The notes beneath the pieces were generated by a model, which was not told where the DNA came from, did no database searches, and saw only the letters and a program-made list of their open reading frames with translations. The position numbers and the translations under genes were made by a program. 38,413 bases of DNA from Klenkia terrae (GTDB lineage Bacteria > Actinomycetota > Actinomycetes > Mycobacteriales > Geodermatophilaceae), in assembly GCF_900491935.1 (NCBI RefSeq), contig NZ_UEXK01000004.1, positions 578,966-617,378 on the forward strand. Direction: 5' to 3'. Below, in pieces: positions 1-38,413 of this stretch. Every line of letters starts with the position of its first letter. Position 1 is the stretch's first letter.

Positions 1-41
1 CCGCCATCCGAGGGCCTCTGTGGTCGCGGGGGCTGGGAGAT

Positions 42-761
42 GTGCATAAGAGCCCGCCGCGGCCGCGGGCCGTCGGCATGGCGGGCCCCGGCTGGACGAT
101 GCCCCCCGCCCCCCCGCCGAGCTGGTCCGGTCCGCCGGGCGCGGTGACCGACCCCGGTCGACCGGCCCGCCGCCGGTGGCTGCCCTGGGCCGCCGCCGGC
201 GTGGTGGCCGTGGCCGTCGCCGCGGTGGTCGGCGTGGTGGTCAGCCAGGACGACGACCCCGACACGACGACGACCCCCACGACCAGTGCGGCCCCCACCA
301 CGTCGGCCGAGGACGCCGAGCTGCTGGCGGCGCTGCCCAGCGCGATCGACGGCTGCTCGCCGGCGACCACCTCGGCCCTCGGCGAGGTCGCCGCGGTGGA
401 CTGCGGCGCCAGCCCGGTGCAGCCCGGACCGTCCGCGGTGCAGGTCTCGCGGTTCACCGACTCCGGGGCGGCCGACGCCGCGTTCCTGGCCCGGGTGGAC
501 GCCGACGGCCTGACTCCGCTGCCGTCGCGGGAGACCTGCCCGTCGACGCAGGGCTACTACTACTGGCTCGACGACGACCGGCAGACCGCCGGCCGGGTCG
601 GCTGCCTGACCACCACCCGCGGGGACGCCGTCCTGTTCTGGACCGAGAGCGCCGGCCAGGTGCTGGTCACCGCCACGGCGGCCGGCGCCGGCACCCAGGG
701 GCTCGCCGACCTGGTCACCTGGTGGTCGGGGGACCGCAGCACGACCACCTTCGCCGGCTGA
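42..761 (+). CDS. Membrane-anchored protein with exported C-terminal domain
   Basis: About 239 residues, not a family I recognise. The N-terminal ~45 residues are rich in Pro and Gly and end in an Arg cluster (RPARRRW). One hydrophobic helix follows at about residues 49-69, then an Asp/Thr/Ser-rich linker, then a ~150-residue domain with four cysteines (near GCSP, DCGAS, ETCPS and VGCLT) that could form two disulfides outside the cell. The positive-inside pattern predicts a cytoplasmic N-terminus and an extracytoplasmic C-terminus. The GTG at 42 has GGGAG only 2 nt upstream; an ATG at 78 gives a similar protein and may be the true start. It converges on uppS with a 10 nt gap. Function unknown; the layout resembles small actinobacterial envelope or sensor proteins. 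Confidence 0.7.
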   Translation: MHKSPPRPRAVGMAGPGWTMPPAPPPSWSGPPGAVTDPGRPARRRWLPWAAAGVVAVAVAAVVGVVVSQDDDPDTTTTPTTSAAPTTSAEDAELLAALPSAIDGCSPATTSALGEVAAVDCGASPVQPGPSAVQVSRFTDSGAADAAFLARVDADGLTPLPSRETCPSTQGYYYWLDDDRQTAGRVGCLTTTRGDAVLFWTESAGQVLVTATAAGAGTQGLADLVTWWSGDRSTTTFAG

Positions 762-771
762 CGGGCAGCGC

Positions 772-1536
772 TCAGGCGCTGCCGAAGCGGCGTTGGCGGG
801 AGGCGTACTCCTCGCAGGCGGCCCAGAGGTTGCGGCGGTCGAAGTCCGGCCCCAGCACGTCCTGGAACACCAGCTCGGCGTAGGCGGACTGCCAGAGCAG
901 GAAGTTCGAGGTCCGGTTCTCCCCCGAGCTGCGCAGGAACAGGTCGACGTCGGGCATGTCGGGCTCGTCGAGGACCCGGGCCACGGTCTTCTCGGTGATC
1001 TTGCCGGGGTTCAGCCGGCCGGCGGCGCCCTCGCGACCGATCGCCGCGGCGGCGTGGGCGATCTCGGCCCGCCCGCCGTAGTTCACGCACATGGTCAGGG
1101 TGAGGACGTCGTTGTCCTGCGTCAGCTCCTCGGCGACCTCGAGCTCCTTGATCACCGAGCCCCACAGTCGCGGACGGCGCCCGGCCCAGCGCACCCGCAC
1201 GCCCAGCTCGTGCATCTCGTCGCGGCGGCGGCGGATCACGTCGCGGTTGAAGCCCATGAGGAAGCGGACCTCCTCCGGGCTGCGCTTCCAGTTCTCGGTG
1301 GAGAACGCGTAGGCGCTGATCGCGCCGATGCCCAGCTCGATGGCGCCCTCGACGCAGTCGAACAGCGAGGCCTCGCCGGCCTCGTGGCCCTTGGTGCGGG
1401 GCAGCCCGCGCTGCTTGGCCCACCGCCCGTTGCCGTCCATGACCACGGCGACGTGGTGCGGCACCTTGTCCGCCGGGATGGCCGGGGGCCGGGCGCCGGA
1501 GGCGTGCGGGGTGGGCGGCCGGACGGCGCGCCTCAC
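772..1536 (-). CDS. uppS: Isoprenyl (undecaprenyl/decaprenyl) diphosphate synthase
   Basis: Cis-prenyltransferase that condenses isopentenyl diphosphates to make the C50/C55 lipid carrier for peptidoglycan and glycan precursors. The 254-residue protein has the family start motif MDGNGRWA at residues 33-40 with catalytic Asp34, then the conserved [12 protein letters not shown] and the C-terminal [19 protein letters not shown] substrate-binding segment. The GTG at 1536 overlaps the recO stop as GTGA, which fixes the start and implies translational coupling. It sits downstream of era-recO as in Mycobacterium, where the neighbour of recO (Rv2361c) makes decaprenyl diphosphate. Chain length cannot be read from this sequence. 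Confidence 0.95.
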
Positions 1537-2282
1537 GAGCGGTCCACCAGGGACAGCGAGCGCAGCCCGCGCTCCAGGTGCCACTGCAGCAGTGCGGCCA
1601 CGAGCCCGCTCCCCTCGCGTCGGTTGGTGCCCTGGCTGGCCTCGGCGGTGGCCCAGTCGCCGGTGAGCAGGGCCTCCAGCAGCTCCACGGTGACCGGGCT
1701 GGGCAGCGTGGAACCGGTGGGCCGGCAGGCCGGGCAGACCATGCCGCCGCCGGGCACCGAGAAGTGCCGGTGCGGTCCGGGCTCGGCGCAGCGGGCGCAG
1801 TCGGTGAGCGCGGGCTCCCAGCCGGCCACCGACATGGCCCGCAGCAGGAAGGCGTCGAGCACCAGGCCGGGCGGGTGGGTCTGCTCGGCCAGGGACCGCA
1901 ACGCCCCGATGACCAGCAGGAACATCCGCAGCGACGGTTCCTTCTCCTCGGCGGTGAGCCGGTCGGCGGTCTCGAGCACCGCGGTGCCGGCGGTGTAGCA
2001 CCGGTAGTCGGTGACGATGGCCGGGCCGTAGGAGTGCAGGGACTCGGCCTGGCTGACGATGTCGAGGTTGCGGCCGGTGTAGAGCTGCAGGTCGACGTGG
2101 CTGAACGGCTCGAGCCGGGCGCCGAACTTGCTCTTGGTCCGGCGCACGCCCTTGGCCACCGCGCGCACCTTGCCGGTGCGCCGGGTGAGCACGGTGACGA
2201 TCCGGTCGGCCTCGCCGAGCTTCTGCACCCGCAGGACGACGCCCTCGTCGCGGTAGAGGGCCTTCGGGGTGTGCGCCGACAC
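1533..2282 (-). CDS. recO: DNA repair protein RecO
   Basis: Mediator of RecFOR homologous recombination; it helps load RecA on SSB-coated single-stranded DNA. The 249-residue protein has an N-terminal OB-fold region (about residues 10-85, including [20 protein letters not shown]) and a helical C-terminal domain with a four-cysteine zinc site formed by CARC and CPAC near residues 160-185. Length and order are normal for actinobacterial RecO. The GTG at 2282 follows the era TAG stop with no gap and in the same frame, so the two genes are separated by a single UAG codon. The downstream overlap with uppS is GTGA. Confidence 0.95.
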
Positions 2283-3197
2283 CTAGTAGCCCAGCCGCTG
2301 CAGCTTCTTGGGGTCGTCCTGCCACTCCCCCAGCACCGTGACGTGCAGCGACAGGTGCACCCGGCCGCCGAGCAGGTGCTCCAGGCCGACCCGGGCCTCG
2401 CTGCCGATCGCCTTGATGGTGGCGCCGCCCTTGCCCAGCAGCATCGGCTTCTGGCTGGCCCGCTCGCAGTGCAGCAGGACGTGCAGCTCGGTGAAGACGG
2501 CCTCGGGGTCGCGGGGGTCGGGCTTGCGGATGATCTCCTCGACGCTGACGGCCAGCGAGTGCGGCACCTCCTGGCGCACCTTCTCCAGCGCGGCCTCGCG
2601 GACCAGCTCGGCGATCTGCCGCTCGAGGTCGTCGTCGGTGAGCTGGTCCTCCGGGTACATCGGCGGGCCCTCGGGCAGCATGCCGACCAGCAACTCCGCG
2701 AGCAGGTCGACCTGCTCGTCGGCCACGGCGCTCACCGGCACCACCTCGCGGGCCTCGACCAGCTGGGAGGCCGCGATCAGCTGCGCGGTGATCGCCTTCT
2801 TCGACGCCACGTCGGTCTTGGTGACCACCAGCACCACCGGGGTGCTCACGTTCTTCAGCTGCCGGGCGATGAACGCGTCGCCGGCGCCGACGGGCTGGTC
2901 GGCCGGGATGCAGAACACGATGACGTCGACGTCGGCCAGGGTGTCGCGGACGACGTCGTTGAGCCGCTGGCCCAGCAGGCTCTTGGGCTTGTGCAGGCCG
3001 GGGGTGTCGACCAGCACCAGCTGGCCGTCGGGCCGGTGCACGACGCCGCGGATCGCGTGCCGCGTGGTCTGCGGCCGGTTGCTGACGATGCCGACCTTGT
3101 CGCCCACCAGGCGGTTGGTGAGCGTGGTCTTGCCCGCGTTGGGGCGCCCGACCAGCGCGACGAAGCCGCTGCGGTACGGGGCATCAGGGGTGCTCAC
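2283..3197 (-). CDS. era: GTPase Era
   Basis: Ribosome-associated GTPase needed for 16S rRNA maturation and 30S assembly. Visible G motifs: [10 protein letters not shown] (G1), PQTTRH (G2), DTPGL (G3), TKTD (G4) and SAV (G5). The C-terminal KH RNA-binding domain includes [15 protein letters not shown] and ends in KKLQRLGY. I place the start at the GTG at 3197 (304 aa) because GGGAGG lies 9 nt upstream of it; the in-frame ATG at 3206 abuts that same Shine-Dalgarno with no spacing and is less likely. The stop is TAG, directly followed by the recO GTG. Order relative to recO and uppS is the conserved actinobacterial one. Confidence 0.95.
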
Positions 3198-3245
3198 GCC
3201 GACCATCCTCCCACCGCCCACCGACACCGCGGGGACGACGGCTGG

Positions 3246-3251
3246 GACGAT
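3246..3251 (+). promoter_or_regulatory. Possible -10 element of a leaderless transcript
   Basis: GACGAT lies 6 nt before the ATG at 3258, and no Shine-Dalgarno is present. The spacing would place the transcript start at or next to the start codon. This is one of several such elements in the window; the identical hexamer and spacing precede the small ORF at 21012. Confidence 0.4.
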
Positions 3252-3257
3252 GGCGCC

Positions 3258-3854
3258 ATGGCCCGCCGAACCCGACGCCCGAACGACGAGCCGCCCGCGG
3301 TCCGCGCCGCCCGCGACCGGGAGCGGCACATCAGCCAGGTCACCAGCTACGGGTTCTTCGCCCGCCGCGGCCCCAAGCGGTCGGTCACCGTCGTCCCGGC
3401 GCCGCTGCGGTACTGGCAGTACGTGGCGGTGAGCCCCGGCATCGCGCTGGCCACCGTGGCCGCCGTCGTCGTCTGGCTGCTGGCGCTGGGGCTGATCAGC
3501 GGCTGGCCGGCCGCGCAGGACGAGGTCCCGCTGGCCGTCGGCCTGGGCGCCGCCGTGCTGGTCCTGGCCACCAGCCGGTTCACCATCTCGGACTTCGCGG
3601 TGTCCAACGACATCGCCGGGCTGCGCCAGACATCGTCGTTCGGCGTCGTCCCGCTGGTGCTCGTCGAGGACGTCGTCGTCGGCCGTGCCCCGGCGGACTG
3701 GCCGCGGGCCAAGCGGCGCGGTGGCTGGTGGCCCGGGCGCACGCGCGTCGTCGTGCGGCACCTGGCCGCCGACGGCGTGGCCGACCGGGCCTTCGCCATC
3801 TGGGTCCGGGACCCCGAGGCCGTCGCCGACGCCCTGGACCGACCGCTGGCCTGA
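3258..3854 (+). CDS. Two-helix membrane protein, unknown function
   Basis: 198 residues. The first ~55 are polar and basic. Two hydrophobic helices follow at about residues 58-80 (PGIALATVAAVVVWLLALGL) and 92-108, then a ~90-residue soluble domain with alternating hydrophobic strands (SFGVVPLVLVEDVVVGR, RTRVVVRHLAADGVADRAFAIWV). That layout recalls bacterial proteins with a PH-like domain after paired helices, such as DUF3093-type actinobacterial proteins, but I cannot confirm the family. It is divergent from era and followed after 4 nt by a GNAT acetyltransferase, so the two are probably co-transcribed. The start is set by the ATG with a -10-like GACGAT six bases upstream. Confidence 0.75.
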   Translation: MARRTRRPNDEPPAVRAARDRERHISQVTSYGFFARRGPKRSVTVVPAPLRYWQYVAVSPGIALATVAAVVVWLLALGLISGWPAAQDEVPLAVGLGAAVLVLATSRFTISDFAVSNDIAGLRQTSSFGVVPLVLVEDVVVGRAPADWPRAKRRGGWWPGRTRVVVRHLAADGVADRAFAIWVRDPEAVADALDRPLA

Positions 3855-3858
3855 CCGC

Positions 3859-4329
3859 GTGACCCTCCCCCCGGTCGAGCTCGGCGCGTTCCCGCGGGAA
3901 CGCGCCGGGGAGCTGCTCACGCTGCAGCGCGCGGCCTACGTCACCGAGGCGCAGCTCTACGGCGACGCGCGGCTGCCGGCGCTGACTGAGACGCTGCCGG
4001 AGCTGTTGGCCGAGCTGGCCGGGTCCGCGTGCCTGGCCGCCTGGCACGGCCCGCGCCTGGTCGGCGCCGTGCGCAGCCGGGAGGTCGACGGCGTCCTGCA
4101 CATCGGGAGGCTGGTCGTCGCCCCGGACCTGCAGGGGCACGGCATCGGCAGCCGGCTCCTGGCCGCGGCCGAGGGAACCTCCGGGTGTGCGACGGCGACG
4201 TTGTTCACCGGGCACCTCAGCGAGGCCAACCTCCGGCTCTACCGGCGGCGCGGCTACGTCGAGACCCACCGCGAGCAGCTGTCGCCGGCGGTCGAGCTCG
4301 TGCACCTCACCAAAGACCTCGCCCGCTGA
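3859..4329 (+). CDS. GNAT-family N-acetyltransferase
   Basis: 156-residue protein of the Gcn5-related acetyltransferase fold, which transfers an acetyl group from acetyl-CoA to an amine. The acetyl-CoA binding motif is clear: IGRLVVAPDLQGHGIGSRLL (Q-G-x-G-I-G-S) near residues 82-101, followed by the typical late motif SEANLRLYRRRGYVE. The GTG at 3859 lies 4 nt after the preceding gene, suggesting a bicistronic unit. The substrate cannot be inferred. Downstream is a strong hairpin (4353-4387) before the convergent minus-strand operon. Confidence 0.85.
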   Translation: MTLPPVELGAFPRERAGELLTLQRAAYVTEAQLYGDARLPALTETLPELLAELAGSACLAAWHGPRLVGAVRSREVDGVLHIGRLVVAPDLQGHGIGSRLLAAAEGTSGCATATLFTGHLSEANLRLYRRRGYVETHREQLSPAVELVHLTKDLAR

Positions 4330-4352
4330 CCCGGGGCAGCTCCGCCGGGGTG

Positions 4353-4387
4353 GGGGGAGGTCCGGCGCCGGCCGCGGACCATCCCCC
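4353..4387. terminator. Hairpin between convergent genes, probable bidirectional terminator
   Basis: GGTCCG at 4359-4364 pairs with CGGACC at 4375-4380; the stem continues with A-T (one bulged A) and five G-C pairs (4353-4357 with 4383-4387). The loop is 10 nt. No T-tract follows, which is common in high-GC actinobacteria. The motif CGGACCATCC recurs just downstream around 4395, as a short direct repeat. The whole 87-nt gap 4330-4416 holds nothing else I can see. Confidence 0.55.
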
Positions 4388-4416
4388 AGCTGGGCGGACC
4401 ATCCTCGGCCGGCGGG

Positions 4417-4749
4417 TCAGACGGTGGTGACCAGGGTGCCGTCGGGGCCGGCCAGGTGGACCGGTGCGCCCGCGGTGAGGTCGTGGACGGCGGCCAGGCC
4501 GGCGGGCTCCACCGCACCGGCACCGCTGACCACCGCGGCCGCCTCCAGGCCCTCGACGCCCGAGGACACCGCGGCGGCGACGGCCGCCTGCAGGGCCGAG
4601 AGCTGCAGCGAGGGCAGCGCGACGGTGGCGGCCAGGTAGGTCCGCCCGTCGGTGTCGCGGACGGCGGCCCCCTCCGGCGCCCCGGTGCGGCCGCGGGCCG
4701 AGCGGGCGAGGGTGACGAGCTTCTGGTCCTCGGGCTGCAGGTCGGTCAC
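4417..4749 (-). CDS. Cytidine deaminase-like protein lacking zinc ligands
   Basis: 110 residues. The position between CNNM and era matches Mycobacterium Rv2365c and similar small proteins often labelled cytidine deaminase. The N-terminal half follows the deaminase layout (LVTLARSARGR, then GAAVRDTDGRTYLAATVALPSL), but where a deaminase has the zinc motif C/H-A-E this protein reads LSALQAA, and there is no PCxxC; the protein contains no cysteine at all. It therefore cannot be a conventional zinc deaminase. The GTG at 4749 overlaps the CNNM stop as GTGA, so it is translationally coupled. It may be a retained fold with a binding or structural role near Era; that is inference. Confidence 0.8.
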   Translation of the reverse strand: MTDLQPEDQKLVTLARSARGRTGAPEGAAVRDTDGRTYLAATVALPSLQLSALQAAVAAAVSSGVEGLEAAAVVSGAGAVEPAGLAAVHDLTAGAPVHLAGPDGTLVTTV

Positions 4750-6188
4750 GACGACAGCCTCCCAGCCGCGTCGGCGTCGACGTCCTCGGGCTCCGCGGCG
4801 GCCGCCGCGGCCTCCTTCTTCTCCCGCTTGCGCCGGGCCCGCCGCTCGGCGCGCTCCTCGTCCTCGGGCTCGGTCGCCGGGGCGGGCTCCTCGACCTCGG
4901 CCTCCTCGGCGTCGGCGGGCTCCTCCACCCGGCGGACCAGCATGGTGTCGATCTGGTTGCGCCGTCCGCCGGTCCGCTCGGCCAGCAGGTGCAGCTCGCC
5001 GACCACGGTCTCCGAGCCCTCGATCGGCACCCGGCCGATCGCCCGCGCCAGCAGCCCGCCGACGGTCTCCACGTCGTCGTCCTGCGGCAGCTCGACCCGG
5101 AACAGGTCGGCCAGGTCCTCGACCGGCAACCGCGCGGTGATCCGGTAGGACCCGTCGGGCAGCTCCTCAACCGGGGGGCGCTGCACGGCGTCGTGCTCGT
5201 CGTCGATCTCGCCGACGATCTCCTCGAGGATGTCCTCGATGGTCAGCAGGCCGGCGAAGCCGCCGTACTCGTCGACCACGACGGCCATGTGGATGCGGCG
5301 GGCCTGCATGTCCCGCAGCAGGGCGTCGACCGGCTTGGACTCGGGCACGAAGGCCGCGGGCCGCATGAGGTCCTCGACCCGGATCCGGCTGACGTCCTGG
5401 TCGCCCTGGGTCCGCCGGACCAGGTCCTTGAGGTAGACGACGCCGACGATGTCGTCGGCGTTCTCCCCGATCACCGGGATCCGGCTGAACCCGCTGCGCA
5501 GGGCCAGCGCCAGCGCCTGCCGCAGGCTCTTGGTCGACTCGACGAACACCACGTCGGGCCGGGGCACCATGACCTCGCGGGCGATCGTGTCGCCCAGGGA
5601 GAACACCGACTGGATCATGTCGCGCTCGTCGGACTCGACGACGCCGCGCTCCTCGGCCATGTCGACCAGCTCGCGCAGCTCGACCTCGGTGGAGAACGGC
5701 CCCTCGCGGAACCCCCGGCCGGGGGTGATGGCGTTGCCCAGCAGGATCAGCAGCGTCGACACCGGGCCCAGCAACCGGCCGAGCAACCGGGTCGGACCGG
5801 CCGCGGCCAGCGCGATCGCGTAGGCGTGCTGCCGGCCCAGGGTCCGCGGTCCGACGCCGACCAGCACGTAGCTGATCACCGTGGTCACCGCCGCAGCCGT
5901 GACCACGCCGGCCCCGACGCCGTCGAACTGGGCGTAGAGGATCACGCCGATCAGCACCGCGGCGGTCATCTCGCAGGCGATCCGCAGCAGGAGCAGCAGC
6001 GAGACGTGCCGGGCGCGGTCCTCGACGACCTCCAGCAGCGCGCCGGCCCGGCGGACGTCGTCGCGGCGCAGGGCCTCGACCCGCGCGCGGGAGATGCCCT
6101 GCAGCGCGGCGTCGACGGCGGCGAACACCCCGGCGAGCGGGACCAGCAGGACGGCGATCACCAGGAGCGTGATCGCGGTGGAGCTCAT
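4746..6188 (-). CDS. CNNM/CorC-type hemolysin-family protein (DUF21-CBS-CorC)
   Basis: 480-residue membrane protein. The N-terminal DUF21 domain has about four hydrophobic segments (residues 5-28, 60-80, 88-110 and 125-150). A cytosolic CBS pair follows at about 205-325 ([63 protein letters not shown]), then a CorC_HlyC domain (about 345-420). Relatives bind Mg-ATP and are linked to Mg/Co ion homeostasis. The last ~60 residues are Glu/Ala/Lys/Arg-rich and charged, beyond the usual family end. The ATG at 6188 overlaps the ybeY stop (ATGA), and the stop overlaps the next gene (GTGA). Order phoH-ybeY-CNNM is conserved in actinobacteria. Confidence 0.9.
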
Positions 6189-6676
6189 CGCGGCGCGGCC
6201 TCCTCGCCGGTCACCTGGTCCCGCGGGACGGCGGCGAACTTCTGCAGGAGGTCGGACTGCAGCCCGAACATCTCCTTCTCCTCGTCGGGCTCCATGTGGT
6301 CGTAGCCCAGCAGGTGGAGCACGCCGTGGGTGACCAGCAGCAGCAGCTCGTCGTCCATGGTGTGGCCGGCGGCGCGGGCCTGGCGGATGGCGACCGCCGG
6401 GCACAGCACGACGTCGCCGAGCAGCTCGGGACCCGGGTCGGGGTCGTCGGGCCGCTTGGTGTCCAGCTCGTCCATCGGGAAGGCCAGCACGTCGGTCGGG
6501 CCCTTCTCGCCCATCCACCGCTCGTGCAGGCTGGCCATGTACTCGACGTCCACGCACAGCACCGACAGCTCGGCCAGCGGGCTCACGCCCATCTCGCCGA
6601 GCACGTACCGGCAGATGCCGGTCAGCGAGGTCTCGTCGACGGCGATCTCGGACTCGTTGGCGACCTCGACGGCCAC
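6185..6676 (-). CDS. ybeY: Endoribonuclease YbeY (rRNA maturation factor)
   Basis: 163-residue zinc-dependent endoribonuclease involved in 16S rRNA 3' end maturation and ribosome quality control. The family signature H-x3-H-x5-H is intact in [18 protein letters not shown] (residues ~119-136). Upstream segments [31 protein letters not shown] match the YbeY core. The GTG at 6676 lies 3 nt beyond the phoH stop, and the gene's stop overlaps the CNNM start by ATGA, so it is in the middle of a coupled phoH-ybeY-CNNM-CDA-like-era unit. Confidence 0.95.
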
Positions 6677-6679
6677 GGG

Positions 6680-7735
6680 TCAGCTGCCCTTCTGCCGCCG
6701 CGGGCCGGAGCCGCGCACGGGGTCGGTGGTGCGGGGGGCGGTGGCGACGTCGTAGCGCTCGTAGGCCTCGACGATGTCCCCGACCAGGCGGTGCCGGACG
6801 ACGTCGGAGCTGGTCAGCTCGGAGAAGTGGATGTCGTCGACGTCGCCGAGGATGTTGCGCACCACCCGCAGGCCCGAGGGCGCCCCACCGGGGAGGTCGA
6901 CCTGGGTGACGTCGCCGGTGACGACCATCTTCGAGCCGAACCCGAGCCGGGTCAGGAACATCTTCATCTGCTCGGCGGTGGTGTTCTGCGCCTCGTCGAG
7001 GATCACGAAGGAGCTGTTCAGCGAGCGCCCGCGCATGTAGGCCAGCGGGGCCACCTCGATGGTGCCGCTCTGCATGAGCCGCGGGATCGACTCGGGGTCG
7101 ACCATGTCGTGCAGCGCGTCGTACAGCGGCCGCAAGTAGGGGTCGATCTTCTCGCTGAGCGTGCCGGGCAGGAACCCCAGCCGCTCCCCCGCCTCGACGG
7201 CCGGGCGGGTCAGGATGATCCGGTCGACCTGCTTGGTCTGCAGCGCCTGCACGGCCTTGGCCATCGCCAGGTAGGTCTTGCCGGTGCCGGCCGGGCCGAT
7301 GCCGAACACGATCGTGTTGGCGTCGATCGCGTCGACGTAGTGCTTCTGGTTCAGCGTCTTGGGCCGGATGGTGCGGCCCCGGCGGCTGATGATGTCCAGG
7401 CTGAGCACCTCGGCGGGGCGCTCGCTGCCGCCGGAGCGCAGCATGCCGACCACCCGCTGCACCTCGTCCGGGCGCAGGGTCTGGCCCCGGCGGACCAGCG
7501 CGATGAGCTCGTCGAAGACGCGGACGGCGAAGGCGGTGTCACCCGGCAGCCCGGTCAGCGAGATCTCGTTCCCGCGTACGTGGACGTCGGCGGCGAGCTC
7601 GGTCTCGACCAGCCGCAGCAGCTCGTCGCCGGAGCCCAGCAGGGCGACCATGGAGACGGACTGGGGCACGGTGATCGACGTCCGGACCGGGGCGGTGCCC
7701 TCGGTCGGGGTGGAGCTCGGAGAGGTGTCGGGCAA
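6680..7735 (-). CDS. PhoH-like ATPase
   Basis: 351-residue P-loop ATPase of the PhoH/PhoL family, usually found next to ybeY and thought to act in RNA metabolism. Walker A is [17 protein letters not shown] (about residues 140-156) and Walker B is [11 protein letters not shown] (about 236-246); the conserved [16 protein letters not shown] segment is present. An N-terminal KH-like region (about 20-95) begins [21 protein letters not shown]. The first codon at 7735 is TTG; purine-rich GGAAGG lies well upstream, so the start is less certain than the rest, and a GTG slightly inside the gene is possible. Confidence 0.9.
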
Positions 7736-7787
7736 GAACGCTCGACCCTGCCTTCCTGCGACGGGAGTGGGACCCGGCCGAGCTTAC

Positions 7788-7807
7788 GCCGGGGCTCGCT
7801 CCCCGGC
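7788..7807 (-). terminator. Hairpin downstream of the crotonase gene
   Basis: GCCGGGG (7788-7794), a 6-nt loop and CCCCGGC (7801-7807) form a perfect 7-bp stem 15 nt past the stop of the minus-strand crotonase gene. No T-tract follows, so it may be a weak terminator or a 3' end stabiliser ahead of phoH. Confidence 0.45.
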
Positions 7808-7822
7808 GCCCGCGTTCCCCGG

Positions 7823-8635
7823 TCAGCGCCCCCGGTGGGTGGCCTTGCCGGGCCCGTCGGCCAGGAACGAGGTCACGGCGCCGCGCAGGTCGTCGGTGCC
7901 GAACAGCGCTCCGGACACCGCGGGGACGACGTCGTCGGCGGCCCGGACCCCGTCGCGGACCGCGGTGGCCACGATGGTCTTGGTGGCCGCGTGCGCGACG
8001 GTCGGGCCGGTGGCCAGCTGCCGGGCGAGGGCCAGCGCGGCCTCGGCGAAGCCCTCGACGGGCAGCACGCGGTTGACCACGCCCCAGGTCTGCAGGGTGG
8101 CGGCGTCGTACCGCTGGCCGGTGAACACCAGCTCCTTGGCCCGCGCGGACCCGGCCCGCTCGGCCAGCCGCTGCGGACCGCCCATGGACGGCGTCAGCCC
8201 GACGACGATCTCGACCAGCCCGAAGGAGGCCTTCTCCGAGGCCAGCAGCAGGTCACAGGCCAGCGCCAGCTCGAACGCCGCGGTGAGGGTGAGCGCGTGG
8301 GCGGCGAAGACCGTGGGCACCGGCAGGTCCTCCAGGGCCTGCTCCACCCGCAGCAGCCGCGTCCACAGCTGGGCGCCGACGTCGGTGGCGTCGTCGCGGG
8401 CCGCGGCGTCGGCGAACAGCTGCACGTCGACGCCGCCGGAGACGACCTTGCCCTCGGCCCGCAGCAGCACCGCCCGGGCCCGGTCCGCCAGGGCCGGGTC
8501 GGTCAGTCGGCCGAGCTCGGCGACCGCTGCCTCCAGCGCGTCGAACGTCGCGGCGTCGAAGAGGTTCAGCGGCGGGTTGTCCAGCACCAGGACGGCGACG
8601 TCGCCGTCCCGCTCGATGCGCACCGGGGCGGTCAC
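7823..8635 (-). CDS. Enoyl-CoA hydratase/isomerase (crotonase) family protein
   Basis: 270 residues of the crotonase superfamily, which acts on acyl-CoA thioesters (hydration, isomerisation or related reactions). Family landmarks: VLVLDNPPLNLFDAATFDALE near the start, the first oxyanion-hole region RAEGKVVSGGVDVQLF (usual form F(S/C)AGxD), the second region AFELALACDLLLASEKASFGLVEI, then GLTPSMGGPQRLAERAG and RYDAATLQTWGVVNRVLP. The catalytic acid cannot be assigned with confidence, so the reaction stays open. The GTG at 8635 overlaps the HIT gene stop as GTGA. It is an insertion into the otherwise conserved HIT-phoH neighbourhood, possibly lineage specific. Confidence 0.88.
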   Translation of the reverse strand: MTAPVRIERDGDVAVLVLDNPPLNLFDAATFDALEAAVAELGRLTDPALADRARAVLLRAEGKVVSGGVDVQLFADAAARDDATDVGAQLWTRLLRVEQALEDLPVPTVFAAHALTLTAAFELALACDLLLASEKASFGLVEIVVGLTPSMGGPQRLAERAGSARAKELVFTGQRYDAATLQTWGVVNRVLPVEGFAEAALALARQLATGPTVAHAATKTIVATAVRDGVRAADDVVPAVSGALFGTDDLRGAVTSFLADGPGKATHRGR

Positions 8636-8991
8636 CCGGGCGGCCAGGTCAGGTCGCGGCCGCCGAGCACGTGGCCGTGCACGTGGTGCACCGTCTGGCC
8701 GGCCTGCGGCCCGGAGTTGAACACCAGCCGGTAGCCCGGCTCCGGCGCCTCGTCGGTGGCCAGGCCCTCGGCGACGGCGACGGCGTGCGCGGCGGCGACG
8801 ACCTCGGCCAGCAGCTCCGGGTCGGCGCCGACCAGCAGGCCGGCGGTGGCGTGGTGGTCCTTGGGGATCACCAGCACGTGGGTCGGCGCCTGCGGGTTGA
8901 TGTCCCGGAAGGCCAGGGTGCGCTCGGTCTCGTGCACGACGTCGGCCGGGATCTCCCCGGCGACCATGCGGCAGAACAGGCAGTCGGTCAC
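8632..8991 (-). CDS. Histidine triad (HIT) nucleotide-binding protein
   Basis: 119-residue HINT-type nucleotide hydrolase. The histidine triad reads VHHVHGHVLGG near residues 100-110 and the nucleotide-binding start is CLFCRMVAGEIPADVV. HINT proteins hydrolyse nucleoside phosphoramidates and acyl-adenylates; the physiological substrate is not evident here. The start is the GTG at 8991, two residues before DCLFC. CLFC could form part of the zinc site seen in some HIT proteins. The downstream crotonase overlaps it by GTGA. Gene order rsmE-HIT-phoH is conserved in actinobacteria. Confidence 0.93.
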   Translation of the reverse strand: MTDCLFCRMVAGEIPADVVHETERTLAFRDINPQAPTHVLVIPKDHHATAGLLVGADPELLAEVVAAAHAVAVAEGLATDEAPEPGYRLVFNSGPQAGQTVHHVHGHVLGGRDLTWPPG

Positions 8992-9029
8992 ACCCGGCAC
9001 CCAACCACGCCGCCCCCCGGCCCGCCGGT

Positions 9030-9785
9030 CTACCGCCAGCGGGTGCGGGCGGCGATCGCGGCCAGGGCCGCGGGACCGGCGGTCGAGGTGCGCAGCACCT
9101 CGTCGCCCAGCCGGACGACGACCGCGCCGGCCGCGCGGAAGGCCACGGCCTCGCCGTCGGTGATGCCGCCCTCGGGTCCGACGACGACCACCACGATGCC
9201 CTCGCTGGGCACCTCGACGGCCGAGAACGGCCGTCGGGCCTGCTCGTGCAGCACCAGGGCCAGGTCGGTGTCGCCGAGCAGGCCGCAGACCTGGCGGGTG
9301 CTCATCGGGTCGGTGATCTCGGGGACCCGGGGGCGGCGGGCCTGCTTGCTGGCCGCGCGGGCGGCCGCGCGCCACTTGGCCAGGCCCTTGTCCACCCGGT
9401 CCTCGCGCCAGCGGGTGACGCAGCGCGCCGCCGTCCACGGCACGATCCGGTCCACGCCCAGCTCGGTGGCCAGCTCCACGGCCAGCGGGCCGCGGTCGCC
9501 CTTGGGCAGCGCCTGGACCAGCACCAGCTCCGGGGCCGGCGGCGGCACCAGGTGCCGGGCCAGCACCTCGACCTGCAGGCCCTCGGGACCGGCCGCGGCC
9601 ACGACGCCCTCGACGACCGTGCCCTCGCCGTCGGCCACCCGGACCCGCTCACCGGCGGTCAGCCGCAGCACGTCGACGGCGTGCCGCGCCTCGTGCCCGG
9701 TGACCAGCACCGTGGGCCCCTCCGGCAGCTCGTCGACCAGGAACAGCGGAGCGCCGTCCGGGGCCAGGGTGTCGGGCTGGCTCAT
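9030..9785 (-). CDS. rsmE: 16S rRNA (uracil(1498)-N(3))-methyltransferase
   Basis: SPOUT-class methyltransferase that methylates U1498 of 16S rRNA with S-adenosylmethionine. The 251-residue protein has an N-terminal PUA-like domain (about 10-80, [21 protein letters not shown]) and a C-terminal trefoil-knot domain with [27 protein letters not shown] and the SAM-binding knot [15 protein letters not shown] and [17 protein letters not shown]. The ATG at 9785 overlaps the dnaJ stop as ATGA. The stop codon is TAG, relevant because the window also encodes a CUA-anticodon tRNA. Confidence 0.95.
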
Positions 9786-10921
9786 CGGCCGTTGAACGCG
9801 TCGCGGACCCGCCCGAAGAGCCCGTTGTGCTGGGCCCGGCTGGCCTCCGGGTGGTCCTCGCCGCGCAGGGCGGCCAGCTTGCGCAGCAGCTCCTCCTGCT
9901 CGGCGTCCAGCCGGGTGGGCGTCTGCACGTCGACGTGCACCATCAGGTTGCCGCGCCCGGTCGCCCGCAGCCGGGGAGCACCGTGCGCGCGCAGGGTGAG
10001 CACCGAGCCGGACTGGGTGCCGGGCTTGATGTCCAGGGGCTCGTCGCCGTCCAGGGTGCGCAGCGTGAGCGTGGTGCCCAGCGCGGCCGCGGCCATCGGC
10101 ACGGTGACCCGGCAGTGCAGGTCCTCGCCGTCGCGGGTGAACACGTCGTGCGGCCGCTCGCGCACCTCGACGTAGAGGTCGCCGGCCGGGCCGCCGCCGG
10201 GGCCGACCTCGCCGTGCCCGGACAGCCGGATGCGCATGCCGTCCTCGACGCCGGCCGGGATCTTCACCGGGATGGTCCGGCGGGCCCGCACCCGGCCGTC
10301 GCCGGCGCACTGCGGGCACGGCTCAGGGATGACCTGGCCGGTGCCGCCGCAGGTCGGGCAGGGGCGGGAGGCCACGACCTGGCCCAGGAACGAGCGCTGC
10401 ACGCTCTGCACCTCGCCGCGGCCGCCGCACGTCGTGCAGCCGGTCGGGTGGGTGCCCGGCGCGGTGCCGGCCCCGGTGCAGGTGGTGCACAGGACGGCGG
10501 TGTCCACGGTGATCTCGGTCGTCGTCCCGAAGACCGTCTCGTCCAGGTCCAGGTCGACCCGGATGAGGGCGTCGCCGCCGGCCCGGGTGCGGCTGCGCGG
10601 GCCGCGGGTGGCACCGCCGCCGCCGAAGAAGGCGTCCATGATGTCGCCCAGGCCGCCGAAGCCGGCGCCCCCGCCGAAGGGGTTGCCGCCCCCGCCGCCC
10701 CCGGTCTCGAAGGGGTCACCGCCCAGGTCGACGATGCGCCGCTTGTCCGGGTCGGTCAGCGCCTCGTAGGCCCGGCTGACCTGCTGGAACTCCTCCTTGG
10801 CCCCGGGGTCGGGGTTGACGTCGGGGTGCAGGTCGCGGGCCTTGCGGCGGTACGCGCTCTTGATGTCCTTGTCGGTCGCCCCCTGGGAGAGCCCGAGCAC
10901 GCCGTAGTAGTCCGTAGCCAT
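9782..10921 (-). CDS. dnaJ: Chaperone DnaJ (DnaJ2 type)
   Basis: 379-residue Hsp40 co-chaperone that stimulates DnaK ATPase. Domains in order: J domain (residues 1-70) with HPD in [10 protein letters not shown]; Gly/Phe-rich segment (about 75-110, [17 protein letters not shown]); zinc domain with four repeats [24 protein letters not shown] and CPQCAGDG (about 145-210); and a C-terminal substrate-binding domain. No dnaK or grpE is adjacent; pairing with hrcA marks this as the second actinobacterial DnaJ. It lies 16 nt downstream of hrcA and should be repressed through the CIRCE site at 12009-12035. Confidence 0.96.
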
Positions 10922-10937
10922 CTGGTGTTCTCAGTCC

Positions 10938-11984
10938 TCAGCTCTCGGCCAGCAACTGGCCGACGTAGCGGGCCACGGCTCGTACCGCGGCCATGGTCCC
11001 GGGGTAGTCCATCCGGGTGGGTCCTACGACGCCGAGTCCCCCGAGCGCGAGGTCGGCGGTCCCGCCGGCCGACCCGTAGCCCACGGAGACCACCGACGCG
11101 CCGGTGAACCCCTCGTGCGCGTTCTCCTCGCCGATGCTCACCAGCACCGTGCTGGGGGCCACCTCGCCCATGAGCCGGAGGACGACGACCTGTTCCTCCA
11201 GCGCCTCCAGCAACGGGCGCAGGGTGCCCGGGAAGTCCAGGGCCCCACCGCGGGTGAGGTTGGCCGTGCCGCCGACCAGCAGGCGGTCCTCGCCGGGCTC
11301 GGCGAGGGTCTCGATCAGCGTGGCGCTGACCGCGGCGACCAGGCCGCGCAGGTGGGCCGGGGCGGTGTCCAGCAGGTCGGCCACCTTGACGCCCGCCTCG
11401 GCGAGCTTGGCGCCGACGAACGCCGCGTTGAGCAGCGTGCGCAGCTCGGCGACCGGGTCGGTGCCGGCCGGGGCGTCGGTGACCGCAGGGATCTCCACCA
11501 CCCGCTGCTCGACGCGCCCGGTGTCGGTGATCAGCACCAGCAGCAGCCGGTTGGTGGCCAGCTGCACGACCTCCAGGTGCCGGACGGCGGAGCGGGACAG
11601 CGTCGGGTACTGGATCACCGCCACGTTGCGGGTCAGCTGGGCCAGCAGCCGGACGGTGCGGGTGAGCACGTCGTCCAGGTCCAGGGCGCCGTCCAGGAAC
11701 CGCTCGATCGCCCGGCGCTCGGCCGCCGACAGAGGCTTGACCTGCGAGAGCCGGTCGACGAAGAACCGGTAGCCCTTGTCGGTGGGGACCCGCCCGGCGC
11801 TGGTGTGCGGCTGGGTGATGTACCCCTCCTCCTCCAGCACCGCCATGTCGTTGCGGATGGTGGCCGGGGAGACGCCGAGGTCGTAGCGGGCGGCCAGCGC
11901 CTTGGAGCCCACCGGGTCGTTGGTCGAGACGTAGTCCTGCACGATCGCCCGCAGGACCTGCAGGCGGCGGTCCTCGTGCGCCAC
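10938..11984 (-). CDS. hrcA: Heat-inducible transcriptional repressor HrcA
   Basis: 348-residue repressor that binds CIRCE palindromes and controls class I heat-shock genes. The N-terminal winged helix (about residues 1-70) includes [20 protein letters not shown] and [19 protein letters not shown], followed by [18 protein letters not shown], a HrcA hallmark. The GTG at 11984 has GGGAGG 6 nt upstream. A perfect CIRCE site lies 25-51 nt upstream of the start, so the gene is autoregulated. dnaJ, rsmE and possibly HIT follow in the same direction. Confidence 0.96.
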
Positions 11985-12008
11985 GTGCCACCTCCCGTCG
12001 CCGATCCG

Positions 12009-12035
12009 CTGGCACTCGGGGTTCCCGAGTGCCAG
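12009..12035. promoter_or_regulatory. CIRCE operator for HrcA
   Basis: CTGGCACTC (12009-12017), a 9-nt spacer and GAGTGCCAG (12027-12035) form a perfect 9-bp inverted repeat. Core and spacing match the CIRCE consensus GCACTC-N9-GAGTGC; the outer bases are CTG rather than the usual TTA. It lies between the likely -10 (12039-12044) and the hrcA start, overlapping the expected transcript start, where bound HrcA would block initiation. Confidence 0.93.
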
Positions 12036-12038
12036 CCC

Positions 12039-12044
12039 AGCATA
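12039..12044 (-). promoter_or_regulatory. Likely -10 box of the hrcA-dnaJ operon
   Basis: The minus strand reads TATGCT, a good TANNNT -10 box, ending 4 nt before the CIRCE palindrome, so the transcript would start inside the operator. I see no clear -35 box at 16-18 nt. Confidence 0.6.
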
Positions 12045-12168
12045 CGACCGGACCGGGACGTCGTCCCGCGCGTCGGGGAGGCGCCGGGCCCCCCGGTCCG
12101 GGCCCCACTAGGGTGGGGCACTCGGTGGGTGTCCCGGGTCACGGGGCCGGTCTGAGGGGAGTCGGGCA

Positions 12169-12480
12169 CTGATCTTCAAGGCGGTGCGCGACGGGCGTCC
12201 CTACCCCGACCACGGTTTCTCCACCCGGGACTGGGCGATGATCCCGCCCCGCCAGATCCGGCTGGACACCCTGGTGACCACCAAGCGCCAGCTCGAGCTG
12301 GACGCGCTGCTGGCCGACGACTCGACCTTCTACGGCGACCTGTTCCCGCACGCCGTGCAGTGGAAGAACGAGCTCTTCCTGGAGGACGGCCTGCACCGGG
12401 CCCTGCGCGCGGCCCTGCAGCAGCGCAACGTCATCCACGTCCGAGTCCTGGACCTCGACTCTCTGATGCCCACCACCTGA
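12169..12480 (+). CDS. Small conserved actinobacterial protein, possible CTG start
   Basis: About 103 residues with a compact conserved look: GRPYPDHGFSTRDWAMIPPRQI, LVTTKRQLELDALLADDSTFYGDLFPHAVQW, and LFLEDGLHRALRAALQQRNVIHVRVL. I recall near-identical small proteins across actinobacteria beginning (M/V)IFK, without an established function. The only canonical start in frame is the GTG at 12184, which would lose IFKA. The codon at 12169 is CTG followed by ATC-TTC-AAG, with AGGGGAG ending 7 nt upstream, so I prefer CTG as the start. A TAGGGT hexamer at 12110-12115 may be its -10. It is divergent from hrcA. If the GTG is used, the protein has 98 residues. Confidence 0.75.
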   Translation: MIFKAVRDGRPYPDHGFSTRDWAMIPPRQIRLDTLVTTKRQLELDALLADDSTFYGDLFPHAVQWKNELFLEDGLHRALRAALQQRNVIHVRVLDLDSLMPTT

Positions 12481-12495
12481 GCCGGGGCTCACCTC

Positions 12496-12589
12496 CGGCG
12501 TGGATCAGGTGGGACGACGCGTGTGCGTCCTCAGCCACCGACGTCGGCGGCTGAGGATGCACGGTGCTCGTCGGAGCTGATCCACGCCG
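12496..12589. repeat. Nested palindromic intergenic element (copy A)
   Basis: Outer arms CGGCGTGGATCAG (12496-12508) and CTGATCCACGCCG (12577-12589) are perfect 13-bp inverted repeats. Inner arms GTGCGTCCTCAGCC and GGCTGAGGATGCAC (near 12523-12536 and 12549-12562) match at 13 of 14 positions, and the centre contains CCGACGTCGG. The element fills the gap between convergent genes ending at 12480 and 12603. It shares the GATCAGG outer and GTCCTC inner layout with the element at 28597-28684, so both look like copies of one repeat family that can also act as a terminator. Confidence 0.8.
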
Positions 12590-12602
12590 CGGGTGAGTAC
12601 AG

Positions 12603-13208
12603 CTAGAGCCAGCCCTTGTCGGCGGCGACCCGGGCGGCCTCGACGCGGGTGCGGGCGCCGGTCTTGCCGATGGCGTTGGACAGGTAGTTGCGCACCGTGC
12701 CCTCGGAGAGGAACAGCCGCCCGGCGATGTCGGCCACGGTGGCGCCGTCGGCAGCGGCCCGCAGCACGTCGGCCTCCCGGGCCGAGAGCGGGGTCGCGCC
12801 CAGGGCGAGGGCAGCGGCGGCGAGGTCCCGGTCGATGACCCGCTCCCCCGCCATCACCGACCGGATCGCGGCGGCCAGCTCGGCGACCGGTGAGTCCTTG
12901 ACCAGGAACCCGGCCGCGCCGACCTCCATCGCCCGGCGCAGGAACCCCGGCCGGCCGAACGTGGTGAGGATGACGGCCTTCACGGTCGGCAGCTCGGCCG
13001 CCAGGTCGCGGGCGGCCTCGATCCCGTCCTGGCCCGGCATCTCGATGTCCATCAGCGCGACGTCCGGCACGTGCTCCCGGGCGGCGGCCAGCACCTCGTC
13101 GCCGCGGCCCACCTCGGCCACGACGGTGATGTCCTCCTCCAGCTCGAGCAGCGCCCGCAGCGCGCCCCGGACCAGCTGCTGGTCCTCGGCGAGCAGCACC
13201 CGGATCAC
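12603..13208 (-). CDS. Two-component response regulator, NarL/LuxR family
   Basis: 201-residue transcription factor. The receiver domain (1-120) has the acidic pair in LLAEDQQLVR, the phospho-acceptor Asp in DVALMDIEMPGQDG, switch residue Thr in LTTF and Lys in FLVKDSP. The C-terminal LuxR-type helix-turn-helix (about 138-198) reads PLSAREADVLRAAADG and LFLSEGTVRNYLSNAIGKTG. The GTG at 13208 overlaps the kinase stop as GTGA, so kinase and regulator are made together, upstream of which lies an ABC exporter. It probably controls that exporter, as in DesKR/LiaRS-like modules. Its stop codon is TAG. Confidence 0.93.
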   Translation of the reverse strand: MIRVLLAEDQQLVRGALRALLELEEDITVVAEVGRGDEVLAAAREHVPDVALMDIEMPGQDGIEAARDLAAELPTVKAVILTTFGRPGFLRRAMEVGAAGFLVKDSPVAELAAAIRSVMAGERVIDRDLAAAALALGATPLSAREADVLRAAADGATVADIAGRLFLSEGTVRNYLSNAIGKTGARTRVEAARVAADKGWL

Positions 13209-14317
13209 GCGACCACCGCCGCGGCCGGCACCAGCGGGACCTCGGCGTGCAGCCGGTAGCCGCCGCCGGGGGCCGCACCCCCGGTGAGGGACCCGTCGAC
13301 GGCGGTCACCCGCTCGCGCAGCCCGGTCAGCCCGGAGCCGGGCGCGGTGTCCTCGGCCGGTCCGCGGCCGTCGTCCACGACGGTGAGCGCGGCGCAGACG
13401 CCGTCCTCGGTGAGCGTGACCGTCACCGTGCGGGCGTGGCTGTGCCGCAGCACGTTCGTGGTCGCCTCGCGGACCACCCAGCCCAGCGCGGCGTCCACCG
13501 GACCGGGGAGGACGGGCAGCCGGTCGGGGCCGCGGAAGGCGATGCCGGCGCCGGACAGCGCGGCCCGGGCCTCGGCCACCGCCTGGCCGCAGCTGACCTG
13601 CCGGTACCCGCTGACCGCCTCCCGGACCTCGGCCAGGGCGCGGCGGGCAGCGGCCTCGACGTCGGCCATCTCCGCCCCCGCCCGCTCCACGTCGACCGGG
13701 GCGAGCCGGCGGGCCAGCTCGCTCTTGAGCGCGATGAGCGACAGCGAGTGGCCCAGCAGGTCGTGCAGGTCCCGGGCGAAGCGCAGCCGCTCCTCGGCGA
13801 CGGCGTTGCGGGCCAGCTCCTCGCGGGCCTCCCGCAGCTCGGCGTTGACGGTGATCAGGTGCCGGGTGCCCCACAGCGTCGCCGCGGTCAGCGGGCACAG
13901 CACGGGCAGGAACAGCGACGTCCAGTCCTGCCAGGAGAGGACGACGACCAGGCAGGCCAGCGTGGCCGCACCGGCCACCGGCCAGACCAGCTTCTCGGAC
14001 AGGGTGGCGGCCGCCGCGGCCGACACGTAGATCCACAACCCGGCGTAGCTGGTGCCCAGCGCCGCCGAGAGCACCAGGGCCAGGACGACGACCACCACGA
14101 AGTCCGGCCGCACGCCGCGGGCCTCGGCGAACCGGCCCAGCACGCCGAGGTAGGCCACCGTGAACACGACGAGCGCGGCCGCGATGACCAGCCGGGCCGC
14201 GAGCGGGCGGGGCGTGAGCACCAGGTCCAGCACCGGGAAGACCTGGAACACCAGCCACGGCGCGGACCAGGCCAGCCGTCGCCACAGGGGCGGTCGCGTG
14301 ACGGGGACGGGCTCCAC
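13205..14317 (-). CDS. Two-component sensor histidine kinase (HisKA_3 family)
   Basis: About 370 residues. The N-terminal half has four to five hydrophobic helices (about residues 15-145) with little extracellular sequence, typical of kinases that sense the membrane itself. The dimerisation box is RFARDLHDLLGHSLSLIALK, where the first His is the phosphorylation site. The HATPase domain shows REATTNVLRHSHA (N box), VVDDGRGP (G1) and GSGLTGLRERV (G2). The start is uncertain: I use the GTG at 14317, 17 nt beyond the permease stop, but no good Shine-Dalgarno fixes it. It is coupled to the regulator downstream by GTGA. Confidence 0.9.
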   Translation of the reverse strand: MEPVPVTRPPLWRRLAWSAPWLVFQVFPVLDLVLTPRPLAARLVIAAALVVFTVAYLGVLGRFAEARGVRPDFVVVVVLALVLSAALGTSYAGLWIYVSAAAAATLSEKLVWPVAGAATLACLVVVLSWQDWTSLFLPVLCPLTAATLWGTRHLITVNAELREAREELARNAVAEERLRFARDLHDLLGHSLSLIALKSELARRLAPVDVERAGAEMADVEAAARRALAEVREAVSGYRQVSCGQAVAEARAALSGAGIAFRGPDRLPVLPGPVDAALGWVVREATTNVLRHSHARTVTVTLTEDGVCAALTVVDDGRGPAEDTAPGSGLTGLRERVTAVDGSLTGGAAPGGGYRLHAEVPLVPAAAVVA

Positions 14318-14334
14318 GGGGGTCAGTGTCCCGC

Positions 14335-15078
14335 TCAGCCGGCGACCGCGTGCAGCGGGCGCCGCGCGCCCACCCCGACCGCGGCCACCGCGAACAGCGC
14401 GGCGAAGCCGACCAGCACGACCGCGGCCATCGCCGGGCTCCCGCCGGTGACCACGTCGCGGCCGAGCTCGCCGTACCAGTAGGACGGCATCGCCCGGGCC
14501 ACCACCTGCAGCCCGTCGGGGAAGATCCAGACCGGGATCCACAGCCCGCCCAGGGCCGCGAGCACCACCGAGAGGATGCCGATGGCGGCGCCGGCGGCCT
14601 TCTCCTCCAGCGCCAGGCCCAGCAGCATGCCCAGCGCCACGAACGCCGCCGACCCCAGCCACAGGACGCCGAGCAGCGTCGCCCAGGTGCCGATGCCCAG
14701 CTGGACGTCGTTGACGAAGCGGCCGACCAACGCGACGACGACCAGGCTGGGCAGCACGAGCACCATGCCGACCGCGACGTCCACGGCGACCACCGTGCGC
14801 CCGGGGAGCGGGAGCACCCGCAGCTGGCGCAACCAGCCCGACGCCCGGTCGAACGACAGCCGGATGGTGGCGCCCAGCGCCGCCCCCAGCCCGCCGTAGC
14901 ACATCATCGAGACCATGTAGTCCTGCGCGTACTCCTGGTACTCCCCCGGGCTGGCCGCCTGCCCGCCGAAGATCTTGGTGAAGAAGACGGTGAACAGCGC
15001 GGGCAGCAGGACGGTGAAGAACAGGTACTGCCAGGAGCGCAGCACCCGGCGGAGCTGGAAGACGAACAGGGCGGTCAT
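14335..15078 (-). CDS. ABC-2 type transporter permease
   Basis: 247-residue integral membrane protein with about six helices, beginning with a short cytoplasmic stretch (FQLRRVLRSWQYLFFTVLLP). An extracytoplasmic loop around residues 38-55 (GGQAASPGEYQEYAQDY) and the late segment GGLWIPVWIFPDGLQVVARAMPSYWYGEL match ABC-2 permeases such as NodJ/DrrB. The ATG at 15078 overlaps the ATPase stop (ATGA), making an obligate pair. With the downstream kinase and regulator it forms a four-gene self-regulated export module; likely substrates are lipids, peptides or drugs, which the sequence does not decide. Confidence 0.92.
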   Translation of the reverse strand: MTALFVFQLRRVLRSWQYLFFTVLLPALFTVFFTKIFGGQAASPGEYQEYAQDYMVSMMCYGGLGAALGATIRLSFDRASGWLRQLRVLPLPGRTVVAVDVAVGMVLVLPSLVVVALVGRFVNDVQLGIGTWATLLGVLWLGSAAFVALGMLLGLALEEKAAGAAIGILSVVLAALGGLWIPVWIFPDGLQVVARAMPSYWYGELGRDVVTGGSPAMAAVVLVGFAALFAVAAVGVGARRPLHAVAG

Positions 15079-15962
15079 CGGGTGCCTCCGGTGAGGGTGA
15101 GGAAGGCCTGCTCCAAGCTCGCGCCGCGGACTTCCAGGTCGGGCAGCCGGTCGCGGCCGGCGAGCAGGGCGCGCAGGGTGGCCTCGGCGTCGGTGGTGGC
15201 GAGCTCCACGAGCTCCCCGCTGCCGCCGACGGCGGTGACCCCGGGCAGGTCGGCCAGCCCGGTGCGGTCGGTGCAGGTGAAGCGGACGGTGCGCCCGGCG
15301 ATGCCGGACTTCACCTGGGCCGCGGTGCCGTCGGCGACCACCCGGCCGCCGTCGACGACCACGACCCGGTCGGCGACCGCGTCGGCCTCGGCCAGGTGGT
15401 GCGTGGCGAAGACGACGGTGTGGCCCCGGTCGGCGAGGCTGCGCATCGTCGCCCAGAAGGCGTGCCGGCCCTCGACGTCCATCGCGCTCGTCGGCTCGTC
15501 CAGGACCAGCAGCGGCGGCGCGCCGGCCAGCGCCAGCGCCAGCAGCACCCGCTGGCGCTGACCGCCGGACAGCTGCTCGGTGCGCCGGTCCAGCAGCCCC
15601 TCGATCCCCGTGGTGGTGACCAGGTCGGCCATCGGCCACGGGTCGGCGTAGCGGCCGGCGACCAGCCGCAGCACCTCGCCCACCCGGGACTCGCTGGGCA
15701 GCCCGCCGTGCTGCAGCATCGCGCCGACCCCGCCGGACCGGACGGCGGCCAGCGGCTCGCGGCCCAGCAGCTCCACGGTCCCGGCGGTGGGCCGGAAGAG
15801 GCCCAGCGCGGCGTTGACGGTGGAGGACTTGCCGGCGCCGTTGGGACCCAGCAGCGCCACCGTCTCGCCGCGGGCGATGGTGAGCGTCAGGTCGTGGACG
15901 GCGGTCGTGCCGCCGTAGCGGACGGTCAGTCCGCGGACGTCGAGGGCGGGGGTCTCGGGCAT
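15075..15962 (-). CDS. ABC transporter ATP-binding protein
   Basis: 295-residue ATPase subunit of the exporter. Walker A GPNGAGKSS (about residues 39-47), Q-loop region in GAMLQHGG, signature LSGGQRQRV, Walker B LLVLDEPTSAMD and the switch histidine in FATHHLAEAD are all intact. A ~80-residue C-terminal extension follows, as in DrrA/CcmA-type exporters. The ATG at 15962 has no Shine-Dalgarno but has CAGGGT six bases upstream, suggesting a leaderless transcript. It is divergent from recQ across 96 nt. Confidence 0.94.
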   Translation of the reverse strand: MPETPALDVRGLTVRYGGTTAVHDLTLTIARGETVALLGPNGAGKSSTVNAALGLFRPTAGTVELLGREPLAAVRSGGVGAMLQHGGLPSESRVGEVLRLVAGRYADPWPMADLVTTTGIEGLLDRRTEQLSGGQRQRVLLALALAGAPPLLVLDEPTSAMDVEGRHAFWATMRSLADRGHTVVFATHHLAEADAVADRVVVVDGGRVVADGTAAQVKSGIAGRTVRFTCTDRTGLADLPGVTAVGGSGELVELATTDAEATLRALLAGRDRLPDLEVRGASLEQAFLTLTGGTR

Positions 15963-15968
15963 GCGTCC

Positions 15969-15974
15969 ACCCTG
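15969..15974 (-). promoter_or_regulatory. Possible -10 element for the ABC/two-component operon
   Basis: The minus strand reads CAGGGT, then 6 nt, then the ATG at 15962. Without a Shine-Dalgarno this spacing fits a leaderless start. Confidence 0.45.
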
Positions 15975-16046
15975 GTCGGCGAGGGGGTCCCGGCGGGAGT
16001 GCGAGACGTCGGCAGGAGCAGCTGACGGATGTCAGACCGGTCGCCC

Positions 16047-16052
16047 TACCCT
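16047..16052 (+). promoter_or_regulatory. Possible -10 element of leaderless recQ transcript
   Basis: TACCCT fits the TANNNT -10 consensus and lies exactly 6 nt before the GTG at 16059. This supports that GTG over the in-frame ATG at 16029, whose extra residues SDRSPYPRG look like translated promoter. Confidence 0.5.
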
Positions 16053-16058
16053 CGGGGC

Positions 16059-17894
16059 GTGACCCTGGCACCGACCGACGAGCTGACCGACCCCGCGCTC
16101 GAGGTGCTCGGCCGGGTCTTCGGCTACGACGCCTTCCGCGGCCCGCAGAAGCAGGTGGTCGACCACGTCGTCGCCGGTGGCGACGCCCTGGTGCTCATGC
16201 CCACCGGCGGCGGCAAGTCGCTGTGCTACCAGGTGCCGGCTCTGCTGCGCGAAGGCGTGGGCGTCGTCGTCTCCCCGCTGATCGCGCTCCTGCAGGACCA
16301 GGTCGACGCGCTGACCGCCCTCGGCGTCCGGGCTGGCTTCCTGAACTCCAGCCAGGACCGCGACGAGCGCCGGCTGGTCGAGCAGGCCTACCTCGCCGGC
16401 GAGCTGGACCTGGTCTACGTCGCGCCGGAGTCCCTGGGCGGCGGCAACTCCCCCACCGCCCGGCTGCTGGAGCGCGGCACCATCGCGCTGTTCGCCATCG
16501 ACGAGGCGCACTGCGTCGCCCAGTGGGGCCACGACTTCCGGCCCGACTACCTCGCGCTGTCGATGCTGCACGAGAAGTGGCCCGACGTCCCCCGGATCGC
16601 GCTGACCGCGACTGCCACCCCGCGCACGCACGCCGAGATCAGCACCCGGCTGCAGCTGGACGACGCCCTGCACGTCGTCGCCGGCTTCGACCGGCCCAAC
16701 ATCCAGTACCGGATCGCGCCCAAGGACGAGCCGCGCAAGCAGCTGCTGGACCTGCTGCGCACCGAGCACCCCGGCGACGCCGGCATCGTCTACTGCCTGT
16801 CCCGCGCCTCGGTGGACACCACCGCGGCGTTCCTGGTGAAGAACGGCATCCCGGCGCTGCCGTACCACGCGGGGATGGACCAGCGGACCCGCGCAGCCAA
16901 CCAGTCCCGGTTCCTCCGCGAGGACGGCCTGGTGATGGTGGCGACGATCGCGTTCGGCATGGGCATCGACAAGCCCGACGTCCGGTTCGTCGCCCACCTC
17001 GACCTGCCCAAGTCCGTCGAGGGCTACTACCAGGAGACCGGCCGGGCCGGCCGCGACGGACTCCCCTCCACCGCCTGGCTGGCCTACGGCCTGGCTGACG
17101 TGGTGCAGCAGCGCAAGATGATCGACGGCTCCGACGGCGACGCCGCGCACCGCCGGGTGCTCACCGGCCAGCTCGACGCGATGCTCGCCCTCTGCGAGAC
17201 CGTCGACTGCCGGCGGGTGCGGCTGCTGGCGCACTTCGGCCAGGAGAGCGAGGCCTGCGGCAACTGCGACACCTGCCTGACCCCGCCGGAGACCTGGGAC
17301 GGCACCATCCCGGCGCAGATGCTGCTGTCCACCGTGCTCCGGCTGCAGCGCGAGCGCGGCCAGTCCTTCGGGGCCGGCCAGTCCATCGACATCCTGCTCG
17401 GCAAGCGCACCGAGAAGGTCACCCAGCACGGCCACGACCAGCTCAGCACCTTCGGCATCGGCACCGACCTCAGCGAGCAGCAGTGGCGCGGCGTCGTCCG
17501 GCAGCTGCTGGCGCAGGGCCTGCTGGCGGTGCAGGGCGAGTACGGGACGCTGGCGCTCAACGAGGCCAGCGGTCCGGTGCTGCGCCGCGAGCAGTCGGTG
17601 CCCATGCGCCGGGAGGCCGAGCGCTCGGCCCGGTCCCGGTCCAGCCGCAGCACCAAGGCCGCCGTCGACCTGGCGCCGGAGGCGGCACCGGCGTTCGAGC
17701 GGCTGCGGGCGTGGCGGGCGGCGACGGCCAAGGAGCAGGGCGTGCCGGCCTACGTGGTGTTCCACGACGCGACGCTGCGCCAGATCGCCACCGAGTCCCC
17801 GGCCGACGTCGCCGCGCTGGGCACGATCAGCGGCGTGGGCGCGGCCAAGCTGGAGCGCTACGGCGAGGGGATCCTCGAGGCCCTGCGCGGCTGA
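16059..17894 (+). CDS. recQ: ATP-dependent DNA helicase RecQ
   Basis: 611-residue 3'-5' DNA helicase of recombination and replication repair. Helicase core motifs: [74 protein letters not shown] and [10 protein letters not shown]. The zinc site reads CGNCDTC, with a further cysteine just upstream, and is followed by the winged-helix RQC domain. A C-terminal HRDC domain (about 535-610) begins [17 protein letters not shown] prefer the GTG at 16059; an ATG at 16029 with AGGAG ten bases upstream would add 10 residues. It ends in a palindromic element and converges on the DUF2236 gene. Confidence 0.95.
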
Positions 17895-17902
17895 CCCGTC
17901 CC

Positions 17903-17972
17903 GCAGCGGGTCACCCCGCAGTCATCGGGTCGCGTCGTGCGGTAACCCGATGACTGTCCGGTGACCCCCTGC
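17903..17972. repeat. Nested palindromic intergenic element (different family)
   Basis: Outer arms GCAGCGGGTCACC (17903-17915) and GGTGACCCCCTGC (17960-17972) match at 12 of 13 positions. Inner arms CAGTCATCGGGT (17919-17930) and ACCCGATGACTG (17945-17956) are a perfect 12-bp inverted repeat around a 14-nt loop. It fills the gap between recQ and the convergent DUF2236 gene and can serve as a two-way terminator. The sequence is unrelated to the elements at 12496 and 28597, although the nested two-stem layout is similar. Confidence 0.75.
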
Positions 17973-17987
17973 GTGCGACGAGCCGCC

Positions 17988-18890
17988 TCAGCCGCCGGTC
18001 ACCCGCCCGGCGTGCGGCACCGGGCAGCCGGTCGGGAAGGTGCCCAGCGCGCCGAGGTCGTAGCCGTCGGGGTAGCTGCGGATGGTCGGCAGCTGGCGGG
18101 CGTGGAACGGGTCGCGGCGCGGGCGGGCGAACCGCAGCGCGATCCCCCGCGCCCGCAGGCCGGCCCGGGTGGCAGCGGCCAGCACCGGGTTCGGCTGTGG
18201 GTAGCGGAAGGCGGCCAGCAGGGCGTCGTCCATCAGGGCGAACGACGTCTGCCGGACGACCGGCGCCGGCAGCCGGTCGTGCGGCGGGAAGGTGCCCAGC
18301 AGCGCGAGGGTGGCGTCGGCGACGGCCCGGCCGCCCTCGCTGTGGGCGAAGTGCTCGGCCTCGTAGGCGTCGTGCACCCGGGCGAACTCCTGCCAGGTGT
18401 CCGGGATGTCGCGGATGCCCATCCGCCGGCCCAGCGCCTTGTAGTACTCGGCAGACGCGATCTGCTCGACCCCGCTCATCGGCCGCCAGGCGTAGGCGGC
18501 CATCCAGCGGATCGGGGTGACGACGAAGGTGCACAGCACGTACCGCATGTCGTCGTCGCTGATGTCGTAGGCGCGGTGCATGGCGTTCATCCGGCGGATG
18601 GCGGCCTTGCCCGGCGTCGAGTCCGGACCGTGCTCCAGGACGGCGTCCAGGATCAGCGCGGTGTCGTCGTAGCGCTTCTGCACCCGCTCGGTGAACTCCC
18701 CGGTCCGGGCCAGCAGCCCGCCGATGCTCGGGACGGCGTAGGTGCGGAACAGGGCGAAGCTCAGCGCCTGGTTCATGTCCCACGGGAACTCGACCGTCGC
18801 GGTCAGCCGGTGGATCTCCAGGTGGTCGCGGACCGGGTCCATGGCGGTGATCCGGGTGAGCACGTCGTAGCGGTGGCGCACGATGTGCAT
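17988..18890 (-). CDS. Oxygenase MpaB family / DUF2236 protein
   Basis: 300 residues. The central block RRMNAMHRAYDISDDDMRYVLCTFVVTPIRWM, with later EYYKALGRRMGI, matches my memory of DUF2236 proteins, a family that includes the heme enzymes MpaB and latex-clearing protein; the His of AMHR would be a heme-ligand candidate. Most actinobacterial members have no known substrate. The C-terminal ~60 residues are rich in Arg and Pro. The ATG at 18890 has GCAGGA 5 nt upstream. hemW lies 53 nt upstream in the same direction. No signal peptide is visible. Confidence 0.75.
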   Translation of the reverse strand: MHIVRHRYDVLTRITAMDPVRDHLEIHRLTATVEFPWDMNQALSFALFRTYAVPSIGGLLARTGEFTERVQKRYDDTALILDAVLEHGPDSTPGKAAIRRMNAMHRAYDISDDDMRYVLCTFVVTPIRWMAAYAWRPMSGVEQIASAEYYKALGRRMGIRDIPDTWQEFARVHDAYEAEHFAHSEGGRAVADATLALLGTFPPHDRLPAPVVRQTSFALMDDALLAAFRYPQPNPVLAAATRAGLRARGIALRFARPRRDPFHARQLPTIRSYPDGYDLGALGTFPTGCPVPHAGRVTGG

Positions 18891-18943
18891 CGTGGTCCTG
18901 CGGACCACACCGCGTCCAGGTGCCGTCCCCCTGGTGCGGCTCC

Positions 18944-20176
18944 TCAGTCGGTGAGCTCGCGGACCAGGCCGTCGGCGAGCAGGCGCCCGCGGTCGGCCAG
19001 GACCGCGCGTCCCTCGTCGTGCGGACCGGGCTCCAGCAGACCGCGGACGACGGCGCCGGCGGCACGGGCCCGGCCGGCGTCGGACAGCGCGGTCAGGGGC
19101 AGCCCGTCCCGCAGCCGCAGGCCGAGCATCACCGTCTCCAGCGCGACGTCGGCCGGGGTGAGCCGCTCGCTGTCGGCGGCCGGGTGCTCGCCGGCGGCCA
19201 GCCGGGTGGCGTAGGCGGCCGGGTGCTTGACGTTCCACCAGCGCAGCCCGCCGACGTGGCTGTGCGCGCCGGGGCCGATCCCCCACCAGTGCGCGTTGGC
19301 CCAGTACAGCTCGTTGTGCCGGCACCGGGCAGCCCGGTCGGCGGCCCAGTTGGACACCTCGTACCACTCCAGGCCGGCCCCGCGCAGCACCCGGTCGGCC
19401 TGCTCGTAGCGGTCAGCGAGGACGTCGTCGTCGGGCATCGGCAGCTCGCCGCGGGCCACCCGGCGGGCGAGCTTCGTGCCCTGCTCGACGATCAGCGCGT
19501 AGGCGCTGACGTGGTCGACGGGGGCGTCCAGCACGGCCTGCAGCGACAGGTCCCAGTCCGCGTCGGACTCCCCCGGCGCGCCGTAGATCAGGTCCAGGTT
19601 GACGTGGTCGAAGCCGGCCGCCCGCGCCTCCCGGGCGGCCTCGGCGGCCCGGCCAGGCGTGTGCCGGCGGTCCAGGACGGCGAGCACGTGCGGGGCGGCG
19701 GACTGCATGCCCAGGCTGATCCGGGTGAACCCGCCGGCGCGCAGCGTGGCCAGCGACGCCGGCGTCACCGACTCCGGGTTGGCCTCGGTGGTCACCTCGA
19801 CGTCGTCGGCGACCGGGAAGAGCTGCCGGGCCCGGTCGAGGACGGCGACCAGGTCGTCCGCCGGCAGCAGGGTCGGCGTCCCGCCGCCGACGAAGACCGT
19901 GCTGATGGTCGGCAGCTCCGGCCCCAGCACCCGGGCGGCCAGCTCCAGCTCGGCGATCGCGGTCCCGGCGTACTCGCTGCGGTTCGCCCCGGGGCCCAGC
20001 TCGTCGGAGGTGTAGGTGTTGAAGTCGCAGTAGCCGCAGCGGGTCGCGCAGAACGGCACGTGCACGTAGAGCCCGAACGGGGTGCCCGGCACCGTGGCCC
20101 GTGCTGCGTCGTCGAGCATCGACGGGTCGGCCGGGAGGGCGGGTGTCTGGCCGAGGATCGGCAGGGTGGTGGTCAT
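18944..20176 (-). CDS. hemW: Radical SAM heme chaperone HemW (coproporphyrinogen III oxidase-like)
   Basis: 410-residue radical SAM protein. The [4Fe-4S] motif C-x3-C-x2-C is in PFCATRCGYCDFNTY (about residues 43-57), followed by the SAM-binding GGGTP. The HemW/HemN C-terminal motif CRHNELYWANAHWWGIGPGAHS is present. Proteins of this type, long called oxygen-independent coproporphyrinogen oxidases, are mostly heme chaperones; HemN normally has an additional N-terminal extension that is absent here. The ATG at 20176 is 40 nt from the divergent crotonase gene. Position near lepA and hrcA is the usual actinobacterial one, here separated by the selenium island. Confidence 0.92.
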   Translation of the reverse strand: MTTTLPILGQTPALPADPSMLDDAARATVPGTPFGLYVHVPFCATRCGYCDFNTYTSDELGPGANRSEYAGTAIAELELAARVLGPELPTISTVFVGGGTPTLLPADDLVAVLDRARQLFPVADDVEVTTEANPESVTPASLATLRAGGFTRISLGMQSAAPHVLAVLDRRHTPGRAAEAAREARAAGFDHVNLDLIYGAPGESDADWDLSLQAVLDAPVDHVSAYALIVEQGTKLARRVARGELPMPDDDVLADRYEQADRVLRGAGLEWYEVSNWAADRAARCRHNELYWANAHWWGIGPGAHSHVGGLRWWNVKHPAAYATRLAAGEHPAADSERLTPADVALETVMLGLRLRDGLPLTALSDAGRARAAGAVVRGLLEPGPHDEGRAVLADRGRLLADGLVRELTD

Positions 20177-20203
20177 CGCTGCACCCAGTGTCCCCCGGCC
20201 CGG

Positions 20204-20209
20204 CAGGAT
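20204..20209 (+). promoter_or_regulatory. Possible -10 element, leaderless start
   Basis: CAGGAT, then 7 nt, then the GTG at 20217, with no Shine-Dalgarno. It lies in the 40-nt gap shared with divergent hemW. Confidence 0.35.
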
Positions 20210-20216
20210 GGGTCGC

Positions 20217-20990
20217 GTGACCGACACAGTGCTGCACGTCGAGGCGTCCCGCGGCGTCGCCACCCTGACCCTGGACTCCCCCGCCAACCGCAACGCGCTC
20301 TCCCGGGCGATGCGGTCCCAGCTGAAGCAGGCGCTGGCCGACGCGCTGGCCGACGACGCCGTCCGGGTGGTCGTGCTGGACCACACCGGCCGGGTGTTCT
20401 GCTCCGGCATGGATCTCTCCGAGGCCGCCGGGGGCGCCGCCGAGGACCAGGGCGTCAACGAGTTCCCCGAGCTGCTGGAGACGATCTGGCACTCCCCCAA
20501 GCCGGTGCTGGCCGCCGTCCGCGGACCTGCCCGGGCCGGCGGGGTCGGGCTGCTGGCGGCCTGCGACGTCGTGGTCGCGGGCGCCTCGGCCACCTTCGGC
20601 TTCGCCGAGGTCCGGATCGGGGTCGTGCCGGCGATCATCTCGGCGGTCTGCCGACCGCGGATGCTGCCGCACGCGGTGCACCGGCTGATGCTCACCGGCG
20701 AGGTCTTCGACGCGGCGACCGCCGCGCAGACCGGGCTGGTCGACCTCGCCGTGGCCGACGACGAGGTGGACGCCGCCGTGGCCGCCCAGGTGCGGGCGCT
20801 GGCCGCCGGTGCCCCGGCTGCGCTGGCCGAGACCAAGCGGCTGCTGCGCTCCACGCCGACCGGTTCGCTGGCCGACCAGTTCGGCGAGCTGCTCGGGCTG
20901 TCGGCCTGGTTCTTCGCCTCCGCGGAGGGCCAGGAGGGCATCGCCGCGTTCCGCGAGAAGCGCCCGGCCTCGTGGGTTCCGCAGGACTGA
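20217..20990 (+). CDS. Enoyl-CoA hydratase/isomerase (crotonase) family protein
   Basis: 257-residue crotonase. Clear family motifs: VATLTLDSPANRNALSRAM, first oxyanion hole GRVFCSGMDLSEA (about residues 58-70), second oxyanion hole GPARAGGVGLLAACDVVVAG, then ATFGFAEVRIGVVPAIIS and LTGEVFDAATAAQTGLVD. The FCSGMDL form and the VRIGVVPAIIS segment resemble methylglutaconyl-CoA and related short-chain enoyl-CoA hydratases, but the substrate is unproven. This is a different protein from the crotonase at 7823-8635. It is divergent from hemW, with a 50-residue ORF 21 nt downstream on the same strand. Confidence 0.9.
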   Translation: MTDTVLHVEASRGVATLTLDSPANRNALSRAMRSQLKQALADALADDAVRVVVLDHTGRVFCSGMDLSEAAGGAAEDQGVNEFPELLETIWHSPKPVLAAVRGPARAGGVGLLAACDVVVAGASATFGFAEVRIGVVPAIISAVCRPRMLPHAVHRLMLTGEVFDAATAAQTGLVDLAVADDEVDAAVAAQVRALAAGAPAALAETKRLLRSTPTGSLADQFGELLGLSAWFFASAEGQEGIAAFREKRPASWVPQD

Positions 20991-20999
20991 TCCCCGCGG

Positions 21000-21005
21000 G
21001 ACGAT
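21000..21005 (+). promoter_or_regulatory. Possible -10 element of the 50-residue ORF
   Basis: GACGAT, then 6 nt, then ATG: identical hexamer and spacing to the element at 3246-3251. Confidence 0.35.
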
Positions 21006-21011
21006 CGCGGC

Positions 21012-21164
21012 ATGACCGAGGACCCGCACGCCCGGTTCCGCGAGCTGCCCGACCCGGTGCGGCCGGAGGACGCGGTGGAGACCGCCGACGCCTCCGGCCC
21101 GCCCGCCCGCGAGGGCGAGGCGGCCGAGGCCTGGCGCACCACGGTCGTCGGCCCGGGCGGCTGA
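21012..21164 (+). CDS. Small hypothetical protein, 50 residues
   Basis: ATG to TGA gives 50 residues starting MTEDPHARFRELPDPVRPED and ending TTVVGPGG. Composition is acidic and rich in Pro/Ala with no hydrophobic core, so it is probably disordered. Support: an ATG with a GACGAT -10-like element six bases upstream, an exact fit between the crotonase stop and the convergent GNAT stop (1-nt gap), and the opening T-E-D-P-x-A-R-F-R-E-L-P-x-P-V-R-P-E-D, which looks like real protein rather than random GC-rich translation. I do not recognise a family. Confidence 0.55.
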   Translation: MTEDPHARFRELPDPVRPEDAVETADASGPPAREGEAAEAWRTTVVGPGG

Positions 21165-21165
21165 C

Positions 21166-21660
21166 TCAGCCCGGCGTGCGCACCAGGTACCGCACGGCCT
21201 CCTGCTCGTCGTGCTGGACGCCGTCGTGGTCCACCCAGGTGTAGGAGTCCACGTAGCGCAGCCCGGTGTCGGCGAACCCGAGCCGCAGGTACAGCCGGGC
21301 GGCGTCCGGGTTGTCCTCGTCCACGCCGATGCCGACGCTCGCCTGCCCGGCGGCCGCGGCCCGGGCGCAGGCGGCGGCCACCAGCGCGGTGCCGTGGCCC
21401 CGGCCCTGCTCGTCGGGGTGCACCTGCAGGTTGCTGATCTCGGGCAGCGCGCCGAACCGCTCCCGGACGGCCGCGTCCCGGGGTGCCCAGCGCAGCACCC
21501 CGGCGCCCACCGGCCGGCCACCGACCTCGGCGACCAGCAGCACGCACGCTCCCTCGGCCTGCATCCCCAGCAGCCCGGCGTAGACCCCGGGCGGTGCGCC
21601 GAGGGCGTCGTCCAGCGCGGCCGCCTCGCCGTCCACCGCCGTCCGGACGACGGCCCTCAC
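21166..21660 (-). CDS. GNAT-family N-acetyltransferase coupled to selB
   Basis: 164-residue acetyltransferase. The acetyl-CoA motif is ISNLQVHPDEQGRGHGTALV (Q-G-R-G-H-G), followed by GIGVDEDNPDAARLYLRLGFADTG. The N-terminus [21 protein letters not shown] is unlike the other GNAT in the window. Its GTG at 21660 overlaps the selB stop as GTGA, so it is the third cistron of selA-selB-GNAT. Whether it has a selenium-related role or is simply a passenger is unknown; I know of no established GNAT in bacterial selenocysteine synthesis. Confidence 0.88.
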   Translation of the reverse strand: MRAVVRTAVDGEAAALDDALGAPPGVYAGLLGMQAEGACVLLVAEVGGRPVGAGVLRWAPRDAAVRERFGALPEISNLQVHPDEQGRGHGTALVAAACARAAAAGQASVGIGVDEDNPDAARLYLRLGFADTGLRYVDSYTWVDHDGVQHDEQEAVRYLVRTPG

Positions 21661-23384
21661 CGCATCCGCCGGGTCCGGTCGGGCAGCGCGACGGTGACCC
21701 CGCGGGCGTCCAGCCACTCGGCCAGCGGGACGGCGACCCGCCGCGAGGTGCGCCAGGCCTGCCGCGCCTGGCTCAGCGTGAACGGCTGCGGCAGCCCGGC
21801 CAGCGCCCGCCGGGCCCGGTCCTCGACGCCGGGGGCCAGCACCACGCCCTCGGCGATCTTGACCAGCTGACCGTCCCGGACGGCGGCGGCGAGCTCGCGC
21901 GGACCCAGGCCGGCGGCGGCCAGCGCCTCGGTGTCCGGCGCGGCGAACGGGTCCGCGGCCAGCGCGGCCAGCACCCCGGTGACCGCCCGCTGCACCGGCT
22001 CGGGCAGACCGCTGTCGGCGGCCACCACCCGGCCGTCGCGCAGCGTCAGCGGGGCGCGCACCAGCCCGGCGACCAGCTCGGCGTCGGGCAGCTCCAGCGC
22101 GCTGCGCAGCACGGCGACCGGCGGGCCCGACTCCAGCGGCCGCAGCTGCCGGTACCGGGCGACGACGGCGGGCACGCGCGCCGACAGCTCGTCGGCGAGA
22201 CCCGGTGCCAGCAGCCAGCGGCCGACCGTCGTCGCGCCGGTCGGGACCGGCCACCCCATGGCCGCGAACTCCTCGAGCAGCACCAAGCGGCGCCGGGCGA
22301 GGTCGGCGGCGGCGTCCCACCCGGCGTCCAGGTCGGCGGCGCGCGCCCGGGCCGCACCCCGGCGACGCAGCTGCGGGGGATCGACGTCGCGGACGTCGGC
22401 GCCGTGCACCCGCCGGGCCCCCGGGTCGCGCAGGATGAGCCGGTCGCCGACCCGCACCGGCAACGGGTGCGCCAGCCGCAGGCGCAGCGCGGCGTCGTCC
22501 AACGGCCGGACCCGGGCGGCCACCGTGGCCGAGCCGACGTGCACGACCAGCTCGGCCGGCAGCCTGCCCTCGACCGGGTGCACCAGGACGACGTCGAGCT
22601 CGGCGGTGCTGCGGAAGGCGCCCGGGGTGAGCAGCGCGTCCCCCCGGGACAGGTCCTCCACCGCCGTGCCGCGCAGGTTGAGCGCCACCCGGGCCGTCGC
22701 GGCCGCCTGCTCCACCGGCTCGCCCAGGGAGTGCAGGCCGCGGACGACGACCTCCCGGCCGGCCAGGGTGAACCGGTCGCCGGTGCGCACGATGCCCGCG
22801 GCCAGCGTCCCGGTGACCACGGTGCCGGCACCGCGGATGGTGAAGGCCCGGTCCACCCACAGCCGGACCGGCGCCGCGGTGTCCGGGGCGGGCAGCCCGG
22901 CCAGCAGCTCCTCGAGCGCTGCGGCGACCGCGGGCACGCCGTCCCCGGTCCGGGAGCTGGCGGCCACGCCCGGGACGACGCCCATCGAGGTCTCGGCCAG
23001 CCGCTCGGTGACGTCGGCGAGCACCGGCCCGGGGTCGGCCAGGTCGGACTTGGTGACCACCAGCAGCGCGTCCCGGACGCCGAGGGCGTCCAGCACCGCG
23101 ACGTGCTCGGCGGTCTGCGCGGACCAGCCGTCGTCGGCTGCGACCACGACCAGCGCGGCGGGCACCGAGCCGACGCCGGCGAGCATGGTGCCGACGAACT
23201 TCTCGTGCCCGGGGACGTCGACCACGGCCACCACCCGGCCGCCGGGCAGCGTCGTCCAGGCGAACCCCAGGTCGATCGTGAGCCCGCGGCGGCGCTCCTC
23301 CTCCAGCCGGTCGGGCTGCATCCCGGTCAGGGCGGTCACCAGCGAGGACTTGCCGTGGTCGACGTGCCCCGCGGTGGCGATCAC
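21657..23384 (-). CDS. selB: Selenocysteine-specific translation elongation factor SelB
   Basis: 575-residue GTPase that carries Sec-tRNA to the ribosome and binds the SECIS hairpin in selenoprotein mRNA. G motifs: [12 protein letters not shown] at the N-terminus, [10 protein letters not shown] (switch I), DVPGHEKFV (G3) and TKSDL (G4). EF-Tu-like beta-barrels follow, then a ~240-residue C-terminal region consistent with the SECIS-binding winged helices (for example [38 protein letters not shown]). I use the GTG at 23384, which overlaps the selA stop as GTGA and gives the usual [11 protein letters not shown] start; a GTG at 23390 is possible. The partner tRNA here has a CUA anticodon, so this SelB should work at UAG. 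Confidence 0.95.
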
Positions 23385-24661
23385 CTGCACGCGCGGACCG
23401 CCTGGACCAGCGCGTCGTCGTCGGCCGGGTCCAGGCTGCGCAGGTCCAGCAGCGTGCGGCCGTCGGCGACGTACCCGACCACCGGGGGCGTGCCGTGCCG
23501 CAGCGGCTCGGCCAGCCGTGCCGGCAGGGACACCGCGGCGCTGGGCAGCTCGAACTCCGGCGCTCCCCCGCCGCCGACCCGGGCCCCGGAGTCCACCACG
23601 TGCGCATCGCCGCCGAGCGCGGCGACGACGGCGCCCGCGCGGGACCGCAGCTCCTCGACCGACGCGGCGAGCATGCGCTGCACCGGCGGCTGCGGACCCC
23701 GCAGGGTGGCCTCCAGCGCGGCCAGGGTCGTCTTGTCGACCCGGAGCGCGCGGTAGAGCGGGTGCCGGCGCAGCCGCTGGACGAGAGCGGCGGATCCCAG
23801 CACGAGGCCGGCCTGCGGGCCGCCGAGCAGCTTGTCCCCGCTGCACAGCACCAGGTCGGCCCCGGCGGCGAGGGTGGACTGCAGGTCGGGCTCGTCCGGC
23901 AGCGCAGGGTGCGGGGCGAGCAGGCCGGAGCCGATGTCGGCCACCACCGGGACGTCGACCGCGGCGGCCAGCTCGGCGACCTCGACGGACCGGGTGAACC
24001 CGCGCACCACGAAGTTCGACGGGTGGATCTTCAGCACGGCCCCGGTGTCCGGGCCGATCGCGTCGGTGTAGTCGGCCAGGGCGACCCGGTTCGTCGTCCC
24101 CACCTCGCGCAGGCGGGCGCCGGTGGACACCAGCAGGTCCGGGATCCGGAAGCCGTCCCCGATCTCGACGAGCTCACCGCGGGCGACCACCAGCTCGCCG
24201 CCCAGGCAGGTGGCGACCAGCGCGAGCGCCGCCGCGCAGTTGTTCACCACGATCGCCGCCTCGGCGGCCGGGACGGCGGCCAGCAGCGCCTCGATCGCGC
24301 CCTCCCCGCGGGGGCCGCGCCGACCGGTGGCCAGGTCCAGCTCGACGTCGGTGGTGCCGCTGGCCGCGACCACGGCGTCGACCGCGGCCGGCGACCAGGG
24401 CGCCCGGCCGAGGTTGGTGTGCACCAGCACCCCGGTCGCGTTCAGCACCCGGCGCAGCGAGGAGGCGCTCACCGGCAGCGCGGCCACCACGGCGTCGGCG
24501 GCGTCCTCGGGCGGCACGTCACCGGACCGCACCGACCGCTGGACGTCCTGCACCACGGTCTTCACCAGGTCGCGGCCCAGCCGCTGCGCGCCGGCGGCGA
24601 CCCGCGGGTCGGCCAGGAGGACGTCGGTGCGCGGCACGAGGCGTCGGGGGTCGGTCGTCAT
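23381..24661 (-). CDS. selA: L-seryl-tRNA(Sec) selenium transferase
   Basis: 426-residue pyridoxal-phosphate enzyme that converts seryl-tRNA(Sec) to selenocysteinyl-tRNA(Sec) using selenophosphate. The PLP lysine is near residue 276 in [16 protein letters not shown]. The N-terminal tRNA-binding region ends [20 protein letters not shown], another family hallmark, and [10 protein letters not shown] precedes the PLP site. The ATG at 24661 has a TACGCT hexamer 8 nt upstream, so the transcript may be nearly leaderless. selB is coupled by GTGA. Length and motifs are complete, so the gene looks functional. Confidence 0.96.
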
Positions 24662-24692
24662 CGCCCCCGAGCGTAGGAGGGCCGGTGGCGAC

Positions 24693-25226
24693 CTACCTGC
24701 GCACGCGGAACCGGAGCAGGGTGACCGGGCCCTCCTGCGAGACGTGGAAGGGCTCCAGCTCGACGCGGGCGGCACCCGGGGGCGAGAAGCGCACGCCGTC
24801 CCCGAGCAGCACCGGGAGCAGGTAGACCAGCACCTCGTCGACCAGTCCCTGCCGCAGGCACTGGGCCGCGAGGTCGGCGCCGAGCACCTCGACGTCCTTC
24901 CCGCCGGCGGCGGCGCGCACGGTCTGCAGGGCGTCGGGCAGGTCGTCGGTGAGGTAGGTGACCCCGGCCTGCGGGTCGTCGGGCACGCGGTGGGTCAGCA
25001 CGAACACGGGCCCGCCGTCGTAGGCGGTGTCCTCGGGGGACATCGCGCGGGCGACGTCGTGCGTGCGCCGGCCGACCAGCATCGCCCCGGTCGCGGCGGC
25101 CACCTCGGGGAACGGGTCGTCGCGGAAGTACCCGTGGACCCAGCTCATGTCGTCGCCGGGTCCGGCGACGAAGCCGTCCAGCGACATCGACCTGTTGACC
25201 ACGACCTTGCCCCGGGGTTCGTCCAC
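24693..25226 (-). CDS. Dihydrofolate reductase / RibD C-terminal-like protein
   Basis: 177-residue protein of the RibD C-terminal/DHFR-like fold. The start VVVNRSMSLDGFVAGPGDDMSWV is the family signature, followed by AMLVGRRTHDVA (NADPH-binding region), VFVLTHRVP, VEVLGADLAAQCLRQGLVDEVLVYLLPVLLGDGVRF. Such proteins are NAD(P)H-dependent reductases of mostly unknown substrate, common as stand-alone genes in actinobacteria. It lies between selA and the tRNA-Sec gene in the same direction; a link to selenium is not established. The GTG at 25226 starts the gene and the stop is TAG. Confidence 0.88.
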   Translation of the reverse strand: MDEPRGKVVVNRSMSLDGFVAGPGDDMSWVHGYFRDDPFPEVAAATGAMLVGRRTHDVARAMSPEDTAYDGGPVFVLTHRVPDDPQAGVTYLTDDLPDALQTVRAAAGGKDVEVLGADLAAQCLRQGLVDEVLVYLLPVLLGDGVRFSPPGAARVELEPFHVSQEGPVTLLRFRVRR

Positions 25227-25270
25227 GCCCGGGGAGACCCGGCGCCGAGCAGGAACTCATCGGCGGGGGA

Positions 25271-25366
25271 TGGCGGAGGCGGACGGGAATCGAACCCGCC
25301 TGACCCGGTTGCCGGGCCACGTCGGCTTTAGAGGCCGCGGGGGTCACCAGACACCCTGACGCCTCC
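25271..25366 (-). tRNA. selC: tRNA-Sec with CUA anticodon
   Basis: 96-nt tRNA on the minus strand, 5' GGAGGCG at 25366, encoded 3' GCCA at 25271. The acceptor pairs GGAGGCG with CGCCTCC, and the eighth position is T opposite C. The D arm includes GGGT/ACCC. The anticodon arm is CGGC-CTCTAAA-GCCG, so the anticodon is CUA (25329-25331), with T33 and A37 in place. A 7-bp variable arm GGCCCGG-CAA-CCGGGTC and the T arm GCGGG-TTCGATT-CCCGT complete the selenocysteine-type architecture. Bacterial tRNA-Sec normally has loop CTTCAAA (UCA); here TCA is replaced by CTA, so it should read UAG. selA, selB and selD around it support identity; gene finders may label it a suppressor tRNA or miss it. Confidence 0.93.
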
Positions 25367-25373
25367 GTCGCAG

Positions 25374-25379
25374 AGCCTA
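25374..25379 (-). promoter_or_regulatory. Likely -10 box of the tRNA-Sec gene
   Basis: The minus strand reads TAGGCT (TANNNT) followed by 7 nt and then the first G of the mature tRNA, so transcription would begin at the tRNA 5' end. I see no convincing -35; CTGACC lies too close. The element sits within 15 nt of the upstream permease stop. Confidence 0.55.
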
Positions 25380-25387
25380 CGGGCGGC

Positions 25388-26484
25388 TCACCCGGTCAGC
25401 ACGGCGGCGGCCCCGGCACCGGCCAGCGCCACCACGGCGACCACCCCGGTCGTGCCGGCCAGCAGCCGCGCGGGGAAGACGTGCCGGACCATCAGCAGCG
25501 AGGGCAGGCTGAGCACCGGCAGGGTCACCAGCAGCACGGCCGCGGCCGGTGCGCCCAGCCCCGCGGCCAGCGCGGCGGCGACCACGGCGACCTCGCCGCC
25601 GGTGGGCACCGGCAGGGCCAGCCCGGCGACCAGCAGGAGCAGCAGCACCGCGACGGCGGCCCACCCGCTGCCGCCGTCGGCCGGGAAGAGCACCCCGCGG
25701 AAGGTGCCGAGCACGAACACCACGGCCAGGTACTCCGGCAGCAACCGCACGGCGAGGCCAGCGAGCACGGCGCCGAACCGCACCAGGACCGGCCGGGTGT
25801 CCGGCTCGGGCTCGGGCACGTCGGCCGGCACGGTCTCCGCGACCGCACGGCGGCGGCCCAGCCACCCGGCGAGGCCGACCGCGGCCACCACGACCAGCAG
25901 GCCGGCGCCGAACCGCAGCACCGCCCACGGCCAGGGCAGCACGGCCAGGCAGAAGACCAGCACCACCGGGTTCAGCGCCGGGTTGCCCAGCCAGAACGCG
26001 AGCACGGCGCTGGTGCTGGCCTTCGCCCGGCGCAGGCCGACGGCCAGCGGGGCCGCGCAGCACGAGCACATCAGCGTGGGCACCGAGGCCAGTCCCCGCG
26101 CAGGCCGCCGCGGGCCGTGCCGGCGTCCGACGATCCCAGCACCCGGCGCAGCCAGGTCGCCGGCAGCAGCACCTGGACGGCGGCGGCCAGCACCAGGCCG
26201 ACGACCAGGGCCTTCCAGATCGCCGCCGTGTAGGCGACCGTGAAGTCCCAGCCGGCCGCCAGGGACACCGCCGGTGCCGCCTCGCCGCCGCCGGTGACGA
26301 TGGAGTCGCCGAGGTCGTGGCTGCCCAGCACCGCGGGCACCTTGCCGCTGTACGGGCCGTACTTGGCCCACCAGAGCCCGCCGACCAGCAGGACGACGGC
26401 CAACCCGCCCAGCAGCACCAGCCGCCGGCGGCCCGGTCCGGGCACCTCCGTGGTCGTCGGTGCCTGCCCGGTGGTGCTCGCCAT
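25388..26484 (-). pseudogene. ArsP/DUF318-type permease, single-base frameshift
   Basis: The two halves of a ~365-residue permease lie in different frames. The N-terminal half starts at the ATG at 26484 (GAGGA five bases upstream), has helices in RRLVLLGGLAVVLLVGGLWW and AIWKALVVGLVLAAAVQVLL, and runs WLRRVLGSSDAGTARGGLRGD before a TGA at 26071. The C-terminal half continues in another frame as GLASVPTLMCSCCAAPLAVG and AFWLGNPALNPVVLVF, both hallmarks of the ArsP_1 (PF03773) permeases. One extra G in the GGGG run at 26094-26097 would join them as RGGLRGGLASVPTLMCSCC. So it is a pseudogene, a sequencing error in a homopolymer, or a programmed frameshift. It sits between tRNA-Sec and selD. Confidence 0.8.
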
Positions 26485-26566
26485 GCCGTCCTCGCCGCCC
26501 GTCCCGCTCGCCGTCCGCTGCCCTCCCGATCCTGCCGGACCCGGCCGGTTCCGGTTGACTGGACCG

Positions 26567-27577
26567 GTGACTGCTGCCCGGTCCGACGCCGTCCGCCTGA
26601 CCACCTACGCCCACGGCGGCGGGTGCGCCTGCAAGATCCCGCCGGGTGAGCTGGAGGCCGTCGTCGCCGGGCTCACGCACACCGGCCCGCGCGACCCGGC
26701 CACCGAGCTGGTCGTCGGTCTGGACGACGGCGACGACGCCGCGGTCGTCCGCCTGCCCGGTGGCCAGGGCCTGGTGCTGACGACGGACTTCTTCACCCCG
26801 GTCGTGGACGACGCCTACGACTTCGGGCGGATCGCCGCGGCCAACGCGCTGTCCGACGTCTACGCCATGGGCGGCACCCCGGTGGTCGCGGTGAACCTGC
26901 TGGGCTGGCCGCGGGACGTGCTGCCCGCCGAGCTCGCGGCCGAGGTGCTGCGCGGCGGGCTGGAGGTCGCGCACGCGGCCGGCTGCCACGTCGGCGGCGG
27001 GCACTCCATCGACTCCCCCGAGCCCACCTACGGCATGGCGGTGACCGGGCTGGTCGACCTGGATCGGCTGATCCGCAACGACGCCGCCGTGGCCGGGGAC
27101 GCGATCTCGCTGACCAAGCCGCTGGGCGTGGGCACGCTGAACAACCGGATGAAGGCCACCGGCGAGCCCTCGCCCGAGGCCATCGACTCGATGACCCGGC
27201 TGAACGCGGAGGCGTCGGTGGCCGCGGTCGCCGCGGGCATCCGGGCCGGCACCGACGTCACCGGCTTCGGGCTGCTGGGCCACCTCTACAAGATGGCCCG
27301 GGCCAGCGGCGTCACCGCGGTGGTCAGCGCGGCCGACGTCCCGTACCTGGCGGGCGCGCGGCAGGCGGTCGCCGACGGCTACGTCTCCGGCGGCACCCGG
27401 CGCAACCTGGACTGGGTGCGGCCGCACACCGACCTGTCCGCGGCCAGCGAGGACGACGCGCTGCTGCTGGCCGACGCGCAGACCTCGGGCGGGCTGCTGC
27501 TGGCCGGCGAGGTGCCCGGCGCCCCGGTGGTCGGCGAGTTCGTGGCCGCCGGGGAGTTCGCCGTCGTCGTCCGGTAG
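26567..27577 (+). CDS. selD: Selenide, water dikinase (selenophosphate synthetase)
   Basis: 336-residue enzyme that makes selenophosphate from selenide and ATP, the selenium donor for SelA. The catalytic site reads YAHGGGCACKIPPGEL with Cys20 and Lys23, equivalent to E. coli Cys17/Lys20, so this SelD is the Cys form, not a selenoprotein. Other family segments: GDDAAVVRL, TTDFFTPVVDDAYDFGRIAAANALSDVYAMGG, HVGGGHSID, SLTKPLGVGTLNNRM and TDVTGFGLLGHLYKMA. The GTG at 26567 is 82 nt from the divergent permease gene; TTGACT six bases upstream of it may be a weak -10. The stop is TAG, followed in frame by TGC-TCG-CGG-TGA. Confidence 0.95.
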   Translation: MTAARSDAVRLTTYAHGGGCACKIPPGELEAVVAGLTHTGPRDPATELVVGLDDGDDAAVVRLPGGQGLVLTTDFFTPVVDDAYDFGRIAAANALSDVYAMGGTPVVAVNLLGWPRDVLPAELAAEVLRGGLEVAHAAGCHVGGGHSIDSPEPTYGMAVTGLVDLDRLIRNDAAVAGDAISLTKPLGVGTLNNRMKATGEPSPEAIDSMTRLNAEASVAAVAAGIRAGTDVTGFGLLGHLYKMARASGVTAVVSAADVPYLAGARQAVADGYVSGGTRRNLDWVRPHTDLSAASEDDALLLADAQTSGGLLLAGEVPGAPVVGEFVAAGEFAVVVR

Positions 27578-27597
27578 TGCTCGCGGTGAGCCGGCGT

Positions 27598-27603
27598 TAA
27601 CGT
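27598..27603 (+). promoter_or_regulatory. Possible -10 element of the MDR gene
   Basis: TAACGT fits TANNNT, is followed by 7 nt and then the ATG at 27611, with no Shine-Dalgarno. It would also allow the MDR gene to be transcribed independently of selD. Confidence 0.5.
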
Positions 27604-27610
27604 CCCCGGC

Positions 27611-28579
27611 ATGCTGGCTGCCTTCGTCTCCTCCCCGTCCACCGACGACCCGCTGTCCGTGCTGGAGGTCGGGGAACGGCCCGCCCCGGAGGCCCGGGAC
27701 GGGTGGGTGGTCGTCGACGTCAAGGCGGCCTCGCTCAACCACCACGACCTGTTCAGCCTGCGCGGCGTCGGGCTGCCGGCCGAGCGGATGCCGATGACCC
27801 TGGGCTGCGACGCCGCCGGCACCGACCCCGACGGCAACGAGGTCCTGGTGCACGCGGTCATCACCGGGACGCCGGGCTGGTCGGGCGACGAGACGCTGGA
27901 CCCCAAGCGCTCGCTGCTGTCCGAGCTGCACCAGGGCACGCTGGCCGAGCAGGTGCTGGTGCCGGCGGCCAACGTGCTGCCCAAGCCGGCCGAGCTGTCC
28001 TTCGCCGAGGCCGCCTGCCTGCCCACCGCGTGGCTGACCGCCTACCGGATGCTGTTCACCAAGGCCGGGCTCCAGCCGGGGCAGACCGTGCTGGTGCAGG
28101 GCGCCTCCGGCGGCGTCGCCACCGCGCTCACCGCCCTGGGCCGGGCCGCGGGTTACCGGATGTGGGTGACCGGCCGGTCCGAGGAGAAGCGGGCCGCCGC
28201 GCTCGCCCTGGGCGCCGACCAGGCGTTCGAGACCGGCGCGCGACTGCCCGAGCGGGTGGACGCCGTCATGGAGACCGTCGGCAAGGCGACCTGGTCGCAC
28301 AGCGTCAAGTCGCTCAAGCCCGGCGGGGTCATCGTGACCTCGGGCGCGACCACCGGCTTCGACCCGTCCGCCGAGCTCAACCGGGTGTTCTTCACCCAGC
28401 TGCGGGTCGAGGGCTCGACCATGGGCACCCGCACCGAGCTGCAGCAGCTGGTGCAGCTGTGCGCCACCACCGGACTGCGTCCGCAGATCGACGTGGAGCT
28501 GCCGCTGGCCGACGCCCGCGACGGCTTCGAGCGCATGCTCGAGGGCCGCACCAACGGAAAGATCGTCTTCACCGTCTGA
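27611..28579 (+). CDS. MDR-family oxidoreductase (quinone reductase-like)
   Basis: 322-residue medium-chain dehydrogenase/reductase. The N-terminal GroES-like domain includes VVVDVKAASLNHHDLFSLRG and LGCDAAGTDPDGNEV; the Rossmann domain has GQTVLVQGASGGVATALTALG and VTGRSEEKRAAALALGADQAF. The zinc ligands of alcohol dehydrogenases are absent (no structural cysteine cluster), so it belongs with zinc-independent NADPH quinone or enoyl reductases. The substrate is unknown. It follows selD by 33 nt and ends next to the palindromic element at 28597. Confidence 0.9.
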   Translation: MLAAFVSSPSTDDPLSVLEVGERPAPEARDGWVVVDVKAASLNHHDLFSLRGVGLPAERMPMTLGCDAAGTDPDGNEVLVHAVITGTPGWSGDETLDPKRSLLSELHQGTLAEQVLVPAANVLPKPAELSFAEAACLPTAWLTAYRMLFTKAGLQPGQTVLVQGASGGVATALTALGRAAGYRMWVTGRSEEKRAAALALGADQAFETGARLPERVDAVMETVGKATWSHSVKSLKPGGVIVTSGATTGFDPSAELNRVFFTQLRVEGSTMGTRTELQQLVQLCATTGLRPQIDVELPLADARDGFERMLEGRTNGKIVFTV

Positions 28580-28596
28580 CCCGTCCCCTCCCCCAG

Positions 28597-28684
28597 CGTT
28601 GATCAGGGGGGTGCGCGGGAGTTCGTCCTCCTGCCGCAGATCTGGTGCAGGAGGACGGACTTCCCGGCACCCCCCTGATCAACG
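28597..28684. repeat. Nested palindromic intergenic element (copy B)
   Basis: Outer arms CGTTGATCAGGGGGGTGC (28597-28614) and GCACCCCCCTGATCAACG (28667-28684) are a perfect 18-bp inverted repeat. Inner arms CGTCCTCCTGC (28624-28634) and GCAGGAGGACG (28647-28657) are also perfect, with partly matching flanks, around a short loop containing CAGATCTG. The right arm contains the TGA stop of the MFS gene (28679-28681). Layout and the GATCAGG/GTCCTC motifs match copy A at 12496-12589. It lies between convergent genes. Confidence 0.85.
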
Positions 28685-30406
28685 TCCGGAGGAAGCGGGG
28701 ACCCGGTCGCGGAGCAGGAGGACGGCGGCCACGGCGGCCAGCCCCGCGGCCCCCGCAGCACCGGCGAACACGGTGTGCAGCTGGGTGAGCACCGCGGCGT
28801 CGACCGCCCGGTCGTAGACGGCGCAGTCGCCCGGTGCGGTCGGGCAGCTGACCAACGGGCTCGGGATGCCCCGCACCACCTCGGTGAACCGGCGCAGCGC
28901 GATCGCGGTCAGCAGCGAGAGCCCGACCAGCATGCCGATCGTGCGGGCGACCACGACCAGCGAGCTCGCGCTGCCGTGCACCCGGGACGGCGTCACGGCC
29001 AGCAGCACCACGTTCACCGGCGCCACCGCGAGACCGAACCCCAGACCGGCCGCCACCAGCGCGACGGTCGACGTCCAGCTGTCCAGCGCGGTGGCGTCCC
29101 AGCGGGTCATCGCGACGAAGGCCAGCGCGGCCAGCGCCATGCCGACCCCGGCGACCCACCGCGGCGCCACCCGCCGGCACAGCCACCCACCGGCGACCGC
29201 GCCCACCGGGACCGCGACCAGCAGCTCCACCAGGACCAGGGCAGCACCCAGCTGGTCGGTCTCCGTGGTCGCCCGGGCGAACAGCGGCACGTCGACCAGG
29301 GCGGCGACCAGCGCCACCCCGACCAGCACGTTGACCAGCAGCGCACCCCACGCGCCGACCGGTCGCAGCTCGGGCAGCGGCAGCAGGGGCTCGGCGGTCC
29401 GGCGCTCGTGCACGACGAAGACCGCGGCCGCGACGGCGGCCAGCGGCAGCAGCACCGGCCCGTGCGCGACCACCTGGGTGGCCGGGTCGGCGGCGGCGAA
29501 GGCCCACACCAGGCTGCCCAGCGCGACCACCACCAGCACCGCGCCGAGCAGGTCCACCTCCCGGGCCAGCGCGGGCAGGCCGCGCAGCGGGAGCAGCGGG
29601 TGCGCCGCGGTCGCCGACCGCATCAGCACGCCGACGGTCGCCAGCACCGCCACCAGCACCAGCGGCGTCGTCCAGGCCGGCCCGGCCACCGGGACCCAGG
29701 CCAGCCCGAAGGTGACGTCGGTGGCCAGGACGTCGGGCTCGGCCAGCTGCAGCCCCAGCGCCGCGGCCGCGACCACGGCGCAGCCCACGCCGACGAGGTC
29801 CCGGCCGGCCCGCCGCGGGCCGCTGACCCGCAGCGCGACCGCCAGCCCCACCCCCAGCGCCAGGTTCAGCCAGAAGATGGCCCGCCAGTCCGAGACCGCC
29901 AGGACCGCGGCACCGGCCAGCGGTCCGAGCACCGCGCCGGCCTCCTGCACCGCACCCACCACCCCGAGCGGGACGGCGCGCCGCTCGGGCGGCCACCGGT
30001 CGGCGACCAGCGCCAGGGTGGCCGGGACGAGGCCGCCGGCGCCGATGCCCTGCAGCCCGCGACCGAGCACCGCCGGGCCCAGGTCCACCGCGGTCGCGGT
30101 CAGCAGCGAGCCCAGCGCGAACAGCAGCAGGCAGCCGACCAGGACCGGCAGCCGCCCGCGGAGGTCGGCCAACCGGCCCAGCAGGGGCAGCGTGGCGGTG
30201 TAGCCGAGCAGGACCCCGCCGATGATCGGCGTGGCCTCCTGCAGCTGGTCCAGGCCCACACCGACCCCGGCGAGGATGTCGGGCAGCGCCAGGACGACGA
30301 CATAGGTGTCGGCCGCCGAGACCAGGACGGCCAGCGTCGCCAGGACGACGGTCAGCCGCCCCGGCGCGGTGACCTCAGCTGGTGGGCGGTGCGGTGATGG
30401 AGACAT
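28679..30406 (-). CDS. MFS transporter, DHA2 family (P55-like)
   Basis: 575-residue transporter with about 14 predicted helices, typical of the DHA2 drug:H+ antiporters. The first helix region is VVLATLAVLVSAADTYVVVLALPDI, motif A between helices 2 and 3 reads LGRLADLRGRLPVL, and motif C appears in VGAVQEAGAVLGPLAGAAV. It is preceded by an LprG/LppX-type lipoprotein gene, overlapping by about 32 nt. The same pairing in Mycobacterium (LprG with P55, Rv1411c-Rv1410c) exports triacylglycerides and is needed for envelope integrity and drug tolerance; a similar role here is inference. The ATG at 30406 is the best start. Confidence 0.9.
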   Translation of the reverse strand: MSPSPHRPPAEVTAPGRLTVVLATLAVLVSAADTYVVVLALPDILAGVGVGLDQLQEATPIIGGVLLGYTATLPLLGRLADLRGRLPVLVGCLLLFALGSLLTATAVDLGPAVLGRGLQGIGAGGLVPATLALVADRWPPERRAVPLGVVGAVQEAGAVLGPLAGAAVLAVSDWRAIFWLNLALGVGLAVALRVSGPRRAGRDLVGVGCAVVAAAALGLQLAEPDVLATDVTFGLAWVPVAGPAWTTPLVLVAVLATVGVLMRSATAAHPLLPLRGLPALAREVDLLGAVLVVVALGSLVWAFAAADPATQVVAHGPVLLPLAAVAAAVFVVHERRTAEPLLPLPELRPVGAWGALLVNVLVGVALVAALVDVPLFARATTETDQLGAALVLVELLVAVPVGAVAGGWLCRRVAPRWVAGVGMALAALAFVAMTRWDATALDSWTSTVALVAAGLGFGLAVAPVNVVLLAVTPSRVHGSASSLVVVARTIGMLVGLSLLTAIALRRFTEVVRGIPSPLVSCPTAPGDCAVYDRAVDAAVLTQLHTVFAGAAGAAGLAAVAAVLLLRDRVPASSGR

Positions 30407-31064
30407 CGGCCCCGAAGTCGGACAGGACGATCGTGTAGCTGCCGGTGTCGTCGGCGCTGAAGAACGGCCCGGTCAGCTCCACCTGGCGCAGCTCGCCGGA
30501 GTCGGTGGCGACGGAGAAGACCGCGGTGACGTCCTGGGCCGGGTCCTCGCTGGTGAGCAGGTCGGCGACCAGGTCCCCGGGCAGCGTGCCGGTGACCTCC
30601 CGGACGACCTCGCCGTCCACCCGGGACTCGTCGCCGAGCTCGGGCGACTGCGCGGCGGTGAGCAGCTGGCTGATGCCGGTGTCCGGGTCGATCAGCGCGC
30701 CGGGGTCGCCGACGCCGAGGGTGGCCGGGTCGACCACGCTGTAGCCGGTGGTCAGCGGCAGCTGGGCGTACACCGTGCCGTCGACCGAGATGACCTCCGC
30801 GTCGATGGAGCTGCCGAAGGCCTGCACCTGCAGCGTGCCGCTGAAGGACGCCGGCCGGGCGATGTCGCCCTCGCCGCCGAGCAGGGCGTTGCCCCCGGCC
30901 GGGGCGCCGTCGCTGGTCAGCACGAAGTGCACGCTGGCGGCGTCGTCGAGGGTGGTCTTGGCCCGGGCGAGCAGGTCGCCGGCGGACTCGTCGGAGCTCC
31001 CGCCGCCGCAGCCGGCCAGCACCAGGGCGGTCAGCAGCAGCGCCGCCGTCGTCCGCAGTCTCAT
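30375..31064 (-). CDS. LppX/LprAFG-family lipoprotein (LprG-like)
   Basis: 229-residue exported lipoprotein. The signal peptide is short and ends in the lipobox LVLAGC with acylated Cys19, followed by a Gly/Ser stretch. The mature part fits the LppX_LprAFG fold: LLARAKTTLDDAASVHFVLTS, then GEGDIARPASFSGTLQVQ and SIDAEVISVDGTVYAQLPL, and the late AVFSVATDSGELRQVELTGPFF. These proteins form a half-barrel that carries acylated glycolipids or triacylglyceride across the periplasm. The ATG at 31064 has GGGGAGG 5 nt upstream. It overlaps the MFS gene, supporting joint function. Confidence 0.9.
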   Translation of the reverse strand: MRLRTTAALLLTALVLAGCGGGSSDESAGDLLARAKTTLDDAASVHFVLTSDGAPAGGNALLGGEGDIARPASFSGTLQVQAFGSSIDAEVISVDGTVYAQLPLTTGYSVVDPATLGVGDPGALIDPDTGISQLLTAAQSPELGDESRVDGEVVREVTGTLPGDLVADLLTSEDPAQDVTAVFSVATDSGELRQVELTGPFFSADDTGSYTIVLSDFGADVSITAPPTS

Positions 31065-31090
31065 GTCGCCTCCCCGGGGACTCCCCGTGA

Positions 31091-31119
31091 GGCCCGCGCG
31101 GACAGTAGCGCGGGGGCCC
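31091..31119 (-). terminator. Hairpin between the MOSC and lipoprotein genes
   Basis: GGCCCGCGC (31091-31099) pairs with GCGCGGGGGCC (31109-31119), with an imbalance of two G, around a 9-nt loop. It lies just past the MOSC stop and may end the lepA-MOSC transcript. The loop contains TACTGT on the minus strand, which could be the -10 of the lipoprotein gene. Confidence 0.45.
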
Positions 31120-31125
31120 GACGGT

Positions 31126-31773
31126 TCAGCCGACGAGCGCGGCGATGCGCCGGGCGAGCTTCTCGCGGTCCTTGTGCGGGACGACGTCCAGCGCCGGCTC
31201 GATCTCGACCAGCTTGGACCGCTGGGTGGTCAGCGCGCGGAAGAACAGGCCCGCCGTGACCCCGTGGTCGGGCCGGTGCACGACCTCGACGGCGTCCCCG
31301 GCACCGAGCTCGCCGGCCTGCAGCACGCGCAGGTAGGCCCCGCTCGCGCCGTGCGCGGTGAACCGCTTGACCAGGTCGGGGACGTCCCAGTATCGGGCGA
31401 AGTTGGCGCACGGGATGCGCGGGCCGGTGACCTCGAGCAGCGCGGTGCCGACCGCCCACCGCTCGCCGAGCACGGCGCCGGTGAGGTCGAGCCCCGTCGT
31501 CCGCAGGTTCTCCCCGAACGACCCGGGCGGCAGCTCGCGGTCGAGCTCGGCGGCCCACCAGTCGGCGTCGTCCTGCGCGTAGGCGTAGACGGCCTGGCCC
31601 TCGCCGCCGTGGTGCTTGCGGTTGACCTGCCGGTCGCCGTCCAGCGTCTCGGCGAGGACGGCGACCCGGCCCGGCACCGGGCGCTTGCGGATCCCCGACG
31701 TCGCGGGCCGCTTGCCCGGCAGCGGCAGCAGGTCGTCGCCGGAGACGCAGACCGCCTCGACCCGGCCGGTCAC
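31126..31773 (-). CDS. MOSC domain-containing protein
   Basis: 215-residue protein related to the molybdenum cofactor sulfurase C-terminal domain. Diagnostic stretches are [49 protein letters not shown] and the conserved cysteine in ITGP-type segment [12 protein letters not shown]. Stand-alone MOSC proteins (YiiM type) can deliver or handle molybdenum cofactor sulfur and reduce N-hydroxylated bases; the exact role is open. The GTG at 31773 overlaps the lepA stop as GTGA. Molybdenum enzymes include formate dehydrogenase, a common selenoprotein, but a link to the nearby sel genes is speculation. Confidence 0.9.
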
Positions 31774-33608
31774 TTCTTGGTGGGCTCGGCGTTGGAGAGC
31801 GCGGCCACGAAGGCCTCCTGGGGGACCTCGACGCGGCCGACCATCTTCATCCGCTTCTTGCCCTCCTTCTGCTTCTCCAGCAGCTTGCGCTTGCGCGAGA
31901 TGTCACCGCCGTAGCACTTGGCCAGCACGTCCTTGCGGATCGCGCGGACGGTCTCGCGGGCGATCACCCGGGCGCCGACGGCGGCCTGGATCGGCACCTC
32001 GAACTGCTGGCGCGGGATGAGCTCGCGCAGCTTGCCGGCCATCATCACGCCGTAGCCGTAGGCCTTGTCCCGGTGCACGATCGAGGAGAACGCGTCGACG
32101 GCCTCGCCCTGCAGCAGGATGTCCACCTTCACCAGGTCGGCCTCCTGCTCGCCGGCCTCGGCGTAGTCCAGGCTCGCGTAGCCGCGGGTGCGGGACTTCA
32201 GCGCGTCGAAGAAGTCGAAGATGATCTCGCCCAGCGGCAGCGTGTAGCGCAGCTCGACCCGGGACTCCGAGAGGTAGTCCATCCCCGACAGCGACCCGCG
32301 CCGGCCCTGGCAGAGCTCCATGATCGTGCCGGTGTAGTCGCTGGGGGCGATGACCGTGGCGTTGACGATCGGCTCGAAGATCTTGTCCATCTTGCCGTGC
32401 GGCCAGTCGCTGGGGTTGGTGACGACGTGCTCGCTGCCGTCCTCCATCACCACGCGGTAGACCACGTTCGGCGCGGTCGAGATCAGGCTCAGGCCGCTCT
32501 CGCGCTCGAGCCGCTCCCGGACGATCTCCAGGTGCAGCAGGCCCAGGAAGCCGACCCGGAAGCCGAAGCCCAGCGCCGCCGACGTCTCGGGCTCGTAGAC
32601 CAACGCCGCGTCGTTGAGCAGCAGCTTGTCCAGCGACTCGCGCAGCAGCTGGTACTCGCTGCCGTCGATCGGGTACAGGCCGGAGTAGACCATCGGGTTG
32701 GGGTCGCGGTAGCCGCCGAGGGACTCCGCGGCCGGGTGGTGCTGCAGGGTGACGGTGTCCCCGACCCGGGACTGCCGGACGTCCTTCACCCCGGTGATGA
32801 AGTAGCCGACCTCGCCGACGCCGAGGCTCTCCACCGGCTTGGGCTCGGGGCTGATGACCCCGATCTCCAGCAGCTCGTGGGTGACGTTGTTGCTCATCAT
32901 CTTGATCCGCTCGCGGCCGGAGATCCGGCCGTCGACGACGCGGACGTAGGTGATGACCCCGCGGTAGATGTCGTAGACCGAGTCGAAGATCAGCGCCCGG
33001 GCCGGGCCGTCGGCGTCACCGGTCGGGGCCGGGATCTTCTCCACGATCATGTCCAGCAGCTCGGGCACGCCCTCGCCGGTCTTGCCGCTGACCCGCAGCA
33101 CGTCGTCGGGCTCGCAGCCGATGATGTGCGCGATCTCCGCGGCGAACTTCTCCGGCTGCGCCGCCGGCAGGTCGATCTTGTTCAGCACCGGGATGATCGT
33201 CAGGTCGTTCTCGATGGCCAGGTACAGGTTGGCCAGCGTCTGCGCCTCGATGCCCTGCGCGGCGTCGACCAGCAGCACCGCACCCTCGCAGGCGGCCAGC
33301 GAGCGGGACACCTCGTAGGTGAAGTCCACGTGGCCCGGGGTGTCGATCATGTCCAGCACGTACTCGGTGCCCACGTGCTCACCGCTGCGCGGCGTCCAGG
33401 GCAGCCGGACGTTCTGGCTCTTGATGGTGATCCCGCGCTCGCGCTCGATGTCCATCCGGTCGAGGTACTGGGCGCGCATGTTGCGCCCCTCGACGATGCC
33501 GGTCACCTCGAGCATCCGATCGGCCAACGTCGACTTGCCGTGGTCGATGTGGGCGATGATGCAGAAGTTCCGGATGCGGGCCGGGTCGGTGCGGGCGGGT
33601 GCAGTCAC
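31770..33608 (-). CDS. lepA: Translation elongation factor 4 (LepA/EF4)
   Basis: 612-residue ribosomal GTPase that remodels stalled or mis-translocated ribosomes and affects 30S biogenesis. G motifs: [16 protein letters not shown] (G1), [16 protein letters not shown] (G3) and NKIDL (G4). The LepA-specific C-terminal domain is complete, ending [21 protein letters not shown] and [13 protein letters not shown]. The GTG at 33608 starts [20 protein letters not shown]; a GACGAT hexamer lies 9 nt upstream, so the leader would be very short. It is divergent from the broken phosphotransferase gene. Confidence 0.97.
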
Positions 33609-33684
33609 AGTGCCCCCATCGTCCCACGCGGGGACGACGGAGAATGCGATCGCCTGCCGAGACGTGTCCGGCGATGCTCTGCCG

Positions 33685-34652
33685 GTGTCCTCCCCCGGTT
33701 CGCCCCGTCTGCCCTACGCCGACCTCCCGGCCGGTCTGCGGGCCGCCGTGGACGACGCCCTCGGTTCGCCGGTCGTGTCGGTGTCGCCCCGCACCGGTGG
33801 CTTCTCGGCCGGCCCGGCCGCCGTGCTCACCTGCGCCTCCGGGCGCCGGGTGTTCGTCAAGGCCGTGGGGACGTCGATCGACCCCGGCACCCTCGAGCTG
33901 GTCCGCCGGGAGGGCCGGACGGCGGCCCTGCTGCCCGCGTCGCTGCCGGTCCCGGCGCTGGTGGCCCAGGTGGACCACGTCGCCCCGGACGGGTCGGCCT
34001 GGACGGCGCTGCTGCTCGAGGAGGTCGCCGGGGCCGCGCCGGCCACCCCGTGGACCGTCGAGGCGGCCCGGGCGGTGCTGGACGACGTGGCGGCCTGCAC
34101 CGCTGCCGCCACGCCCTGCCCGGTCCCGGGCCTGCCGCCCTTCGCCGCCGTGGTCGGCGACGACCTGGCCCGCTGGGCCCTGCTGGTCGACGAACCGCCG
34201 GCCGACCTCACCGGGTGGGAGCGGGAGCACCTGGACCGGCTGGTCGGCGTGCCGGACCGCCTGCTCGACCGGGGCGGCTGCGTCGGGGACTCCCTCGTGC
34301 ACACCGACCTGCGCGCGGACAACCTGCTGGTCACCCCATACGGCGGCGCCGTCCTGCTCGACTGGGCCTGGCAGAAGGACCCCGCTGCCCCCCAGGACTC
34401 GCAAGCTCGCCCCGGGCCCCTGCAGCGGGGCCGGGAGGGCGCCCGCAGGCCCTCGTCGGGGACCTCCCCGCGGTCCGGGCGGCCGACCCCCGGGACGTCA
34501 CCGACGTGCTGGCCGGGCTCACCGGCATGTGGGGGGTGTCCATGCGCCGGCCGCCCCCGCCGCACATGCCGACCCTGCGAAGCTTCCAGCGCCGGTTCCA
34601 CGACGCGGCGCTGACCTGGGTGCAGCAGCGGGCGGCGGGCGGACACTGGTGA
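33685..34652 (+). pseudogene. Aminoglycoside phosphotransferase-family kinase, interrupted
   Basis: Phosphotransferase (APH) fold. The first frame runs from about 33685 and contains FSAGPAAVLTCASGRRVFVKAVG (nucleotide-binding Lys), WTALLLEEVAG, and the catalytic loop VHTDLRADNLLVTPYGGAVLLDWAW with Asp and Asn intact. After DWAWQKDPAA the sequence passes through a GC-rich hairpin region (34394-34440) and the family C-terminus continues in another frame: ALVGDLPAVRAADPRDVTDVLAGLTGMWG and PPPHMPTLRSFQRRFHDAALTWVQQRAA, ending at TGA 34650-34652. About 20 residues expected after DWAW are missing or replaced. GATGCT six bases before the GTG at 33685 suggests a leaderless start. Confidence 0.75.
34411..34435. 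repeat. GC-rich hairpin at the break in the phosphotransferase gene
   Basis: CCCGGGCCCC (34411-34420) and GGGGCCGGG (34427-34435) pair with one bulged G around the loop TGCAGC. Just upstream is GACTCGCAAGCTCGC (34396-34410). The block does not resemble phosphotransferase coding sequence and coincides with the frame change, so it may be a small inserted repeat. Confidence 0.5.
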
Positions 34653-34692
34653 CCCCGCCGGGTGGCCCGCGGTGGGGTGGCCTCGGCCACGC

Positions 34693-34721
34693 TGGGCAGC
34701 GGTCGGACGGGCTGGTAACCT
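34693..34721 (+). promoter_or_regulatory. Probable rpsT promoter
   Basis: TGGGCA (34693-34698, four of six matches to TTGACA), a 17-nt spacer and TAACCT (34716-34721, fits TANNNT) form a plausible sigma-70-type promoter about 70 nt before the rpsT start. Confidence 0.55.
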
Positions 34722-34798
34722 GGCGAACCGGTCCACGCTGCGCCTGTGCGCCGTGGACGTGACAGCAGACTTTCCCCGAGAAGACCCGAGGCTCACGC

Positions 34799-35059
34799 GT
34801 GGCGAACATCAAGTCCCAGATCAAGCGGATCAAGACCAACGAGAAGGCGCGTCAGCGCAACGTCGCTGTCAAGTCCGCCCTGAAGACCTCGGTCCGGCGT
34901 TTCCACGCCGCCGCCGCGGCCGGGGACAAGGACGCCGCCGACACCACCCTCCGCGCCGCCAGCAAGCTGCTGGACAAGGCCGCCAGCAAGGGCGTCATCC
35001 ACAAGAACCAGGCCGCGAACCGCAAGTCCTCGCTGGCCAAGCAGGCCGCCTCGCTCTGA
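34799..35059 (+). CDS. rpsT: 30S ribosomal protein S20
   Basis: 86-residue basic ribosomal protein that binds 16S rRNA early in 30S assembly. The sequence [19 protein letters not shown] and the later [21 protein letters not shown] are diagnostic. The GTG at 34799 has GAGG 7 nt upstream. It is a single gene with its own promoter (34693-34721) and a long terminator hairpin (35075-35115), lying convergent to holA. Codon choice (few rare codons) fits a highly expressed gene. Confidence 0.97.
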
Positions 35060-35074
35060 GGCACCGCGCCCGCT

Positions 35075-35115
35075 CGACGAGCCCCCCTCCCCGCACCGGG
35101 GACGGGGGTTCGTCG
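35075..35115. terminator. Terminator hairpin after rpsT, probably bidirectional
   Basis: CGACGAGCCCCC (from 35075) pairs with GGGGGTTCGTCG (to 35115) with a G-T wobble; the inner CCCCG/GGGG pairs extend the stem around the loop. It lies 15 nt past the rpsT stop, between rpsT and convergent holA. No T-tract. Confidence 0.75.
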
Positions 35116-35159
35116 CGTCCCGGGGGTCGGGCCGGCCGCACGGACCAGCAGGGCGCAGG

Positions 35160-36176
35160 TCAGTAGCGGGACGTCGACCGGCCGCCCCGGCCACCGCCGG
35201 CCGCGGTCCGCAGCTCGACGATCCGGCGCACCGCCCGCTCCAGCGCGTAGTCCGCACTGGCCGCGACACCCTTGACGTCGGCGTTCAGCTCGGCGGCCAC
35301 CCCGATGGCCTGCTGCAGCGCCGGGATGGTCCAGCCCCGGGACTGCGCCTGGGCCTTCTTCACCTTCCACGGCGGCATCTTCAGCTGGCGGGCCAGGTCA
35401 CCGATGTTGGTCGTGCCCAGCGAGGCCACCCGCGCGGCGGTGCGCACCCCGTCGGCGATGGCGTCGGCCAGCAGGACGTGCGGCACGCCCCGGTCCAGTG
35501 CCCACCGCAGCATCTCGATGGAGCCCGCGTTGTCCCCGACGAGCACCCGCTCGGCGACGGTGAAGCCGGTGACCTCGGCCTGGCCGCGGTGGAACCGCGC
35601 GACCGCGTCGGCGTCGATCGAGCCGCCGAAGTCCGAGACCAGCTGGCTGGCCGCCGCCGACAGGGAGCGCAGGTCGTTGCCGACCGCCTCGAGCAGCGCG
35701 GTGGCGGCATCGGGGGTGATCTTGCCCCCGACCCGCCGGACCTCGTTGCGCACGAAGGTCATCCGGTCCCCGGCCGAGACCAGCTTGGGGCACTCGTCCT
35801 CCGCCGCCCCGGCCTGCCGGAACGCCTTGAGCAGCGCCTCGTTGCGCTTGCCGCCGCTGTGCACCAGCACCAGGGTCAGCTCGGGGTCAGGGTCCTTCGC
35901 GTAGCTGAGCAGGGAGTCGACCAGCGCGCCGGCCGCCTCGTGCACGCCGGTCACGACGACGAGCCGGTGACCGCCGAACAGCGAGGGGGCGAGCACGTCG
36001 GCCAGCTGACCGACCGGCAGGCCGAGGGCCGCCAGCTCGTGCTCCTCGGAGTCGGGGTCCATCCGGCGGACCGCGGCCCGCACCTCCGACGCCGCGCGGG
36101 CCCGCAGCAGCTCCTCCTCGCCGACGACCAGGCGCAACCGGGACAGCGGAGGCGGTGGAGCGGCGGTCGGCGGCAC
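35160..36176 (-). CDS. holA: DNA polymerase III subunit delta
   Basis: 338-residue clamp-loader subunit that opens the beta sliding clamp. The N-terminal region includes RLVVGEEELLRARAASEVRAAV and SLFGGHRLVVVTGVHEAAG; the middle has VGNDLRSLSAAASQLVSDFGG (typical HolA), and the C-terminus has TTNIGDLARQLKMPPWKVKKAQAQSRGW. The GTG at 36176 is the best start. The comEC reading frame runs 290 nt into this gene on the same strand in another frame, although recognisable ComEC ends well before. The neighbourhood comEC-holA-rpsT-lepA is standard for actinobacteria. Confidence 0.94.
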   Translation of the reverse strand: MPPTAAPPPPLSRLRLVVGEEELLRARAASEVRAAVRRMDPDSEEHELAALGLPVGQLADVLAPSLFGGHRLVVVTGVHEAAGALVDSLLSYAKDPDPELTLVLVHSGGKRNEALLKAFRQAGAAEDECPKLVSAGDRMTFVRNEVRRVGGKITPDAATALLEAVGNDLRSLSAAASQLVSDFGGSIDADAVARFHRGQAEVTGFTVAERVLVGDNAGSIEMLRWALDRGVPHVLLADAIADGVRTAARVASLGTTNIGDLARQLKMPPWKVKKAQAQSRGWTIPALQQAIGVAAELNADVKGVAASADYALERAVRRIVELRTAAGGGRGGRSTSRY

Positions 36177-38413
36177 CGGCCCATCGTGTCACGCAGGTCC
36201 GACACCGCCGTCGGCTGCGCGGGGGCCCGGGCAGGGACCCGGGCACCACCGCGGGACCGGCCACGGCCCGCTGCACGGTGTCCACCCCGCGGGCGGCCGT
36301 CCCCCAGTCGCCGGCCTGCTCCACCACGGCCAGGTCGCCCTCCAGGTCGGTGCGGTGGACCTCCATCCCGGCGTCCGGCAGCCAGTCGAGCAACCGGCCG
36401 GTCGGGTGGCCGTAGTCGTTGTCGGCGCCCACCGAGATCACCGCGACGCGGGCGCCGGTCGCGGCCAGGAAGTCCGGGTCGGCGTCCCCGCTGCCGTGGT
36501 GGGGCACCTTGAGCACGTCGACCCGCAGGTCCAGCCCGCGCGCCAGCAGCCGGGCCTCGGTGTCCGCGCCGAGGTCGCCGGTCAGCAGCACGGCGATCCC
36601 GTGCTGGACCACCCGAGCCACCATGGACAGCGCGTTGGCGTCCGCGCCGGGGCGGGCGTCGGCGCCCGTCGGCGCGAGCACCTCGATCCTCGCCGTCCCC
36701 ACGGTCCGCACCGTGCCGGCGTCCAACTGGGTGAGCGCGGCCCCGGCGGCGGCGACCTCCCGGGCGACCGGGCCGATCCGGTCCTCGGTGGGTGCCAGCA
36801 GCCCGGTGGCGACCTCCCCCACCTCCCGCCCGGCCAGGGCGCCGGCCAGCCCGGCGACGTGGTCGGCGTCCAGGTGGGACAGCAGCACCAACGGCAACCG
36901 GTCGACGCCCAGCCGGGTCAGGCAGTCGTCGACCAGCTCCGGGTCCGGCCCGGCGTCCACCAGCACGGCCTCCCCCGGCGCCGTCGGCAGCACCAGCGCG
37001 TCGCCCTGGCCGACGTCGCAGGCCACCAGCACGCTGCCGGGCACCGGCCACCCGGTGGTCAGCTGGCGGGCGGGCCAACCCAGGGCGACGACCCCGACCA
37101 CGACGGCCAGCGCCAGCGGCCGGGTGCGCGGCCAGCGGACCAGCACGGCGCCGCCGGCGACCAGCAGGCCGAGCAGCAGCAGGGCCCCGAGGGGACCGGC
37201 CGGCCACCCGGTCGCCCCGTCGGGCACGGCGGCCGCCCGGTCGGCGACCAGGACCAGCCACCGGGTGGGCCACCCGGCCAGCCACACGAGCAGGTCGGCG
37301 ACGGCGGGGCTGACCGGACCGGCCAGCACGGCGAGCAGCCCGAGCACGGTGGCCGGGGCGACGGCGGGGGCCGCCAGCAGGTTGGCCGGCAACGACACCG
37401 CGCTGACCAGACCGGACATCCCGGCCACCAGGGGTGCGGTGACCAGTCCGGCGGCCGCGCTGACCGCGAGGGCGTCGGCCAGCAGCGCCGGGATCCCCCG
37501 GCGCCGCCAGGCCCGGGACCACCCCGGTGCCAGCAGCACGATGCCGGCCGTGGCCGCGACCGACAGGGCGAACCCGCCGTCGCGGGCCAGGCCGGGGTCG
37601 ACGAGCACCAGCACGCACACCGCCGCCGCCAACGCGGGCACCGCGACCCGGGACCGCCCCGAGGCCAGGGCCAGCAGGGTGACCGCCCCCATCGCGGCGG
37701 CCCGCAGCACGCTGGGGCTCGGCCGGGCCAGCAGCACGAACCCGACCAGCCCGAGCACCCCGACCGCAGCCTGCCAGCGCCGGTCGACCGCCCGCCGCCG
37801 CAGCGGCCACAGCAGCAGTGCCAGCACGATCGCCACGTTCGCCCCGGACACCGCGGTGAGGTGGCCGAGGCCGGCCCGGCGGAAGTCGCTGGTCACCCCG
37901 GGCTGCATCCCCGTGGTGTCCCCGACCACCAGGCCGGGCAGCAGGCCTGCCTCGTCCGCGGGCAGCACCCGGGCGGCCGCGGCGGCCAACCCGCCACGCA
38001 GCTCGCCGGCCACCTGCTGCGCCGTCCCGGCCGAGGCCGCCGGCTCCGGGGGCGCCCGCGCGGAGAGGACGGCGACGACGTCGTCGCCGCCCTCGGCCGG
38101 GCCCACCTCCACCCGCACGAGCACCTCCGTGCCGGGCAAGACCCCGGTCCAGTCCTCGGCGGTGCCGAACACCAGCACGCGGGCCGGGCGCAGCGGCGGC
38201 GCCCCGGTGACCGCGGTGACCGTGCCGGCCACGAGCACGCGGGCCGGGCCTGCTCCGCCGGTCAGCGCCCGCGGGTCGTCCTCGACGGCGAGCCTCACCG
38301 TCACCACCGCGCCGCGGTCGGCCAGGTCCACCAGCGGCGACGTCTCCCGCTCCCCCGTCCGCACGGCCCCCGCCGCCGCGGCCACGGCCACCCCGGCGAG
38401 CAGGGCGACCGCC
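35887..38413 (-). CDS. comEC: ComEC/Rec2-type competence channel protein (partial at right edge)
   Basis: The 5' end lies beyond the window; codons before 38391 already encode a hydrophobic helix (AVALLAGVAVAAAAGAV). DNA-uptake channel of competence systems. Domains: an N-terminal soluble region, the Competence domain with LLPGLVVGDTTGMQPGVT and AGLGHLTAVSGANVAIVLAL plus many helices (about residues 140-440), and a C-terminal metallo-beta-lactamase domain with CDVGQGDALVL, LLSHLDADHVAGL, LLTGDLGADTE and VPHHGSGDAD. Homology fades around 36250. The frame stays open to TGA at 35887, overlapping holA by 290 nt with an Arg/Gly/Ala-rich tail that reads like shadow sequence, so the true end may be nearer 36190 after a frameshift. 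Confidence 0.85.
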   Translation of the reverse strand, partial: AVALLAGVAVAAAAGAVRTGERETSPLVDLADRGAVVTVRLAVEDDPRALTGGAGPARVLVAGTVTAVTGAPPLRPARVLVFGTAEDWTGVLPGTEVLVRVEVGPAEGGDDVVAVLSARAPPEPAASAGTAQQVAGELRGGLAAAAARVLPADEAGLLPGLVVGDTTGMQPGVTSDFRRAGLGHLTAVSGANVAIVLALLLWPLRRRAVDRRWQAAVGVLGLVGFVLLARPSPSVLRAAAMGAVTLLALASGRSRVAVPALAAAVCVLVLVDPGLARDGGFALSVAATAGIVLLAPGWSRAWRRRGIPALLADALAVSAAAGLVTAPLVAGMSGLVSAVSLPANLLAAPAVAPATVLGLLAVLAGPVSPAVADLLVWLAGWPTRWLVLVADRAAAVPDGATGWPAGPLGALLLLGLLVAGGAVLVRWPRTRPLALAVVVGVVALGWPARQLTTGWPVPGSVLVACDVGQGDALVLPTAPGEAVLVDAGPDPELVDDCLTRLGVDRLPLVLLSHLDADHVAGLAGALAGREVGEVATGLLAPTEDRIGPVAREVAAAGAALTQLDAGTVRTVGTARIEVLAPTGADARPGADANALSMVARVVQHGIAVLLTGDLGADTEARLLARGLDLRVDVLKVPHHGSGDADPDFLAATGARVAVISVGADNDYGHPTGRLLDWLPDAGMEVHRTDLEGDLAVVEQAGDWGTAARGVDTVQRAVAGPAVVPGSLPGPPRSRRRCRTCVTRWAGAADRRSTASAVPVAPGRRRGGAAAGPRGVGGAGRGPPDGPRLRGARAGGPRPAGRSAGRRARPLAVRRSPARRRDRRARGGRRAGRLPAQLREGP

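Follow-up and report, generated by a model that had tools for sequence, protein, structure and literature searches.

A tRNA-Sec with anticodon CUA at the sel locus of Klenkia terrae and the probable use of UAG as a selenocysteine codon in Geodermatophilaceae

The window, which here means the whole analysed stretch of 38,413 nucleotides of Klenkia terrae DNA, contained a tRNA gene accompanied by selA, selB and selD. The features of the locus were as follows.

21657..23387, minus strand: selB, selenocysteine-specific elongation factor, start codon approximate (TIGR00475, 267.9 bits, cut-off 242.25)
23381..24661, minus strand: selA, L-seryl-tRNA(Sec) selenium transferase (TIGR00474, 416 bits, cut-off 267.9)
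24693..25226, minus strand: RibD_C-domain gene between selC and selA, 177 aa, ordinary TAG stop (PF01872, 66.4 bits)
25271..25366, minus strand: selC, tRNA-Sec(CUA), long variable arm, encoded G73-CCA (ARAGORN, Rfam, folding)
25329..25331, minus strand: anticodon CUA of selC, pairing with UAG, in the loop CTCTAAA (sequence, ARAGORN)
26240..27577, plus strand: selD, selenide, water dikinase, ordinary TAG stop (TIGR00476, 383.5 bits)

The only tRNA detected in the window by ARAGORN was located at 25271-25366 on the minus strand, with the anticodon cta and the label tRNA-Pyl. The tRNA-Sec model RF01852 was matched by cmscan at 25275-25366 over its full length (model positions 1-91) with 68 bits and an E value of 5.6e-12, the cut-off being 47 bits. 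The anticodon CTA was found at 25331-25329, and G73 and CCA were encoded at 25274-25271. The folding energy of selC was -53 kcal/mol (z -3.44), which was reached by none of 200 shuffled sequences, and a search pattern for CUA tRNA-Sec gave one match in the window compared with a mean of 0.00 in shuffles. In this way, selC agreed with the bacterial tRNA-Sec model except for the anticodon, which was CUA instead of the canonical UCA, and it was therefore regarded as an anticodon variant of tRNA-Sec, as published for Geodermatophilaceae.

The products of selA, selB and selD all scored above the NCBIfam cut-offs. The selB product contained the winged-helix domain PF09107 (SelB-wing_3), the domain by which SelB binds the SECIS hairpin, and the conserved part of the selD ORF began at about residue 119. 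The original prediction, made from the DNA letters, had placed a CUA tRNA-Sec at 25271-25366 with selA, selB and selD around it and had proposed a covariance-model search; the full-length RF01852 match above the cut-off, the ARAGORN anticodon and the protein family scores confirmed it. The RibD_C-like gene separating selC from selA was absent from that prediction. It had no counterpart in the four compared loci of the Klenkia clade (G076, G077, G078 and G080), where selA lay within tens of bases of the tRNA.

The Klenkia terrae genome (4.8 Mb, 23 contigs, 99.98% complete) was then considered as a whole. The tRNA-Sec model hit 16 places at E values up to 10, two of them over the cut-off, and the second of these (48.3 bits) was rejected as a tRNA-Sec since ARAGORN identified it as tRNA-Ser(UGA). 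A UCA tRNA-Sec was sought across this 99.98% complete genome and was not found, leaving the CUA copy as the sole tRNA-Sec found. Among five molybdopterin-enzyme matches, one contained an internal stop, which was a TAG. This was FdhA, encoded elsewhere in the genome than the window, in which the in-frame TAG occupied the selenocysteine site (ENQARI(TAG)HSATVPG). Read through the TAG, the protein matched NF041513 with 1900 bits and the FDH-N alpha family TIGR01553 with 921.7 bits, which identified it as FDH-N type, and the gene was terminated by TGA. Neither UGSC nor WAxxUGC proteins were matched in the Klenkia terrae genome, none of its eight AhpC/TSA matches had an internal stop, and its single match to the AhpD query was stop-free. 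No TGA selenoprotein was found among the families tried, namely molybdopterin/FDH, FDH-H-like, UGSC, AhpD, AhpC/TSA and WAxxUGC. As FdhA was the single UAG selenoprotein found, the case for the Klenkia terrae genome by itself depended on this protein.

Codon use at ordinary gene ends was also evaluated. Of 28 gene-like ORFs selected by their codon composition, 25 ended in TGA, three (selD included) in TAG and none in TAA. Since TAG still ended ordinary genes, the decoding of UAG must depend on context, and the codon was not reassigned throughout. In Klenkia terrae, UAG is recoded in context and is still a stop in ordinary genes.

The hairpin behind the fdhA TAG of Klenkia terrae (GGTGCCC-GGTCT-GGGTGCC) began 11 nt past the codon. 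Its energy was ordinary, with a z of 0.04 and 97 of 200 shuffles folding as well, and it was outcompeted by other folds when longer stretches were folded. Covariation was determined in 13 distinct sequences, including 12 from Geodermatophilaceae with TAG and one plasmid gene with TGA. In this set 98.9% of the cells were paired, seven cells were changed on both sides and the covariation score was 0.293; none of 500 shuffles attained the paired percentage, the number of double-changed cells or the score, and slid versions of the hairpin were all lower. Two cruder measures were unremarkable, as the number of pairs with both sides changed was attained in 73 of 500 shuffles and that of further pair types in 67 of 500. 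The SECIS-like hairpin was thus recognized by its position and covariation, while the folding energy alone was not significant. The prediction that selenoproteins of this organism carry UAG at the Sec codon was upheld by FdhA, and the hairpin it had proposed to look for was present and covaried among relatives, its energy being ordinary. The two findings that it had named as contrary to it, a UCA tRNA-Sec and selenoprotein genes with TGA, were those sought above and not found.

The distribution of anticodon and codon was revealed in 112 Geodermatophilaceae genomes. A tRNA-Sec was detected in 108 of them, and the four genomes without one were only 72-82% complete. The anticodon was read in all 108: CUA was present in 101, 75 of these identified through the search pattern, and only UCA in seven, all from the genera g6, g7 and g8. 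Both anticodons occurred together in one genome, that of Geodermatophilus sp. LHW52908 (G059). Two CUA copies were observed in the fragmented genome G037 (contigs C168 and C25), which is perhaps a strain mixture.

FdhA gave 123 matches in 100 of the 112 genomes, and exactly one TAG was contained in 118 matches (98 genomes); the remaining five consisted of four pieces of the broken genes of G080 and a fragment from G034 that started past the site. In all 30 fdhA loci where the codon was read directly, the Sec site held TAG. The frame past the TAG was open and conserved; over a stretch of 347 aa around this codon, identity within the genus was as high as 94%. In G080, both fdhA copies (C12:812500-817500 and C4:1-5000) had lost the TAG and the hairpin with a frameshift and shared a common right-hand junction. 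The CUA tRNA of this genome is still present. The state of the two fdhA copies could reflect gene decay, gene conversion or faulty assembly.

Further families were examined in the same genomes. UGSC was matched 94 times, in 54 of the 112 genomes; one TAG was contained in 72 of the matches, 22 were stop-free and none had TGA. It was absent from the nine genomes of the window's genus that were searched. WAxxUGC (NF041054, ResA-like) was found in four of 112 genomes (G078, G058, G031 and G034), and in each of them the U position was occupied by TAG; the hairpin after this TAG was folded in three of them and had the same letters in the fourth. One of these genomes, G078, was the nearest relative of the window by SelA. 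WAxxUGC is a predicted further UAG selenoprotein family, and its name was found in none of the open-access papers among the matches listed. In the UCA genera, an FDH-H-like formate dehydrogenase different from FdhA was found with TGA in the motif SCNRT-TGA-HAPSVVG. This TGA was present in six of six site-spanning matches from five genomes of g7 and g8, three of them read directly; the g6 matches missed the site. The same query in CUA genomes gave no match with an internal stop. A codon-composition search for TGA genes near the tRNA at eight UCA loci found none; the same filter finds the FdhA TAG. The gene order of three compared UCA sel loci was the same as far as the contigs reached, and their SelA was 56-61% identical to that of the window.

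In a SelA tree built on 33 rows, one branch with a support of 100/99 separated the UCA from the CUA sequences, and the SelA of the window grouped with Klenkia brasiliensis in a clade of six rows (100/99). Comparison of these relatives appears to place the anticodon switch within Geodermatophilaceae. The tree was rooted at the midpoint and by itself does not prove the direction of change; UCA, being standard elsewhere, is probably the older state in the family. The window and its genome combined a CUA tRNA with selA, selB and selD, no UCA tRNA found, a TAG selenoprotein and a position in the CUA clade, as in the Geodermatophilaceae UAG system.

Outside the family, the order sample comprised 322 genomes, and the CUA pattern was detected in one of them, a Jatrophihabitans MAG (G230:C194, JAICIE010000194.1, 4845 bases). 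This candidate was rejected, because the aligned parts of 3000 compared bases of the contig showed 82-89% DNA identity to Geodermatophilus telluris and the contig is most likely misbinned. In a scan of named genomes, most matches of the first CUA search pattern were tRNA-Ser D-arms and others and were discarded, and a tRNA-Sec-like gene with CTA was present in at least 26 of 117 stretches among the matches listed. Among the matches listed, all of these CTA stretches were from Geodermatophilaceae, the Jatrophihabitans MAG contig or 'Bacillus sp. AZ43'. The last entry (SPQJ01000003.1, marked UNVERIFIED) carried a CUA tRNA-Sec and a SelA placed among Geodermatophilaceae, and it is likely mislabelled. 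An odd tRNA with anticodon CTA was also seen in a Deltaproteobacteria MAG (JAJFLM010000324.1); by eye it was not a tRNA-Sec.

The genome with both anticodons was analyzed separately. In LHW52908, a tRNA-Sec(UCA) was located on contig C17 at 1169-1263 on the minus strand (81.8 bits). Near it, at 1579-2157 on the plus strand, a 192-aa protein of the peroxidase-related or AhpD kind was encoded (TIGR01926, 112.6 bits), which scored 51.8 bits against the CFYUT family NF041238, below the cut-off of 175. The gene contained an in-frame TGA in a CFYU motif (NRCFY-TGA-MESHAEFL), and the TGA was followed by the hairpin ACGCAGAGTTTCTGCGT. The same hairpin recurred after TGA (CFY-TGA-T) in three genomes of the order (G164, G261 and G419), with a single-base difference in one genome. 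Because the hairpin recurs behind a TGA of the same motif, the TGA of the LHW52908 gene is very likely a Sec codon. No tRNA was found within the 3.5-5 kb read around the AhpD-like genes of these three genomes, and among the 397 genomes of the order sample, LHW52908 was the sole Geodermatophilaceae member with a stop in its match to the AhpD-like protein.

FdhA and UGSC of LHW52908 carried TAG. Between C11 and C17, the two contigs searched, SelA, SelB and SelD were found beside the CUA tRNA on C11 and not on C17, so both tRNAs would depend on a single machinery. The two tRNA-Sec shared the 3' 26 bases and seven of the first nine, as would be expected of tRNAs with a SerRS, SelA and SelB in common. 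The GC content of C17 was 59-65% at 1001-6000 compared with 69-75% from 6 to 15 kb, and beyond 6 kb it was 70-79% in 3-kb steps, the last 133 bases aside. Transposase genes were located at 271-834 and 12804-14456. Contamination as the origin of C17 was rejected, as its stretch 47000-50500 matched every one of the 14 further genomes tested from the genus, with a best identity of 79-85% in each. These results somewhat favour a reading in which LHW52908 decodes Sec from UAG by an inherited CUA tRNA and from UGA by an acquired UCA tRNA, with one machinery for both and the latter tRNA on a mobile cassette, which lies at a contig end and is known from the assembly alone. If true, the UCA tRNA and the AhpD-like gene would together form a mobile selenocysteine cassette of minimal size, which carries its own codon with it into a recoded cell. 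No report of two Sec codons in one organism was found among the listed matches of a literature search covering titles and the openings of abstracts, with few subscription papers.

Taken together, it is highly probable that the sel locus in the window belongs to a Klenkia-like bacterium of the Geodermatophilaceae in which tRNA-Sec reads UAG and inserts Sec where this codon is followed by a hairpin. Serine would be put on the CUA tRNA-Sec and converted on the tRNA to selenocysteine by SelA, which is fed by SelD. SelB would then bring the Sec-tRNA solely to a UAG with a small hairpin about 11 nt downstream, as in fdhA, and UAG elsewhere would remain a stop. As a Sec codon, UAG should compete with RF1. 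For Klenkia terrae, the charging, the delivery by SelB, the competition with RF1 and the real insertion of selenium are what the known pathway would lead one to expect.

That selC encodes a tRNA-Pyl, or a general amber suppressor placing one amino acid at every UAG, is extremely improbable. The ARAGORN label points that way and is due to the CTA, but the tRNA-Sec model was matched over its full length, and selC has a long variable arm, unlike tRNA-Pyl, in which this arm has three nucleotides in the available passages of PMC7609411. In addition, selC lies beside selA, selB and selD, and TAG ends three of 28 gene-like ORFs including selD. Equally hard to credit is a dying tRNA gene with a harmless mutation to CUA and a real stop at the fdhA TAG. 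The tRNA can outlast fdhA, as G080 demonstrated, and four of 112 family genomes had no tRNA-Sec, though at 72-82% completeness. Against this, 101 of the 108 genomes with a tRNA-Sec have retained CUA, the frame past the fdhA TAG is open and conserved, the hairpin shows paired changes, and TAG stands at the Sec codons of UGSC and WAxxUGC too.

The remaining alternative concerns the history of the trait, and it is unlikely, if a little less so than the other two: CUA tRNA-Sec may have arisen many times or move freely, in which case the family pattern would say little about one switch. It could draw on tRNA-Sec with CUA, UAA and sense-codon anticodons known from nature, as given in the accessible text of PMC10778597, and on the one match outside the family in 322 genomes. 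That match, however, was on the contig most likely misbinned, the listed CTA matches of the named scan traced to Geodermatophilaceae, that MAG or the probably mislabelled AZ43, and SelA separated UCA from CUA once (100/99, 33 rows).

The CUA tRNA-Sec in Geodermatophilaceae has already been published, as the original prediction had remarked in calling this locus not a first case, and the window adds a member from the Klenkia clade. Reportedly, 75Se labelling of Geodermatophilus and Blastococcus was done by Mukai et al. in 2016. The accessible part of PMC5330540 describes three Geodermatophilaceae genomes with CUA tRNA-Sec, credited to Mukai et al. 2016, and names FDH, UGSC and AhpC as UAG families; the Klenkia terrae locus therefore belongs to a known kind. 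It shares with the published system the CUA tRNA-Sec, the TAG at the formate dehydrogenase Sec codon and the hairpin, and differs in its clade and in that its own genome showed TAG in FdhA only. AhpC with TAG is known from Blastococcus saxobsidens but was not seen in nine genomes of the window's genus, where the sole TAG match of the AhpC search (G078) was the WAxxUGC protein. According to the accessible part of PMC5330540, some bacteria, Photobacterium profundum 3TCK among them, carry two tRNA-Sec genes in their genome; two different anticodons in one genome are not mentioned there. UAG use is mentioned in the passages seen of PMC8124441 and PMC10778597. Geodermatophilaceae did not come up in a search of the available text of two reviews, PMC13188914 (2026) and PMC9312934 (2022); where the first of these refers to UAG, it deals with engineering and annotation. 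The trait is easily overlooked, since translation by the standard code ends these selenoproteins at UAG and the tRNA is assigned to pyrrolysine by ARAGORN.

Compared with the pyrrolysine system, in which a CUA anticodon likewise reads UAG, the present one has the long variable arm, the sel genes and the hairpin, and UAG is otherwise a stop. tRNA-Sec with other anticodons such as UGU/UGC, known from the accessible text of PMC8124441 and PMC10778597, also shift the Sec codon by the anticodon; here the codon is a stop codon and not a Cys codon. Modules of the form fdh-selD-tRNA-Sec(UCA)-selA-selB were observed on Arthrobacter and Tsukamurella plasmids, one of them typed as conjugative, and the trait may travel. 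Their selD, tRNA, selA and selB have the same order and orientation as in the window, whereas the anticodon is UCA and TGA stands at the same FdhA site, as read in the Tsukamurella gene only. That FdhA was 63% identical over 950 aa, with the TGA at the same codon and a similar hairpin. The family is a natural experiment in which UCA/UGA genera stand beside CUA/UAG genera with the same sel order in those read, and a plasmid-borne FdhA relative with TGA where the Klenkia FdhA has TAG is part of it. It makes it possible to study how a special meaning can pass from one stop codon to another, and LHW52908 with its two tRNAs may be a living case of both Sec codons at once.
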